Shown here in pieces: positions 1 through 64,000 of a DNA stretch of 64,000 bases. A program made the position numbers and the translations under genes. How positions within the stretch are numbered: position 1 is the stretch's first letter; each line of letters starts with the position of its first letter. Location: assembly GCF_007860095.1 (NCBI RefSeq), contig NZ_SJPT01000004.1, positions 221,260 to 285,259 of the forward strand, read 5' to 3'. This stretch comes from Novipirellula galeiformis (GTDB lineage: Bacteria > Planctomycetota > Planctomycetia > Pirellulales > Pirellulaceae). Under the pieces are notes generated by a model. That model did no database searches, was not told the DNA's origin, and was given only the letters and a program-made list of their open reading frames with translations.

Positions 1-1838
1 AGCTCGGCTTCGCGTTCCCATTTACTGCCCACCGAGATCTCTTCGTTAGGTTCGAGTATCCAAGTGTTATTTTTCTCTTTTTCGAACGGCATACCACGTT
101 TACCTTTGGCGAGCATGGCGTTGTAGGTTTCGGTACGCACCTTTTGCGCCAGCACACGGCCCATCGCTAAATCGAAGCCCGCCTTCCAACGCAGGCTCTC
201 TTCGCTGTCACGCGCTTTCATACCGGGTTCGAGCATCGTTGCCAATTGAATCAAGGTCGGCTCTAACTTTGCCGCATCCTGTTGTGCTTTGGTCAAATCA
301 CCCACCAATTGGGGATCACTGCGTTTAATGAATCGGGTTTGCGGGCGAGAGAGACCTTGGGCGGGTCGCATCTGTGCCGCTTGCACAAGCGCTTGTCGCA
401 GCGGACTCGCCTTGACCTTGCTGACATAATCCTGCGGTGACAAATAATCAGGGCGATATCGCGCCATCGCGTTGGGATCAAAAAAGTACTTCATGTCCGA
501 AGCGAAGGCATCGATCTCCTTCGAACGCACTTGTCGGCTGACATTACGATTGGGATGGATGGAAAAATAAATGCCGCCTGTTTCATAACAAAGCCGAGTT
601 AAAGCATAGGGGCCAAATCCGCTATCAATCACCGGTTCTTCTTTGAAATCAGCGGTAAAGCCGACTTGCACCTGTTCCAGATAAAACGTTTCGGGACCTT
701 GATCGACTTGAGCCCATTGAGGTGTTTGATCGTACTCGGGATCTGGGTCAACATACTTCACCAACGTATGCTCGCGACCGAACGGTGCGGGGACGCCAAT
801 CACGTAAACCGGAATGGCCCACTTGCGACACGACGCGATCGATTGTTCAAGCATGTTGGCATCATCCCCTCGCTCGTCGGTCACCACCACAAACAACACG
901 TTTCGCTGAGGACCATTGGGACCGCGACTCCGCCTCAATGTCTTGTAACGATCCGTAGCAGAGGAAATGGCAGAAAAGACCCGTTCTTCGCCAGAAGTGT
1001 CGACAGGAATGTTTTGCACGATCGACTTGATCTCTTCGAGATCTTCGACCGGTTCTTCGGTAAACAGGGTGACGGTTTGGCCAAAGCCGATGACCGAGGT
1101 CAACAACGGGATGTCGTTGGTTTTTCGACGAAAACCAATTGCTTCGCTCTCTTTGGCAATTCCAAGTTCGCTGTAGATGCGCTGAAACCGGTCACGAATC
1201 TCTTGGCGTTGACGATGAAGTGAACCACTTTGGTCAAATAACCAAACCACCAACGTCGGGCGATCCTCGAGCGCTTGCAAGATTTCAAATGTGATGCGGT
1301 CAACGGCCCCCGCAGCCCCTTGCGTGCTTTGCCCCACTTTCCCCTTTTGATTCTTCAGTCGGTCCAGCGGCGCGACCGCTGTGGTAAACATTTTATTGAC
1401 CATGATCTGGCCTAAATCCGTTGGCTCCAAATCCACTGGATTGGGAATCTCGGAGATCTCAGCAAACATCTCCGCCGATGCTTCGGCCATCGCGGCGTCA
1501 GCAGAACTGTTCGCACCGACCTCGGTTTGGGGCAGGTCGCTATAAGTGACGTCGTCGATCATCTCGACTTTTTCAATTTCAGTCTCCGCTGGAGGCGAAA
1601 CCAAAACCACCGCCTCTTCATCCACAGGCACCACCAAAGGAACCAACGCTAAGGACAAAATGATAATCAAGTGGACCAGCATGCTGCCCGCGAACGCCGT
1701 AGTCTCGCTCGCCGAGAAGAACGACTCCTCCTCCAATTCCTCCTCATCCCAGGCATCCACCGCTTCCATGTTTTCGGAAAGTTTAGCTGGCCGGGACAGA
1801 CCGTCACGCGAATTGCTAGAAGAGTTTGGATTCGTCAT
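1..1838 (-). CDS. Membrane-anchored von Willebrand factor A domain protein (3' end outside window)
   Basis: I translated this reading frame from the minus strand; it is open from an ATG at 1838 to the window edge, so the C-terminus is missing. Residues 1-45 are acidic and cytoplasmic in character. A single hydrophobic segment at about residues 50-71 should anchor the protein in the membrane. After a linker, a von Willebrand A domain begins near residue 190 with a MIDAS-like DQSGS at 202-206, followed by a second strand ending in VVTDERGDD. These domains usually bind a divalent metal and mediate protein contacts. An in-frame GTG two codons upstream (1844) is an alternative start. No obvious SD is visible. 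The role is unknown; it may act in envelope assembly or signalling. There is no AAA ATPase partner in view. Confidence 0.85.
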   Translation of the reverse strand, partial: MTNPNSSSNSRDGLSRPAKLSENMEAVDAWDEEELEEESFFSASETTAFAGSMLVHLIIILSLALVPLVVPVDEEAVVLVSPPAETEIEKVEMIDDVTYSDLPQTEVGANSSADAAMAEASAEMFAEISEIPNPVDLEPTDLGQIMVNKMFTTAVAPLDRLKNQKGKVGQSTQGAAGAVDRITFEILQALEDRPTLVVWLFDQSGSLHRQRQEIRDRFQRIYSELGIAKESEAIGFRRKTNDIPLLTSVIGFGQTVTLFTEEPVEDLEEIKSIVQNIPVDTSGEERVFSAISSATDRYKTLRRSRGPNGPQRNVLFVVVTDERGDDANMLEQSIASCRKWAIPVYVIGVPAPFGREHTLVKYVDPDPEYDQTPQWAQVDQGPETFYLEQVQVGFTADFKEEPVIDSGFGPYALTRLCYETGGIYFSIHPNRNVSRQVRSKEIDAFASDMKYFFDPNAMARYRPDYLSPQDYVSKVKASPLRQALVQAAQMRPAQGLSRPQTRFIKRSDPQLVGDLTKAQQDAAKLEPTLIQLATMLEPGMKARDSEESLRWKAGFDLAMGRVLAQKVRTETYNAMLAKGKRGMPFEKEKNNTWILEPNEEISVGSKWEREAE

Positions 1839-2464
1839 TTGCACTTAATCATTAGGTCGAGAGAGTCTGAGTCGTGGGAAAAGCGGACACGCTGGAAATC
1901 AGATCGCGGGAAATCAGATCCAATCCTTTCAAACGCCAACTTGGGGATCGCTGTCACTTCAACTCTCAAGAACAGGACGTACTGGCATCGCCCCCCCGAA
2001 AATCATCGATGTAAGGGAGGAACAGGGTCTATTTTACTCGAATTCGACAAGATAAGTGGGGGCCACTTTACTCAATTCGTTCAACGCAGTTTAAATCGCT
2101 GGCTCGATCCCATTCCCAAGATCCCCGGTTCCCCCATCTCCGATTCTCCCGTTCCGTTGCAGGTTCCCAGTTGAGTAGCTCGCAGCGTCAAAAACAGACC
2201 GATTCACGATGAACCGTGTGATTGGATCAATGCAAGTTCGTCTCCGAATTGACTTCCGAAATCCCCAGCTTGACTCCCGAAATCCCCAGCCACACTCACC
2301 AGTCCCCCTTTGTGTGGGTGCACTAGGGATAACGCATTGTCATTGAGGTTGTACTCAAAAAATGGCCGTTGGCGACGAGGGTACACACCCCCCGCGTTAA
2401 TGGAAGCCTCCAACAGATTGCCAACACGAACCTGTACTTGTAATCTTGGTTTTTATATCGTGAG
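1839..2464. other. Intergenic stretch, no convincing gene
   Basis: This stretch separates the divergent vWA and phosphoesterase genes, so it must hold both promoters. The short open frames have no recognisable domain or SD. It contains a 19-base direct repeat (2251-2269 and 2272-2290, one mismatch) and short fragments that look like degraded dispersed repeats. I could not place a promoter with confidence. Confidence 0.5.
2251..2290. repeat. Two-copy 19-base direct repeat
   Basis: The unit GACTYCCGAAATCCCCAGC occurs at 2251-2269 and 2272-2290 with one C/T difference and a two-base spacer. It lies about 175 bases upstream of the phosphoesterase start. It could be a degraded dispersed repeat or a regulator site; nothing decides between them. 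Confidence 0.6.
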
Positions 2465-3196
2465 ATGCGACGGGAATTAAATTCGCAATTCAAATTGACT
2501 ACAGCATTGGGATTTCAAGCATTGTCTGAGCGGCTAATCGCGATCGGGGATATTCACGGATGCAAAGTTGCTCTAGAGCGATTACTTAAAGAGATTGCGC
2601 CGACCTCAAACGACGTCGTGGTCACTTTGGGAGATTACATTGACCGCGGCCCCGATTCGCGCGGCGTGATCGACACCCTGATCAAGCTACGCCAACAGAC
2701 GCAATTGATCGGATTGGTGGGAAATCACGAGGAAATGATGCTCGACGTCGTGCGTGGCGAACATCCCCCGCATGCCTGGCTGAAGCACGGTGGAGTTGAG
2801 ACGCTTGATAGCTACGGCTTCGACGGCAGCCTGGACTTTCTTCCCCAAAGCCACCAAGAGTTCTTTGACTCGCTAGGGGATTATTTCGAGTACGGAGACT
2901 ACTTCTTTACTCACGCCGCTTACGATCCCGACACACCGCTGGAACATCAACCGACCGAAATGTTGCGTTGGTACACGCTCAACGACGGCTACCCGGCGCC
3001 CCATCTCAGCGGCAAGACGGCGGTCGTCGGCCATACCGCGATGCGGGATGGCGAGATCCTCGACCTCGGATATTTGTTGGACATCGATACGTTCTGCTAT
3101 GGCGGCGGATGGTTAACGGCGATCGATCTCTACAGCCGCCAATTGTGGCAGGTCTCGCAAGATGGCCTTCTTCGCGGCGTTGACGAGCCGTCTTAG
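2465..3196 (+). CDS. PPP-family metallophosphoesterase (serine/threonine protein phosphatase-like)
   Basis: The protein has the ordered metal-binding motifs of the calcineurin-like PPP superfamily: GDIHG at 28-32, GDYIDRG at 56-62 and GNHEE at 86-90, with later histidines in the segments FFTHAAYD and VVGHTAM. Such enzymes use a two-metal centre to hydrolyse phosphate esters. Bacterial members of about this size act on phosphoproteins or on Ap4A. At 243 residues it is a stand-alone catalytic domain without signal peptide, so it is cytoplasmic. The ATG at 2465 lacks an SD; a TTG at residue 20 would also keep the whole domain. It stands alone between divergent and convergent neighbours, so the substrate cannot be inferred from context. 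Confidence 0.88.
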   Translation: MRRELNSQFKLTTALGFQALSERLIAIGDIHGCKVALERLLKEIAPTSNDVVVTLGDYIDRGPDSRGVIDTLIKLRQQTQLIGLVGNHEEMMLDVVRGEHPPHAWLKHGGVETLDSYGFDGSLDFLPQSHQEFFDSLGDYFEYGDYFFTHAAYDPDTPLEHQPTEMLRWYTLNDGYPAPHLSGKTAVVGHTAMRDGEILDLGYLLDIDTFCYGGGWLTAIDLYSRQLWQVSQDGLLRGVDEPS

Positions 3197-3366
3197 TTCC
3201 GCAGCCAACCTTCGTTTCGCAGCATGATCGAGCGGTCGAGCTCCCTCCCCGCGTGGGCTACTCTGCGTGGGCCCCCACACCGCCGCGTTCACCATCGAGC
3301 CGCACCTCGCTACTCTCCGACGCCGCAGATCGTGTCATACGCGGCGCAATGAAAAGACAGAGCAAC

Positions 3367-3400
3367 AAAAAAAAAGGCACTGTGAAAACATCACAGTGCC
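3367..3400 (-). terminator. Rho-independent terminator of trxA
   Basis: A perfect 10-base stem (GGCACTGTGA at 3376-3385 and its complement at 3391-3400) with a five-base loop is followed, on the minus strand, by nine T residues (A tract at 3367-3375). It lies 27 bases past the trxA stop codon. This is the clearest intrinsic terminator in the window. Confidence 0.95.
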
Positions 3401-3427
3401 TAGGTGTCGTTCCATTCGTCGTGCTGC

Positions 3428-3757
3428 TTACGCGTTAGAAGCATCGAGAGCTTCTTGGAGAGCTGCCTTGGGGCGAACGCCCACAAAACTTTCTGAAACT
3501 TCTCCACCCTTGAAGACCAACAACGTTGGAATGCTGCTGATTCCAAACTTCTGCGCAATCCCAGGATTGTCGTCGATGTTGATTTTGCCGATTTTGACCG
3601 CTGGGTTCTCACTGGCCAATTCGTCAATCATGGGAGCGATCTGACGGCATGGACCGCACCAGGGTGCCCAAAAGTCAACGAGCACGGGGGAGTCTGATTG
3701 CAGCACTTCGCTATCGAAGTTCTCATCAGTAAATTCTTTTACAGCATCAGATGCCAT
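3428..3757 (-). CDS. trxA: Thioredoxin
   Basis: This 109-residue protein is a single thioredoxin fold with the active site WCGPC (Cys34 and Cys37), preceded by the typical VLVDFWAPW strand. The cis-proline loop ISSIPT and the family length agree with a cytoplasmic TrxA. It reduces protein disulfides and is itself reduced by thioredoxin reductase, which is not in this window. An SD-like AAGGAAG lies seven bases upstream of the ATG. The gene ends in its own terminator and is separated from the upstream Nudix gene by about 100 bases, so it is probably transcribed alone. Confidence 0.98.
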   Translation of the reverse strand: MASDAVKEFTDENFDSEVLQSDSPVLVDFWAPWCGPCRQIAPMIDELASENPAVKIGKINIDDNPGIAQKFGISSIPTLLVFKGGEVSESFVGVRPKAALQEALDASNA

Positions 3758-3860
3758 GGAAACTTCCTTTTAAAGAATAGGTTGGTCAACGCAAATTGTA
3801 GGTATCGAGGATCTGCTGTCAATTTGCCCACTGTCAAAGTGGCCTAATTGCCATTCGCTT

Positions 3861-4586
3861 TTAACCCGCTCTCAGCGGTAGCAATATCCGAGCCAATTCG
3901 TCCAGTATCATCGCGGTAGCTCCCCAAATCCGATTTCCCCCATACTCAAATGCGGGAGCGTTAAATTCCAAGGTATCAAAACCCGACTCGTTCGCTGGGT
4001 GGGGGTTGGCTTGCGTAAAATGGACTCGCTTGTTCATCCGAAAGACTCCCCGTCGACTCGGTCGCAACAACTCTTCGAGCGGCAACAGGATAACATCCTC
4101 AACTTCAACGGGATCGGGCAGCCAAGGGGATGGTGGACGATCGATGATATACACCATCGGTTGGACTGCGTTATCACTAACATAGACATATTGTGGGTGC
4201 AGTCCGCCACAACAACGTTGGACTTGGGGACGAATTCCTAATTCCTCTTCGAATTCGCGTAGCGCTGCAACGTTAGCGGACTCCCCCGCTTCCAATCGCC
4301 CCCCGGGTAAACAGATTTGCCCGCCGTGATGCTTCAACGTCATCGGACGCCGCGTCAATGGAATCAGCCAACGTTGTTGCGTGTCTTGATAGAGCGAGAT
4401 GGCAACCGCTGCTTGCCGGCATCCTCGACGCGCTGGCCCTCGATGCCGACCATAGGCAAGTCCGGGAAACATCGCCGCGAGCGAATCGGACTTGCCGCTT
4501 TCATTCACCGCCGAAGAGGGACCCGAGATGGAAGGCCCCGAGAGTCGCTCCGAAAGATAGCTACCGAGATCGGTATTAAAGAACAT
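3861..4586 (-). CDS. Nudix hydrolase, CoA pyrophosphatase-like
   Basis: The Nudix box is complete: GGRLEAGES followed by REFEEELGI fits GX5EX7REUXEEXGU. The preceding segment with LTRRP and GGQICLPGG resembles the NudL/CoA pyrophosphatase subgroup, which splits CoA into 3',5'-ADP and phosphopantetheine. The specificity call is inference from general resemblance. I chose the ATG at 4586 (protein starting MFFNTD). The same frame is open to an ATG at 4667, adding 27 arginine-rich residues unlike the family; neither start has a good SD. The gene follows the PSCyt1-WD40 gene on the same strand and may be read through from it. Confidence 0.85.
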   Translation of the reverse strand: MFFNTDLGSYLSERLSGPSISGPSSAVNESGKSDSLAAMFPGLAYGRHRGPARRGCRQAAVAISLYQDTQQRWLIPLTRRPMTLKHHGGQICLPGGRLEAGESANVAALREFEEELGIRPQVQRCCGGLHPQYVYVSDNAVQPMVYIIDRPPSPWLPDPVEVEDVILLPLEELLRPSRRGVFRMNKRVHFTQANPHPANESGFDTLEFNAPAFEYGGNRIWGATAMILDELARILLPLRAG

Positions 4587-4694
4587 CGCATGCAATCCCG
4601 ATTGAGCGGGCGTTGACCTTCGCGTCCGACGCCCCCCCGGCTGAGCGAATGCACGCCCAGGAACCATGGAAAAATGGAGACTCGTAACGGCGGG

Positions 4695-6692
4695 CTAATT
4701 CACGGCCGCCATCAGTCGATCCAACTTTGATTGCACTGCGGCCAATTGCGTTGCCACCCCATCATGCTTTTGCTTCATTGCCTCGGCGGCTTGCTGGGCC
4801 TTGAGCAATGCTTCCTGCAGTGCGGGCAACATTTTCTCCAGCTCCGCTGCTTCGGCGGTCTTAGCTGCCGCAGCCTGTTGATGGGTTGCAACCGAGTTAT
4901 GCGTCGCGATCCGCTCGCGTCGCACGTTCACCAACTGGGTCAAGTGGCTGGCGAGATCTTGTTCCGCAGCGGCAATTGCTTCCAACTTGGCGACATCGCC
5001 GTTGGCTTGCACTCGGACTGCGATCACGGCGTCGTGTTTATCACGCGAGACATTGACCAGCGTCGGCAATTGTCCATCCAACTCCGCCGTCTTCTTGGTC
5101 GCGGCATCCGCTGCGACTTTCGACTTCTCGGCTTCCGCTTTCGCGGCAGCGATCTTGGCATTGAGTTCATCGATCGGCTTTTGCGCCGCCGCGACGGCAT
5201 TCATCGCCGCATCCAATTCAGCCTTAATCGGCTGCAGTGTTTGTTGCATCGCCACCAATTGTTGCTCCACTACTTTGGCGCGTTCGGCGGCGGGCGGCGG
5301 GTTGGCTGCCAAGGACTGCTTCTCTTCGGGTTTTTCACTCAGAGCACTAAACACTTGGCCGTCCCAATCGCCGTAGATAACGCGGCTGCCATCGTGAGAG
5401 ATTGCAGCTTGCATTACGTACTCGGCCACCGGTTGAAACTCGCGAATCAGCGTCCCGTTTGCATCCCACAGTTTGACTCGTTTGTCTTTGCCCGCCGTCA
5501 CCAAGCGGCCTTGGTGGTCGAATGCAACATCGGTGACTCCGCCGCCATGAGCATTGATGGATTTGATTGCTTTGCCTTGGTTGACGTCCCAAACCTTGAC
5601 GGTTCCATCATCGCTAGCGCTGGCGACGACATTAGAGTCATCGCGCCACGCAACCCCGTTGATGGCTCCTTTGTGATCGTTCAAATCCATATACAAGCGT
5701 CCGGTATCGGCTTCCCATAAACTGAGCCCGGCCGAACGGTCTCCGGATGCAATCAAGACTCCATCGGGGCTGTACGCTACAGTGTAAATCCAATCGGTGT
5801 GTTTCTTCAGATCGAACAGCAACTCGCCGTCGGTGGCGTCGTAAATACGCAACATTTTCTGCGGACCGCCCATCGCAACGCGCGACATGCTTGTGTTGAC
5901 GTCAGCATCAAACACCACATCCAATTCATCGCCGACGGTCGCGACGCGTTCGCCAGTCTTCACATCGTAAATTGCCGCGATCCCCTGCAAAGAGTGCTCT
6001 CCACCACCAGCAATCAAGAAACTGCCATCACGGCTGAAACGCAGTGATTGAGCAATCCCTTCTGCAAACGGCAAAATGCCCAGCAACTCTGATGTTTCGC
6101 TGTGGTACAACGCAATTTGCTTTTGCCCCGCGATGGCGACCAAAGGGGCCCATGGGCTTGCTGCAATTGCGGTGATCGCGGAGGCGCGTTCGGTGACAAC
6201 CGGAACCCGCTGCGGAATCGATTCCGGCATCGCTGCAGGACCTTCGGGTTTCCCAGCACTGCCCGCAACGAAGGCGAGCGTGTTTTTCTTTTTGGCCTTC
6301 GCCTTGGAACCGGAGTTCTCCAGAATCCCCCCTTCGATCCAAGCTTGAATGATGGCCAATTGTGCGGCGGGCAATTTATCTTGATTCGGCGGCATCACTG
6401 GGGTGTCGTCATGATTGATCAATTGCCACAAACGGCTCCCCGAAGGATCGCCATCATCGTAGACGACTTCACCACTACCGCCACCTTCGATCAAGGCGGT
6501 GTAGGTATCGAGGGCGAACCCCCCTTTCTTTTCACCTTGGTTGTGGCAGCTTGCACAATGCTGGCGAAAGATCGGTTTGACATCGTCGTCAAACGTAACC
6601 TTCTTGACCTCGGGTGTCGACTTCTCGTCCGCGGCGGTGCTAACACCGCAGGCCAACAACACGAACAAAGTGGTAATGGTGAATCGAGTCAT
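4695..6692 (-). CDS. PSCyt1-like cytochrome c / WD40 repeat protein with C-terminal coiled coil
   Basis: The chosen ATG (6692) gives a clear signal peptide (TTLFVLLACGV...), so the product is exported; an upstream start at 6806 would bury that signal. A haem-binding CASCH lies near residue 50 in a planctomycete cytochrome c (PSCyt1) domain. About seven WD40 repeats follow, with endings such as VKVWDV and VKLWDA, giving a beta propeller. The last 170 or so residues are Ala/Gln/Glu/Lys-rich and should form long coiled coils. The gene lies 64 bases after the DUF1549/DUF1553 gene and is probably co-transcribed with it. A likely role is electron transfer or protein scaffolding in the periplasm; no substrate is known. 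The same N-terminal layout is fused to DUF1549/DUF1553 in the gene at 52144-57246. Confidence 0.9.
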   Translation of the reverse strand: MTRFTITTLFVLLACGVSTAADEKSTPEVKKVTFDDDVKPIFRQHCASCHNQGEKKGGFALDTYTALIEGGGSGEVVYDDGDPSGSRLWQLINHDDTPVMPPNQDKLPAAQLAIIQAWIEGGILENSGSKAKAKKKNTLAFVAGSAGKPEGPAAMPESIPQRVPVVTERASAITAIAASPWAPLVAIAGQKQIALYHSETSELLGILPFAEGIAQSLRFSRDGSFLIAGGGEHSLQGIAAIYDVKTGERVATVGDELDVVFDADVNTSMSRVAMGGPQKMLRIYDATDGELLFDLKKHTDWIYTVAYSPDGVLIASGDRSAGLSLWEADTGRLYMDLNDHKGAINGVAWRDDSNVVASASDDGTVKVWDVNQGKAIKSINAHGGGVTDVAFDHQGRLVTAGKDKRVKLWDANGTLIREFQPVAEYVMQAAISHDGSRVIYGDWDGQVFSALSEKPEEKQSLAANPPPAAERAKVVEQQLVAMQQTLQPIKAELDAAMNAVAAAQKPIDELNAKIAAAKAEAEKSKVAADAATKKTAELDGQLPTLVNVSRDKHDAVIAVRVQANGDVAKLEAIAAAEQDLASHLTQLVNVRRERIATHNSVATHQQAAAAKTAEAAELEKMLPALQEALLKAQQAAEAMKQKHDGVATQLAAVQSKLDRLMAAVN

Positions 6693-6756
6693 AGCGATTG
6701 AAAATCGAGTTAAGGAGCAAATTTTCAGTGAGGGAACCATGAATAAGTCATTCGAA

Positions 6757-9240
6757 TCAGTGATTGAATGCAAATTCACGACTATTGAGAACGGCCCAGA
6801 ACACATCGGCCAACGCGGCCGTCATGTCGCCTTCCGCTGGAATCGTCGCTAACAACTTTTCCTGTTCCTCCGGAGTCGGTTTACGAGCGAGCGAGCGAAT
6901 GTAGATTCGATCAATCACTTGTTCCTTGCTGAGCTTCTCGTCGTTGACCCATTTTTGAATCACCTTGCCCTGCTCAATTTTATTGGTCACCGAGCTACCG
7001 TTTAGCAAATGCAGCGCTTGTGAAAGGGATGGCGACGTGGTCGCTTCGCAATCGCAAGCGGTTGCTCTTGGCGACCGTCCAAAGGCGTCGAGGAAGTAGG
7101 TTGAGGTTGCCCCATCAGCGATCTGGACCGCCGAGGCTCCCAGTGGCAAGCCACGATATTTCTCGGGCGCTTCGGTGACTTGGCATAGGCAATCGAGCAA
7201 GCTTTCCGCTCCGATGCGTCGCACCACGGCATAGGCGTAGTTGCGACTGTCGTGAGCGTTCGTTTCGTTGGAAAGACTGCTTCGTTGATAGGCTTCGCTG
7301 TTGCAGATATCGCGAACGAGCGAACGCAAATCGAACTTGTACTCGACCAATTTATCGCCCAGCGTATCAAACAACTCTGGGTTACTCGGTGGGTTACTAA
7401 TCCGAATGTCATCGACTTGATCGACCAAACCGACGCCCATGAAATGAGCCCAGATGCGATTGGAAATCGAACGTGCAAAAAAGGGATTCTCGGGACTGGT
7501 CAACCAATTGGCGACGACTTCCCGGCGATCCTTCCCTTTGGTGTCCGGAGCTTCCCCACCCAAGAATTTTGGCGGCACGGGTTTCCCGGTAACGAGATGG
7601 TTGACTTCGCCACCGAAGCGGTTGAAGACGACTCGTTCACGATAATCTTCGGCCTGCTTACGCCCCACTTGAGAGAAAAACGACGCGAAGCCGTAGTAGT
7701 CATTCATCGTCCAACGGTCGAACGGGTGGTTATGACATTGGGCGCACTGGGTGCGAATGCCCATGAACACTTGGGCGACATTCTCGGCCGTCTTAAGTGT
7801 ATCGCGTTCGATCTCATAAAAGTTGGTCTCCGGCGAGGTGAACGTTCCACCGGTACTCGTCAACAATTCACGCACCATTTGGTCGATCGGGACGTTGCGT
7901 GCGAACTTGTCGGTCAACCAATTGGCGTACAAGAAGGCCGATTTGTAGCTGACGGTGTTGCTGCTCTTGATCATCAACAGTTGTGCGAACTTCATCGCCC
8001 AAATTTCGCTGAACTCTTTGCGTTCCAGCAAACGATCGATCAATTCGGCGCGTTTATTGGGCGCCGCGTCCGCGACAAATTGGTTGTACTCTTCTTCGGT
8101 CGGCAACAACCCGGTGATGTCGATCGTCACTCGGCGAAGGAATTCTTCATCGCTGCATCGACCGCTTGGCAGGATACGAAGCTGTTGGAGTTTTTTGCCA
8201 ACCAATTGATCAATGTATTCGCCTTCAATCTTCGGCGCGGTGTACTGCAACTCGGTCGGTAGCGCCAACACCTGACTGCCCACCGTTTCCGTGATGAAGC
8301 GGGCCATCACGAAGGCTTCACCCCGTTGGCCAGCGGTCACGATCCCCATCGGATCGATCGACGCCGTGCTCGCGTTGTTGGAAGTAAACGCGGCCAAACG
8401 AGTGACGTCTCGGGTGGTGCCATCGCTATAGGTCGCCACGGCAACAAAACGCTGCTGAGTGCCCTCGCCCTCGATCACCGCTTGCGGCGGATAGATCGCC
8501 AGCGATTCGACTGCGGGCGGTTTGGCATCGGCCGCATCGGCTTTCGCTCCCTTTTGCAACCACTCTAAAATGGTCGCATAGTAATCCGAGTCGGTGTCAA
8601 ATAATTTACCGCCCGTGTGAGGAACCGAACCGACCGCTTTCTTCAGAAACAGACTTTCTTCGGGAACCGCCAAGTTGATGCGGCGGAATCCAATCTCACG
8701 TGTGATCCGATAGTAATCCCCGTCGGGGTCGAACCCAAACAAGCTAACTCGGAACCCATCTTTGCCTCGAGCGGCACCATGACAGGATCCTGTGTTACAG
8801 CCCGAGCGCGTCAGCACAGGCATGATGTCTTTTTCAAAGCTGATCTCAGGCTTCGTCGATGCCCCCGTGACCACGACGGGAACACGAACCTCGGTGCCTG
8901 CATACGAGCCCACCAGTTCGGTGTTTCCATCGGCGACCGGGTAGAGCATGAACCCGTCACGACGCACCTTCGATTCATCGGCAATCACCCATTCCATTCG
9001 CTCGCTGGCGTCTTCGGTGATCCCATCGTCGCGACGTAGCACGGCGACAAAGGATTGGAAGTCCCGTGCCGAGCCCAGTTTAATCTCTGGAGGATAAACC
9101 GCGATCTCAGGCTTTTTCGCCGCGTTGGCGGGGGGAGTTGCTGACTCAGGCGCCGCCGCAACCGCAGGCAGCGCGGTGACCGTCGAAACGATGACAGCGA
9201 ATGCGAGCCGTTCTAGATGTCTTTGAAATGGAAAGTTCAT
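6757..9240 (-). CDS. DUF1549/DUF1553 (PSCyt2/PSD1) cytochrome protein
   Basis: The ATG at 9240 follows an AGGAA SD and begins a signal peptide. After an Ig-like stretch comes a cytochrome-like segment with CNTGSCH, where the Cys spacing is CX4CH rather than CX2CH. A bacterial Ig-like (Big2) domain is next, then DUF1549, containing a canonical CAQCH in the family motif CHNHPFDRW. DUF1553 fills the C-terminal 300 residues or so and ends in REFAFNH. These domains are described from planctomycetes as PSCyt2 and PSD1. They are exported and probably bind haem, but their reaction is unknown. The gene sits between the PPC-domain gene and the WD40 gene, all on one strand, which points to a shared complex. 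Confidence 0.93.
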   Translation of the reverse strand: MNFPFQRHLERLAFAVIVSTVTALPAVAAAPESATPPANAAKKPEIAVYPPEIKLGSARDFQSFVAVLRRDDGITEDASERMEWVIADESKVRRDGFMLYPVADGNTELVGSYAGTEVRVPVVVTGASTKPEISFEKDIMPVLTRSGCNTGSCHGAARGKDGFRVSLFGFDPDGDYYRITREIGFRRINLAVPEESLFLKKAVGSVPHTGGKLFDTDSDYYATILEWLQKGAKADAADAKPPAVESLAIYPPQAVIEGEGTQQRFVAVATYSDGTTRDVTRLAAFTSNNASTASIDPMGIVTAGQRGEAFVMARFITETVGSQVLALPTELQYTAPKIEGEYIDQLVGKKLQQLRILPSGRCSDEEFLRRVTIDITGLLPTEEEYNQFVADAAPNKRAELIDRLLERKEFSEIWAMKFAQLLMIKSSNTVSYKSAFLYANWLTDKFARNVPIDQMVRELLTSTGGTFTSPETNFYEIERDTLKTAENVAQVFMGIRTQCAQCHNHPFDRWTMNDYYGFASFFSQVGRKQAEDYRERVVFNRFGGEVNHLVTGKPVPPKFLGGEAPDTKGKDRREVVANWLTSPENPFFARSISNRIWAHFMGVGLVDQVDDIRISNPPSNPELFDTLGDKLVEYKFDLRSLVRDICNSEAYQRSSLSNETNAHDSRNYAYAVVRRIGAESLLDCLCQVTEAPEKYRGLPLGASAVQIADGATSTYFLDAFGRSPRATACDCEATTSPSLSQALHLLNGSSVTNKIEQGKVIQKWVNDEKLSKEQVIDRIYIRSLARKPTPEEQEKLLATIPAEGDMTAALADVFWAVLNSREFAFNH

Positions 9241-9331
9241 GCGAAGTTCCTCACTGAACAATAAATGCAAGCGATTGAATGGTGCGTGATACATCGGGCC
9301 CAAACGGTTTGCCTGAGCGAGGCATCCTTGA

Positions 9332-11773
9332 TTACTGATTCTTCATCTGGCGAAGTTGCTCAAGCCGGCTGAGCGGCTTCGGCGCGGCGGGTTTGGCTTC
9401 CGCTGGCTTAGGCTTCTCGGCCACCTTAGCCGGCTCGTCCTTCTTGGGTGGCAAAGGTTTGTCGATACGAATTTCGCCCGTGCCGTTGGTTTGAAATATG
9501 ACCTCATCCCCGACTTTGACTCGCGATTGGCAAACCATGGTTTTGTGGTTGCCCACCTTTGCATCCGCAGCGATCGTGATGGGGAAAATGACGCTGGTCG
9601 ATTCCTTGGTAATTTTCTGGATCGGAGCGGAGCTGGTTACCCCGTTGGGGATGCCGACAAGCTCCACCTCGGCTTCACCTGGAAGATCCCGCAGGACTTC
9701 CAATTCGACCGCGACGGTGGCTTCGGTGCCCGTTTCCGCAGCCGCACGTTGGAAGGTGTATTTAAACAACTGCGGTTCAACGACCAACATGATTGGAGGC
9801 GTGGCAATTTCCGCGGTGCCGTTATCGGTCGGGTAACTTGCCACCATAATCACGGGCCAGGTTCCTACCGCAGCGCCGCCGTTTGCCGTGATCGGAATCT
9901 CGACTTCGGTTTGGCCTTTATCGATTTTGCGGCTATTGTTGACCGCAACCCCAGGAGGGTTATAGAGCGTGCGAAGCGAGACCGCCTCGTCGAACCCTTC
10001 ATTCTTTTTGATCCGCACGAGCAGGCTTTTGTTTCCGTCGCGAACGATCGGGGTCTGCGGTTGTACTAATTCAATTTGGAAGGGAGCCGCATCGGTAATC
10101 GCGATCGCGGCTCGATCGGTTTCATAGCCCCACATTGGCCGTCGGTTTTGGCCGAGCACAAGCTGGTGCATCTGCTTGAGTTCCCCGGTAACGCCAGCGT
10201 TTGCTTCATCGCCTTTGCCACGGATATCAAACAGGGTGGCGGTATGAGTCGCGTCCGGCTTGGCCGTCAACAACACCGGAATCTCTCCACGCCCGGCAGG
10301 CATTGGAAACGTGCTCACCGTGATGTTTTCGGGAATTCCTTCCAACTCCATGTTGATTTCACCGTTGTAGCCACGTCGGGTCGCGTTGACCATCGCAGCA
10401 ACTTGGCCCCCGATGGGAACCGAGATCGTTTCAGGATAATCGCGGCGTAGTTCGGCAAGCGACAAATCAAACTCATTGACGGCCGAGGCAACTTCGATTC
10501 GATAATGATGAATCGGGCTACCGCCACGCAGATGATCATAAATCCGAACGCTATGAACCCCATCGACGGCCGCAGCGAACTCGACAAACGGGTCAACATT
10601 TGTGCCCACATCATCCGACGACACCAATGTCTTGCCGTCGGGAGCGAACACGTTCAAGACCGCGTCCAAAGGCGAACGCAGCACGTTCCGAGCGTAAACG
10701 GTGACGCGAAAACGCTCCCCCTTTTTACAGGGGAAGGCAAAGCAATCGAAATCGCCTTCCTTTTCAATGACGCCACAAAACGCCGCAGGAACGGTCGACT
10801 CAGGCGCCTTGGCACGGTCGTCATTGGGCTCTTGCTCCATCACCACCGGCAACTCGTTCACTCGCACCCAGTTGGGCGACGGAGAGATTCCTTTTTCGTT
10901 TTCGGTGACAACCGCCCATTGATCATGAGCTTCGCTAGGCAGTTGAACCGACGCCTCCGTAACGCTGCCATCCTGGGCAATCAATTTGGCATTCAGCGTT
11001 GAACCGGGAACCCCGCCGCCGGGAATCGCAGCGACAGGTCTGGGGAAAGTTCCCACATGCAATCGGTAGTGAGCGAGGCCACTTCCACCAAACGAACTAT
11101 CTCGCACTAGAACCGTGTAGGTGCCGTCCTCGGTGGCCGTGAACGAACACGCGCCGTCTTGTTGCAACAACGCCGAGTCGTCACTGCTGGCGACTTCAAA
11201 ACGACCCTCATTCAAAATGGCAATGTAAGGGTCGAGGATATTCTGGTTATTGAGTGAATACGTTAACCGCAGCCCTTCAATTTCAACATTCAGCGTATCG
11301 CCCGCCTTCAACTTGACTTGAAAATGATCGACATCTTCTCGCTCGACCACGCCCTCCATGGTCGAATTCAATTCGATCACCTGGGGCGCATTAAAGTCAT
11401 TGTTTGGCTCGACCTCTTGAACCACGGGCATCGAACCGACCCCCAAAAGTCTCAGGTTCGCGACCCCACTCTTGGTGACCAAACGAACGGGGTACAAACC
11501 GGGAGCGAGTTTTTCATCCGCCTTCAGCTTGACTTCGACCTTGGCGTTATCAAGCGGCTTGACTTCGAGAATCGTAATCCCGGGGACATCGGTCAGCACT
11601 TGATGTGCGTCTTTGAGCCGTGCACCTTGAAAAACGACGGTAACCTCTTCGCCACGACGAACGCCAAGCGGGGACAATCGCGTCACTTGAGGAAGCGCCG
11701 CCAGCGAACTAGACGCGATCACCGCGGTGAGCAAAAGGGGAACGAATACGTTGACTTTGAATCTTGAATTCAC
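9332..11773 (-). CDS. Secreted PPC-domain protein of a DUF1501/DUF1549 locus
   Basis: An N-terminal signal peptide (VFVPLLLTAVIASSSLA) is followed by an IPT/Ig-like domain. Two bacterial pre-peptidase C-terminal (PPC) domains follow; each opens with the motif EPN(N/D)D, near residues 119 and 317. Further beta-sandwich sequence fills residues of about 450-760, and the C-terminus is a Lys/Pro/Ala-rich tail. There is no peptidase domain, so this is a binding or scaffold protein rather than an enzyme. Genes of this type commonly stand next to DUF1501 and DUF1549 genes in planctomycetes. Here it lies between them, 91 bases before the DUF1549 gene start. Surface or periplasmic location is inferred. 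Confidence 0.88.
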   Translation of the reverse strand: MNSRFKVNVFVPLLLTAVIASSSLAALPQVTRLSPLGVRRGEEVTVVFQGARLKDAHQVLTDVPGITILEVKPLDNAKVEVKLKADEKLAPGLYPVRLVTKSGVANLRLLGVGSMPVVQEVEPNNDFNAPQVIELNSTMEGVVEREDVDHFQVKLKAGDTLNVEIEGLRLTYSLNNQNILDPYIAILNEGRFEVASSDDSALLQQDGACSFTATEDGTYTVLVRDSSFGGSGLAHYRLHVGTFPRPVAAIPGGGVPGSTLNAKLIAQDGSVTEASVQLPSEAHDQWAVVTENEKGISPSPNWVRVNELPVVMEQEPNDDRAKAPESTVPAAFCGVIEKEGDFDCFAFPCKKGERFRVTVYARNVLRSPLDAVLNVFAPDGKTLVSSDDVGTNVDPFVEFAAAVDGVHSVRIYDHLRGGSPIHHYRIEVASAVNEFDLSLAELRRDYPETISVPIGGQVAAMVNATRRGYNGEINMELEGIPENITVSTFPMPAGRGEIPVLLTAKPDATHTATLFDIRGKGDEANAGVTGELKQMHQLVLGQNRRPMWGYETDRAAIAITDAAPFQIELVQPQTPIVRDGNKSLLVRIKKNEGFDEAVSLRTLYNPPGVAVNNSRKIDKGQTEVEIPITANGGAAVGTWPVIMVASYPTDNGTAEIATPPIMLVVEPQLFKYTFQRAAAETGTEATVAVELEVLRDLPGEAEVELVGIPNGVTSSAPIQKITKESTSVIFPITIAADAKVGNHKTMVCQSRVKVGDEVIFQTNGTGEIRIDKPLPPKKDEPAKVAEKPKPAEAKPAAPKPLSRLEQLRQMKNQ

Positions 11774-11919
11774 TTGAGCAACCGATTGGAGGCGGGTTCG
11801 TTAAACACAAAGCGGCCCGCAAGGACCGCCTTCAACTTTGCAGCGAAACGATGCCCCTTTTCGGCGTCCCATTGGCCACCGATACTTCAGCATGATTCGC
11901 TGCGAGGTGGGCGAGTAGT

Positions 11920-13221
11920 TTAAACCATCAAAGGTTCAATCAACTTGCCACCGTCGACGATTTCGATCGGCCGACCACCGGGAGCCATCAACTCTTTGTC
12001 AGCCACAATGCCAAGCAAGCGATACATGGTGGTTGCCAAATCTTCAGGCGAAACCGGATTTTCCTCTGGCTCAGCTGCGGTCGAGTCCGAGGCACCGTAA
12101 ATCGTGCCGCCCTTGATCCCGCCACCGGCCAACAGCACGCTAAATACCTTCGGCCAATGGTCGCGACCGGCGTCCTTATTGAGTTTAGGGGTTCGCCCAA
12201 ACTCGGTGGTCACCATGACAAGCGTTTCCTCAAGCATGCCTCGCTCGGACAAGTCGTCCAACAACGCCGACAAGGCGACGTCAAACGCCGGAACTTGACT
12301 ACGAATCGAGCTCGTCATATTGACGTGCGAATCCCAGCTACCATAAGTCATGGTCACCAAGCGGGAGCCCGCTTCCACCAAACGACGAGCCATCAACATT
12401 CGTTGGCCCGCCGTGTTGCGACCATAACGATCACGCAGCTTGGCGTCTTCTTTTTCGATATCAAACGCTTCACGCGCCGCCGGAGTATTGAGCATATCGT
12501 AGGCACGTTGATAGAACGTATTCATCGCCTCGATATTGTCCGCCTGAACCGCCGAGGTGAATTGGTTGTTCACCACTTCGAGCGCCGACTTACGCCGAGC
12601 AAATCGCTCTTCATCGACACCACTAGCAAGACTCAAATCGCGAACCTTAAAGTTGCCTTGACTTGGATCCGAACCGAGAGCAAACGCTCCGTAACTGCTC
12701 GGCAAATACCCCGTGCCGGCATATTCGGTTGGCACGTTGGGAATACAAATGTAAGGAGGCAGGTTGTTACGCGGCCCCAACTCGTGACTGACGACCGATC
12801 CAAAGGAAGGGTACTGAAGCGCGGGACTCGGCTTGTAGCCGGTGAACATGTTGTGAGTACCACGTTCATGAGCCGCTTCACCGTGGGTCATCGAACGGAT
12901 GATACTAAACTTGTCCGCACGCTTTGCCAGCTGAGGCACCGACTCACAGAACACTTCGCCTGTGTTCGTCTTGATCGTCTTGAGCTCGCCCCGATACTCC
13001 AAAGGACTATAGGGCTTGGGATCAAACGACTCCTGCTGCGCCATTCCGCCGGGCAGGAAGATGTGAATTACACTCTTCGCCTTGGCTTCGACAAAGTCAT
13101 ACTGCTTCATTTCCGCGGTAGCTTGACGCATCAACAATTCGGGCAACGAAAGCCCGATTGTGCCGAGCGTTCCAGCCGCAAGAAAACCACGACGACTAAA
13201 GGGATTTCCGTGACAACGCAT
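11920..13221 (-). CDS. DUF1501 protein with Tat-type signal
   Basis: The start at 13221 gives MRCHGNPFSRRGFLAAG, a twin-arginine signal (SRRGFL) directly before a hydrophobic stretch; the longer frame to 13254 adds 11 residues before it. The remaining 400 residues are a DUF1501 domain, related to the alkaline-phosphatase/sulfatase fold. Recognisable blocks are FLPGGMAQQESFDPKP, ERGTHNMFTGY, the EFGRTP segment and GRDHWP. The protein is probably exported folded through Tat. It is the first gene of a same-strand run with the PPC, DUF1549/DUF1553 and WD40 genes. The substrate is unknown; a hydrolase acting with the cytochrome partners is inference. Confidence 0.92.
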   Translation of the reverse strand: MRCHGNPFSRRGFLAAGTLGTIGLSLPELLMRQATAEMKQYDFVEAKAKSVIHIFLPGGMAQQESFDPKPYSPLEYRGELKTIKTNTGEVFCESVPQLAKRADKFSIIRSMTHGEAAHERGTHNMFTGYKPSPALQYPSFGSVVSHELGPRNNLPPYICIPNVPTEYAGTGYLPSSYGAFALGSDPSQGNFKVRDLSLASGVDEERFARRKSALEVVNNQFTSAVQADNIEAMNTFYQRAYDMLNTPAAREAFDIEKEDAKLRDRYGRNTAGQRMLMARRLVEAGSRLVTMTYGSWDSHVNMTSSIRSQVPAFDVALSALLDDLSERGMLEETLVMVTTEFGRTPKLNKDAGRDHWPKVFSVLLAGGGIKGGTIYGASDSTAAEPEENPVSPEDLATTMYRLLGIVADKELMAPGGRPIEIVDGGKLIEPLMV

Positions 13222-13731
13222 GTTTCCAATTCTCCGAAATGAGAAAACGTCCAACGTAATTGAAGGGCTTCGAGCGATTCGGCTTCGAGTGCAAATCGCC
13301 AGTACGGTCTATTCTCAAAGCGTGCGAAGTGATGCTCACCTGATTCATCACGTCTTGCTCATGGGGGGATGACACCGCCAGCGAATCAAAAGCGCCGATA
13401 AGGATGTCGGATTTAGGTAGGCCCAGATCCTCAAAACGACTTCCATCAAAGAAGTGCAACGTCTCAGGCTCTAGTATATTTTGGGGTGGGAAGGCTTACA
13501 GTGAACCTTATTAAGAAGCGGAATCTAGCATTATAAATCCCGCAACGATGCCGATTGTATCGAAAAAGTGGCCTGCCGTCAATTATATTCTGGGGGGAGC
13601 ATCGCCATCATTGTAAGGGAAACACGCTGACACCGCCTTGTGGTGCCCAAAACCGGGCGGATTGGGCCCGCCACGCAGAACCGCTGCAAGCGGAAACTCC
13701 CTAATGCGAGCAATCGCTAAAGATGTGCTAG
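13222..13731. other. Intergenic stretch between two minus-strand genes
   Basis: About 510 bases lie between the hybrid kinase 3' end and the DUF1501 start, so the DUF1501 locus promoter should be here. Only short frames without domains or SD are present. I see no terminator with a T tract and no RNA gene. Confidence 0.5.
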
Positions 13732-16674
13732 CTAACGAGATCGCTTTACGATTTGCTTCAGGATGCGGAGCATTGCAGCGGTCTCAACCTGAAGTTTTTT
13801 CAGTAAAGTGGCAAGCTCATCACGTCGCCCCTCTTTCGCACACTGCTCGATTTCCCGCGCCAGCGAATAGACTTGATGGGCAAAAAAGAGGTTTGCGGAA
13901 CCTTTCAATGTGTGAGCGGCACGGCCAATTTCCGACAATTCCCCCTCGGGGATGGACTCAACCAGAGTCTTCAGCAGCGACTCGCACTCGCCAATAAAGA
14001 CCTCAGCCAATCGCCGAACGCCACGTTTTCCCCCAGGGATTCGTGACTCAGCGGCATGCAGATCAAGAATGCTCGCATCCTCGAGATCCTCAAGCTCCGC
14101 CAACGGATCCTCGGCGGAGGACGCACCACCTCTAGAGAGGGGATCTCCGATCTGACTCGACGCCAGTCCAGGGGACACCCGGTTCGTCAAGTCCTGCGTT
14201 GCATCCGCTTCGGCTGGGACGACCGCGTCGGCGAAGCGAAGCAATGTTTCTTGTAAGCGGCGAGGGTGAATCGGCTTAGACAGGAACGCGTCCATTCCCG
14301 CGGCGAGGCACGCATCGACATCTTCTTGCATCGCCGCGGCCGTCAATGCGATGATCGGGATGCGGGAACCGGGTAACTGTGACTTCTCGTATTCGCGTAT
14401 GCGTTTGGTCGCTTCGATCCCATCCATCACGGGCATATGCATGTCCATCAGGATCACATCAAAAGGTTCACTCCGCCAGCATGCGACCGCTTCTTGACCA
14501 TCGCTGGCGATCTTGAATGGATGCCCCGATGCCCGTAGCATCCCTATCGCAACTTGCTGATTGGCCAGCCCGTCTTCGGCAACAAGCACTCGCACCTGCG
14601 CCGTCGGTGGTAAAGTCGGCTTGAGAGGTTCCGCGGGTGATTGATGGATCCCAAGAACGCCCACGATGGTGTCGAGCAATTCGGACTGAACGACCGGTTT
14701 GTTCAAATAGCGAGCGATATTGAGTTCACTCAGTCGCGCCGAACTCTCAGGAAAGTTCGCCGATGACAACATGATTAAACGTTCGGTGTAATCGGGAAAC
14801 TCGTCTCGAAGTCGCCGCGCCAATTCGAAGCCGTCCATGCTCGGCATCATGCAGTCGAGCACGACGAGCGTGAACGGTTCGCAACGCAATCGCGCTTCAC
14901 GAAACAATCGCAAAGCACTCTCGCCTCCATCAGCAAGCGTCGCCTCCAACCCCCAGACCGAAAAAATCTCCTCCAGAATTCGGCGATTCACAGGATTATC
15001 GTCGACCACCAAGACGCGAGTGCCTTGCAGTTGGCTGAGATGCCCCTGGAGCGGGCCGAGATGATTGTCCGGTAGCGTCGGTGGAGGCGCAATCGTGAAC
15101 GGCGCGGTAAACTCAAACGTCGTCCCTTTGCCGAGCTCGCTTTCGACTTGCAAGGTTCCTTGCATTAGCTCGATCAGTTGACGCGAGATCGCCAGCCCCA
15201 AACCGGTACCACCAAAGCGACGGGTCGTCGAAGAATCCCCTTGGGTAAAGGGCTCAAGCACCGATTGGAGCTGATCATTGGCGATCCCGATTCCAGTGTC
15301 GGTCACTTGAAATCGAAGCCAAACGGGAACCGACTCGGCCTCCGGTCGATGAACAGTCGCTTGCGGAGCGTCCGTCCCCGCGGCTTTACTGGTCTCGGCC
15401 CTTGGCGACACGTCCACATCCACAAAGACATGCCCGGCTTCGGTAAATTTGATGGCGTTACCGATCAAGTTCATCATCACTTGACGCAACCGTCCAGGAT
15501 CACCCAGCAAGCGAGCGGGCACGTCCGGCGCAATACGACAAAGCAATTCCAAGTTCCGTTCGGACGCTTTGACGGAAAGGGTTTGCCCGGTCTTTTCAAT
15601 CACCTCTCGAGGCGCAAACGGAATCGACTCGAGTTCGAGTTTGTTCGCTTCGATCTTAGAAAAATCGAGGATCTCGTTGAGCAGCCGCAGCAGGGAGTCG
15701 GCCGAATCGCGCACCAGCGTGTTGTAATCACGTTGCTCAGGAGTCAAATCCGATTGAGCCAGGAGTTCGGACATGCCAATGATCGCATTCATTGGGGTAC
15801 GAATTTCGTGACTCATATTGGCTAAGAAATTGCTTTTCGCCGCGTTCGCTTTAGTGGCGACGTCGCGAGCTTCGCACAGCTCATGCTGTGATTTGGTTAA
15901 CTCGGTGATGTCGCGAGTAATCCCAAACGTCCCAATGATTTCCCCCGCTTCGTCTCGCAGCGGCATCTTGGTCGACATGCACCACGTGTCATCGCGATCC
16001 GCCCACGTTTCGCGTTCGATGCGGTTAATGAGCGCTTCCCCACTCCGCATCACCTGCAGCTCATCCTGCCGCGCGACCAAGGCGTGTTCGGACGTAAAAA
16101 TGTCGGAGTCCGATTTCCCAATGACGTCGTGCTCTCCCTCCATGGCGAACTTTTTCGCCATCGCTTTGCTGATCCTTAGAAAGCGACTTTCGGTGTCCTT
16201 GAAATAGATCGAATCGGGAATGTTGTCGAGCAGGGTGTTGAGCAGACTTTGCTCGTACTGCAATTCCTTTTCTGCTCTGATCCGCTCGGTAACGTCCCAA
16301 AACATCACCTGGATTCCCATGACTTTGTGCTGGACATCCAAGATCGGGCACTTCAGTCGCTCGATCCAGCGGGGGCTGCCATCGGGCGAAACCGCTTCTT
16401 CGATGTCGTGAAGCGCGGTGCCTTTTCTCATCACCACTTGATCGTCGGCGACGTAACAAGCGGCCAGATGGACAGGAAAAAGATCGAAGTCATTTTTGCC
16501 AAGAATCTCGTCGAGCGTTTTACCTCGCACCTCCAGATATTTCTTGTTAGCAAATAATCGGCGACCTTCGGTGTCTTTGATCAGCAAACTGACGGGAAGC
16601 GCGTCGGCGAGCGACTGGTACGTTGAACGCGCGTCGGCAAACACACGACCGAGGAATCCACTGTCCTGAGACAT
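13732..16674 (-). CDS. Hybrid sensor histidine kinase (PAS-PAS-HisKA-HATPase-REC-REC-Hpt)
   Basis: Two PAS domains (roughly residues 20-135 and 145-260) are followed by HisKA with the phosphorylated His289 in NMSHEIRTP. The HATPase_c domain has the N box (NLIGNAIKFTEAG), DTGIGI and GGTGLGL. Two receiver domains carry Asp607 (VLDCMMP) and Asp744 (LMDMHMP). A C-terminal Hpt domain has His921 in AHTLKGSA. This is the BarA-like phosphorelay layout. No transmembrane segment is visible, so sensing is cytoplasmic through the PAS domains. I used the ATG at 16674; a TTG three codons upstream is possible. No DNA-binding response regulator is adjacent, so the phosphate acceptor is encoded elsewhere. Confidence 0.95.
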   Translation of the reverse strand: MSQDSGFLGRVFADARSTYQSLADALPVSLLIKDTEGRRLFANKKYLEVRGKTLDEILGKNDFDLFPVHLAACYVADDQVVMRKGTALHDIEEAVSPDGSPRWIERLKCPILDVQHKVMGIQVMFWDVTERIRAEKELQYEQSLLNTLLDNIPDSIYFKDTESRFLRISKAMAKKFAMEGEHDVIGKSDSDIFTSEHALVARQDELQVMRSGEALINRIERETWADRDDTWCMSTKMPLRDEAGEIIGTFGITRDITELTKSQHELCEARDVATKANAAKSNFLANMSHEIRTPMNAIIGMSELLAQSDLTPEQRDYNTLVRDSADSLLRLLNEILDFSKIEANKLELESIPFAPREVIEKTGQTLSVKASERNLELLCRIAPDVPARLLGDPGRLRQVMMNLIGNAIKFTEAGHVFVDVDVSPRAETSKAAGTDAPQATVHRPEAESVPVWLRFQVTDTGIGIANDQLQSVLEPFTQGDSSTTRRFGGTGLGLAISRQLIELMQGTLQVESELGKGTTFEFTAPFTIAPPPTLPDNHLGPLQGHLSQLQGTRVLVVDDNPVNRRILEEIFSVWGLEATLADGGESALRLFREARLRCEPFTLVVLDCMMPSMDGFELARRLRDEFPDYTERLIMLSSANFPESSARLSELNIARYLNKPVVQSELLDTIVGVLGIHQSPAEPLKPTLPPTAQVRVLVAEDGLANQQVAIGMLRASGHPFKIASDGQEAVACWRSEPFDVILMDMHMPVMDGIEATKRIREYEKSQLPGSRIPIIALTAAAMQEDVDACLAAGMDAFLSKPIHPRRLQETLLRFADAVVPAEADATQDLTNRVSPGLASSQIGDPLSRGGASSAEDPLAELEDLEDASILDLHAAESRIPGGKRGVRRLAEVFIGECESLLKTLVESIPEGELSEIGRAAHTLKGSANLFFAHQVYSLAREIEQCAKEGRRDELATLLKKLQVETAAMLRILKQIVKRSR

Positions 16675-16718
16675 AAACTGCAATTAACTCCCAACTAAAG
16701 CATTGTTTTATGCTTCAC

Positions 16719-17786
16719 TCATGATGGCACAAAATCATCATCGAGTGTCAGAGTTTGCGCGAACGTTGCTAACAATTCCGCAATATGATCGATATCGGAC
16801 AACGAGATCACCTCGACGGCCGAGTGCATGTAGCGATTCGGAATCGCAACCAATCCCGTCGCGACCCCTCCTCCATGCGTTTGCAGGACGTTGGCATCAT
16901 TGGGGGTCGCACGCCCCACCGCAGCCATTTGATACGGGATCGAATGCTTCTCAGCGAGCTCCACCAAACGCTGGGCCACCTTTGCGTTGATATTAGGACC
17001 ACGAAAGATAACGGGGCCTCCGCCAACGCGAATATCGCCCTGCTGTTGCCGTTCGATGGTAGGGCAATCCGATGCATGGGTCACGTCAACCGCGATCGCA
17101 ACGTCAGGGTTGATGCTGCCGGCGGCGGTTTTGGCGCCACGCAAGCCAATTTCTTCCTGGACCGTCGAGACACTGTGCAGGTGACAACGAAGCGAACTCG
17201 CCGCAGACGCCGAACGGCGCAGCGCTTCCATCACCGTCCACATCCCCGTTTTGTTGTCCATCCCTGGACCACTGACGCGATCGCCTAGCAGCGGACGATA
17301 GGTCAAGTTCAAGGTGACCGGATCGCCGATGCGAACCAACTGTCTCGCTTGAGCCTCATCTTTCGCTCCGATGTCCAGCCACATTTCCTTGAGCTGGACG
17401 ACTTGCCCCTTCTCTTGTTCGGTCAACAGATGAATCGGCTTTCGGCTGATCACGGCAGCGACCGGCCCCTCCGCAGTCCAAATCGTCATCCCTTGGCCAA
17501 TCAATTGCTGAGGATCCCAGCCCCCGATCGTTTGGGCGTACAAGAACCCCGATTCATCAATGTGTGAAATCAGCATTCCAATCTGGTCACAATGCCCCGC
17601 GTACATCAGCCGCGGTCCCGATAGATCGCCCACGCTCGCAATCAAGTTGCCATGCACGTCGGTGCGGACTTGATCGGCGAACGGACGGATGTAGTCACCG
17701 ATCAGCCGCTGGATCGGCTCTTCATACCCCGAGGGACTCGGGGTCTCGATGGCTTGGCGAAAGAACTCGCGGGCGGCGTCTTGCAT
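16719..17786 (-). CDS. M42-family aminopeptidase
   Basis: The protein has the layout of M42 glutamyl aminopeptidase/endoglucanase-like peptidases: metal ligands in the segments AGHCDQIG, GPGMDNKTG, VQEEIGLRG, DVTHASD and MHSAVEV. They should bind two metals in a dodecameric, tetrahedral aminopeptidase. The enzyme trims peptides in the cytoplasm; no signal peptide is present. I chose the ATG at 17786, giving 355 residues; a TTG five codons upstream (17801) is also possible. It precedes the hybrid kinase gene by 44 bases on the same strand, so the two may be co-transcribed, but I infer no functional link. Confidence 0.92.
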   Translation of the reverse strand: MQDAAREFFRQAIETPSPSGYEEPIQRLIGDYIRPFADQVRTDVHGNLIASVGDLSGPRLMYAGHCDQIGMLISHIDESGFLYAQTIGGWDPQQLIGQGMTIWTAEGPVAAVISRKPIHLLTEQEKGQVVQLKEMWLDIGAKDEAQARQLVRIGDPVTLNLTYRPLLGDRVSGPGMDNKTGMWTVMEALRRSASAASSLRCHLHSVSTVQEEIGLRGAKTAAGSINPDVAIAVDVTHASDCPTIERQQQGDIRVGGGPVIFRGPNINAKVAQRLVELAEKHSIPYQMAAVGRATPNDANVLQTHGGGVATGLVAIPNRYMHSAVEVISLSDIDHIAELLATFAQTLTLDDDFVPS

Positions 17787-18859
17787 CAATATTGCTTTCA
17801 AATTTCGATGATTGCTATCAAGTCAATGGATATGAATCAGCGAGCGGCGCTGCGTTGATTCAACCTCAGGGCGTGTAGAATGAACGATTAGAACGAACGA
17901 TCGCATGAGGGGAACGGTGAAGTTTTCATGATCACGTGATGCCACCAACTTGAGCCAAACTGGAAAACAGGCGAACTTTCCATGGTTTTTGCCGGCGTAT
18001 TTTGAACTCAATCCGACGCTCCGGGTCACCCAGGGTACAGAATTCGATCGACCCTGAAAAATTATTCCTGGTTGATTCTGCACTCGGTTTTGAGCCGCAT
18101 CGCATGCGGCCAATGTAGCGAAAGCGTGAGAAACGCGTGAGTTTTGGCAACCCAGGCCCTGCGGGCGTATCAGTCGTCAAAACGCTCTTGACATGCGAAA
18201 CCGTTGATACTGCTTTTTCATGATCAAACGCACTAAAGAGTTGACCCCGTTTTACTCGACATTAACTCTCGGATCGAGGTGTCTTTTCTTGACGCGTTTG
18301 AGGTTGTGAAGGTTTGGCTTGCCAGAACATCACCACCCTCCTCTGCGAAGAGCAACCAAGACACATGCCTTGATCTACCCAGGGGGGAATCTGGGAAACG
18401 CTTCTGCTGAAACCGGGATGCAAATGGCATCGTTGTTTGAGTGGTCGCGAGTATGACCTGAGCGTCAGCGGTTCCTGCAATCCAAGACGCGGAAGGGTGA
18501 GTGTTACTTCGGCACTCATCACGACCGTTTTTGGACTCAGCGATCGGTGACGTTTTGTCAGCACGACTCGCAGCTTCTAACCCCTGAAAAACGATCTCAT
18601 GAAAATGAGTTCGCCTAAATTTTAATAAACAAACCGCGAGGAATCCCGCTCGGTAAGCGTCGCAGGATGCGAGCCGGCTGGCCCGACCCAGCGTTAATCA
18701 TGACTGTAGCTTTGTCTTCGTAACCCACTACGAGCACAAAACGCCCGATTCAGGACCGGACGTACAGAAAGTGAAGGACGAATAAGGCCGCTAGATCAAT
18801 GGTTACCGACGCACCATTGGTCGAGGGAAAATTAAACGAGGCGTTATGGAGTACCTAGT
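17787..18859. other. Long intergenic stretch with short hairpins
   Basis: More than 1 kb separates the divergent M42 peptidase and HTH regulator genes. The open frames on either strand are short, without domains or SD. It contains a 10-base palindrome ATCACGTGAT at 17932-17941 about 145 bases upstream of the peptidase, a REP-like hairpin at 18094-18110, and a long spacer. It may contain a small RNA or remnants of dispersed repeats; I cannot show either. Confidence 0.45.
18094..18110. repeat. REP-like short hairpin
   Basis: GCCGCAT and its exact complement flank a three-base loop (18094-18110). A short GC-rich hairpin in a gene-free region resembles dispersed REP sequences; I see no second copy in this window, so this is tentative. 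Confidence 0.35.
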
Positions 18860-19432
18860 ATGAAGGTCTTCACAACTGGACAGGTCGCCAAGATCTGTAA
18901 AGTAGCACCCCGAACTGTATCTAAATGGTTCGATTCGGGACGATTAAAAGGTTATCGCATTCCAGGATCTCAGGACCGACGCATTCCGCGTGAGTACCTG
19001 ATTAAGTTCTTGAAGGAACACGGTATGCCCTTGGGTGACTTGGAAGACGAAGCGATGGCTAAATGCCTGATCGTCGCCCAAGACCAGGTGCTGATCGAGA
19101 ACCTCAAGCGTGAACTTCCACCCGAAAAAGCATTCAAAGTGGCTGTCGCCGCGAGCGGTTTCGAAGCGGGAATTCAAGCGGAAAGCTTCAATCCAGACTG
19201 TATCATTGTCGACTTCTCGATCGGTAAGATCGAGGCGGTTCAGATTTGCCAAAATCTGCGCAAGAACATCGACTTCACCGATATTGTCCTGATTGCATTG
19301 CTTCCCGACGATGGGCAACCGATGAGCTTCGACCGAAGCAGCATCAATGAGACGTTCAAGAAGCCATTCGACGCGCACTTGCTCGCCGAACGCTTGCGAA
19401 CTCTCGTCGGAAGCAAGAAAGAATTGGTCTAA
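18860..19432 (+). CDS. HTH (excisionase/MerR-like) regulator with degenerate receiver domain
   Basis: Residues 1-55 form a helix-turn-helix domain of the excisionase/MerR type (FTTGQVAKICKVAPRTVSKWFDSGRLKGYR). From about residue 70 a receiver-like alpha/beta domain follows, with a candidate phosphoacceptor Asp in CIIVDFS and a conserved-type Lys in FKKPFD. The first acidic pair of a normal receiver is missing (CLIVAQDQ), so phosphorylation is uncertain. The DNA-binding domain precedes the receiver, the reverse of OmpR or NarL types. GGAG lies nine bases before the ATG, and a strong terminator follows the gene, so it is a single-gene unit. It may be a transcription or chromosome-associated factor; targets are unknown. 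Confidence 0.87.
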   Translation: MKVFTTGQVAKICKVAPRTVSKWFDSGRLKGYRIPGSQDRRIPREYLIKFLKEHGMPLGDLEDEAMAKCLIVAQDQVLIENLKRELPPEKAFKVAVAASGFEAGIQAESFNPDCIIVDFSIGKIEAVQICQNLRKNIDFTDIVLIALLPDDGQPMSFDRSSINETFKKPFDAHLLAERLRTLVGSKKELV

Positions 19433-19503
19433 TCAGCAACCCAAGGCGGCTGATAATCCAATCGGTCCGCCGCTGATTGACGATCCTGAATGCCTCGTCC
19501 AAG

Positions 19504-19540
19504 ACGTCGCACACCATCCCGCGGTGTGCGACGTTTTTTT
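19504..19540 (+). terminator. Rho-independent terminator of the HTH regulator gene
   Basis: A perfect 12-base stem (ACGTCGCACACC at 19504-19515 pairs with 19523-19534) encloses a seven-base loop and runs into seven T residues. It lies about 70 bases after the stop codon of the HTH regulator. Confidence 0.93.
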
Positions 19541-19679
19541 ATGCGCCCACCTCATACGGCATCCTCCCTCCGGCGGCACACCGGCATCACGAATCTTCGC
19601 CGACTCGGTGTCACCGGGACGTGATGCTGCGATCGAGGTGTGCTATTTTGAAGCCGCGATCGGTTTGCGTGCTCTCTCG

Positions 19680-19727
19680 TTGCAGGTTCAGACCGTTGCA
19701 GGTTCAGACCGCTGCAGGTTCAACCTG
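19680..19727. repeat. Three tandem 16-base repeats upstream of moaC
   Basis: TTGCAGGTTCAGACCG occurs twice without change (19680-19695, 19696-19711), then a third diverged copy (19712-19727). The block ends about 90 bases before the moaC start. A nearby inverted repeat is annotated separately. Confidence 0.8.
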
Positions 19728-19752
19728 TTTTCAACGCACCTCCGTGACCTGT

Positions 19753-19779
19753 CGAATCGATCCGTATCGGGTCGATTCG
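19753..19779. promoter_or_regulatory. Inverted repeat in the moaC leader, possible operator
   Basis: CGAATCGA at 19753-19760 and its complement TCGATTCG at 19772-19779 are separated by 11 bases, about 40 bases upstream of the moaC start. The spacing fits a dimeric regulator site, but it could also be a hairpin in the mRNA leader. No T tract follows, so it is not a terminator. Confidence 0.35.
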
Positions 19780-19818
19780 TATTTTGGAAACGCTCCACGC
19801 TCGCCATAGGAAGCGACC

Positions 19819-20316
19819 TTGTCTCATTTTGACCCCTCCGGCAACGCCCACATGGTCGATGTTTCGGCCAAACCGATTACGGTCCGCGAAGCGATCGCTA
19901 CGGTCGAGATCGAGATGGCAGCGAACACGGCTGCCGTGATCCAGAGCTCCAGCGCCGCCAAGGGGGATGTGCTCGCCGTCGCACGCCTGGCCGGAATTCA
20001 AGCCACGAAACTGACGTCACAGTTGATTCCGTTGTGTCACGCGATTCCCATTGAATCGGCCAGCGTTGATTTCGACTGGAGATCGGCTAGTCCACCGTCA
20101 CCCGATCAAACGGTGCTGCAATGTCGTGTTCACGTGCGAACCTCCGCCAAAACAGGCGTTGAAATGGAGGCCATGACGGCAGCGTCGATTGCCGCGTTGA
20201 CGGTCTACGACATGGTCAAATCAATCGATCGATCGATCGTGATTGGCCCGCTCGTCTTGGCAGCAAAATCGGGGGGCAACTCTGGGGATTTTCGCCGCTC
20301 GGACCACCGCGGCTAA
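19819..20316 (+). CDS. moaC: Cyclic pyranopterin monophosphate synthase (molybdenum cofactor biosynthesis)
   Basis: MoaC converts 3',8-cH2GTP to cyclic pyranopterin monophosphate, the second step of molybdopterin synthesis. The protein shows the family blocks: GNAHMVDVSAK near the N-terminus, KGDVLAVARLAGI, LIPLCHAIPI and the C-terminal KTGVEMEAMTAASIAALTVYD..., with the length (165 residues) usual for MoaC. The start is a TTG at 19819, supported by AGGAAG eight bases upstream. No moaA or moaE is adjacent, so the pathway genes are scattered. The enzyme is cytoplasmic and hexameric in the family. Confidence 0.96.
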   Translation: MSHFDPSGNAHMVDVSAKPITVREAIATVEIEMAANTAAVIQSSSAAKGDVLAVARLAGIQATKLTSQLIPLCHAIPIESASVDFDWRSASPPSPDQTVLQCRVHVRTSAKTGVEMEAMTAASIAALTVYDMVKSIDRSIVIGPLVLAAKSGGNSGDFRRSDHRG

Positions 20317-20690
20317 TCGCAAACCTCTCACAGCGAGGCGACTCAACCCAACGCGGGCCCCACCTGTTGGGCTATCGGTCCCCGACGTTTGAATTCGCCA
20401 ACTCACGGCTCGATTCGCCTACCTGCTGCCCCCGTCGCTCCCGCCAGAAGAGTGATCGAAGCCCAGCCACGATTTGCGACCGCAAAGCCCCCCTCTCGCC
20501 AAAATTCGCTTTAGTCGCCAAGCTATGCACGCAATTTACATCGACGCTAGGTTCGCAGCGGGTTGCCTACCCAGACTCCCTGGGGAGGGAGAGATTGTTG
20601 GTTGCTTCGCATGCTCAATTGCGGTTCCATGGGAATGTGGGATGCCGCACAGGCCTCTTCTGTCCTATTTCACTCACCGGTTTCGCCGAA
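20317..20690 (+). other. Spacer between moaC and the prenyl synthase gene
   Basis: The frame of the prenyl synthase is open through most of this stretch, but the translation is Arg/Pro/Ser-rich and has no similarity to the family, so I treat it as leader. I see no other feature. Confidence 0.5.
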
Positions 20691-21770
20691 ATGGATTCGA
20701 CTTCGACCCTCCGCGCTGCTCAATTGAAGACGCCGACGGAAACTCACGCCGCAGCCAGCGAGACGGAATCCCGTGGGAATTCCCCTCCCCGCGTTTCCTC
20801 CGCACAAATTGCACAGCTCTACGCCCCGATCGCGTCGGAACTTCGGCTTGTCGAAGAACGCTTCCAACAAGAACTGCAGTCGCCTTACGAGTCACTCGCC
20901 CCGCTGCTTGAGCACGGAACCCAATTGGGCGGAAAACGGCTACGACCTGCGATGCTATTGTTGGCAGCCTCGGCGGTTGGATCGGTGAGCGAGGACCACA
21001 TCGTGTTGGGTGCCGTGATCGAAATGGTGCACACGGCCACGTTGATCCATGACGATATCCTCGACGAAGCCGAAACGCGTCGTCACGTCCCCACGGTCAA
21101 TGCCAAGTGGAACAATCACACCAGCATCTTGCTGGGCGATTACTTATTCGCGCAAAGCTTCCGCTTGGCCGCAACCCTGCCCTCGACGGAAGCGTGCCGA
21201 TGGATTGGTGAAGCTTCTCGTTTGGTTTGCGAAGGCGAGATGCGTCAAGTGTTGAAGCGTGACGTGTTGGACATCGACGAGGCGACGTACATTGAAATGA
21301 TCCAAGGCAAGACGGCGGAACTTTGCCGGGTGGCTTGCCAATTGGGAGCGAGATTTGCCGACGGTACGCCCGAAGTTACCGCCTCACTCGCTGAGTATGG
21401 TAATGCGATTGGCATCGCGTTCCAGATCGCCGACGACTACCTCGACATCTGGGGAAGCGACCAACGCGTGGGCAAAACGCTGGGGACAGATCTGGAACAA
21501 GGCAAAATGACGTTGCCCATCATTCGGCTCTTACAGACGGCCGATGATACCCAACGCACCGAAATCTTGGATCTGCTTTCTCACTCCGACCATCGCAGCA
21601 CCGAGAGCATCATGCCTTGGCTCGCTCAGAGCGACGCGCGTGAATATACGCAACAGACCGCGTTGGCCTATCAACATCAAGCCATCGCCGCGCTTGAGGT
21701 GTTAGCGGATTCCGAGGCCAAATCATCCTTGATCGCGATCGCTGAATTCGCAATCAACCGGCGGTTTTAG
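20691..21770 (+). CDS. Long-chain polyprenyl diphosphate synthase
   Basis: This is a trans-prenyltransferase of the IspA/IspB superfamily. The first aspartate-rich motif is DDILD at residues 121-125 followed by EAETRRH, and the second is DDYLD at 248-252. GGKRLRP (substrate binding) is also present. An alanine sits five residues before the first motif, where long-chain enzymes usually carry a small residue, so an octaprenyl- or nonaprenyl-type product for quinones is likely. The ATG at 20691 leaves an extra 40 residues before the core; the frame is open 108 codons further upstream without family similarity. No strong SD is present. It is soluble and cytoplasmic. Confidence 0.92.
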   Translation: MDSTSTLRAAQLKTPTETHAAASETESRGNSPPRVSSAQIAQLYAPIASELRLVEERFQQELQSPYESLAPLLEHGTQLGGKRLRPAMLLLAASAVGSVSEDHIVLGAVIEMVHTATLIHDDILDEAETRRHVPTVNAKWNNHTSILLGDYLFAQSFRLAATLPSTEACRWIGEASRLVCEGEMRQVLKRDVLDIDEATYIEMIQGKTAELCRVACQLGARFADGTPEVTASLAEYGNAIGIAFQIADDYLDIWGSDQRVGKTLGTDLEQGKMTLPIIRLLQTADDTQRTEILDLLSHSDHRSTESIMPWLAQSDAREYTQQTALAYQHQAIAALEVLADSEAKSSLIAIAEFAINRRF

Positions 21771-21858
21771 CGCGTAGTACCACAACGAACTCAGCGAAAG
21801 GATCCCTCCGGCAACCAAGGCCACTTGTCCTTAGAGCAATTTGAGAAATGACGTAGGT

Positions 21859-21913
21859 AAAAAAGTAGCTACGTTCGCCAGAACGTGGTCCACCGCGAAC
21901 GCGACGTAGCTAC
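21859..21913 (-). terminator. Hairpin terminator of the giant LEPR-XLL gene, part of a dispersed repeat
   Basis: GTAGCTACGT (21865-21874) pairs exactly with 21904-21913, and on the minus strand the hairpin runs into six T residues (A tract 21859-21864). It lies 19 bases after the stop codon of the gene at 21932. A related but diverged sequence lies past the 3' end of the acyltransferase gene near 32.4 kb. Confidence 0.75.
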
Positions 21914-21931
21914 ATCAAAGATGGAAATGCG

Positions 21932-24900
21932 TTAGACGAGTTCCCAGCGACCGATTTGGCCATCTGCCAAGTCGACGAAGTACATCTCCCCATCGACCCC
22001 TTGTCGCATATCGACGACATATTGAGCACCGGTGGTGAAGACCGAAATCTCCGTCACCTGGCCATCGGCGTTGACCGAAGCGCGTCGCACGATGCCTTGG
22101 CCTAGATCGTTGAAGATGATGTCGCCTTCATAAAGCAGTCCAAGATCGCCGCCGCGAATCACATCTCCCATCACGATGGCGTTAATGCCGTCCCCGGCAT
22201 GACTCAGCGCAATGATCGCAGGATCTGCCTGCGCTCCGTTGGCCAAAAAGGCTTGGCCCGAGGGCAGGTCTAAGTAGCCACCCGGAGTGACGATGTTGTA
22301 CCCCTGGCCTCCTTCGTAGTAGGGCCATCCAAAGTTGGTGCCCGGATCGCCCGTATTGATTTCTTCCCAACGGGTCCACCCGACATCGCCGATGAAAAGG
22401 CGTCCGGTGGCATCATCCACGGCGATCCGGAACGGATTCCGCAAGCCGAGCTGATAGACTTTCGATCGGTTTGCATCCGCATCGCCGCTGAAGAATGGAT
22501 TATCGGCTAAGCCTTGCCCAGTGATCGGGTCGATTCGTAGGATTTTCCCAGACAAGCTATCGATATCTTGCACGCGAACCGCCCTCGGGTCCATTTGGTT
22601 GTAGCTTGCTCCGTCACCGATCGAAACAAACAAACTGCCATCGGGAGCGAACTCAAGCGATGCAATCGTATGCGTTGTGCTATCGCTGTTAATAAAGTCG
22701 CGGATGTACGACCCATCAGGATTTTGCCCCGCCGGACGCTCGGCCATATCGACGACGCTGTTGGTAAAGCCATTGAAATTGGCCCACGTGCTCGCGCCGC
22801 CAAGCAGAATCGTCTCCGAACCGGCAACCATCGTCGTGTAATTGGTTCCCGCATCCAAGGTGATTCGCATCAATCGCCCAGCGCGGTTGCCGAGCCCATC
22901 GGGCCCCGCGTACCGGTCGCCTACATGATCCCAAACCTCCGGTGGGTCGTAGGTGTAGAGCAAATACATGTACGGACTGCTTGCCAAATCAGGATGCACG
23001 GCGACGTCAAGCAGTCCACGATCGGAGTAATGGTTCACCATCCCGGAAATATCAATGATTGGCGACGCCACCAATTGGCCATCGCGGAACACCTTGACGA
23101 CCCCCGCCTTTTCCGACACATACAGATTGCGTCCATCGGCAGACCAATCGATTGCCGTCGGTTGAGCCAAACCACTATGAACGATTTGAGTGCGAATTTC
23201 TCCGCTCGGAAGGACCGGCGGATCGGCGATCGGCGTTTCCAAATTCAACCACCACGATTTGATCGCATGTCGATTGGGGCGGTCATAGTCGGAAGCGGAA
23301 AATCCGACGTACATTTGGTCACCGACAACTTGGTCTAACGCGACGGTTGCTTTGACAACAGCCAACCCAGGCTTGTCGGAGGTCTCGGAGATATACACCG
23401 CTAACACATTGCTGATTCCGTTGTAGTCGACCCAAGCGTGATAAACGCCGCCCAAGTTAAGGTTGATCGGTGCGGGAGCTTGAGCGAGCGGATTTTGAAT
23501 TTTCCCGTTGACCACGATCGCAATCTCATCGCTGTACTTATCAAACCCGTTCTTCCAAGTATCGAGTTCGATCGCGATACTATTGCCGATTCCGTCGTAC
23601 CCGATTCCGCTCGCTCCCCGGCCGAGCGCCTCTAGACCCGCAGCGGAATTTTGCAGCAGGAACGCGATACCATCGGCTCCTCCAGCACCCGCTCCCCCAT
23701 CCATTTGGAACGTAAAGCTGGTTTGGAACGAAGTGTCCTGGGTGACCGAGACTGGCGTTGAAAAATAAGCCGATCCGCGTTGGTTGGCAGTCTCCGACGT
23801 GAGTTGCAGATTCCCCCCGGTAACCGTAGCGTTCCCATTCACGTTGATAAACTGTTGCGAGTCAAAGTTAACAAATGAAGGCAGGGGTTGTTCGTCGTCG
23901 ATCAGCGTAATAATCGCGGTTCGCGGTACGCCGATCTCCGCGTCCACCGGATTGTCGATACTAACACTAAACGTTTCCGCGCGTTCTTCGAGCGTATCGT
24001 TCAAGATCGGAATGCGAATTTCGGCGTAACGTTGCCCGCTAACGAAGTTCAGGGTTCCCGTCGTACGCAGGTAATCGCTTCCATCGATCGCCGTTTGATC
24101 GTAGGTTTGATAATTGATTGAGGCTGCCGCAGTGGCATTGCCGGTGCGCACCACGCCGACGATCGCTTCCCCGGCCGCTTCGGAAACGGTGACCTGGGAA
24201 GTTTGCAAACTGAACGTTGCCGGGCCGTTGTTAGCGGGATCCGTGGGCTGATCGAGGTTCATCGACCAGGAGAGGATTCGGTGGGCATTGGGTTGATTGT
24301 AGTTACTCGCAGAGAATCCCGCGTACAACTGATTCCCCACCACGTTTGGTAAATCGACTTGAGTCGTCAATACCGCCGTTGCTGGCTTCTGGTTCGTGCT
24401 GGAGACGTAAACGGAGAGCGTATTGTTCTCCCCGTTGTAGTCGACCCATGCATACCCCACCGCGCCCGAGTTCAAATCGAGAGGGGAAGCGGCGAAGGCA
24501 ATTTGATTGTGAGTGTCGCCGTTGAGCGTGACGGCAATCTCGTCTTTGAATTGATCCCAGCCATTTTTCCAGGTATCAAATTCAATCACCACGCTGTTGC
24601 CGATGCCTCGGTAGCCGATCCCGCTGCCATATTGGCCCAACGCATCGCTGCCTTGCGGTGAGTTTTGCAGCACCAGGGTGAATCCATCGGCACCATTGGG
24701 GCCCGCGCCCCCAGTAATCTCAAATGCAAAACTGGTTTGAAACGAAGTGTTATCGTGGACCGCAATCGGGCTGTTGAAAAACGCGGTGCCGGCTTGGTAG
24801 GTCGCCTCCGAAGTGAGTTGCAACTTGCCTCCTTGGATCGAGGCACCGCCATTGAGATTGATGGGATCACCGCTGCCAAAGCTGGCAAAACTTGGCAAGG

Positions 24901-27661
24901 ATTGTTCGTTGTCAAGGATCGTGACGGTCGCCTTTTGGGGGCTGTTCAGTTCAGCACCGACAGGGTTCGACAACGAAACCGTAAAGGATTCGAGCAACTC
25001 GGCATCCAAATCGTCGAGAATCGTGATGGCAATTTCTACCACGGATTGATCGACGCCAAAATTTGCGATCCCGCTTTTCGCGGTGTAGTCGTCGCCAGCG
25101 GTGGCGGATTGATTCTGGGTTTGGTATTGAATCGATGCGGCTTGCGACAAGTCGCCGGTTCTACGGATCCGCAGGATCGCTTGACCTGCATTTTCGTTGA
25201 CGGTGACTTGATTGTTCTCAAACACAAAGGCACCTGCCGGTGGCTCGGGCGCCGTGCCATCGACTGTCATCGCCCAGGAGAGAATTCGATGAGCATTAGG
25301 TTGATTGTAGTTACTCGCAGAGAATCCCGCGTACAACTGATTCCCCACCACGTTTGGTAAATCGACTTGAGTCGTCAATACCGCCGTCGCTGGCTTCTGG
25401 TTCGTGCTGGAGACGTAAACGGAGAGCGTATTGTTCTCCCCGTTGTAGTCGACCCATGCATACCCCACCGCGCCCGAGTTCAAATCGAGAGGGGAAGCGG
25501 CGAAGGCAATTTGATTGTGAGTGTCACCGTTGAGCGTGACGGCAATCTCGTCTTTGAATTGATCCCAGCCATTTTTCCAGGTATCGAATTCAATCACCAC
25601 GCTGTTGCCGATGCCTCGGTAGCCGATCCCGCTGCCATATTGGCCCAACGCATCGCTGCCTTGCGGCGAGTTTTGCAGCACCAGGGTGAATCCATCGGCA
25701 CCATTGGGGCCCGCGCCTCCAGTAATCTCAAATGCAAAACTGGTTTGAAACGAAGTGCTATCGTGGACCGCAATCGGAGTGTTGAAAAACGCGGTGCCGG
25801 CTTGGTAGGTCGCGTCCGAAGTGAGTTGCAACTTGCCTCCTTGGATCGAGGCGCCGCCATTGAGATTGATGGGATCACCGTTGGCAAAGCTTGGGAAACT
25901 TGGCATCGCCTGTTCGTTGTCATAGATCGTGACGGTGGTCGTCGAACGAGTCCCCAGCACCCCATCGGTAGGATCACTGAGCGAAACGATAAACGACTCG
26001 GCCGACTCCGTCTCAAGATCATCGAGAATCGAGACTTCCACTTGGACAACGGCTTGATTGGCTGCGAAGGTTGCGATTCCGCTCACAGCGGTGTAATCAC
26101 TCCCAGCGGTTGCCGATTGATCAATGCTTTGGTAAGCCACCGACGCCGCTTGGGAGATGTCCCCCGAACGCTTGATCTGCAGTTGCACTTGCCCAGCCGA
26201 CTCCCCCACGGAGAGTTGGCTGGGTTCAACGTTAAACGTGCTCACACCGCTGGTACCATCGTCGTCTTGAATCTCCATCGACCATGAATGGATTTGATGC
26301 GCGTTAGGCGCGTTGTAATTCCCTGCCGTAAAGCCAGCGTAAAACTGGTCGCCAACGATCGCCGAGAGGTCGACCTGAGTCGTCAACGATGCCGACGCGG
26401 GCTTGGTGTTCGTATCAGAAACAAACACACTCAGCGTCTGTGTTGCTCCGTCGTAGTCGATCCAAGCGTAGCCCACCGATCCCGAATTCAGATTGATTGG
26501 TGACTGAGCCGCGGCGATTTGATTGCGAAAGTCGCCGTTGAGCGTGACCGCGATTTCATCGTTGAATTGATCCGATCCGTTTTTCCAAGTATCGAGTTCG
26601 ATTGCGATGCTATTGACAATCCCTCCATAACCAAGTTGCCACGCATTGCCCCCGACCGCGGCTGCAGCTTGGGGGGAATTTTGCAGCACGAACGCGAGAC
26701 CGTCTGCCCCACTCGCCCCCGCACCGCCGCTCATCTCAAAGGAGAAACTGGTTTGAAACGAAGGGTTCTCGGTGACGGTGACCGGCGTGGTGTAGAAGGC
26801 CGATCCAGCCTGATTTTCGGCCGCTGACGTCAATTGCAGCCGGCCGTCGCTTGTGAAGGATGCGCCGGCGTTGAGTCGAATTGGATCGCTTGCTGAAAAG
26901 CGATCCAGGTTCACCAACGATGTGTTGATCGGCAGCGTATGCTGGTAACGGCCCAGAACGGTTGCTTGGAATGCGAGTCCCGACTCGATCGCTCCGATCG
27001 TCTTTTCCAGGGCCCAGTTCCCCCCCTGGGCTCTCGCGCCGGTCAGATCAATCGACGCGGCCACGTCCGCGCCGGTTAGATTTGCGATGCTTCGCAGCAA
27101 CGCTTCCCCGCCACTGCCCGCCCCCACTTCACAACCGTACAGCAAAATATCCGCGCCGGGCGCGAGTGCAAACGACCATTTCGCCAGCTGGTCGGCTCGC
27201 GCGTTGATCGCTGAGGCATCGAGAATTTGGCCCGATAGTTTTAATTGCCCCGAACCACCGTGACTGACCAAGTGGATCGACGCCACATTTTTTCGTGTCG
27301 AGAGCGTCTCGGTGATTTGCGAGATCGCATCCTGGTCGGCTGACATCAGAATGACTTCAGCGCCCGATGCGACATTTGAAAAAAGGCTGCTATCGGCAAC
27401 GTCCGAATCGACGAAGACGATGCTGTGGCTCGATTCCACATGGTCTGCAAGCAACACACCCTTTTGGGGTTGATCGTCCCCTGCGCTGTTGTGTATTGCT
27501 TCTACTTCAACAACGTCGACGGAGGTGGCCACGGCTGCGGCAGCGTCGCCTGCAAGCAACAATCGTGGTTCAAGCGCAGCAAGGCTCCACGACAGGCGGT
27601 CGCGACGCTTCATCCCATTGCGGGCAGCGGACAGAATACGGCGACGTAGCGAGGACTGCAT
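21932..27661 (-). CDS. Giant LEPR-XLL / DUF4347 / L-type lectin / Calx-beta / glucose dehydrogenase-like surface protein
   Basis: The 1909-residue protein begins with a basic stretch and LEPRLLLAGD (residues 30-39), the LEPR-XLL signature of planctomycete exported proteins. DUF4347 covers about 80-230 with His134 (LVSHGG) and Cys177 (LYGCEVG). Four legume-type lectin domains (about 248-470, 586-796, 922-1132 and 1270-1485) alternate with three Calx-beta domains. The last 410 residues resemble PQQ-type glucose/sorbosone dehydrogenases (beta propeller, LEFAPDGSLFVSIGDGA and GLRNPFR). It is probably secreted or surface-bound and binds glycans. Lectin copies 2 and 3 are almost identical in DNA. 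Enzyme activity is not proven by the motifs visible here. Transcription ends at the hairpin at 21859-21913. Confidence 0.9.
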   Translation of the reverse strand: MQSSLRRRILSAARNGMKRRDRLSWSLAALEPRLLLAGDAAAAVATSVDVVEVEAIHNSAGDDQPQKGVLLADHVESSHSIVFVDSDVADSSLFSNVASGAEVILMSADQDAISQITETLSTRKNVASIHLVSHGGSGQLKLSGQILDASAINARADQLAKWSFALAPGADILLYGCEVGAGSGGEALLRSIANLTGADVAASIDLTGARAQGGNWALEKTIGAIESGLAFQATVLGRYQHTLPINTSLVNLDRFSASDPIRLNAGASFTSDGRLQLTSAAENQAGSAFYTTPVTVTENPSFQTSFSFEMSGGAGASGADGLAFVLQNSPQAAAAVGGNAWQLGYGGIVNSIAIELDTWKNGSDQFNDEIAVTLNGDFRNQIAAAQSPINLNSGSVGYAWIDYDGATQTLSVFVSDTNTKPASASLTTQVDLSAIVGDQFYAGFTAGNYNAPNAHQIHSWSMEIQDDDGTSGVSTFNVEPSQLSVGESAGQVQLQIKRSGDISQAASVAYQSIDQSATAGSDYTAVSGIATFAANQAVVQVEVSILDDLETESAESFIVSLSDPTDGVLGTRSTTTVTIYDNEQAMPSFPSFANGDPINLNGGASIQGGKLQLTSDATYQAGTAFFNTPIAVHDSTSFQTSFAFEITGGAGPNGADGFTLVLQNSPQGSDALGQYGSGIGYRGIGNSVVIEFDTWKNGWDQFKDEIAVTLNGDTHNQIAFAASPLDLNSGAVGYAWVDYNGENNTLSVYVSSTNQKPATAVLTTQVDLPNVVGNQLYAGFSASNYNQPNAHRILSWAMTVDGTAPEPPAGAFVFENNQVTVNENAGQAILRIRRTGDLSQAASIQYQTQNQSATAGDDYTAKSGIANFGVDQSVVEIAITILDDLDAELLESFTVSLSNPVGAELNSPQKATVTILDNEQSLPSFASFGSGDPINLNGGASIQGGKLQLTSEATYQAGTAFFNSPIAVHDNTSFQTSFAFEITGGAGPNGADGFTLVLQNSPQGSDALGQYGSGIGYRGIGNSVVIEFDTWKNGWDQFKDEIAVTLNGDTHNQIAFAASPLDLNSGAVGYAWVDYNGENNTLSVYVSSTNQKPATAVLTTQVDLPNVVGNQLYAGFSASNYNQPNAHRILSWSMNLDQPTDPANNGPATFSLQTSQVTVSEAAGEAIVGVVRTGNATAAASINYQTYDQTAIDGSDYLRTTGTLNFVSGQRYAEIRIPILNDTLEERAETFSVSIDNPVDAEIGVPRTAIITLIDDEQPLPSFVNFDSQQFINVNGNATVTGGNLQLTSETANQRGSAYFSTPVSVTQDTSFQTSFTFQMDGGAGAGGADGIAFLLQNSAAGLEALGRGASGIGYDGIGNSIAIELDTWKNGFDKYSDEIAIVVNGKIQNPLAQAPAPINLNLGGVYHAWVDYNGISNVLAVYISETSDKPGLAVVKATVALDQVVGDQMYVGFSASDYDRPNRHAIKSWWLNLETPIADPPVLPSGEIRTQIVHSGLAQPTAIDWSADGRNLYVSEKAGVVKVFRDGQLVASPIIDISGMVNHYSDRGLLDVAVHPDLASSPYMYLLYTYDPPEVWDHVGDRYAGPDGLGNRAGRLMRITLDAGTNYTTMVAGSETILLGGASTWANFNGFTNSVVDMAERPAGQNPDGSYIRDFINSDSTTHTIASLEFAPDGSLFVSIGDGASYNQMDPRAVRVQDIDSLSGKILRIDPITGQGLADNPFFSGDADANRSKVYQLGLRNPFRIAVDDATGRLFIGDVGWTRWEEINTGDPGTNFGWPYYEGGQGYNIVTPGGYLDLPSGQAFLANGAQADPAIIALSHAGDGINAIVMGDVIRGGDLGLLYEGDIIFNDLGQGIVRRASVNADGQVTEISVFTTGAQYVVDMRQGVDGEMYFVDLADGQIGRWELV
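24265..24895 (-). repeat. Near-identical intragenic lectin repeat, copy A (lectin domain 3)
   Basis: This stretch aligns with copy B 1008 bases (336 codons) downstream in the window with about 20 differences by eye. Divergence rises at both ends, so the conserved block is the lectin module rather than a random segment. Confidence 0.9.
25273..25903 (-). repeat. Near-identical intragenic lectin repeat, copy B (lectin domain 2)
   Basis: This is the partner of the repeat at 24265-24895. The Calx-beta domains beside the two copies are much less alike, which suggests gene conversion or recent copying of the lectin part alone. Confidence 0.9.
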
Positions 27662-27962
27662 GAGATTCTACTCCAAAAGGCCAACATTGAACGGAGAGAG
27701 ATTTCGAGCGAAGCGAAGAACGCAACTGCGCCCCAATTTTGCGAACTCCAGAAAAACCCCTCTACAGAGCCAATAGAAATTCAACGTACGGCTAAAGTCA
27801 AGCGATTTGTTCAAGCGAACGCCTCGATTTAGACGAACCGTCTAGATGGACTCAAACGTTAGCAAACGCACAATCGCTAACTTCGGACCCCCACTCGTTT
27901 CGTATTCATTACGCCCCCGCTCGCTATCGCAAATTCGCCTGCATCCTCCAAGTGAGACATGA
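27662..27962. other. Divergent spacer between the giant protein and glf
   Basis: The 301 bases separate two divergent genes and must hold two promoters. No clear -35/-10 pair, hairpin or small gene is visible; the sequence is A-rich near 27.7 kb. Confidence 0.4.
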
Positions 27963-29108
27963 ATGTATGACTACGTAATCGTTGGTGCCGGGTTCTTTGG
28001 CTCGGTCTTCGCAAGGCAGATGACCGACGCCGGCGCTAAGTGTCTGGTGATCGAAAAACGAAGCCACATCGCAGGAAACTGCTACACGGACGATGTCGAT
28101 GGAATCCACGTACACCAGTATGGTCCGCATATCTTTCATACCAATGACGAAGGCGTTTGGAACTTTGTCAATCGATTCGCACGCTTCAGCCGTTTCAGCT
28201 ACCGTCCCAAAGTCAACTTTCGCGGCCGGATGCTCTCGTTCCCCATCAATTTGACAACCCTGCATCAACTTTGGGGCGTCAAAACGCCTCAAGAGGCGGA
28301 GCGGCGTTTGCAAGCGGAACGAATTCCTATCGAAAACCCCGCCAACCTCGAAGAATGGGTTTTGTCGCAAGTCGGACGCGAGCTCTACGAGACGTTCGTC
28401 TACGGCTACACCAAAAAGCAATGGGGCCGCGAACCCAAAACACTGCCGAGTTCGATCATTCGGCGACTCCCGATTCGCTTGACATGGAACGATGACTATT
28501 TCAACGATCGATTTTGTGGGATACCCGAAGGCGGTTACACCCAATTATTCCAAAAGCTGTTGTCAGGAATCCCGGTCGAGACGAACGTGGATTTCCTTGC
28601 CGACCGCTGCCGATTTGAATCACGCTGTAAACAAGTCGTCTACACCGGACCACTCGATCGATTATTCGAGTACGAACTCGGAGCGAATGATTGGCGAGGC
28701 TTGCGATTCCAACATCAAGTCATCCAAACTGCCGATCACCAAGGAATCGCCGCCATCAACTACACCGATGCCGAAACGCCCTACACACGATCGGTAGAAC
28801 ACAAGCATTTCGATCCCGTACAAAGCGATCACACCGTGATCACCCACGAATATCCTGCGGATTGGCAGGTTGGCGACGAGATGTATTATCCGGTCAACAA
28901 CGAGCAGGGCGAGCAGTTACAGCAGCGTTATTTGGCAATGCTTCCCAAAAATTATTTAGTGGGTGGTCGCTTAGCGACGTATCGCTACTACGACATGCAC
29001 CAAGTGATCGCTTCGGCGTTGCACTTGGCGACAAAAGAAATCGCACGGGATAAAGGGCGGGTGCTGCGAACATCGGCGCATCCTCCCCTCACCCGCCGTG
29101 CCGCGTAG
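27963..29108 (+). CDS. glf: UDP-galactopyranose mutase
   Basis: The enzyme is a flavoprotein that interconverts UDP-galactopyranose and UDP-galactofuranose. The N-terminus has the FAD-binding YVIVGAGFFG, followed by IEKRSHIAGNCY and GPHIFHT. VYGYTKKQWG and the C-terminal YRYYDMH block are further UGM signatures; 381 residues is a normal length. Galactofuranose serves surface glycans, so this gene marks a glycan cluster with the next two genes. The stop codon overlaps a possible GTG start of the following gene, which suggests coupled translation. The ATG at 27963 has no strong SD. Confidence 0.96.
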   Translation: MYDYVIVGAGFFGSVFARQMTDAGAKCLVIEKRSHIAGNCYTDDVDGIHVHQYGPHIFHTNDEGVWNFVNRFARFSRFSYRPKVNFRGRMLSFPINLTTLHQLWGVKTPQEAERRLQAERIPIENPANLEEWVLSQVGRELYETFVYGYTKKQWGREPKTLPSSIIRRLPIRLTWNDDYFNDRFCGIPEGGYTQLFQKLLSGIPVETNVDFLADRCRFESRCKQVVYTGPLDRLFEYELGANDWRGLRFQHQVIQTADHQGIAAINYTDAETPYTRSVEHKHFDPVQSDHTVITHEYPADWQVGDEMYYPVNNEQGEQLQQRYLAMLPKNYLVGGRLATYRYYDMHQVIASALHLATKEIARDKGRVLRTSAHPPLTRRAA

Positions 29109-29119
29109 TGGAGCGCATC

Positions 29120-30028
29120 ATGTCGAAACAGCGGATGGAGAACGCCCGACGGCTTTACAAACACGGGGCAGCGGATATCACGCCGCTCGTGTTCCGCGCG
29201 CCTCGCGATCCCAAAGCGGTGCGATTCACGCGAAGCCCGCGTTCCCTAACCGAGGCAACCATGCTTCCCGCTCTCTCCGCTGAGAATCAGGCAGCGCTCC
29301 GTCTGCTTCGTCAACGATATCGCTGGCCAATCACACGCCCCAATTTGGATCCGATCGATTGGAGTCTCGATGGCGGTGGTCGTTGGATGGTGAGCGAACT
29401 AATCCAGCGAAACGAGATTAACCTGATCTTAGAAATCGGTTCGTTTCTTGGCGGATCAATACGCAAGTGGTTGGCGGCATCGCCCACCGTCAATGTGGTA
29501 GCCGTGGATCCATGGCCCGCTTGTGGGGACCTCGAACAATTTGCTCGGGAACAGGGACAAAGCGAAGCGACCGCTCAACAGCTTGGACGCGAGAACGGTT
29601 TCTACCAAACCTTTTTGGCCAATTTATGGGACAACCAAGACCGCGTGATCCCGGTCCGAGAGTGTGCGCCTGCGATCCTGTACGAGTTGTCAGCGATCGG
29701 CCTCGCACCGGATCTCATTTACTTGGACTTGGACCCTGTCGGAAACGAGTTCGAACTTTGCCACCAACTGTTCCCCAACGCAATCATGACGGGTGACAAT
29801 TGGCATTGGCGAAACGAGTCGGGTGAGTCCCCCATTCGCAAACCGATTTATGATTTTTGCCAAACCCATTCTCGCTATCTCAAAGTAGAGCGTGCAACTT
29901 GGATCATTGATCATGAGCCACCGTCCTTGGCATTCCAAATCCGCTCGTTCCGCCGTGCCTTGAAAGCAAAATGGCGAGCCAGACGCGATGCAAAACACAA
30001 CCCTCCGGAGAATCAACGTGCCGCATAA
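29120..30028 (+). CDS. Class I SAM-dependent methyltransferase-like protein
   Basis: Motif I (LILEIGSFLGGSIRKWL), an acidic residue after strand 2 (VVAVDPW) and DLIYLDLD place this in the Rossmann-fold methyltransferase superfamily. I chose the ATG at 29120 because GGAG lies eight bases upstream; the GTG at 29108 overlaps the glf stop codon. The C-terminal 40 residues are basic. It probably methylates a sugar or glycan intermediate in the glf cluster, but the substrate is not deducible. The following gene begins inside its 3' end. Confidence 0.8.
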   Translation: MSKQRMENARRLYKHGAADITPLVFRAPRDPKAVRFTRSPRSLTEATMLPALSAENQAALRLLRQRYRWPITRPNLDPIDWSLDGGGRWMVSELIQRNEINLILEIGSFLGGSIRKWLAASPTVNVVAVDPWPACGDLEQFAREQGQSEATAQQLGRENGFYQTFLANLWDNQDRVIPVRECAPAILYELSAIGLAPDLIYLDLDPVGNEFELCHQLFPNAIMTGDNWHWRNESGESPIRKPIYDFCQTHSRYLKVERATWIIDHEPPSLAFQIRSFRRALKAKWRARRDAKHNPPENQRAA

Positions 30029-30947
30029 CCACCGTCAAACCGATCCACGTGCCGAGACCGCGGTCCCCGTGGCCACGCTGGCCAACCGATTGTCCACCCT
30101 CAAGAATCGATTGACGGGCAAACCCAATGTTTGTCCGCTTGGGGACTACCCCAGCACCATCGTCGATAGCCAGGGCTGCGAGTTTGGCTACGAAATGTTC
30201 TATCACGTTCCGTATGCCTACCATCTCGCGAAAAGGGGATGCTTGCAGCGAACGGTCAGTTGTCTGGGGACCCAGTGCTTCTACTATTTCTCGCCTGACC
30301 ATCGCGAGGTGTATGACCGCCGCAAGCTCGTCAAATACCTGGACTCCATTGCCCAGAAACCTCACCAGAGCCCCGCTGCCAATCGTTGGGAACCACCAGA
30401 CTTCGCGGGACATTATCGCAATACGGTCGACTTTCATTTCCCCAAACCTCCGTTGTTGATCTTCAATAAATACAACACGGAGTGGGACCACCCGCCCGTC
30501 AATTTCTTGTCCCCCCAACTGCTCGACCGGGTCGTAGAAACCATGAGCGAGCGTTTCAGCATTGTCTACCTGCGACCGACGACCCACATCGTTCATGATC
30601 ACATGCCGGTCGGGGACCTGAACGAGAAAACGCGACTACGTGAGCAAGGCGTGATCCTCGCCGAGGAATTGTACGAACACTTCTCGCATCTCTCCTTTAA
30701 CGAATTCCAGCTCGGTTTGTTAGCAAGATCTCGACATCGAGTTGCCGTCCAAGGTGGCACGTCGTACTTGAATGCACTGTTTCCAGGCCAATTGAGAGTG
30801 TTGCATCGTTTCGGTGGCGAGCAAATGTACGGCAACTACAACGATTTCCCACGCATGGGAGTCACCGATTTCTCGGTTCACAACAGCGAGTTTGAGCTGC
30901 TCGAGCAACTCGAAGGATTCAAGCAACTCGACCGCAACGCCGCCTGA
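30018..30947 (+). CDS. Uncharacterised protein of the glf cluster
   Basis: I do not recognise a family. The frame is open from an ATG at 29988, but the GTG at 30018 has GGAG eight bases upstream and is the better start. It overlaps the methyltransferase gene by 11 bases, so translation is probably coupled. The protein is soluble in appearance, rich in aromatic residues, and ends in a segment with QGGTSYLNALFPG that recalls nucleotide-sugar dependent glycosyltransferases of GT-B type. That resemblance is weak. With glf and a methyltransferase next to it, a role in surface glycan assembly is inferred. Confidence 0.72.
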   Translation: MPHNHRQTDPRAETAVPVATLANRLSTLKNRLTGKPNVCPLGDYPSTIVDSQGCEFGYEMFYHVPYAYHLAKRGCLQRTVSCLGTQCFYYFSPDHREVYDRRKLVKYLDSIAQKPHQSPAANRWEPPDFAGHYRNTVDFHFPKPPLLIFNKYNTEWDHPPVNFLSPQLLDRVVETMSERFSIVYLRPTTHIVHDHMPVGDLNEKTRLREQGVILAEELYEHFSHLSFNEFQLGLLARSRHRVAVQGGTSYLNALFPGQLRVLHRFGGEQMYGNYNDFPRMGVTDFSVHNSEFELLEQLEGFKQLDRNAA

Positions 30948-31257
30948 CGGCGTCCCCATGGGATTTGTCATCCCCACGGTCTTAGCCTACGGCGCTGAGC
31001 GTCATCCAACATGAACCATGTCGGGCTTTGCGTCCCCCCGGCGGTGACCTCGCTCCTCGGACGATGGAGCTTGGGCTCTCTCGCCACAGCGGGCATCGTC
31101 AAAACGCGATTGCGCTGCCGCCTGGGCGATTAAGAAGAGGGTTCCGTCGCCCGAATGCGTCTGCGAACGCTCCGTTGAGGCATTCGGATGGAGACTTGAT
31201 TGGGAACCTAACGCCGTTGGATTCAAGGCAATGAAATCCGTCGACAGCGCCGTCGCC
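30948..31257. other. Convergent spacer, no gene seen
   Basis: These 310 bases lie between the ends of a plus-strand and a minus-strand gene. I found no T-tract terminator, RNA gene or repeat of clear structure. Confidence 0.4.
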
Positions 31258-32181
31258 CTACGCGGCCCGCCGCGACGTATTGACACAGTGCTGTGCAAAT
31301 TGAACGAGATGGCGAAAACGCAACTTGCCACGGCTAAAAAAGACACGATCGATGTAGACATCATTCTGTACCGAACGACAAATTCGGTCCGGATGCACAA
31401 TCGTGTCGAGCTCGTAAGTAGGCAGGTTTTCAAACGGGCTCGAGTCCGTGGTGTGAGTTGCATCGTCACCGAAGCCGATATTGGAAACCAGATTTCGAGC
31501 CGGCACTGCGGTGAGACCATGGTTCATCCAACAAGCCAACATCCAGGGGATCGCCCAGGAATCAATTTCACCTGCGCAAACGCGATCATAGGTTCGCGTC
31601 CAATAATCTCGCTCACGGAGCGAATGACAATTCGATGCGAGACCATCGCGATCACGGTATTCGGGCCACGCAGCGAGTGTCCCCTCGTAGTGTTTCCAAG
31701 CACGGCGCCATGTCGCCCAACCCCAGCAATGAGGGTACTTCGAAAAGAAATACGAGGCCGAGGTCTCGTCCGGATCATCGTGGAAGTTGTCGCCACTGAT
31801 CGCCATCACACGCTCGTCGTGCTCGTAGTACTGCAACAACTCGTTACAGTAGCGAAAAAAACTCTGGTTGGGGACGCAGTCATCTTCGAGAACGATCGCT
31901 TGCTCGTGTTGTTCGAAGACAGCGGTCAGACCACTGCTGATTCGCTCGCCACAACCAAGATTCGTGTCCGAATAGAATCGCTGGATCTCGCACGGCCAAT
32001 CACAACTTTCGGCGATCTGACGCGATTGTTCAACTAAGGCCGCTTCCCCGGGATGAGAACTGCGCGGACCGTCACTGATAATACACAATACTTTCGGCCG
32101 TGCTTTGCGAATCGCTGCGAACGATTGCCGAGTTTGTGCGGGGCGATTAAAGACAATAAATGCAATCGGGATATCAAGCAT
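31258..32181 (-). CDS. Glycosyltransferase, family 2-like (HlpA-type)
   Basis: The protein opens with IPIAFIVFNRPAQT, typical of GT-A fold transferases, and carries the metal-binding region VLEDDCVPNQSFFRYC. The GWATWRRAWKHY block is characteristic of the subgroup often annotated as hemolytic protein HlpA-like. It should transfer a sugar from a nucleotide donor onto a glycan or lipid acceptor. There is no membrane segment, so it works at the cytoplasmic face. It is convergent to the glf cluster and probably belongs to the same glycan locus. Confidence 0.86.
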   Translation of the reverse strand: MLDIPIAFIVFNRPAQTRQSFAAIRKARPKVLCIISDGPRSSHPGEAALVEQSRQIAESCDWPCEIQRFYSDTNLGCGERISSGLTAVFEQHEQAIVLEDDCVPNQSFFRYCNELLQYYEHDERVMAISGDNFHDDPDETSASYFFSKYPHCWGWATWRRAWKHYEGTLAAWPEYRDRDGLASNCHSLRERDYWTRTYDRVCAGEIDSWAIPWMLACWMNHGLTAVPARNLVSNIGFGDDATHTTDSSPFENLPTYELDTIVHPDRICRSVQNDVYIDRVFFSRGKLRFRHLVQFAQHCVNTSRRAA

Positions 32182-32501
32182 GGTCGTTGCGGATCGGGCA
32201 AAGGATGGAATGCGATATCAACCGCTAACAGGACACGGCTGCCTTCGAGTCCATCGTCAAATTGTTGCCGGCACGACCACCCTAAATCACCGCAACGATC
32301 CATTTCCTAAAAAACGAACATCCTAAAAAGTCACCCCAGCTGGCACAACACGAGCTGGCATCCGCACTCACTCCACGCGCTGAATCGATACGAACGTTTT
32401 AGCGCATTTTGAAACATGACGTGGGATTCCTTCCGTAGCTTGGCTCGCAAGAACGTCGTTCACCCTCTAACGACGGTAGCTATCTCAAAATCAAAGATGC
32501 T
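32182..32501. other. Intergenic stretch with diverged dispersed repeat
   Basis: It separates two minus-strand genes and contains the repeat at 32407-32492. The remaining bases show no gene. Confidence 0.45.
32407..32492. repeat. Diverged copy of the hairpin repeat seen at 21.85 kb
   Basis: This block shares with 21840-21920 the ordered parts TTTGA, ATGACGT, GTAGCT, AGAACGT, GTAGCTA and CAAAGATG. Its inner arms CGTCGTT and AACGACG can pair. As in the first copy, it lies just past the 3' end of a minus-strand gene. Confidence 0.6.
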
Positions 32502-33827
32502 CTAGGCAGCGATACGCTGCGGTGCAGGCTCCGTTTCGACGTGATCACGTGGAAGGGGCACCCCAACCGCAGAGACCGTTTGCGACTGCCATTGCATGCC
32601 AAGGATCCGCCCCAATCGAGTGCAGCGGACCAACGCTTCATACGTCAAAACACTGCCCCCCACACTGATCGCAAACGCCAAGATCATCTTCAAAATCGGG
32701 TTCGCATTGGGCAGCAACAGTTTGAGATCGAGGTGCACCAGCCCCAGGATCGGGTGATGTACCAAATAAATCCAAAATGAAGCCGCCGCCAAGTACTGGA
32801 TCCCCACGGGCAAGCGAGGAATCGGGCGGCTGACCGCAATCGCAAAAAGCGTGACCGCATAGGCGGCCAGCACGGTCACAATCGCGAGCCCGGCTTGCGC
32901 CATGGCATTCTCGCCGATAGCAAGATGCCAACGCCCCAGCGACACGGCGGTGAGCAATAGCATGACGCTCGCGATTCCTAACATCCTTGTTTTATTTTGA
33001 AACCGACTAAGGCTGGGATCGACTTTTGCAATCAACAAGCCTGCGGCAAAAAAGGTTCCGCTATAAATCCATTTACTCAGCACCGGGTAGAATTCGTGTT
33101 GGAATCCCCACACCACATTCGGTGCCACCCCAAGCGTGACCGCAGCGGAAATCGCTAACACAGTGAACGCCAACGCCGGTTTCTCAGCGACCTTTCGCAC
33201 CGCATTTCGCAACACGTTCACTCGTGCCACGATCGCCGTAACCACGACGTACAAGAACACGTAAAGCAGGAACCATAGATGGCTGAGACCCCATAGATCA
33301 CGATCTACCACCCCATCAAACTTCATGCTTTTCAGCTTGATCGGTTCCACGATTCCTTCGGCAACCCAGGCGAGTACCCAAATGTACAAATCCAGCGGCA
33401 AGACCACGCAAACCGCAAAGGCAAGTGGGATCAACAATCGTTTTGCACGATTGGTCACCAGCGTGCGTGCACCAAGATGCACGCCTCGACGCGACAGCGT
33501 TTGCCAAGCAAAGAATCCCGCCAATACCAAAAACAATGGCATGATGAACACTTCGATGCCCCAAAACAGCCAATCGATTGAAGCGTTCGCAGAATCGCGA
33601 ACCGTCCAAGAAAGCCCTGGCATCGGGTTTTGCAAATAAGGCACGCAGGCGTGAAACAACACGACGCCGAGTGCCGCACCGGCGCGGACCGCATCAAGCC
33701 CCACAAATTTCTGCGTCGTGGCTGCCAGATCGACGGATCGCTCCCTCGCGTCCCATTCGCGAGGTGATCGCGATTGCAAACGAGACGTCGTCGAAGTGCG
33801 TTCGGTTGGAAATGCAATGATTTTCAT
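32502..33827 (-). CDS. Acyltransferase 3 family membrane protein
   Basis: About ten hydrophobic helices follow an N-terminal cytoplasmic stretch. The first helix has DAVRAGAALGVVLFHACVPY, with the Arg/His pair expected in acyltransferase-3 enzymes. These transfer O-acetyl or succinyl groups onto glycans or lipids at the inner membrane. The position next to a glycan cluster agrees with a surface-modification role, but the acceptor is unknown. The ATG at 33827 is the only clear start. The C-terminus is a short charged tail. Confidence 0.88.
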   Translation of the reverse strand: MKIIAFPTERTSTTSRLQSRSPREWDARERSVDLAATTQKFVGLDAVRAGAALGVVLFHACVPYLQNPMPGLSWTVRDSANASIDWLFWGIEVFIMPLFLVLAGFFAWQTLSRRGVHLGARTLVTNRAKRLLIPLAFAVCVVLPLDLYIWVLAWVAEGIVEPIKLKSMKFDGVVDRDLWGLSHLWFLLYVFLYVVVTAIVARVNVLRNAVRKVAEKPALAFTVLAISAAVTLGVAPNVVWGFQHEFYPVLSKWIYSGTFFAAGLLIAKVDPSLSRFQNKTRMLGIASVMLLLTAVSLGRWHLAIGENAMAQAGLAIVTVLAAYAVTLFAIAVSRPIPRLPVGIQYLAAASFWIYLVHHPILGLVHLDLKLLLPNANPILKMILAFAISVGGSVLTYEALVRCTRLGRILGMQWQSQTVSAVGVPLPRDHVETEPAPQRIAA

Positions 33828-33882
33828 CGTGCATTGCCAATACCAAAATCAATCGCGTCAAGGAAAGACCAAGTCGCGATCG

Positions 33883-34716
33883 CTATCTTGCAATCGACAC
33901 ACGCATATCCCGCAACGCCGATCTCCCTGATTTCGGTAAGGCTTCGACAAACGCTTTTGCTTCTTGCAATTCGCTGTTCTTGAACAATCGAATCTCGCCC
34001 CGATAACGCGATTCGATGCGATTGAGCTTCGTAAGCTCATTCCACGAAAGACCGTTGGCGAGGTGCCATGCAACCGCTTGGGCTGCTTGTTGAGTGATTT
34101 GAGCACGACCGAGTTGATTGCAAAGTTCAATCAACTCTTCGTCTTGCGTGTACGATTCGATTCGAACCATGCGGTACGGGATCTTGGGGTTAGGATCCGC
34201 TTTTCCGTGTTCGAGACATACCGTCGTGGCAACGACTTTACGTGTTTTCTCCGCTGCGATTCGCATCACCCCGATGCCAAACACGTTACCTTGCGGTGCG
34301 TTGAGACCTCCCCGATTGTTGCCGAATTGATTGTTGCCTTGCGGTCCGCCGGGTTGAAAGCCGCCACCAACGCTTTGGTTCCCTCCTCCGTTTTGTCCCC
34401 CTTGTCCCTGTCCTCCTTGTCCCTGGACTCCCAAGGGAGCTTGTCCCCCATTGAAACCGAATTGAGACAGCACGGCCCGATGCGGCACCGCGGCGATCGA
34501 TTGCGGCAATTGAATCTTCAATTCGTGATGGGTTAAGTTTTTAATCAAGACATTCGCGTGACTTGCATCAACTGGAATGAATTGCACCGCAACCTGCTTC
34601 GAATCCATCGCGTCAAACAAAGCCAAAGTCGCGACGTCCTCGGCCGCCGGTAATGCAACGGTGCAAAGCGTCAGCATGAACGTCGTAAAACCGCGTTGCA
34701 GATTTAAATAACGCAT
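33883..34716 (-). CDS. Secreted hypothetical protein with Gly/Gln-rich repeat region
   Basis: The ATG at 34716 follows AAAGGAA at eight to nine bases and gives a hydrophobic signal sequence; the longer frame to 34902 lacks these traits. Residues of about 85-135 are low-complexity with GQGGQ and GNN repeats, and the rest is mixed alpha/beta without a domain I recognise. The product is probably periplasmic or surface-located. It lies 55 bases downstream of the acyltransferase start in the other direction of gene order, on the same strand, so the two could share a transcript. No function is claimed. Confidence 0.75.
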   Translation of the reverse strand: MRYLNLQRGFTTFMLTLCTVALPAAEDVATLALFDAMDSKQVAVQFIPVDASHANVLIKNLTHHELKIQLPQSIAAVPHRAVLSQFGFNGGQAPLGVQGQGGQGQGGQNGGGNQSVGGGFQPGGPQGNNQFGNNRGGLNAPQGNVFGIGVMRIAAEKTRKVVATTVCLEHGKADPNPKIPYRMVRIESYTQDEELIELCNQLGRAQITQQAAQAVAWHLANGLSWNELTKLNRIESRYRGEIRLFKNSELQEAKAFVEALPKSGRSALRDMRVSIAR

Positions 34717-34965
34717 CGAATTCCTTTGATTGAGTAGACAAGCGCGGACTCGCGCAGCACGAGAAATCATGCGTTGGCCTCCCCTGCTGAGTTCACTCAA
34801 CAAGGCACAAACCGTGCCAAGACATGGGGAGTGCATTTTGCTTGGTTCCCAAGGACGAACGATTGGCAGAATCGAACAACTGTTGCGGATCGCCACACCC
34901 AAGTTAATGCCACACCGCTGTTAACCTTCGATCGCGACGGGGTGTTCCCGCCGCCCACAATCGAA

Positions 34966-36381
34966 TCAACGACCGGCGTTCGCTGCCGAATCGGACACGT
35001 TCGCTTGCCCAGGTTGCCAGGGAACTTGCCCCCCGCGTTGAAGATGGATGGCGAGGCGTTTTTTTAGATCGGCGACGACTTTCGGGTTTTCAGCAAACAC
35101 GTTCTTCGTCTCTTGGGGATCGGCTTTGAGATCGTAAAGCTCCAAGGCGGAAAACGGATGATTCTGCATCAGTTTCCATCTCCCTCGGATGATCGCATGA
35201 TAAGCATGCCCGACATAGCGATGGCCTCCCTCGCGGCGAACGAAATAGAGCTCACGCGGCGACGCGGATGCAACCAACTGTTGCGCACGTCCCTCGAGAA
35301 CACCTTTCAAACGGATTGCATCACTATCGTCGGGATGCTCCGCGCCTGCGTACTGCAAGAAGGTGGCGCCAAGGTCGAACGTCAACGCCGCATGATCACT
35401 CTTGCTTCCCGGTTGAATGTGCCCCGGGTAGCGAACCCAACAAGGAACCCGCAATCCTCCCTCGTAATGACTCTGTTTCCCATCTCGCCAAGGATCGTTG
35501 TTCTGGGCATGCGGCAACGAGCCTCCATTATCGGACGTAAATGCAACGACGGTATTCTCACGCAACCCAAGTTCATCCAAACGTTGCATCAGCCGTCCGA
35601 TTTGATCATCCAAATGCTCAACAAATGCGACGTTCAATGCGCGTTTGGGATCGAGGTTCGGCGATCGTTTTTGCACGCGATCGAGCCATTCAGCGGGCGG
35701 CTGGATCGGAAAGTGGGGAGCGTTGTAGGCCAGATAAAGAAAGAACGGCGTCCCCGCATGCTCAGCCCGTTCGGATACATAATCGACTGCCCAGTTCGTA
35801 AACAACTCGCTCGCGTGCCCTGCGGGCTCAATCGCGGCGTTGTTATTCCGCATGTAGTTTTGACCGTGACGGCGATGCGTGTAGTAATCGTCCATCATGT
35901 CGCCGAGAAAACCATGAAAATGGTTAAAACCACGTTCCAACGGGGTGTTGGGCGACGTCAAGCCAAGGTGCCATTTACCGACGATGCCCGTTTCATACCC
36001 CACCTCACGCAGTCGATCGGCGAGCGTGGGAATGTCGTGCCGCAGATACCCCCAAGAGTTGCTGGCGTCGGTTCGAATCACTCCTGGCACCCCGACACGA
36101 TCGGCATACATGCCCGTTAGAATTGCAGCGCGTGTTGGTGAACAAACCGTGCAATTTGCACGCATGCGTGTGAGCATCATGCCTTCGGATGCCAACGTGT
36201 CCAAATGGGGCGTTTGTATATCACGTGCCCCATGGCACGAAACGTCACCGTACCCGAGATCGTCGGCCAGGATGAGCACCAAGTTTGGACGCCTCGTCGG
36301 CTCCCTCACCTCCGCCATGACCTCCGCATTCATGGCACACCACAATGCCACAAACAGATTTAAACGAAATGGTAACGACAT
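34966..36381 (-). CDS. Sulfatase (formylglycine type)
   Basis: The signature CSPTRAAILTG starts at Cys80, the residue converted to formylglycine in type I sulfatases. The metal ligands are in LADDLGYGD near the N-terminus and FTSDNGG in the second half. GKWHLG is also present. The ATG at 36381 gives a signal peptide; the longer frame to 36504 adds 41 residues before it. It is probably exported to the periplasm and desulfates a polysaccharide, as expected for marine planctomycetes, which carry many sulfatases. No maturase gene is near. Confidence 0.95.
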   Translation of the reverse strand: MSLPFRLNLFVALWCAMNAEVMAEVREPTRRPNLVLILADDLGYGDVSCHGARDIQTPHLDTLASEGMMLTRMRANCTVCSPTRAAILTGMYADRVGVPGVIRTDASNSWGYLRHDIPTLADRLREVGYETGIVGKWHLGLTSPNTPLERGFNHFHGFLGDMMDDYYTHRRHGQNYMRNNNAAIEPAGHASELFTNWAVDYVSERAEHAGTPFFLYLAYNAPHFPIQPPAEWLDRVQKRSPNLDPKRALNVAFVEHLDDQIGRLMQRLDELGLRENTVVAFTSDNGGSLPHAQNNDPWRDGKQSHYEGGLRVPCWVRYPGHIQPGSKSDHAALTFDLGATFLQYAGAEHPDDSDAIRLKGVLEGRAQQLVASASPRELYFVRREGGHRYVGHAYHAIIRGRWKLMQNHPFSALELYDLKADPQETKNVFAENPKVVADLKKRLAIHLQRGGQVPWQPGQANVSDSAANAGR

Positions 36382-36577
36382 CGTGGGGATGGCTCCGCAA
36401 GGTGATCGAATCGTTTCACACCGCACTAACTTAACCGATTGTCGACGCCGTCGCGTGAGAGTTCCCATCTCCGACAAGCTCGACAAGGCATCTCGCTCAA
36501 ACAATTTTCGATCGCTTCGGAGCCGATCCCTCCGCGCATGCCCCTTAAAACGAAGCCTTTAACGTTGGGATGAAAGC

Positions 36578-36611
36578 AAAAAAAATCCCGCCAGATTTGA
36601 CTGACGGGATT
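36578..36611 (-). terminator. Rho-independent terminator of the 36.6-37.5 kb gene
   Basis: An 11-base stem (36584-36594 with 36601-36611, one G-U type mismatch) is followed on the minus strand by a T tract (A tract 36578-36585). It starts 22 bases past the stop codon. Confidence 0.9.
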
Positions 36612-36632
36612 CTCAACTTGATGCTCAGTTGG

Positions 36633-37511
36633 TTACTTGACTTGAACCAGATTGAGATGAGTGAGTTGCTCTTTCTCTTCCTTGGTGAACGTCATCTCAA
36701 AGTAGTGAACCGTCTTCAATCCCTTCATCCCCGCCAATGCATCCACGACACGCGCGCGATAAGCATCCGAGAAATAAATGGCGTCAGCATCTTGGCTGTT
36801 TCCGTACCAACCGATCCATAGATCCGTGACCGACTCAATGTATTTTAGCGAAGACAAGTTATCCGGCCTGACCGTTGAGTTGATGATCTTCAGTTCGCGA
36901 ATTCTCAAATCCTCGATCGGTTTGAGGGTCGTGATCATGGTTCCGCTAAGATCAAGTGAATCCAAACTGGTGAAGTTATTCGCAATGATCCCTAACGTGG
37001 AATCATCCGCGTGCCCTCCTCCAATCTGACGTGTCGATTCGGGTGACAAGTCAATTCGACGAATTCCCGGCAACACTGCAGCAAGTCTTAAGTTGCGGTT
37101 CAGTTCCTGCGAGGAGCGAACGGATTGAAACGCAACCGATGGGAAAACGGGTAAATCCGTTTCCGAAAGCTTTGTCGGGGTTCCCGTAACCGCGACATTG
37201 GACATCAACAATTGCCGCCACACGTCGGTGATCGCTTGATGATGTTGATTGCGTTTCATAGTGGCACTGATCACGTTGGTCGCGTGATAGATCATCAGCG
37301 CAATGAGGCAAACGCCCAATACCGCCAGAAACGTGGTGAACCATTCAGGTCGGTTTGACCAACGAAATGGGGATCGATACGGAATTGCCGGTAACTCCTT
37401 CTTCCGCTTCGTCGGCGGTTCCATGGTCACGGGCGATACAGGCAGGTCAGGTGCCGCGTTGGAATGTCGGGACGATATGTCCGCAAGCCGCGGATCTTTT
37501 TTGGATCTCAA
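36633..37511 (-). CDS. Membrane-anchored leucine-rich-like repeat protein, unknown function
   Basis: One transmembrane helix (EWFTTFLAVLGVCLIALMIYH) follows a basic N-terminus, placing most of the protein outside. The external part contains LRR-like strands: LDSLDLSGTMITTLKPIEDLRIRELKI. I used a TTG at 37511 with GGGAG 10 or so bases upstream; a GTG at 37556 and an ATG at 37424 are alternatives. The function is unknown. It ends in a clear terminator, so it is probably a single-gene unit. Confidence 0.75.
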   Translation of the reverse strand: MRSKKDPRLADISSRHSNAAPDLPVSPVTMEPPTKRKKELPAIPYRSPFRWSNRPEWFTTFLAVLGVCLIALMIYHATNVISATMKRNQHHQAITDVWRQLLMSNVAVTGTPTKLSETDLPVFPSVAFQSVRSSQELNRNLRLAAVLPGIRRIDLSPESTRQIGGGHADDSTLGIIANNFTSLDSLDLSGTMITTLKPIEDLRIRELKIINSTVRPDNLSSLKYIESVTDLWIGWYGNSQDADAIYFSDAYRARVVDALAGMKGLKTVHYFEMTFTKEEKEQLTHLNLVQVK

Positions 37512-37894
37512 AATGACGAATTCTCCCAAACGATAAATGAAAATGTGAATAAACACCGCTCTAAGCTACCACACCTAGGGACATTATTCCCACCTTAAAT
37601 GCGTGAGTTTCCCACGAATGGCTGGAAAGCAAGGCCCTGAGCGAGTCCCCCGGCCTTTCGATAAAGGCCCGGGCATTCCGCGATTCTCGTTGCCGACGGC
37701 AGGACGTCGCAATGGGATTAGCCTCGTTTCCCCGCTCCATCCACGATCAAACGAAAAGGGCCTCTCAGCGGCAGCGGGGGAGAGAATGTTGCAAATTTCG
37801 CCTGCTCAATCCAGTGGCAAACAGCCCCCCCTGCCTATAAATCAATGTTTGTAGCGGTCAGCGGAGCGGTACAATCCCCCTAGTGGCTCACGAT
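37512..37894. other. Intergenic stretch with GC-rich hairpin
   Basis: The stretch is upstream of the LRR-like gene. A perfect seven-base hairpin, GGCCTTT/AAAGGCC with a four-base loop, lies at 37652-37669. No T tract follows, and I see no gene. Confidence 0.4.
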
Positions 37895-38466
37895 TTGGGA
37901 CTGGGGACAGTGGGACTTGGTGGGACTTGGGGACAGAGCACTATTCTGGGGTATGTCCGCCCGCCTCAGCAGCGAACTTGGTGAACTTGGTGAACTTGGG
38001 GGACAGAGCATGGTTCTGGGGTACGCCAGCCCGCCTCAGTTGGACCATCCTCCTGGGACTTGGAGACAGTGAACTTGGAGACAGTGAACTTGGGGACAGA
38101 GCATTGAACTTGGGGACAGAGCATGGTTCTGGGGTACCTCCGCCCGCCTCAGTCGCACCATCCCCCCCAATCAAAGTGCTGTGTCCCTCAGCGATCGTGG
38201 CCGCCGCGCAGTTGAACCGGCGACAAGAGCCCCTGGGGACAGAGCTTGGTTCCGGGGGGGACATGGGGACGACGGGACTTGGGACGGGACTTGGGGACAG
38301 AGCACTATTGTGGGGTATTGGGACTTGGGGAAGGGACTTGGGGACAGAGCATGGTTCTGGGGTACGTCCGCCCGCCTCAGTCGGACCATCCCCCAATCAA
38401 AGTGCTGTGTCCCTCAGCGATCGTGTCCCTCAGCGATCGTGGCCGCCGCGCAGTTGAACCGGCGAC
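37895..38466. repeat. Cluster of short dispersed repeats (REP/RAYT-end-like)
   Basis: The motif GGGGACAGAGCA and close variants recur at least six times, often with GGGACTTG before it and a conserved GGTACGTCCGCCCGCC block after it. Inverted ends TCAAAGTGCTGTGTCCCTC occur near 38170 and 38397. The last unit carries a 16-base tandem duplication (TGTCCCTCAGCGATCG). The pattern resembles the ends of REP elements tied to IS200-like RAYT transposases; no transposase is present here, so this is a remnant or non-autonomous cluster. Open frames across it are low-complexity and not genes. Confidence 0.8.
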
Positions 38467-38544
38467 GAACCTAACGTGCCAAGGCACATCAACGAACACC
38501 ACTCCCCGGCTAGCGGGCTGACGCCTCAAGATGCGTCACAAAGG

Positions 38545-38934
38545 TCACCCAAACGTCAAATAGGCAAGCAATCCGAGTTGAAACAGTGTGATCCCCGACG
38601 TGACCGAATGCCAACCATGAAATTGGCTGCGAAACAACTGCACCAAAATCAAGATCACGGTTAGAGTTCCCATCGATTTCCCGAGTACAAAAAGGCTGAA
38701 AAAGGTAGGCTCCATCTTCAGCAATGCCAAGCAAACCGGATTCTTCTCCAACTCTAAAATCATGTCGGAATTGTTAAAAACAAGAAACATGTCATAGATT
38801 GAAATGAGACCAATCAATGCGCAGCAAACGCACAAATATGTTGAACGAAATCTTGCAGGAAGCGTCGGCCATCCTTTTGAAAAAGAGCTAGATTCCAGGG
38901 CGGGAAGTACGTTCGACATAAGGTTTTTCACCAT
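38545..38934 (-). CDS. Small membrane protein, unknown function
   Basis: The protein has three to four hydrophobic helices with conserved-looking segments (YDMFLVFNNSDMILELEKNP, FVLGKSMGTLTVILIL). It is short (about 130 residues) and the family is not one I can name. The frame is open further upstream; the ATG at 38934 was chosen because the translation is clean from there, and one at 38919 is also possible. It is flanked by repeat DNA on one side and a gene-free stretch on the other. Confidence 0.65.
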   Translation of the reverse strand: MVKNLMSNVLPALESSSFSKGWPTLPARFRSTYLCVCCALIGLISIYDMFLVFNNSDMILELEKNPVCLALLKMEPTFFSLFVLGKSMGTLTVILILVQLFRSQFHGWHSVTSGITLFQLGLLAYLTFG

Positions 38935-39672
38935 GAGGTAGGAAGTGAAACGGTGGTGGGAATCGGACGAAACAGGTGGGCATAAGATTGAAGCCCCTCG
39001 TCTACTTTTCACTCGCTACGCACATCCCGTGCCGACCGCACACAACGGTGCCAACTAACACCTTACGGTCGTCAAGCGGCCCCCACGACCACATTCCATT
39101 TTGCAAGCCGAAACCGTGCCCCGAAATCTCTCAATCGCTGCTGCAAAAATTGGCATTTGACGTTGAAACGGCAAGCAATCGAAGCCGAATCCGAACGTAA
39201 AGCATTGAAGTAACTGTGATTTATGCACAAGTACTCCCCATGCCCCGAAAAGAGGCGACCTCCCTTTCGCTGTAGGGAAGGGAGTGCACAAAGAGGCCAA
39301 CCTAAAACGCTGCGGCGACGGCTAACGCGGGTCATTCCCCCCTGCAAACAAATTGTGTTTTCCCCCTACGAGAATGTCACCACGGCAAACCGCCATCGCA
39401 ACGACACTCCAGCGTCATCCGCAGTTCCCGGCTCGCGATACTTCTTTGAAGACGATCTCCGAACCCACCGTGTCGGATCGTTGGTCTAGAGCTTTCCCCG
39501 CAAATGAAGACGCCCCAAGAGTGGCGGAATGGGGGCGTTGCGGCGTCCCAGCCCCGCTCGCTAGGCTGCTCGCTGAAACGCGTCCCCTCGCGATGGGCGT
39601 TTTAAAACGCCTCTTCCTTTTCATTCCCACTATCTCGCCCCCCGTTGCTGCTCTTATCCCTGCAATGTTGTT
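38935..39672. other. Intergenic stretch upstream of recQ-like gene
   Basis: These 738 bases hold only short overlapping frames without domains. The best element is the 16-base palindrome at 39596-39611. Fragments of repeated sequence are possible. Confidence 0.4.
39596..39611. promoter_or_regulatory. Perfect 16-base palindrome upstream of the RecQ-like gene
   Basis: GGCGTTTTAAAACGCC is its own complement and lies 62 bases before the ATG of the helicase gene. The size and position fit an operator, for example for a damage-response repressor, but no matching regulator is in view. Confidence 0.4.
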
Positions 39673-41109
39673 ATGCCAGACTTGAATTCGTTGAACGAAC
39701 TGCTCCGTCATCATTTCGGTTATTCATCGTTTCGCCCTTCCCAACGAGCGGTCATCGAACATGTGCTCTGCGAGAAGCATGCGATGGTGGTCATGCCGAC
39801 AGGAATGGGAAAATCGTTGTGCTACCAAATTCCCGCGTTGACGATCCCCAGTGACAGCGACGAGATGGTGTTGGTGTTGTCACCGTTGGTGGCGTTGATG
39901 CACGACCAGGTCACCGATTTGCGGAAGCGTGGGATTGATGCCGCCTACATTAACTCCTCCTTGGATCGCGCAACTCGCGAGCTTCGCTACAAGGAAGTCG
40001 CCGCGGGCAAGTACCGACTGTTGTACGTTACCCCCGAGCGATTTCGAAAAGAGGAGTTTCGAGAAGTGCTTGGCAAACGCCGCGTCAAGTTATTGGCAAT
40101 CGACGAAGCTCACTGCGTCAGCCAATGGGGACATGACTTTCGACCTGACTATTCTCGCATCTCCGAGATCCGCCAATGGCTTGGCTCTCCCACCACGATC
40201 GCCTTGACGGCAACGGCGACGGCGGAATGTCGCCAGGATATCTACCAACAAATTGGAATTCCGGCCGACGAGATTCAATTGTTCTACCAAGGCATCCAAC
40301 GCCCCAACTTAAAACTCGATGTTGAACATGTCCTTGGTGACCAGGAAAAATTCGACTTGATCCAACAATGTCTCGATGACGAAGCCTATCGCGGCGGCAG
40401 CGTGGTCATCTACTTTTCCTTGATCAAAACGCTATGCCGATTCAGCGACCATTTGTTAAGTCTTCGCGTCGATCACGAATGTTATCACGGCGACTTATCG
40501 AGCCAGAAACGCCGCCAAGTACATAACCGTTTTTTAAGTGGGGACACGGACATCGTGCTGGCCACCAACGCCTTTGGAATGGGGATCGACAAAGCAAACA
40601 TCCGCGTCTTGATCCACGCCGAAACGCCTGGTTCGATCGAGTCCTACTATCAAGAGGTGGGTCGCGCAGGGCGTGACAATCAACCGAGCCGATGCGTATG
40701 GTTGTACGACCAAAGCGACCTGATGACGCAAATGCAATTTATCGAATGGTCCAACCCCGATGCCGATTTCTACGGACGGCTCGTTAACATGCTTGTGGAA
40801 CACAACGAGTCGTGCCGCGCCTTTGGAATCGATTGGCTCAACGATCGATTGCAGCGACTTAGTCGGCACGATCACCGTATTTCGACGGCGTTTGCGATGC
40901 TGGATCGCGCCGGCGTGATCGGAGGGCCGCACCCACCAGAATGCTTTGACGTGCTGACGCCGATCCCGGAACACTTTCGCAACAGCGAGTCGCTCGCCGA
41001 AAAGAAACGGCGAGACCAACAGCGACTTTATGCGATGGTCCAATTGGCCGCCGAGCAAGACGATCGGAAGGCATTTTTGCAGCAGTACTTCGAAGGCTCG
41101 CCATCATAG
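39673..41109 (+). CDS. RecQ-like ATP-dependent DNA helicase lacking the zinc and HRDC domains
   Basis: The protein has the RecQ-type superfamily 2 motor: Walker A PTGMGKS, motif II DEAHCVSQWGHDFRPDY with the aromatic loop, ALTATAT, and motif VI QEVGRAGRD. It unwinds DNA 3' to 5' using ATP, usually in recombination repair. The protein stops at LQQYFEGSPS, where family members continue into the zinc-binding cysteine cluster; the RQC and HRDC domains are absent. The truncation may be natural, since I see no continuation in the next frames. ruvX lies 113 bases downstream on the same strand. Confidence 0.92.
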   Translation: MPDLNSLNELLRHHFGYSSFRPSQRAVIEHVLCEKHAMVVMPTGMGKSLCYQIPALTIPSDSDEMVLVLSPLVALMHDQVTDLRKRGIDAAYINSSLDRATRELRYKEVAAGKYRLLYVTPERFRKEEFREVLGKRRVKLLAIDEAHCVSQWGHDFRPDYSRISEIRQWLGSPTTIALTATATAECRQDIYQQIGIPADEIQLFYQGIQRPNLKLDVEHVLGDQEKFDLIQQCLDDEAYRGGSVVIYFSLIKTLCRFSDHLLSLRVDHECYHGDLSSQKRRQVHNRFLSGDTDIVLATNAFGMGIDKANIRVLIHAETPGSIESYYQEVGRAGRDNQPSRCVWLYDQSDLMTQMQFIEWSNPDADFYGRLVNMLVEHNESCRAFGIDWLNDRLQRLSRHDHRISTAFAMLDRAGVIGGPHPPECFDVLTPIPEHFRNSESLAEKKRRDQQRLYAMVQLAAEQDDRKAFLQQYFEGSPS

Positions 41110-41222
41110 CACCGCTTTTCAACGGGACTGAGGCAGTCGATGCACGTTGCAGCCTCAACCGAATCCGATATCGTCTTCGTGCAAACCAAACTCGTTTCAC
41201 CGTTTCGTGGCAAATCGACTCT

Positions 41223-41762
41223 ATGACAGAATCATCCGACACCCCGGGCGACTTCCCTGCAACCGGCCGTCTTGCCGCGATTGATTTTGGCAGCGTTCGC
41301 ATTGGCATCGCCATCTGCGACCCCGACCGAATCTTAGCGAGCCCGCTGGAGGTTCATTCGGCATCCGAGTGGGCAAAGGACGGCGACTACTATCGCGAAC
41401 TCACGAAACAGGAGCGAATCGCGGCCTTTGTCGTGGGACTTCCCATCCATCTCGATGGCGGAGAAAGCGAAAAGAGTCTCCAAGCCCGCGAATTTGCTCG
41501 TTGGCTCTCCGTAGAAACAGGCAAACCCGTTCGCTTATTCGACGAGCGTTTTACGACCGCCGATGCGAACAACCGCATGAGGGCGGCAGGCTACACCCGC
41601 CAAGGCAAGAAGAAGCGCCTCGATGCTGTCGCAGCACTCGTGATCCTCGAATCGTTTATCGAAGCGTGTCGATATCGAGGGGAGCTCGTTGGCGAGCCAT
41701 TGGGCGAACCCTCCGAGGAAACCCCAGGCGACACCCCCAGTAAAGGAGAGTCGATTGGTTGA
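41223..41762 (+). CDS. ruvX: YqgF-type nuclease / RuvX Holliday junction resolvase
   Basis: The protein carries the RNase H-like motifs of YqgF/RuvX: AAIDFGSVRIGIA, a second block VVGLPIHLDGGES, then LFDERFTT and LDAVAALVILE with acidic residues. It probably processes Holliday junctions or pre-16S rRNA, both proposed for the family. The N-terminal 15 residues and C-terminal Pro/Glu/Gly-rich tail are extras. No strong SD precedes the ATG at 41223. Its position after a RecQ-like helicase suggests a recombination role. Confidence 0.92.
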   Translation: MTESSDTPGDFPATGRLAAIDFGSVRIGIAICDPDRILASPLEVHSASEWAKDGDYYRELTKQERIAAFVVGLPIHLDGGESEKSLQAREFARWLSVETGKPVRLFDERFTTADANNRMRAAGYTRQGKKKRLDAVAALVILESFIEACRYRGELVGEPLGEPSEETPGDTPSKGESIG

Positions 41763-41786
41763 GCTCTCACCAGCTCCCCAGCGTGA

Positions 41787-42008
41787 TTAAGCCGCGTCGC
41801 CCGCAGTCAACGCGACCATCAAATCGAGGAAACGCTCGTCTGCGGCGCGGCGCCGACGCACTCGTTCGGCAAGGCTCCACCCCGATCGGATCGCGAGCAC
41901 CCGGCGAGAAATCTCAACGTCCGACAGACGGACTGCATTTCGCCGGCGGCCTTGGGGACTCGATGCGTTCTTGGTGGACACATCCGTATCGCAAATTGCT
42001 GTCAACAT
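41787..42008 (-). CDS. Small paralogous protein 2 of a tandem pair, unknown function
   Basis: This 73-residue protein shares with the next gene the block RLSD(A/V)EI(A/S)RRV(V/L)AIRSGWS followed by (I/L)AERVRRRR and RFLDL. The start ATG at 42008 has AAGGA nine or so bases upstream, and the upstream sequence resembles that of its neighbour. The block is strongly basic in part and predicted helical; a DNA- or RNA-binding role is possible but unproven. I know no domain name. Confidence 0.75.
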   Translation of the reverse strand: MLTAICDTDVSTKNASSPQGRRRNAVRLSDVEISRRVLAIRSGWSLAERVRRRRAADERFLDLMVALTAGDAA

Positions 42009-42136
42009 GATTGAATCCTTCTGACAAAATTGAACTAGCTTGGAAAAGTAAAAGCGTATGGAGCAGCTAGGCCATTGAGGGCCCACTACATTTGAGCTCC
42101 CACGATTCTCAGATCGCCGGTGCCCTTTGTTAATAA

Positions 42137-42352
42137 CTAAGCGGCTTCGCAAGCCGACAACGAATCGATCAAATCGAGGAAACGCTTGTCCGCTTCACGA
42201 CGACGACGGACACGCTCCGCAATGCTCCACCCCGATCGGATCGCAACCACTCGCCGAGCAATCTCAGCGTCCGACAAACGAATCTCATTCGGAGTCGATG
42301 CGATCGATTTCGAGGCTTTCGAGACTTTCGCATTACGGGTGATGGTCAACAT
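42137..42352 (-). CDS. Small paralogous protein 1 of a tandem pair, unknown function
   Basis: This 71-residue protein is paralogous to the gene at 41787. About 35 residues in the C-terminal two thirds align without gaps, while the N-termini differ. GGAGGG lies eight bases upstream of the ATG at 42352. A tandem duplication with conserved core and divergent N-terminus suggests selection on the core. I see no domain. Confidence 0.78.
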   Translation of the reverse strand: MLTITRNAKVSKASKSIASTPNEIRLSDAEIARRVVAIRSGWSIAERVRRRREADKRFLDLIDSLSACEAA

Positions 42353-42598
42353 CAGAGAATCCCTCCAGATAAGGTGAACGCATTGCCTTGGATCAAGGCG
42401 ACAACTTCATTTGTTTCGCCATTTCGGCTGACACCGCCGGTGGCGAAGCAAGGGAGAAGCAATTGGTATGCCAATCCAAGGACCTAAGCATTGCCGGGCA
42501 AAGACCGTTCACCAGAAAAGGGCATAACAGGGCGAAAAAAGGGTGCAAAACGCCCTAAATTGCGACATTCCCTATTATCAATCTCAAATCCAATATTT

Positions 42599-42943
42599 TC
42601 AAACACCCCAGATCGACTGCTCGAACGCTGGTAAGATTTTCAACTCCCTAGTCGGAATTACCATCACAACGCAATCCTCCGACGGGCCCCCCACAATCGC
42701 AGTGATTAGCTTCCTCCAACTCTCGAGGGAGCATTGTCCTTGAAGATCCACGTATTGAATCTGATCCTGAGCGTCATACAGCATGCCATCGATTTGTTGC
42801 GAACGATCGGGGGACCAAACGAACGAACCGTCTAACTCAAAGAACAGCTTTGGCAACGATTCGAGCCGGCTCGCGGCTTGCTCAAAAGTGGATCGCAGTG
42901 CGTTCGCGTCGGGGCCGTAGAAGTAAACATGGAATCGCTTCAT
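42599..42943 (-). CDS. Hypothetical protein, 114 residues
   Basis: The reading frame is clean from MKRFHVYFYGPDANALRSTF to an end at ...QSIWGV. It appears to be a compact alpha/beta protein with an aromatic, acidic middle. No domain is recognised. The ATG at 42943 was chosen as the first with family-like sequence; the frame is open to 43024. It is separate from the small paralogs by about 250 bases, and from the sigma factor by 700 bases. Confidence 0.65.
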   Translation of the reverse strand: MKRFHVYFYGPDANALRSTFEQAASRLESLPKLFFELDGSFVWSPDRSQQIDGMLYDAQDQIQYVDLQGQCSLESWRKLITAIVGGPSEDCVVMVIPTRELKILPAFEQSIWGV

Positions 42944-43641
42944 AGGGAGCAGCGCCAAAGAGAGGGGCCAAAGAGCGGGTTTCGAGGAAGAATCGATCGT
43001 CGCAAGCCACGTTCGGTTCCGCAAGCCACCTGCGTGCGGTAAACCGCATTCCGCATCGTTTGCCCTACTTTGTTGACGTGTTTACTCGGCGACAATCTTC
43101 CCCATGCGGGGCATTCTTCCTCACCCCTCGTGAATCGTTTAGCACCGGAGCCGCCTGACGCCGAGGGCATCGTCAGGATGCGAACAGGCGGACGTTTCTC
43201 ATAAAAAAGCATTTCATAATAGCTCGCCAGCACGACCGATTACGTGTTCGTGAATTCTCGGCAACCCCATCGCCGCCGATCGATTGATCGGCGGCATGAC
43301 GTTTGCGTGTTAATGGTCTGCACTGGATACGGTTAGTCAAATTGTCAGAGGTGACACCTGACTGGAGGCTAGAGGAGTGCGACTGTGATGAAGGCATTAA
43401 ACGATCCTCAATTTGCCTTTGGACGAGAACCTCTTGGAACTCTCAACCCTCTTACTACGTACAACCATTATTGCAAATCGATCCCTGATCAACAGCAATC
43501 TCAGCGACCGTGCTAACGGATTCGCTGGGATGCTTGGAATCGAGTGTACTTTACGATCGGGCGAATACAGGGACAGACGCGTTTTGCGTGCGAACTTACC
43601 AGCGTGTCAGTTTCTCATATTTTATATAGAAGGAAGACAAC
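42944..43641. other. Intergenic stretch upstream of the sigma factor
   Basis: About 700 bases precede the sigma gene. The stretch contains a perfect 10-base hairpin (43272-43295) and short frames without domains. A strong SD (AGAAGGAAG) stands just before the sigma start. Confidence 0.45.
43272..43295. repeat. Perfect inverted repeat with four-base loop
   Basis: GCCGCCGATC and GATCGGCGGC flank GATT. It is not followed by a T tract on either strand, so it may be a REP-like hairpin or a protein site rather than a terminator. Confidence 0.5.
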
Positions 43642-45081
43642 ATGGTTTCTCTCAATTCTCACTCCCCTCCTCCGAAGCTCTCGGGCGGATTCGATTCGTC
43701 GGAGTTGCGTTTAGATGAGAGTGCATCGCGAATCCAAGAAGAGCTTTCCGATTCGTTGGGGATGTATCTGAAGCAGATGGGGTGCACCGCACTTTTAACT
43801 GCGGAGCAGGAACTCGCTCTGGCGAATCGGATGGATGACGCCCGGATTCTGTTCCGCCACGATTTGCTGCGCATTCGTTTTGTCGCGGAGGATGCGGTCT
43901 TGTCTCTCCGTCAGATCCTCGACGGCGATGCGCGGGCGGACCGCAGTCTGAGTTACGCGGTCACTGACGAACAGGCAAAACGCCAAGTTTTGAACCGATT
44001 GGAACCCAACGTTCGCACGTTGGAATCGTTGCTGGCGCTGAACAACGTGGACTACGAAGTGATTCGTGACCATCGTCACTCGTTAACGCAGCGAAGCGAA
44101 GCGCGGGGTCGCTACTTGCGTCGGCGTGAATCGATCGTGGCGTTAATTGAAGAGCTTGGATTGCGACTCCCAGCGATTGAGCAACATTACGACACGGTGT
44201 TGAGGATGAACCGTCGACTGGGGACATTGCGCCGCAGACGCACCGAATTGAATCTTGAAGAGCACGCAGAGTACGAGGTCATTTTGCGTCGGACTCAGCA
44301 TTCGAGTTGCGGACTGGACCGTCGAGTCCAAGAACTTCAGCGGAACTACGAGCGTTATACGTCAACCAAACAGAACTTGGTGGAAGCCAACCTTCGGCTG
44401 GTTGTGTCGATTGCCAAGAAGTATCGGGGACGTGGTTTAGCGTTTCTGGATTTGATCCAGGAGGGAAACTCGGGTCTGATGCGCGCGGTTGAAAAATTCG
44501 AAGCGAGCAAAGGCTTCAAACTCTCGACCTACGCCACCTGGTGGATTCGCCAAGCGATCGGCCGCGCGGTCGCTGAGCAAAGCCGCACCATCCGCATTCC
44601 GGTACACGTGGTCGGTGAGATGAACGATCTGCAACGAACGATTAGCGATCTGTATCAACTGCTAAATCACCGCCCCACGCATCGTGAACTCGCTGATTCC
44701 TCCGGATTGAGTGATGAGCGTCTTGCCGTGCTCGAGCGTTCGTTAAGCACGAGCTATAGCCTGGATAACTCGGGCACAGGAGAGGTGCCGACGAATCTTC
44801 GCGATATTCTACAAGAAGAGAACTCGGTTCCGCTCGGTGCTCAGGCCGACGCGAACACGTTGAGTCACCGCCTAGCGGCGCTGATGGACCAGCTTGATGA
44901 GCGTGAGCAGGCGATTGTGCGAATGCGTTTTGGTTTTGAAAACCACTCTCCACAAACGCTGTCCGAGGTTGCCAAAGTCTTTAAGATCAGCCGCGAACGC
45001 GTTCGTCAAATCGAACGGCGGGCCCTGCGGAAATTGCAACAGCACGACGAGGTTAATAGCCTAGCAGGATTCCTCGATTAA
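43642..45081 (+). CDS. RNA polymerase sigma-70 factor, RpoD-like
   Basis: Region 1.2 ([21 protein letters not shown]) is near the start, and regions 2 to 4 run from residue 245 onward: [36 protein letters not shown] and RTIRIPVH in region 2/3.0, and [20 protein letters not shown] in region 4.2. Between regions 1.2 and 2 lies a 170-residue non-conserved segment; region 1.1 is missing. The -10 and -35 recognition helices resemble primary sigma factors, so a housekeeping-type promoter consensus is expected. Planctomycetes carry several such factors and this may be an alternative one. A strong SD (AGAAGGAAG) lies seven bases upstream of the ATG. Confidence 0.95.
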
Positions 45082-45388
45082 GCCCCTTTCTTTCCCGTCA
45101 CTGCCTCTTGCCCCATCACTGCCTCCTTCGACACCAAACACTGCCTGCCCCCCTTCGCATCCCCCAATAGAGAACGATTTCTTGCCCAAGGTAGACGAAA
45201 GTCTGCGTAGTCAACGGTAGTGCAATCCACCGAACCAAGGTATCATCTGCAGCGAATCGCCCGCCTTTGCGTCGTCTTCTCTTGATCGGGCGTCTTCTTC
45301 TGATCGGGGAAGAGCAATTCGAAAGATCGAGAGGCGGCAGCAACCCAATGCGATATTCCGAGCGGGGACGACGAAGTGAGCAACCATT
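45082..45388. other. Spacer with short direct repeats
   Basis: The stretch has CACTGCCT three times near 45.1 kb and two tandem copies of a unit like CGTCTTCTYYTGATCGGG near 45273-45307. No terminator or gene is visible. Confidence 0.5.
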
Positions 45389-46147
45389 ATGAGCAGTTTA
45401 TTTAACGCGATTAATTGGGTCGATGTTTTCCGGATGGAATCCGGCATCGGAGTCACCATTGTCGCGGCCGACGGCAGGGTCGCGTACAGCAACGAAGCGG
45501 CACGTGCACTCTTTGGCGTCGAGCCCGCAAAAACGCCGGGACAGCGAAACTTAAGCGCCCTGTTTCATCCCGAATTCGTGCGGGAACGACTCGCGTGGAT
45601 TCAGCAAGTCATCAAGGAAGGCAAGCCGCTCAGGGCACGGCATATCTACAATGGCCAGCAAATGGCTTCGACCTTCTACCCAATCCAAGATGGGGGCGAC
45701 CTGCTACAGCAGACCGCCACTCCCACGAGTGGCGATGAGGACCACAGCGACGACAACCTTCGTGAAGCCGGCGAGGACAAAGTCTCCGCCGATGCAATTG
45801 TCGAGCATTACGCTTTGATCATCTCGCGCCGTGATGCCGATGTTGACTCTCAGGACATCGAAACCGTTACCAGCCAGTACGTGGACCTCGGCTGTTTGTC
45901 GGCGTTGAGCAATCGCGAGTTGGAAATTTTTGTATTGCTCGGGCACGGCAATAGCGTTCCCGGTGTTGCCAAAATGCTGCATCGCAGCCCGCGCACGATT
46001 GAACGACACAAAACCGAGATCGGGCGAAAGCTTGGCTATTCAACCTTGGCGGAGATTGCTCGGGCCGTGGGACATCTCGGATTGACCTATGACCACGTTC
46101 AACTGGAACGTTTTCACGCGCTCGCCAAAGACCGCAAGCAAGAGTGA
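45389..46147 (+). CDS. PAS domain / LuxR-type HTH transcriptional regulator
   Basis: An N-terminal PAS domain (about residues 8-100) contains GVTIVAADGRVAYSNEAARALFG. The C-terminus is a LuxR/NarL-type HTH, SNRELEIFVLLGHGNSVPGVAKMLHRSPRTIERHKTEIG, at about 172-225. It is soluble and probably senses a small ligand or redox state and binds DNA directly. It follows the sigma-factor gene by 307 bases. The ATG at 45389 has no strong SD. Confidence 0.88.
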   Translation: MSSLFNAINWVDVFRMESGIGVTIVAADGRVAYSNEAARALFGVEPAKTPGQRNLSALFHPEFVRERLAWIQQVIKEGKPLRARHIYNGQQMASTFYPIQDGGDLLQQTATPTSGDEDHSDDNLREAGEDKVSADAIVEHYALIISRRDADVDSQDIETVTSQYVDLGCLSALSNRELEIFVLLGHGNSVPGVAKMLHRSPRTIERHKTEIGRKLGYSTLAEIARAVGHLGLTYDHVQLERFHALAKDRKQE

Positions 46148-46302
46148 AGGCGAAAGCAATGACAGCATTTCGTTGGTTAGATTGAGCTTGCCAAACTGAG
46201 CATGCAACCACTAAAAACGAAAGTGTTCGTTGTGAACTTGCTTCCTTGTCTCATTGCTTAGCCCTAACCTCACCCTTCCCCCCCAATCGCCGTCGATTCT
46301 CG

Positions 46303-47181
46303 ATGCGTCTGACTCTCTCACCAACGACCGGGCGAATTTTTTTCAGCCTTGCCTTGATCGTCGTTTCATTCGGAGCGATCGGTTGTGGGACCACGAAGGA
46401 ACAGCTAGCAACTCAACAGTTGGTGCTCAGTAAAGCGGTCGATCGCAGCGTCGCGGGGATTGACTTTCGGCCCTTGTCGGGGCGGAAAGTTTACCTCGAC
46501 ACCAACTACTTGAAAACGTCGAAGGATCTTGGCTTTGTGAATGCGGATTACGTGACCAGTTCACTCCGCCAACAAATCGTTGCCGCCGGTTGCCTGTTGC
46601 AAGATGCCGCCACGGAAGCCGATGTGATAATCGAAGCGAGAATCGGAACCCTCGGTGCGGACGACCATCGAGTCACTTTTGGTATTCCTGAAAACAACAG
46701 TCTCTCCACAGCCGCTTCGCTGATTCCTAACTCCCCCACCATGCCGTCGATCCCAGAAATTTCGCTTGCCCGCCGCGACGCCCGCGAGGGGGCCGCGAAA
46801 CTCGCTGCGTTTGCTTACGAGCGTGAATCTCGCAAAGCGATTTGGCAATCGGGAATCCGCGAATCGACCGCGACCGCTCGTGATACCTATGTTCTCGGCG
46901 TCGGCCCGTTCCAAAGCGGGTCGATTCGCGAGCGAACCAAATTGGCGGGGAGCCGTTTATTCAAATTCGGCGGGAACGTTGTCTCCGAATCGCCTTCGGA
47001 AAACTATGCTCGCCCCCACGTCAACTACGCCAATGAAACTCGCTTTCAAGACGGTTGGCCAGTCTTGGACAGTGAACGGGCCTTCATCGATTTCATTGAA
47101 GGACCGCATGACGCCCCACCGGAAGAGGCAACGGCGATCGCCGACCTACCGTCAGACGCCTCTGACAGCGAAGTCCGCTAA
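46303..47181 (+). CDS. Predicted lipoprotein of DUF6655-like type
   Basis: An N-terminal signal ends in the lipobox GAIGC (near residue 28), so the mature protein should be lipid-anchored on a membrane. The rest is a mixed domain starting with a repeated KxL motif (KVYLDTNYLK), with blocks such as DVIIEARIGTLG. It resembles DUF6655-type planctomycete proteins. The ATG at 46303 was chosen because it gives the signal; the frame opens at 46246. The role is unknown. Confidence 0.8.
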   Translation: MRLTLSPTTGRIFFSLALIVVSFGAIGCGTTKEQLATQQLVLSKAVDRSVAGIDFRPLSGRKVYLDTNYLKTSKDLGFVNADYVTSSLRQQIVAAGCLLQDAATEADVIIEARIGTLGADDHRVTFGIPENNSLSTAASLIPNSPTMPSIPEISLARRDAREGAAKLAAFAYERESRKAIWQSGIRESTATARDTYVLGVGPFQSGSIRERTKLAGSRLFKFGGNVVSESPSENYARPHVNYANETRFQDGWPVLDSERAFIDFIEGPHDAPPEEATAIADLPSDASDSEVR

Positions 47182-47256
47182 CGAGTTTCGCTAGCGAGAA
47201 TCGCGTCATCGTCACCTCGGCACTCGAGTCGATTCCGGATTACAATCCAGCGTACC

Positions 47257-48108
47257 ATGAGCAACGCGTATCAACTTATCGATTTTGGAGACGGGCTAAA
47301 GCTAGAATCGCTTAGCGGCCATCTCGTTTCGCGTCCGTCGCCGGCTGCCGAAGGGATTCGCCGCAAGCATCCTCAACGTTGGCGTGACGCGCACTCGGTG
47401 TACCACGCTGACGCAAAACGGTGGAGTCACCATTCTCGTTGGCCAGAAACGCTGAGCATCGATTGCGGAAACTTTCGGATGCCGGTTCGCCCCACACCGT
47501 TTGGGCACATTGGGCTATTTCCTGAACAAGCAAAAAACTGGGAGTGGTTGTCCTGCGTCCCCCAGCGCGACCAACTTCAAGCTTTAAACCTGTTCGCCTA
47601 CACCGGCGCCAGCACGATGGCATTGGCACGTGCGGGTTTCGAAGTCGTGCACGTGGACGCTGCCAAACCCAACGTCAGCGCTGCCAAAATGGCCGCCGCG
47701 GCGAACGACATGAGCGATGCCCCGATTCGCTACATGGTCGACGATGCCGCCAAGTTTGTGGCCCGAGAAGTAAGACGCCAACGAAAATATCACACCATCG
47801 TGATGGATCCCCCCGCCTACGGCCATTCCCCAAAAGGAAAAACGTGGCGATTGGAACGCGACCTGTGGCCGCTGGTGGATGATTGTCTCGAGTTGATCGA
47901 TCCGCTGAATTTTCGGATGTTGATCACGGGACATTCGCCGCAAGTCGATGCGAGCGATGTGCTTGAATACTTGATGCGTTCGGCGGCAATCAAAGCTGCC
48001 CAAAAAAACGATCGGCTCCGCTATAAAACGGGCCGATCGGCAATTCAAGATCGATCTGGACGCAGCCTCGACGCGGGTTTTTACCTCCGCGTCGAAAGTG
48101 GTGATTAG
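47257..48108 (+). CDS. RlmI-like class I SAM-dependent rRNA methyltransferase
   Basis: The SAM-binding block ALNLFAYTGASTMALARAG and the catalytic-type MDPPAYG resemble RlmI-family 23S rRNA m5C methyltransferases. The protein lacks an obvious N-terminal PUA domain, so the substrate is uncertain. It is soluble. The gene ends 12 bases before the convergent end of sucD. Confidence 0.88.
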   Translation: MSNAYQLIDFGDGLKLESLSGHLVSRPSPAAEGIRRKHPQRWRDAHSVYHADAKRWSHHSRWPETLSIDCGNFRMPVRPTPFGHIGLFPEQAKNWEWLSCVPQRDQLQALNLFAYTGASTMALARAGFEVVHVDAAKPNVSAAKMAAAANDMSDAPIRYMVDDAAKFVAREVRRQRKYHTIVMDPPAYGHSPKGKTWRLERDLWPLVDDCLELIDPLNFRMLITGHSPQVDASDVLEYLMRSAAIKAAQKNDRLRYKTGRSAIQDRSGRSLDAGFYLRVESGD

Positions 48109-48120
48109 CTGCGAAGCGAT

Positions 48121-48999
48121 TTAGCCTTTGCGGGCAATCGCTTCGACAACGGCTTGGCCCATGTCGGCTGGGGTGGGTGCGACCACAATGCCCGCGTCTT
48201 CCAAGGCAGCGACCTTTTCTTCGGCCGTTCCCTTCCCGCCGCTGATGATCGCGCCGGCGTGTCCCATTCGCTTTCCGGGAGGGGCAGTACGACCGGCGAT
48301 GAACGCGGCCACAGGCTTGGTGACGTTGGCTTTGGCAAATGCCGCAGCTTCTTCTTCGGCCGATCCACCGATTTCACCGATCATCAAGATCGCTTCGGTT
48401 TGGTCGTCTTCTTGATACAGCTTTAGCAGGTCGATAAAGCTAGTGCCGACGATCGGGTCGCCACCGAGTCCCACGCAGGTGCTTTGACCAAGACCGAGGT
48501 TGCTGGTTTGCCAAACCGCTTCGTAGGTCAACGTACCACTGCGGCTCATCACGCCGACTTTGCCTGGGTTATGGATATAACCGGGCATGATGCCGATCTT
48601 GCACGAACCCGGCGTGATCAAACCAGGGCAGTTAGGGCCGATCAGGATCGAGTTGCTCGCTCGCACTTTTTCGTAGACGCGAACCATGTCGATGACAGGC
48701 ACGCCTTCGGTGATCGCAGCGATGATTCCGATGCCCGCATCGATCGCTTCGAGGATCGCGTCAGCGGTGAAAGGCGGCGGCACGAAGATCATCGTTGCGT
48801 TCGCACCGGTCTTTTCGACCGCTTCTTCGACTGTGTCAAAGACAGGGATGCCTTCGACATTTTGGCCGCCTTTGCCTGGCGTGACCCCGCCGACCATGTT
48901 GGTGCCGTAGTCACGGCAACCGAGACTATGGAACGTGCCGGCGTTGCCCGTGATGCCTTGGCAGATGACTTTTGTGTTTCCGTCAACCAGAATGCTCAT
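48121..48999 (-). CDS. sucD: Succinyl-CoA synthetase subunit alpha
   Basis: SucD carries the phosphorylated histidine of the citric-acid-cycle enzyme. The CoA-binding region [10 protein letters not shown] and the phospho-His247 in [10 protein letters not shown] are present. The 292-residue length matches the family. It forms a heterotetramer with SucC, converting succinyl-CoA to succinate with NTP formation. It is 136 bases from the sucC 3' end, so the two probably share a transcript. The ATG at 48999 lacks a clear SD. Confidence 0.98.
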
Positions 49000-49135
49000 G
49001 ACCGAATGACTATTGTAGAGAACGTGTGGGAATGGAAAGTTGAACCGACTTGGGGGTGGTCATCCGTCGCCGGGGCGACGGAGTTGACGCGGTTTTGCCT
49101 TGTAGTGCTGCAACGAGCCCAGGGAAAGGTTTCCC

Positions 49136-50323
49136 TTAACCTGCGGCAGCCGCCACAATCTTTTTGGCTGCGTCCGTAATGTCGGTCGCGTTGATAACGT
49201 TGACGTCGCTTTCGGCAAGCATCTTGCGACCTTCTTCGACCTCGGTGCCTTCGAGACGGACCACCAAAGGAACCGTAAAGCCGACCGTCTTGCTCGCTTC
49301 GATCAAAGCCGATGCGATCGTGGTACAGCGTGCGATCCCGCCAAAGATGTTGACCAACACGCCCTTGCAGTTCGGGTCCGACAACAAAATCCGGAACGCT
49401 TCGGTCACTTGTTGAGCGTTGGCTCCACCACCGACATCCAGGAAGTTCGCTGGCTTGCCACCGTGGTATTTGATGATGTCCATTGTCGACATCGCCAATC
49501 CGGCACCGTTGACCAAGCAACCGATGTTGCCTTCGAGCTTAACATAGCTGAGTCCCGCATCGCTGGCACGAACTTCGCTCGGCTCCTCTTCGGACAAGTC
49601 GCGGAATTCGAGCAAGTCTTTGTGACGATACAGCGCGTTGTCGTCGAAGGTGATCTTCGCATCCAACGCAATCATTTCACCACTGCCGGTGATCACCAAC
49701 GGGTTGATCTCCGCCATCGCACAATCGTAATCGACAAAGAAGCGGCAAATGGCGGGCATGAACTTGAACGCAGCCTTGGCCGCGGCGCCTTCAATTCCGA
49801 GCTTCTTGCAAAGCTTGCGGACTTGGAATGCCTCCAGACCGACCGCGGGATCAAAGTGCTCTTTGAAGATCAATTCGGGAGTCTCTTCGGCCACTTTCTC
49901 AATCTCAACACCGCCTTCGGTGCTGACCATCAAGACCGGGCGAGCCGCTTCGCGGTCGACAACGATGCCGAGGTACAATTCGCGGGCAATATCACACCCC
50001 GCCTCGACAAAGACTTGATTGACGACTTTGCCTTCTTCGCCAGTCTGGATTGTGACCAACGTTTTTCCGAGCAATCCGTTTGCAGCAGCACGAGCTTCGT
50101 CGGCGCTTTTAACTAACACGACACCCCGCTGTTCGGGGTTATCGATAATGGTTCCTTTACCACGTCCGCCAGCATGAATCTGGGCTTTGACAACAGCAAT
50201 CGAACCACCGAGTTTGTCATAGGCGGCAGCCGCTTCATCAGCGGTCGTAGCGACATGCCCTTCCAAAACCGGGACACCAGCTTTGCGGAACAGTTGCTTG
50301 CCTTGATATTCGTGAATTTTCAT
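49136..50323 (-). CDS. sucC: Succinyl-CoA synthetase subunit beta
   Basis: The protein starts [16 protein letters not shown], as usual for SucC, and has the ATP-grasp region with [12 protein letters not shown] and the C-terminal NIFGGIARC ligase segment. It binds nucleotide and succinate and pairs with SucD. I used the ATG at 50323; the frame is open to 50413 but the added residues are unlike the family. It is cytoplasmic. No strong SD is visible. Confidence 0.97.
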
Positions 50324-50649
50324 CGACTTAAAGGGTGCTTTCGCGCTCGCGCACAAGGGAAACGTTTCCGAGAAGTAGAAAATATACGTCTGGAACGCTG
50401 ACTCAGGAACCATAGCGCCAAATTTGTCCGCCCGAGAAGTTGGAAAAGTCTCTAAGCGGGCGTCTCTAAGCGGGTGTCACGGTGCGGGCATCACGGTCGA
50501 GCACGAAGGGGCAAAGTCGCACACCGAACTCGAAGACGCCTGGAGCGAAATTCCATCGGCGCCGTTGCAGCGTGAATCGACGCCCCGTCGCCCATTTCCA
50601 GCGGCCGACGATGGCGAGCCCCCTCTCGGCGCCATACGGCGCTGGAGCT
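50324..50649. other. Intergenic stretch upstream of sucC
   Basis: The stretch separates sucC from the DUF1501 gene on the same strand and should contain the sucCD promoter. It has no gene, hairpin with T tract or RNA signal that I can see. Confidence 0.4.
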
Positions 50650-52119
50650 TTAGGACATTAGCGCTGAAACGGCCTCAGCCTTGACCAACTCGCGAGGTTG
50701 ATTCAGGTGGTTGTAGACGATCGTTTCCGGTGCGATCCCGAAGCTGTGGTAAATCGTCGCTAATAGTTCCGCAGGATGCACCGGGTTTTCTAGCGGCGCC
50801 GAGGCGGTTTTGTCGCTCTTGCCATGGACATACCCGCGTTTGATTCCCGCACCAGCCAATACCGCGGTGTAGCAATACGGCCAATGGTCGCGGCCATCAT
50901 CGCTGTTGTTATTGCCACTGGTACTGACACCCCGTTGAGGACTGCGACCGAATTCGCCTACCGCAACGATCAGCGTATCTTCGAGCAATCCGCGCGTGTC
51001 CATGTCCGTGATCAATGTCGATAGCGCCGAGTCGAGCATCGGGGCGGATTGGTCTTTCATCCGCTTGCTCAGCCCGCTGTGGTGATCCCACGAATGATTG
51101 TCACTGTTGGCAACCTTGGGCCAAATCACTTCGACCACGCGTGTGCCGGCTTCCACCAACCGTCGGGCCAGCAAACAGCTTTGACCAAACGTGTTGCGTC
51201 CATAGGCATCGCGGATCTCGTTGGCTTCGGCCGACAAGTTAAACGCATCGCGTGCACGCCCCGAAACGATCAACGACAACGCTTGGTCATAGTACTGGTC
51301 CAATTCAAACGATTCGACCGCTTCATTGATTTGAGGCATTTGGGCATTCAGCAGATCACGCAACTTCGCTCGCCGCTGCAGACGGACACTGAAGACCTCG
51401 GGTCGCAGTTGCAGATCATCGATCTTGATGCGACTCATCTTTTCCATATCCATATCGTCACCATCAGGATAAAGCGTATACGGATCAAACGCTTTGCCGA
51501 GAAACCCCGCGGTACCTCCCTTACCCACGACGTTGGATTCTTGCAGCGGACGCGGCAGCATGACAAACGGAAGCATCGGTTCTTCCAACGGACGCATCTT
51601 GACAATGTTGCTGCCAAAATTCGGAAAATCCTTGGGCGATGGCGGTTCGAGTTGCCCCGACGGACTGACCTTATCGGTCGTATAGCCAGTCATCATTTGG
51701 TAGATCGCCGCAGTGTGGTTGAACAAACCATTGGGCGTGTACGACATCGACCGAATCATCGTGAAGCGGTCGTTCACTTGACTGAGCTGCGGTAAGTTTT
51801 CGGTGAACTTCACCCCGGGGATTTTTGTGCTGATCGGCTTGAAGACGCTTTTCACATTGTCGGGCAGATTCTCTTTAGGATCCCACAAATCCAACTGACT
51901 CGGCCCGCCCTGCAAATACAGCAGGATGATACTTTTGGCCTTGCCCCATCCCGGCCCACCGACCTGTTTTTCGGAGGCCGCGGCACTTTGCATGTTCAAC
52001 AGCGACGGCAACGACAAACCGAGCATGCCACATCCGCCCACTCGCAAAAACGTGCGACGCGTTGCCGAGAGATGCGGATCGCACAGATCCTTTGCTTTGA
52101 AACCTTTGAATGACAACAT
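50650..52119 (-). CDS. DUF1501 protein of the fused cytochrome locus
   Basis: The N-terminus has a twin-arginine-like signal, [22 protein letters not shown], and DUF1501 covers the rest, with [41 protein letters not shown] and GRDHWPYCY. It belongs to the same family as the gene at 11920 but is only moderately similar, so it is an older paralog. It is probably exported through Tat. The gene lies 24 bases after the 1700-residue cytochrome fusion on the same strand and should be co-transcribed. Confidence 0.93.
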
Positions 52120-52143
52120 CGTTCGTTCTCTCTCTTGGTTAAT

Positions 52144-55100
52144 TCAGTGATTGAACAGAAACGCAGGGCTATTGATTAACGCCCACGCCAAATCTTCGGC
52201 TGCGGTTAAACGGACGTTGCCGAGTTGCTTCGTACTTTCGGCAAGGTCCCGGCGAAGTTGGACAAGTGCCGGATCGTCCTCCGTCGCGATCGAAAAAGTC
52301 ATTTTGCGTTGTTCCAACTGCACCAACATCGGGTCCGGCGGCACAGGTTTTCGAGCTTCAGCCAATGCCGTACGTAAATCGGCGATGCCTTTGTCCGTGG
52401 CTGTACCGTAGTCGACGATCAACTTGGTGACCGCTTCGCTGCGTTGCTCCGCCGGAGTCGATAGCGCGGCGGCGATCGACTCGCTTTGGCTGAGCGGTAT
52501 GTCGCCTTCGGCCGTGGTGGCGGAAATCCGGAATAAGCCCAACCGATGTTTGTCGGCATTGTGGAACTGATGCAAATCGAACGTCAACGTGCAACCGCTG
52601 GGATTCGCGATCGGCGTTTTCAGTTGGAACGTGGCCCAATGCACCACACCTAGCGAAGGCGATACAGCCCAGCCGCCTTGATCATTCGTCTTTCCATCAA
52701 ACGTGGTGCTGATGTCAAAGCCGCCCTGAGTGAAGTCGGCTTGTGCTTTGGCGATTTCGACCTTTTCCAGCTTTTGATCTTTACCGTTACCTTGCACTTG
52801 GATCACCAATTCAGTGACCACGAAATTGCCGTTGTCGGGCAACCCGGGACCACCAGCGGGCAGGTCCGCGGCCGGTAACGCTTCGAGCCGAAACCCCGTG
52901 ATCTGTTTCAATGTCGTGGGCATCTTGACCGTGTAGATGCCTTTGTCGGCGTTGCCTGAGGCTCGGATCGAACGGTCCCCTTGCGGCGTCAACACCGCCT
53001 TGTTCGATGCCGACAACTCAGTCGCCGACAATGGATGCCATTCCACGTTGGACGCGTCGGCAAATCGTTTTTCAGTGGTCGCGACCAACTGGGCTTGCGC
53101 TTCGCTCAGTGCCATTTCAGCCGCAGCAACTCGTTTCGCGCGTTCTTCTTCGAGCCGCGTTCGTTCGGGCTTGATTGCCTCGGTTCGCTCGGCAATCTGC
53201 GAGACCACCTCGGCAAGTTTCGTTTCGCGAACATTTTCGAATTCGGACCGCCGAATCGCCCAGTCGGCTTCGGCTTGCTCAACCTGCTTTTGCAGCGTGT
53301 CATGATCGACTTGGACTTGGCCAATGATGCTCTTGAACGCCGTGGTTTCGGGCGTGGTAGGCCGCCGTCCGATCGCTCGCAAGAAAATCTCTTCGGCGAG
53401 CATTTCGTCTTCGCTGCATGTCTGGACGATTTTGGCGAGTTCATTTTGAGGATCCGAAATCGCGGTGCCGACCGTAGGCCCGCTGATCAGTGCCATCACC
53501 GGGCCGAGCTGCAGATCCGAGGAACGTTCACATTCGCATGCACTTTCCCGCACCGGCCGCCCCAGGTTCTGTAAGAACCCATCGGCAAGCTTCACTCCGG
53601 AATCGGGTAACGCCGCGGCACGCGTTCCCTTGGCCACCCCCGGAATCGAACTGATCGCTCCGGTAACCTGATGCACCGCATCGTAAATCACTTCGGCCGG
53701 CAATCGTCGTGGCATCGCATGCGAGTAATTCAGATAGTCGTCTTCATTTAGCGGATTCGACTCGATGCTCAATTGATAGGTGCGACTATTGCAAATCAAA
53801 CGATGCATCGCCCGCGTATCAAACTCCGATTCGACGAAGCGATCGGTCAGAAAACTCAACAGCTCGGGGTTGGTCGGCGGGTTGCCAGCGCGGATATCGT
53901 CAATGGGTTCGATCAAACCAACCCCAAGCAAATAGCCCCACAATCGGTTGACGTAACTGCGAGCAAAATAGGGGTTGTCGGCGTCCGTCATCCAGCGAGC
54001 CAATTGTTCGCGGCGCGACGGATTGTCACTCGTTTCATGATCGACGGCGAAGGGAAAACTTGGTGGGACGGTATCCCCGGTTCTGCCATGTTTGATCTCA
54101 CCGTTGGTTTTGTCCGCCACGATTTCAAACAGCGGCTTAGCACCTTCGACCGCCGAGCCACCAATTTTGCGATCGCCGGAGGCAGGATCTGTCTGTAGAT
54201 CGACCTGAGCAAAGTAGGCCGCCATCTCAAAGTACTGGTCTTGGGTCCAACGTTCAAACGGATGGTCGTGGCACTTGTTGCAGTTGAAGCGGATTCCCAA
54301 AAACAAATGCGTGGTGTTCTCCATCGTGTCTTCGGGGGTACGCAGCACTTTGAAATACGACGCGGGAGGATTTTCATTGTTCGATCCGCTAGCGGTTAAC
54401 ACCTCGCGGACAAATTGGTCGTACGGTCGGTTTTCCGCAACGCAAGTACGAATCCAGTCTCGGAACTGGGTGCTTCCCTCGACCCCAAGAAATTTCCGAT
54501 TGACTTGCAACAAGTCGCACCACTTATTGGTCCAGTAGGCGATGTAAGCTTCGCTGCCGATCAATTCATCGATCACCTTGGATCGCTTTTCACCCGTCTC
54601 AGTCGGATCCGCCAAAAACGATTTGACTTGATCGCTGGTGGGCAACAATCCGGTTAAATCGAGATGCACGCGGCGTAGAAACGTGGCGTCATCGCACAGC
54701 GGGCTGGGGACCACCTTCACACGCTGCCATTTCTTTGCGACCAATTCATCGATCGTGTTGTGGGTCACCAACGCCTGATCTTCGTAACCGGATCGATCGC
54801 CCATCACGGTCAACGTGGTGGCGGCGTAGGCACCTTCAAAACGAGCCAGGATCGGAGCTTCGCCGCGGCGAATCGCCGTCAGCAATCCTTTGGCATCGGC
54901 CGTGGCGACTTCGGAGTTTCCGCTCTCGATAAACGCTTCGCTAGTCACGTCACGCGAAGTGCCGTTGCGATAGGTGGCGACCACTCGCACTTGTTGACGC
55001 GACTGGATCGCTTGGACGGTGGGATTGGTTGGAGAAATCTCGATCGACGCGACGCGTGGCGACTGTAAATCCACTTGGCTTCCATCGGCAATCCAGCGGC

Positions 55101-57246
55101 GCAGGATCGCATGGTTAGGGTCTCCGTCGACCATCACGACGCCACCTTGGTGCGGCGTCAAACCGAGTGGTTTTCTCAGCATCAACGAATTGTCGGGCGA
55201 GGCAGGGTTGATGCGTCGAGCCGCTAAGTCATCTTTGAGTGCGCGCAAATCGAACACAGGATCGTAACCGCGCAGCGACAGCCGGAATCCATTTTTTCCC
55301 TTCTGAGCTCCATGACATGTTCCTTGGTTACATCCCAAGCGGCTAAGTACGGGATTCACGTCGTGAATGTAATCGACCGCGCCGGGTGCGTTATCGTCAG
55401 CGTGCGGCGACGTCACCTCGACCTGAATCGTTGTTATTCGTTCGCCAAAACGAACCACCATTTCTCCATTCCCCTCGGCGATCGGTCTGATCAAACCACG
55501 TTCGTTGATGGCGATCAGCGAGGGCACCTGGACTTCGCAGCAACGAGTCACGTCAACTTTCGAGTCGTCGACAAGCGTTGCCGTCACTACGATTTGGTTG
55601 TAGGCGTAGGGCGAGTCCAACCGGATCGTCTCGGGATCGACCGTCAATTTGCGAACTAATTTTGCATCCACGCTAAGTTCGTCAGAGAAATCCCCATCCA
55701 CTGCGACTTGCGATTGCATCCACGCTTTGGCGTCAAAGGCAGTGAGTTTGACGTTCTTTTCCGTTTCGATGGTGACAATCGGAAACTCGGACACGAGCTT
55801 GCCGTCGGCATCGAGTCGTCGCAACACGGCGTCGTTGGCGGACATCAGCAGCGCATTGTCGCTGGCAAAACGAATCGCGTAGACCGCGGCCGTGTCGCTA
55901 CTCCATTTTGCGATCTCGGTGGTTTCTTTGGATTGATACGCGGCAACAATTTCCTTCTCTTTCGCGGAACGCTCTGAATCTCGCTTGGCCATGATGGCTT
56001 TGATTTGCTCGGACAATTCACCGACAAAGTCATACTTCCAAACTCGCACTTCACTGCGGCCATCGAACGTCGAGGCGGCGGCCAAACGCGAGCCATCGGG
56101 GCTGATTGCGACACTGAAGATTCGCCCTGGCATCGCCGGTAAATTGCGGATCAAGTTGGCATCGTCACCAATCTTTCTCGCGGTTTCGCGAAAGACGCGA
56201 TAAACCTTGGCGACACCATCCGCGCCTCCAATCAAAATTTCATTTCGCTGGGGATGGATCGCGACACTATTGAGACCACCCGAAAGCGCACCAGGCGTGA
56301 TCGAGGTGATGTTGTCAATAAAACGCTCGGTGGCGACTTCGGTCAATTTGCACGACATATCCCGAGCGACCGAAACCAAATGAGTCCCATCCGGCGTGAA
56401 GACGGTGTCGCGAACCCAATCGTCGTGCGCGCCTTGAAACAGCACCTGTTCCCCCGAAGAGGAGTCGATGGCTCGAATCACATTATCGGTGGCACCAAAG
56501 GCGAGTTTGCTTCCGTCGGGCGACCAACTGCCACCACTTAGCGTATCGTGCGTCAACGGCAACGACATCTCGAGTTTGCCTGATGCGACATCCCAGATTT
56601 GCACCTCGCCCTGAACCCCAGGGGTGCCTCCGATCGCGGCGACTCGCTTGCCGTCAGGTGAAAAACGGACGGTATTGATTCGCGGACTCATTCCAATCAA
56701 CCGCGAAATCGTTTGCCCCGTCTCGCGATTTAACAAAATCACTTCATGGAACCCCGCCACGGCGACCTGCTGAGCATCCGGTGAAACATCCAGCGATGGC
56801 AGCGTGGGGGGGCCAACATAAACAGGCGGATTGCTTTGATTGAAGCTCCGTTCCGTCGAAGGGAGCGAGTCATCCTTGGCCCCTGCGGCGATCCAGCGCC
56901 GGATCTTCTCAATCTCGATCGGGTTGAGCGGCTTGGCCGGTGACTTAGGCATCTCCGCGTGCCCACCGACCGGAGTGATCTGTTGGACCAGATAACTCTC
57001 GTCCGGTTTGCCGGGCACGATGGCTGCGGATTCACTCTCACCGCCTGCGACTAACGAAGCAAAATCGGTCATGTTGTACCGGCCAAGTTGCTTCGCACCC
57101 TGATGGCATCCGAAGCACTGATTTCGAAAAATCGGCTCGATGTCGCGAGCAAAACTTAACGGGGTCTGAGGTTCGGAAGACTCCTCCGCTCCCCCATGGA
57201 CACACGCGAGTGAAACGAAAGCGAGCAAGATCGTTCGAAAGACCAT
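52144..57246 (-). CDS. PSCyt1-WD40-Big2-DUF1549-DUF1553 fusion cytochrome protein
   Basis: From the ATG at 57246 the protein has 1700 residues with a signal peptide (TILLAFVSLACVHGG). In order: a CFGCH haem site in PSCyt1, WD40-like repeats (about 130-480), an Ig-like region, a cytochrome-like segment with CNQGTCH (CX4CH), a Big2 domain, DUF1549 with CNKCH before DHPFERW, and DUF1553. DUF1553 is interrupted by a coiled coil and a beta-sandwich-like domain of some 330 residues before its last block SPAFLFNH. It is exported, and its modules match the two separate genes at 4695 and 6757. Its catalytic role is unknown. Confidence 0.93.
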   Translation of the reverse strand: MVFRTILLAFVSLACVHGGAEESSEPQTPLSFARDIEPIFRNQCFGCHQGAKQLGRYNMTDFASLVAGGESESAAIVPGKPDESYLVQQITPVGGHAEMPKSPAKPLNPIEIEKIRRWIAAGAKDDSLPSTERSFNQSNPPVYVGPPTLPSLDVSPDAQQVAVAGFHEVILLNRETGQTISRLIGMSPRINTVRFSPDGKRVAAIGGTPGVQGEVQIWDVASGKLEMSLPLTHDTLSGGSWSPDGSKLAFGATDNVIRAIDSSSGEQVLFQGAHDDWVRDTVFTPDGTHLVSVARDMSCKLTEVATERFIDNITSITPGALSGGLNSVAIHPQRNEILIGGADGVAKVYRVFRETARKIGDDANLIRNLPAMPGRIFSVAISPDGSRLAAASTFDGRSEVRVWKYDFVGELSEQIKAIMAKRDSERSAKEKEIVAAYQSKETTEIAKWSSDTAAVYAIRFASDNALLMSANDAVLRRLDADGKLVSEFPIVTIETEKNVKLTAFDAKAWMQSQVAVDGDFSDELSVDAKLVRKLTVDPETIRLDSPYAYNQIVVTATLVDDSKVDVTRCCEVQVPSLIAINERGLIRPIAEGNGEMVVRFGERITTIQVEVTSPHADDNAPGAVDYIHDVNPVLSRLGCNQGTCHGAQKGKNGFRLSLRGYDPVFDLRALKDDLAARRINPASPDNSLMLRKPLGLTPHQGGVVMVDGDPNHAILRRWIADGSQVDLQSPRVASIEISPTNPTVQAIQSRQQVRVVATYRNGTSRDVTSEAFIESGNSEVATADAKGLLTAIRRGEAPILARFEGAYAATTLTVMGDRSGYEDQALVTHNTIDELVAKKWQRVKVVPSPLCDDATFLRRVHLDLTGLLPTSDQVKSFLADPTETGEKRSKVIDELIGSEAYIAYWTNKWCDLLQVNRKFLGVEGSTQFRDWIRTCVAENRPYDQFVREVLTASGSNNENPPASYFKVLRTPEDTMENTTHLFLGIRFNCNKCHDHPFERWTQDQYFEMAAYFAQVDLQTDPASGDRKIGGSAVEGAKPLFEIVADKTNGEIKHGRTGDTVPPSFPFAVDHETSDNPSRREQLARWMTDADNPYFARSYVNRLWGYLLGVGLIEPIDDIRAGNPPTNPELLSFLTDRFVESEFDTRAMHRLICNSRTYQLSIESNPLNEDDYLNYSHAMPRRLPAEVIYDAVHQVTGAISSIPGVAKGTRAAALPDSGVKLADGFLQNLGRPVRESACECERSSDLQLGPVMALISGPTVGTAISDPQNELAKIVQTCSEDEMLAEEIFLRAIGRRPTTPETTAFKSIIGQVQVDHDTLQKQVEQAEADWAIRRSEFENVRETKLAEVVSQIAERTEAIKPERTRLEEERAKRVAAAEMALSEAQAQLVATTEKRFADASNVEWHPLSATELSASNKAVLTPQGDRSIRASGNADKGIYTVKMPTTLKQITGFRLEALPAADLPAGGPGLPDNGNFVVTELVIQVQGNGKDQKLEKVEIAKAQADFTQGGFDISTTFDGKTNDQGGWAVSPSLGVVHWATFQLKTPIANPSGCTLTFDLHQFHNADKHRLGLFRISATTAEGDIPLSQSESIAAALSTPAEQRSEAVTKLIVDYGTATDKGIADLRTALAEARKPVPPDPMLVQLEQRKMTFSIATEDDPALVQLRRDLAESTKQLGNVRLTAAEDLAWALINSPAFLFNH

Positions 57247-58053
57247 GGCATGACTCGTGTTGACGGAGTTCGTTTGCTCACAGAGCTCCGAGAATTGCCA
57301 ACGGCGAACTGCCATTTCGAATCATGCGATCGACATGAAGACGGCGGAAGTGTGACGCGTTGCTATTCAGAGAACCGTGAGTCTGACAACGCCAGTCCAG
57401 TACCCACAAGAACGAGCGAGGGTACGAGTAGCCCAGTTCATGGGCGGGCGAGAACGGGCCGGGTGCCAACCACTCCATAGTTCAAGCAGCGAGGCACAAC
57501 AGACCGTTAAGCCAATATAGAGGAAGCCTTGCCCTCGTCAACGCTTTTCCAGAGGTGTAAACTCTGATCGTCCGAGAAAGCGAAAGGCCACGAATCGATC
57601 GTGGATGTCGAAGAACCTCAGCGGGAGTCGTTCCGAAAACTCAACCGCATGGCGGTAGCCGAAGGGCAGCTACTTTAATAGCGGTGCGGCGCGAGCCGCC
57701 CGGTTGCAGCGAGCAAAACATTCGAAAACCACCCGCTGAGTGTCAAAGTAAGTGCCATTAGCCGCTAACCACGGTTCTCGAAACAACCGAGCCTCAAGCC
57801 CTTCGGCTAAGGTCGATTCACCGAATCACTCCTGCCTGGGTGCCCAAAGAGAAAGCCTCAAAAAGGAGGATGTGTACGGAAATGCCTTCCTCACTTACCT
57901 CTAGACTCTCACAGCGAAGCGATCCGCCAGAGAGAGCCTAAGTGCGGAGGAACAAAAACACAGGCAAATCGTTTCCAAACCCACTCCTAACACACACTCG
58001 CTATCCTCTCTGACTATCCTATGACCCCACTCCCATTGAACCCGAGGAACCGA
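57247..58053. other. Long intergenic stretch with one REP-like hairpin
   Basis: The 807 bases separate divergent genes. Short frames lack domains and SD. A hairpin GCGGC-GCGA-GCCGC lies at 57686-57699. Promoters for both sides must be here but I could not place them. Confidence 0.45.
57686..57699. repeat. REP-like GC hairpin
   Basis: The five-base stem and four-base loop with GC-rich flanks resemble short dispersed planctomycete repeats. Only one copy of this exact hairpin is obvious in the window. Confidence 0.35.
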
Positions 58054-58866
58054 ATGAAAAGCACAATTTCCAAGTCTCTGACTCTGTTGGCGGCGCTGAC
58101 GAGCGTCGCGTTCGCCACTGTAAATTCAAGCTCCTGCGTCTCCGCCGAAGAATACCTCAACGGGATCGCGTGGCAGAAACCAGCGGTGGTCACTCCGGGA
58201 AAAACCGACTCCGATCCTCCTTCGGATGCGGTCATCTTGTTTGATGGCGCCGACTTATCCGAATGGGAAAACGGCGACCAATGGACGGTGAAGGACGGTG
58301 CCGCTAGCACGGGCAAAGGCAAGATCACGTCCAAGCGGACATTTGGTGATTGCCAACTGCACCTGGAATGGTCCGCGCCGACCCCCGTCAAAGGCAGCGG
58401 CCAAGGACGCGGTAATAGCGGTGTATTTATGATGGGACGCTATGAAATCCAAGTTTTGGATTCCTATGAAAATGAGACTTACTCCGATGGCCAAGCGGGT
58501 GCGATTTACAAGCAAACACCTCCGGCGGTCAATGTCACGCGTCCCCCAGGCGAATGGAACAGCTACGATATCTTCTGGACCGCTCCGCGATTCGGCGACG
58601 ACAAAAAACTGGTTTCGCCCGCCTACGTGACCGTGGTTCACAACGGAGTGTTGATCCTGAACCACTTTGAGCTCAAAGGCGATACTCCCTTCCATCGCCC
58701 GCCACAGTACAGTGCCCATGAACCGGTGGGCCCGATCTCGCTGCAAGATCACGGCAATCCCGTTCGCTTTCGCAACATCTGGGTCCGAGAGTTTCAACCG
58801 CCTCAGGGTGAACAGGTGCGAAAACCATTCTTACGCGACGGCGATAAAGAAACTCCGATCGAGTAA
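58054..58866 (+). CDS. DUF1080 (3-keto-disaccharide hydrolase) protein
   Basis: The ATG at 58054 follows GAGGAA at seven bases, and the N-terminus is a signal peptide ending near CVSAEE. The DUF1080 domain contains LFDGADLSEWENG, GRGNSGVFMMGRYEIQVLDSY and a terminal FRNIWVREF. Family members have a concanavalin-like fold and several hydrolyse 3-keto-glycosides. The protein is likely periplasmic. An inverted repeat at 58903 may end the transcript. It has no enzymatic neighbour in the window. Confidence 0.93.
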   Translation: MKSTISKSLTLLAALTSVAFATVNSSSCVSAEEYLNGIAWQKPAVVTPGKTDSDPPSDAVILFDGADLSEWENGDQWTVKDGAASTGKGKITSKRTFGDCQLHLEWSAPTPVKGSGQGRGNSGVFMMGRYEIQVLDSYENETYSDGQAGAIYKQTPPAVNVTRPPGEWNSYDIFWTAPRFGDDKKLVSPAYVTVVHNGVLILNHFELKGDTPFHRPPQYSAHEPVGPISLQDHGNPVRFRNIWVREFQPPQGEQVRKPFLRDGDKETPIE

Positions 58867-58902
58867 TTACACTCGAGTCATCGCAACGCCATCGCATCTC
58901 AA

Positions 58903-58925
58903 GCCACGCTCGGGTCGAGCGTGGC
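58903..58925 (+). terminator. Possible hairpin terminator of the DUF1080 gene
   Basis: GCCACGCTCG and its complement flank GGT 37 bases past the stop codon. The stem is strong but no T tract follows; short GTGGCG-type tandem repeats do. It may stabilise the mRNA end rather than terminate. Confidence 0.45.
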
Positions 58926-59065
58926 GAGATGTGGCGAGGCGAGATGTGGCGTGGCGAGTCGTGGCAGCCAACCGCCCCCACCGATCCGCCTGCTTCGCTG
59001 TGGTCTTTCGCGGTGGTATTTCGCTGTGGTCTTTTTCCGGGCGAAACCTCACCAAGGCGTTACAC

Positions 59066-61207
59066 CTAACTCGTCTGGAGTGTTCGCTGCGGCTCACACA
59101 CAACGGGAAAGAGCACCACGAATTCGGTCCCCTGTCCCACGGCCGAACGCAGGTCGATCGCACCACCGTGTTGCTCGACGATCCCCAACACGGTTGCCAA
59201 CCCCACGCCTTGCCCCGTCGACTTGGTGGTAAAGAAGGGGTCGAAAACGCATCGTAACGTCTCTTGGTCGATGCCGCTGCCATCGTCTTTGACCGAAACG
59301 TAAATATGCTCGCCCGGTCGAATTTTCCCGCTAAAGACAAATCCCTCAATCTCCGCTTGCTCAACGCGTCGCATCGCCACGTTGATCTGGACCGTCCCGG
59401 CTTCACCAATCGCTTCGACAGCATTGGTCAGTAAATTCAGCAGCACTTGCGACAACGCGGTGGAATCTCCAACGACAGGTGGAGTGCCAGGATCGGCACA
59501 AAGCTCGATCTTGATTTTTGCTTTGGTCGCCGACCGCACTAGGCTGGCTACTTTTTTCGCCTCCGCAACAAGGTCCACTTGTTGAGTCTGAGATTTTGAC
59601 TGACCAGCAAAGGTCAACATTTGCTTACACATGGACGAGGCCATCTCTGCGGCGTGCATGATTTGATCGAGGCTCTCCTGAGTGTTCGCTGCCCCCATGC
59701 CGCTATTGAACTGACACAGTTCGGCGTTCGTTCGGATCACGGACAACAGATTATTAAAATCGTGGGCAATGCCGCCCGCTAATTTCCCCAGACTCTCAAA
59801 CTTCTGCTGATTCTGCATTTGCACCGCGCGTCGCCGCGAACGCTCTTTCTGCTTCATCCGCTCCATGACAAGCGCCAACGAGCGTGCCACACGCTCGAGT
59901 CCGATCAGATCCTCCGGTGGGCTCCAAAACGGCGTATTTGATGTCAGACAGATCGTTCCCAGTGTCGTACTAGTGCTATCGACGATTGGCATCGATCCGG
60001 TCGCCTGGATGCCAAGCGGAGTATAGAACGCTTCGGCCGATGGGAATCCTTCGCCCGCCGATAGATCTTGCACAAATTGAAAGACCCCCGATTTCATCGC
60101 GTTGCAACAAGCCGTGGGCTCGGCCATGACCGGGAACCCGATCAACGATTGCAACACATCCTTCGGCATCGAGGGAGCTGCGGCGAAGCCAACCGATTGC
60201 CGGGCATCGTCAAGCAACAGCACGATGGTGCGAAGTTCGGGAAAGGCAAGGTCAACTTTGCTGGCGACTAAGCTCAGCAACGCTTTCAACGAAGTTCCCT
60301 CGGAAGCCAGCTTGAAAATCTCGCGTTCAAGATCCATCAACTCCAATTGCTGTCGCTCGACCGTGACATCGCGAACCGTCCCTACGGCGCGAAGTTGCTC
60401 TCCCGAGTCGTTCCACTCACAAACGGCACCTTCGAGGTGTATCCAGCGATAACCGCCCGTCTTCTGCTGAATGCGGAATTGAAAATCGAGGACGTTGGGA
60501 ATGGAGGGCATCTCGGCAACCCGACGCTGGTCGTCGGGGTGCATCAACGCTTGAACCGACTCCGCCGAACAATCAATCTCATCTTCGCCATACCCCAAAA
60601 TGCGGTGATACTCGGTATCTCGAGTGACTTGGTTTTTCTGCACATCCCAGTCCCACACCCCAAACTGACTGCCCTTCAATGCAAGTGCATATCGGGTTCG
60701 CACTGCGGCAAGTGATTGGCGATCGTTGTACCAGTCGGTGATATCCGTGAACGAATTGATCGTATAGATTTTCTCGCCGTGCTGGACGACACGGAAATCC
60801 GCGCGCACATAAATCCAGTTCCCTTTGAGCGTTGACAAGCCAACGTCCGAAGCATGGACGGGATCCTGATCTAGCAACGATTGCAGAAAGCCAACCAGGG
60901 ACGGCAGCGATTCAGGCAGCAAAATCTCGCTCGTTCGCGATCTTAACTCCACCATCGAATTGGCCTCGAACAAAGCAATCGCGCTTTGGTTAAAACCAAT
61001 GGTATGAATGCCCGCGAGCAGCGTTTTCAATAATTCCGCATCGTCTTTGATTGCGTCAGCGAGCGACGTGACTCCCGAATCGCGAAGCACTCGCAATTGA
61101 GCGGTCACCTCGGTTACGTCGTCAATGGTCACCGCCGCTTTGATTGACTCAAGCAAAAACGAAGTGGGGTCATCAATCGAAGACAAGAATTCAAGGGCAT
61201 GGGTCAT
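59066..61207 (-). CDS. PAS-PAS-GAF sensor histidine kinase (NtrB-type)
   Basis: Two PAS-type domains (about 60-160 and 170-285; the second with LMHPDDQRRV and a PAC block) precede a GAF-like domain at about 300-450. The phosphoacceptor His482 is in GGIAHDFNNLLSVI, typical of the NtrB/HPK4 group. The HATPase_c has VLLNLLTNAVEAIGEAG, DDGSGID and the FFTTKSTGQGVGL box. No transmembrane segment is present. No receiver domain or response regulator is adjacent, so the partner is elsewhere. The ATG at 61207 gives 713 residues. Confidence 0.94.
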   Translation of the reverse strand: MTHALEFLSSIDDPTSFLLESIKAAVTIDDVTEVTAQLRVLRDSGVTSLADAIKDDAELLKTLLAGIHTIGFNQSAIALFEANSMVELRSRTSEILLPESLPSLVGFLQSLLDQDPVHASDVGLSTLKGNWIYVRADFRVVQHGEKIYTINSFTDITDWYNDRQSLAAVRTRYALALKGSQFGVWDWDVQKNQVTRDTEYHRILGYGEDEIDCSAESVQALMHPDDQRRVAEMPSIPNVLDFQFRIQQKTGGYRWIHLEGAVCEWNDSGEQLRAVGTVRDVTVERQQLELMDLEREIFKLASEGTSLKALLSLVASKVDLAFPELRTIVLLLDDARQSVGFAAAPSMPKDVLQSLIGFPVMAEPTACCNAMKSGVFQFVQDLSAGEGFPSAEAFYTPLGIQATGSMPIVDSTSTTLGTICLTSNTPFWSPPEDLIGLERVARSLALVMERMKQKERSRRRAVQMQNQQKFESLGKLAGGIAHDFNNLLSVIRTNAELCQFNSGMGAANTQESLDQIMHAAEMASSMCKQMLTFAGQSKSQTQQVDLVAEAKKVASLVRSATKAKIKIELCADPGTPPVVGDSTALSQVLLNLLTNAVEAIGEAGTVQINVAMRRVEQAEIEGFVFSGKIRPGEHIYVSVKDDGSGIDQETLRCVFDPFFTTKSTGQGVGLATVLGIVEQHGGAIDLRSAVGQGTEFVVLFPVVCEPQRTLQTS

Positions 61208-61596
61208 CGAATAGCCTTTCAGTGGCCGGGATCTCCGGCGCCACTTTCAGACTGTTAGTGTAACGAATGCCGCAGGCCGATGCGAGAAACTTGCCTGCTG
61301 ACGGCTGAGTTTGAGCCGAACCTTTCGATTGGGATCCGCCAGGAGCCGACTTTTCTTCGTCAATCCCCCCCCGATATTGGATTGGCCCGCGATTGCCGAC
61401 TGGCCCGAATCAACGACTGGCCCGCATCGATCACGCTCGCGAAACTTCGGAGGAGCGGATTGCCGTTCGCCTTTCGTAACCTACCGCTTCCCGGGGGTTA
61501 CCGCGGGAAGGAAGCGGATCGAGAAGACCCCGATCCCTGTGAGCGAACAGGGACGCGGTTCGGCTGAGCAGGGAACGCGAAGCAAGAAGTCGCGAA
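61208..61596. other. Intergenic stretch with structured repeats
   Basis: These 389 bases follow the oxidoreductase gene on the minus strand. They contain the hairpin TCCCTGT/ACAGGGA at 61534-61553, a CCGCTTCC/GGAAGCGG stem near 61.49 kb, and three GACTGGCCCG-like repeats near 61.4 kb. No gene is seen. Confidence 0.45.
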
Positions 61597-62694
61597 TTAG
61601 GCAGCCCGTTTGCCTGGGTTCGCCGCACGATTTCGCGATTCAATCCGCTGGCGAACCATCGCATGGGGCCCCGTCTCGGTCGTCGTTGAATCGAGATACC
61701 AACGCCGCGTTTTGATCGACTCAAGAATCTGATCGGCAACCCCCACGACGCGTGCTCCAGCTTGGCCATCGACGGCCGGCTCGACTCCCGTTTGGATGCT
61801 GATCACAAAGTCGTGAAGTTCGTCGAGAATGGCATTTCGTGGCTCAAGCTCTTTCGTGACGCATTTCAACGATTCACTGAAAATTTGGTCCGCACACCCC
61901 AATGGGTTCTCTACCTCGCTGTCGAGATCAAAACGACGCTGGACAACCGCTTCGCTTGGGCAAACGGAGGTTAACGAGGGTTTTCCGAAATCAATGTCCG
62001 CAAACCCGTTGGCGCCAAAGATCTGCATCTGCCGCGCCGGGGTGGGACTGAGACGAGATGCCTTGAGATTGGCAATCAGTCCGCATTCAAATTCAATCCG
62101 CGTCTCGGCAATGTCTTCGTGACTACTAATCACCGACATGCCGCTCGCCGAAATCGAGCGAATCGGCGAGTGGGTGAGCGACAACACCAAATCCAAGTCG
62201 TGAATCATCAAATCCATCACGACGCCAACATCGAGACAGCGTCCTGGGAAGTGGGAGGCGCGAACCGCTTCGATGTACTTAGCGTCGACGGCCAAGTCAC
62301 CGAGTGCAGCGAAGGCAGGGTTAAAGCGTTCGACATGCCCGACCTGCAGAGTCAGATGGCGGCTTTTGGCCAGATTCGCGAGCCGTTGTGCATCGGGACC
62401 ATTGGCAGCCAAGGGTTTTTCAACAAAAGCATGCTTCCCTGCGGTAAGCAGTTCGGTTGCGATTTCCCCGTGCAAATCGGTCGGCGCGGCCACGATAGCA
62501 GCGTCGATCGTGCCAATGCATTGCCGATAGTCCGCAAAGGTCGGCACGCCGAACATTGCCTTTGCATTGACCCGCGCTTGCTCAAACGGATCGGTGACGG
62601 CCACCAACTCGACTCCGTCGACTTGTTGCAACAATTTTGCGTGGATGCGTCCGAGATGACCTGCACCGATGACTGCGATTCGTAACCGACTCAC
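61597..62694 (-). CDS. Gfo/Idh/MocA-family oxidoreductase next to lpxA (GnnA-like candidate)
   Basis: The N-terminal Rossmann fold has RIAVIGAGHLGRIHAKLL, and EKPLA is the family's conserved Lys-Pro region. It dehydrogenates a sugar or sugar nucleotide with NAD(P). Its start codon overlaps the lpxA stop by four bases, so the two are translationally coupled. In some bacteria a Gfo/Idh enzyme beside lpxA (GnnA) oxidises UDP-GlcNAc toward UDP-GlcNAc3N for amide-linked lipid A. That link is inference here because no GnnB-like aminotransferase is visible. It is soluble and cytoplasmic. Confidence 0.88.
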   Translation of the reverse strand: MSRLRIAVIGAGHLGRIHAKLLQQVDGVELVAVTDPFEQARVNAKAMFGVPTFADYRQCIGTIDAAIVAAPTDLHGEIATELLTAGKHAFVEKPLAANGPDAQRLANLAKSRHLTLQVGHVERFNPAFAALGDLAVDAKYIEAVRASHFPGRCLDVGVVMDLMIHDLDLVLSLTHSPIRSISASGMSVISSHEDIAETRIEFECGLIANLKASRLSPTPARQMQIFGANGFADIDFGKPSLTSVCPSEAVVQRRFDLDSEVENPLGCADQIFSESLKCVTKELEPRNAILDELHDFVISIQTGVEPAVDGQAGARVVGVADQILESIKTRRWYLDSTTTETGPHAMVRQRIESRNRAANPGKRAA

Positions 62695-63500
62695 GCTGCT
62701 TTTCTCCTTCGGTCGCGACCACGGCCCTTTTGGCCGCTGACCGTTGTATCCATGAAATTGAACAGCTCTCGTAGCACGGGGCGAATGGGCCCTGTCGATA
62801 ACAACTGCTCCTTGGCTGCATCGAGTCCCACGTAGGACCGATAAATAAGTTTATATGCCTTGGTAAGGACTTCGATGTCCTCTTTTGGAAATCCGTGTCG
62901 CTTCAATCCGATCGTGTTGACGGCGCGAGGTTTGGCGGGCTGACCGTCCACGATGATGTAGGGGGGGACGTCATGAAGTACCCGCGCCATCGCGCTGATG
63001 AAGCTAAGATTTCCAACGGATGCGAAGTGCACGATCCCCACACCTCCGGCAATCGTGATGTCATTCCCGATGTGGGCGTGGCCACCGATCATCACATTGT
63101 TGGCCATCACATTGCGGTCCCCGACCTTGCAATCGTGAGCGATGTGAGTGTGTGCCATCAGATAATTATTGTGACCGACCCGCGTGACGCCATCTTCTTT
63201 CTCGGTGGCGCGGTTGACGGTGCAGTACTCGCGGAACACGTTGCCGTCACCGATCTGAACCTCCGTCGGCGTGCCCTTGTAGCTGGTGTCTTGCGGTTCC
63301 GCACCGATCACACAGCCTGGGAACAAATGGTTCTCTTCACCGAGTGAGGTCACCCCCGACAGCACGACATGGTCTTCGAGCAGTGTATCATCACCAATGC
63401 TGACATCCGGACCGATCACACAAAAGTGCCCGATACGTACGTTCGTCCCTAACTTGGCACGTGGATCAACCACCGCGGTCTGAGCAATCTGGGTACTCAT
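62691..63500 (-). CDS. lpxA: Acyl-ACP:UDP-N-acetylglucosamine O-acyltransferase-like protein
   Basis: LpxA catalyses the first lipid A step. The left-handed beta-helix hexapeptide repeats are visible, and the catalytic His122 is in HIAHDCKVGD. The helical tail starts near NTIGLKRHGF. The ATG at 63500 has GGAG at nine bases upstream, which is better than the upstream start at 63536. By eye, the helix position of E. coli His144 holds a valine in this protein. It acts in the cytoplasm and is trimeric in the family. It overlaps the oxidoreductase by four bases. Confidence 0.93.
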   Translation of the reverse strand: MSTQIAQTAVVDPRAKLGTNVRIGHFCVIGPDVSIGDDTLLEDHVVLSGVTSLGEENHLFPGCVIGAEPQDTSYKGTPTEVQIGDGNVFREYCTVNRATEKEDGVTRVGHNNYLMAHTHIAHDCKVGDRNVMANNVMIGGHAHIGNDITIAGGVGIVHFASVGNLSFISAMARVLHDVPPYIIVDGQPAKPRAVNTIGLKRHGFPKEDIEVLTKAYKLIYRSYVGLDAAKEQLLSTGPIRPVLRELFNFMDTTVSGQKGRGRDRRRKAA

Positions 63501-63563
63501 GTTTCGGCTCCAAACATCTCTTGGTTGTGATAACAAAATCGCATGACAACTAAACTCCTGTGG

Positions 63564-64000
63564 CTAAGCAGCTTTGTGATGCGATTGCGTCATTTGGGTT
63601 AGGGGAATCTGCGAAGCCGCCAGTTCAGCGAGTTGCTGAGCCATCCGGCCGTTTAGGTTGTGTCCACCGCGATAGGAAACAAAGGTGCCGACGAGTTCAA
63701 CGTTGGCCAGGGCAAGGTCACCGATCAAATCGAGGACCTTGTGCCGTGCACACTCATCAGCAAAACGCAATGAATTCTCAATCGGGCCGTGATCGCCGAT
63801 CACTAACAAGTCTTGGTTCGTGACGTGAGACGCAACCCCTTGTTCACGAAGCAGGCCGGCCTGCGACTCGGTAACAAAGGTTCGAGCTGGAGCAACGTCG
63901 CGAATAAAACGATGAGGGGACATCCGCAGAGCGTAGGCTTGGTCAAGGATCGGCGAAGGCCCATCGAAACTCAAGCGATACTCATACGAAGTGTGTCCAT
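63564..64000 (-). CDS. lpxC: UDP-3-O-acyl-N-acetylglucosamine deacetylase, C-terminal part (5' end outside window)
   Basis: The visible frame begins GHTSYEYRLSF at the window edge and has LRFADECARHKVLDLIGDLA, which holds two of the zinc ligands (His and Asp of HKVLD), and GGHNLN with the catalytic-type histidine. LpxC is the committed lipid A step. The 3' end at 63564 shows no FabZ fusion, although LpxC-FabZ fusions occur in related phyla. lpxA starts 63 bases downstream on the same strand. Only the C-terminal half is in view. Confidence 0.93.
   Translation of the reverse strand, partial: GHTSYEYRLSFDGPSPILDQAYALRMSPHRFIRDVAPARTFVTESQAGLLREQGVASHVTNQDLLVIGDHGPIENSLRFADECARHKVLDLIGDLALANVELVGTFVSYRGGHNLNGRMAQQLAELAASQIPLTQMTQSHHKAA

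Follow-up and report, generated by a model that had tools for sequence, protein, structure and literature searches.

A GnnA-type gene overlapping lpxA and a distant GnnB candidate point to probable 3-amino lipid A in a planctomycete

The window, i.e. the whole stretch of 64,000 nucleotides of planctomycete DNA that was analyzed, carries a Gfo/Idh/MocA oxidoreductase gene that belongs to the GnnA clade, has intact active-site motifs and occupies an operon-like position behind lpxC and lpxA. A conserved DegT aminotransferase of the GnnB/WbpE type is encoded elsewhere in the same genome. We consider it probable that the two enzymes constitute a split GnnA/GnnB pathway that produces UDP-GlcNAc3N, and that the lipid A of this bacterium carries amide-linked 3-acyl chains. 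A split pathway is proposed because of the distant DegT gene, its orthologs across Pirellulales, its co-occurrence with gnnA, its adjacency to lptD in other genomes, and the precedent of Mesorhizobium.

Table 1. Features of the lpxC-lpxA-gnnA locus (window positions)
Feature	Position	Strand	Remark
gnnA-type gene (Gfo/Idh/MocA oxidoreductase, 365 aa, GTG start)	61597..62694	minus	predicted UDP-GlcNAc 3-dehydrogenase
Overlap GTGA, 4 bases (gnnA start GTG within lpxA stop TGA)	62691..62694	minus	sequence
lpxA, UDP-GlcNAc (or UDP-GlcNAc3N) acyltransferase, 269 aa, ATG at 63500	62691..63500	minus	
lpxC, 3' part only in window	63564..64000	minus	Pfam LpxC 117.8 bits

The window genome has a size of 7.4 Mb, and its closest relatives are Pirellulaceae (Rhodopirellula/Rubripirellula/Stieleria-like). 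The genes lpxC, lpxA and the Gfo/Idh/MocA gene follow one another in this order on the minus strand (Table 1). The first-pass annotation had located the oxidoreductase gene beside lpxA, with correct coordinates and strand, and had described a four-base overlap with the lpxA stop codon. The overlap is real, but ATGA should be GTGA: positions 62691-62694 read TCAC on the plus strand, and hence the gnnA-type gene starts with GTG. The complete lpxC (L008:9824-10828) extends past the window edge, and an ompH/skp-like gene lies upstream of it. LpxA was identified by NCBIfam models PRK05289 (319.8 bits, with a cut-off of 226) and TIGR01852 (286 bits), and the oxidoreductase frame by Pfam PF01408 (E 4.4e-25), with PF22725 also matched. 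An unrelated PAS-type histidine kinase gene (59066-61207) is found 389 bases downstream of the gnnA-type gene, and lpxB is at C5:165029. The gnnA-type gene is probably co-transcribed with lpxC and lpxA, and its overlap with lpxA suggests translational coupling, which would match the levels of the enzymes.

The best PDB sequence match of the window enzyme was 7bvj (150 bits; the runner-up had 76), whose title in the fold search is UDP-N-acetylglucosamine 3-dehydrogenase GnnA of A. ferrooxidans. The predicted structure of the window enzyme had a mean pLDDT of 88, with residues 1-340 folded and a low-confidence tail at residues 341-365. When this model was used in the fold search, 7bvj was again the top match (Z 39.5 over 301 residues, with 33% identity); the next non-GnnA structure reached Z 35.9, i.e. 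3.6 Z below it, and the WlbA structures gave Z values of 34.9 and 33.0. The best NCBIfam model was NF040723, for an archaeal UDP-GlcNAc 3-dehydrogenase, yet the score of 171.8 bits lay far below its cut-off of 450.

In a tree of 80 sequences with SH-aLRT support, the GnnA clade received 99% and sat on a long stem (0.8). It contained 7bvj, the gnnA genes found beside a DegT aminotransferase gene in loci L065 and L076, and planctomycete genes including that of the window. Outside it fell the WbpB/WlbA-like cassette enzymes of Pirellulales and 21 paralogs from the window genome. WbpB-like enzymes encoded beside a WbpE-like DegT formed a separate clade (support 100), and the window enzyme was not among them. 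All residues invariant across a 20-sequence alignment of the GnnA clade are present in the window enzyme, including G10, G12, H18, E92, K93, P94, H165 and D166, and the GxGHLG nucleotide-binding and EKP / H catalytic motifs of the Gfo/Idh/MocA fold were found. H18, R214 and the MDLMIHD motif are among the residues that separate the GnnA clade from the WbpB-like enzymes. The GnnA-family reading of the first-pass annotation is thus borne out, and a grouping with non-GnnA dehydrogenases is contradicted, since sequence, tree and fold all place the window enzyme with GnnA rather than among other dehydrogenases. Its assignment as a GnnA-type enzyme is well supported.

The Gfo/Idh/MocA family is very large, and 22 further members match in the window genome. 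It could therefore be argued that the gene encodes an ordinary sugar dehydrogenase and is next to lpxA only by coincidence. We find this most improbable: the enzyme groups specifically with A. ferrooxidans GnnA, all of its own paralogs are distant (the nearest gives 45 bits, and the genome has no second gene of the GnnA type), and its position is conserved over the phylum. Tree and synteny together already contradict an accident. A four-base overlap of lpxA and gnnA is possible in 52 of the 83 adjoining lpxA-gnnA pairs examined, and the order lpxC-lpxA-gnnA is kept in nearly all Pirellulales loci fetched; hence the arrangement is not due to chance.

Nearly all of 60 relatives searched had best matches of about 150-690 bits, vs 93 or less for other Gfo/Idh genes; in one relative the ortholog was split into two stretches, and no gnnA ortholog was found in two of the 60 (G007 and G035). 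Four genomes (G019, G020, G021 and G060) have lpxA relocated, with lpxC and gnnA still together. In these four the best LpxA match is 34-42% identical to the window LpxA, possibly a replacement. The order bamA-ompH-lpxC-lpxA-gnnA was observed in another family, and elsewhere an lpxI-gnnA-lpxB order and also a gnnA-lpxB fusion. The fusion (L057:3585-5648) is a single open frame of ~690 aa in an lpxC-lpxA-lpxI-(gnnA-lpxB) cluster of candidate-phylum bacteria; L057 alone was covered by the domain search. Long GnnA frames are also present in L058, L069 and L073.

A GnnB-type DegT gene was found neither among the lpx genes nor in the upstream 8 kb. A GnnB/WbpE-type DegT of 387 aa is encoded on the minus strand at G000:C4:355682-356842, 72 kb from the gnnA-type gene. 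The first-pass remark that GnnB is missing is true of the stretch that was read and false for the genome, and of the options offered there, a split version is the better one, given that such an aminotransferase exists elsewhere. In total, three full-scoring DegT-family sugar aminotransferases and one weaker one are encoded in the window genome.

The GnnA-type enzyme might instead deliver its 3-keto product to another aminotransferase, or the same DegT might serve a surface polysaccharide, with lipid A being ester-linked at position 3 in either case. We regard this as unlikely, though less so than the other alternatives. As regards another aminotransferase, the window genome does have a LegC-like (L002) and a WecE/FdtB-type (L003) sugar aminotransferase; these remaining DegTs, however, match LegC-like and 4-aminotransferase models. 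Both were rejected as GnnB on the basis of these NCBIfam matches. The DegT encoded 8 kb upstream (L008:18248-19333) was also rejected, as a distant member with 28% identity to the DegTs encoded beside gnnA. This divergent gene lies near yajC, secDF and a surE-like gene.

The 387-aa DegT shares 41% identity with the gnnA-adjacent DegT of L076 and 39% with that of L065, and WbpE is among its nearest solved relatives. Orthologs were detected in nearly all of the 60 relatives, with scores above 410 bits everywhere but in a single genome, of 78% completeness. It falls within a mostly planctomycete clade of 30 rows (97% SH-aLRT; 81/85 in a bootstrapped tree), which excludes WbpE, DesV and the DegTs of the WbpE-like cassettes. 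This clade, the gnnA-adjacent DegTs and the WbpE lineage fall together in one half of the tree, a grouping with 98/95 support but with no supported order among the three; a topology uniting the planctomycete clade with the gnnA-adjacent DegTs was the better one found and was not rejected (AU p 0.77).

In all seven genomes examined, which represent two planctomycete families (L218, L224-L228 and L243), a member of this DegT clade immediately precedes lptD, the gene for the outer-membrane LPS exporter. In an eighth genome an LptD-like fragment beside the DegT gene was recognized with a profile built from other LptDs, with no match in Pfam. In L218, the DegT-lptD pair is followed by CTP-transferase-like, YmdB-like and exonuclease VII genes. 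Other members of the clade are found in surface-polysaccharide clusters (L229, L231 and L239), so that the substrate of the enzyme cannot be deduced from clade membership. A role of the same DegT in a surface polysaccharide could be drawn from these relatives, which in some Planctomycetota sit among glycosyltransferase and acetyltransferase genes. Against such a role, gnnA overlaps lpxA and has kept its place next to lpxC in genomes with a relocated lpxA, in other families the DegT gene is associated with lptD, and relatives have separate WbpB/WbpE-like cassettes for that purpose. Cassettes of this type, which pair a Gfo/Idh with a DegT gene and are separate from gnnA, were seen in several Pirellulales (L204-L212).

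A co-occurrence table for 292 Planctomycetota genomes was compiled by hand from the lists of gnnA and DegT matches. We found gnnA in 240 genomes and a GnnB/WbpE-type DegT in 262: both were present in 229, gnnA only in 11, DegT only in 33, and neither in 19. The DegT was thus present in 229 of the 240 gnnA-bearing genomes (95%) vs 33 of the 52 without gnnA (odds ratio 12, Fisher p 3e-9, with shared ancestry uncorrected). Likewise, a strong match to the L076 DegT was obtained in 26 of 27 genomes that had supplied gnnA loci, most of them belonging to other phyla or to different planctomycete lineages, with best matches 39-52% identical, the L076 gene itself apart.

The exceptions raise the question of whether the enzyme acts without GnnB and makes a 3-keto or C3-epimerised UDP-sugar or lipid A intermediate, in a GnnA-clade function not yet described. 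Most gnnA genes seen, which come from several phyla and lie in lipid A operons of Planctomycetota, Omnitrophota and others, have no adjacent aminotransferase gene, and a GnnB/WbpE-type DegT was not found at the threshold used in 11 of the 240 gnnA-bearing Planctomycetota, seven of which belong to one nearly complete family. Genomes of this kind include G168, G299, G329 and G317, as well as G088, G118, G233, G325 and G366; when the first four were examined further, only other kinds of DegT were found. That the window enzyme works without GnnB appears quite improbable, because its active-site residues are the same as those of characterised GnnA and such a DegT accompanies gnnA in the large majority of genomes, both in the phylum and among the 27 others. 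We give equally little credence to the narrower proposal that part of the GnnA clade, e.g. in the family lacking the DegT, acts without GnnB and a 3-keto or otherwise altered sugar enters lipid A. Weighing the tree and the lptD linkage against the clade members in polysaccharide clusters and the gnnA genomes devoid of such a DegT, we conclude that the 387-aa DegT is likely, as judged from sequence comparisons, to be the GnnB partner of the window enzyme.

In the split GnnA/GnnB pathway that we favor, the window enzyme would oxidize the 3-OH of UDP-GlcNAc in an NAD-dependent reaction, and the DegT encoded 72 kb away, as a PLP aminotransferase of the GnnB type, would convert the resulting 3-keto sugar into UDP-GlcNAc3N. 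The neighboring LpxA would then N-acylate this sugar, and LpxC and the rest of the pathway would process the product, leading to lipid A with amide-linked 3-hydroxyacyl chains at positions 3 and/or 3'. In the window LpxA, the catalytic His122/His125 and His144 (E. coli numbering) are kept. Its active site differs from that of E. coli LpxA at Asn99 and Ile200; both are common to nearly all LpxA proteins of gnnA-bearing loci and may be merely phylogenetic. From these genomic data we infer the DegT as partner, the use of the amino sugar by LpxA, and the final lipid A structure.

It was argued for many years that planctomycetes have no normal outer membrane. Evidence for LPS export has come from genomes, all of the planctomycete genomes searched having LptD (PMC3422733), and beta-hydroxy fatty acids in planctomycete lipid A were reported in 1988, according to a title cited in PMC4334474. 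In the open-licence literature we found no report of gnnA or 3-amino lipid A in Planctomycetes, and no lipid A structure from the phylum. Our results indicate that the lipid A of the window planctomycete, and probably that of most of the phylum, may be made from a sugar bearing one additional amino group; the presence of gnnA-type genes in 240 of the 292 Planctomycetota predicts amide-linked 3-acyl chains as the rule there. The main interest lies in this prediction of lipid A chemistry for a phylum where no published structure was found, and it can be tested directly in cultured strains. If the prediction holds, 3-amino lipid A would seem to be commoner than the known examples indicate; amide linkage would presumably make the chains stable to high pH and to ester cleavage, and fatty acid analyses restricted to ester-linked chains would overlook them.

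GnnA, GnnB and 3-amino lipid A are established in A. ferrooxidans, Leptospira and Campylobacter. In A. ferrooxidans, gnnA and gnnB are reportedly found together with lpxA, whereas the gnnB candidate of the window genome lies outside the lpx cluster. WbpB/WlbA and WbpE are a UDP-GlcNAcA 3-dehydrogenase and its aminotransferase. They belong to the same two superfamilies and share the C3 chemistry; unlike the window gene, however, WbpB/WlbA lie outside the GnnA clade, and in Pirellulales they occur as separate Gfo/Idh-DegT cassettes. The structures of A. ferrooxidans GnnA, 7bvj and 7bvk, are credited to Manissorn et al. 2020, as cited in PMC9132286. The window enzyme resembles that protein in fold, sequence group, EKP and MDLMIHDLD motifs and clade-invariant Arg/His positions, and differs from it in sequence (33% identity) and in its longer C-terminal tail. 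Dispersed gnnA and gnnB genes are known from Mesorhizobium loti (PMC5644692). Capnocytophaga canimorsus has genes identified as gnnA and gnnB from its genome, both outside the lpxA-lpxC-lpxD operon, and its lipid A contains GlcN3N (PMC3342949). The window genome is like M. loti in that gnnA and the gnnB candidate are separated, but unlike both of these bacteria, in which gnnA is away from lpxA, its gnnA overlaps lpxA and only the gnnB candidate is located elsewhere.
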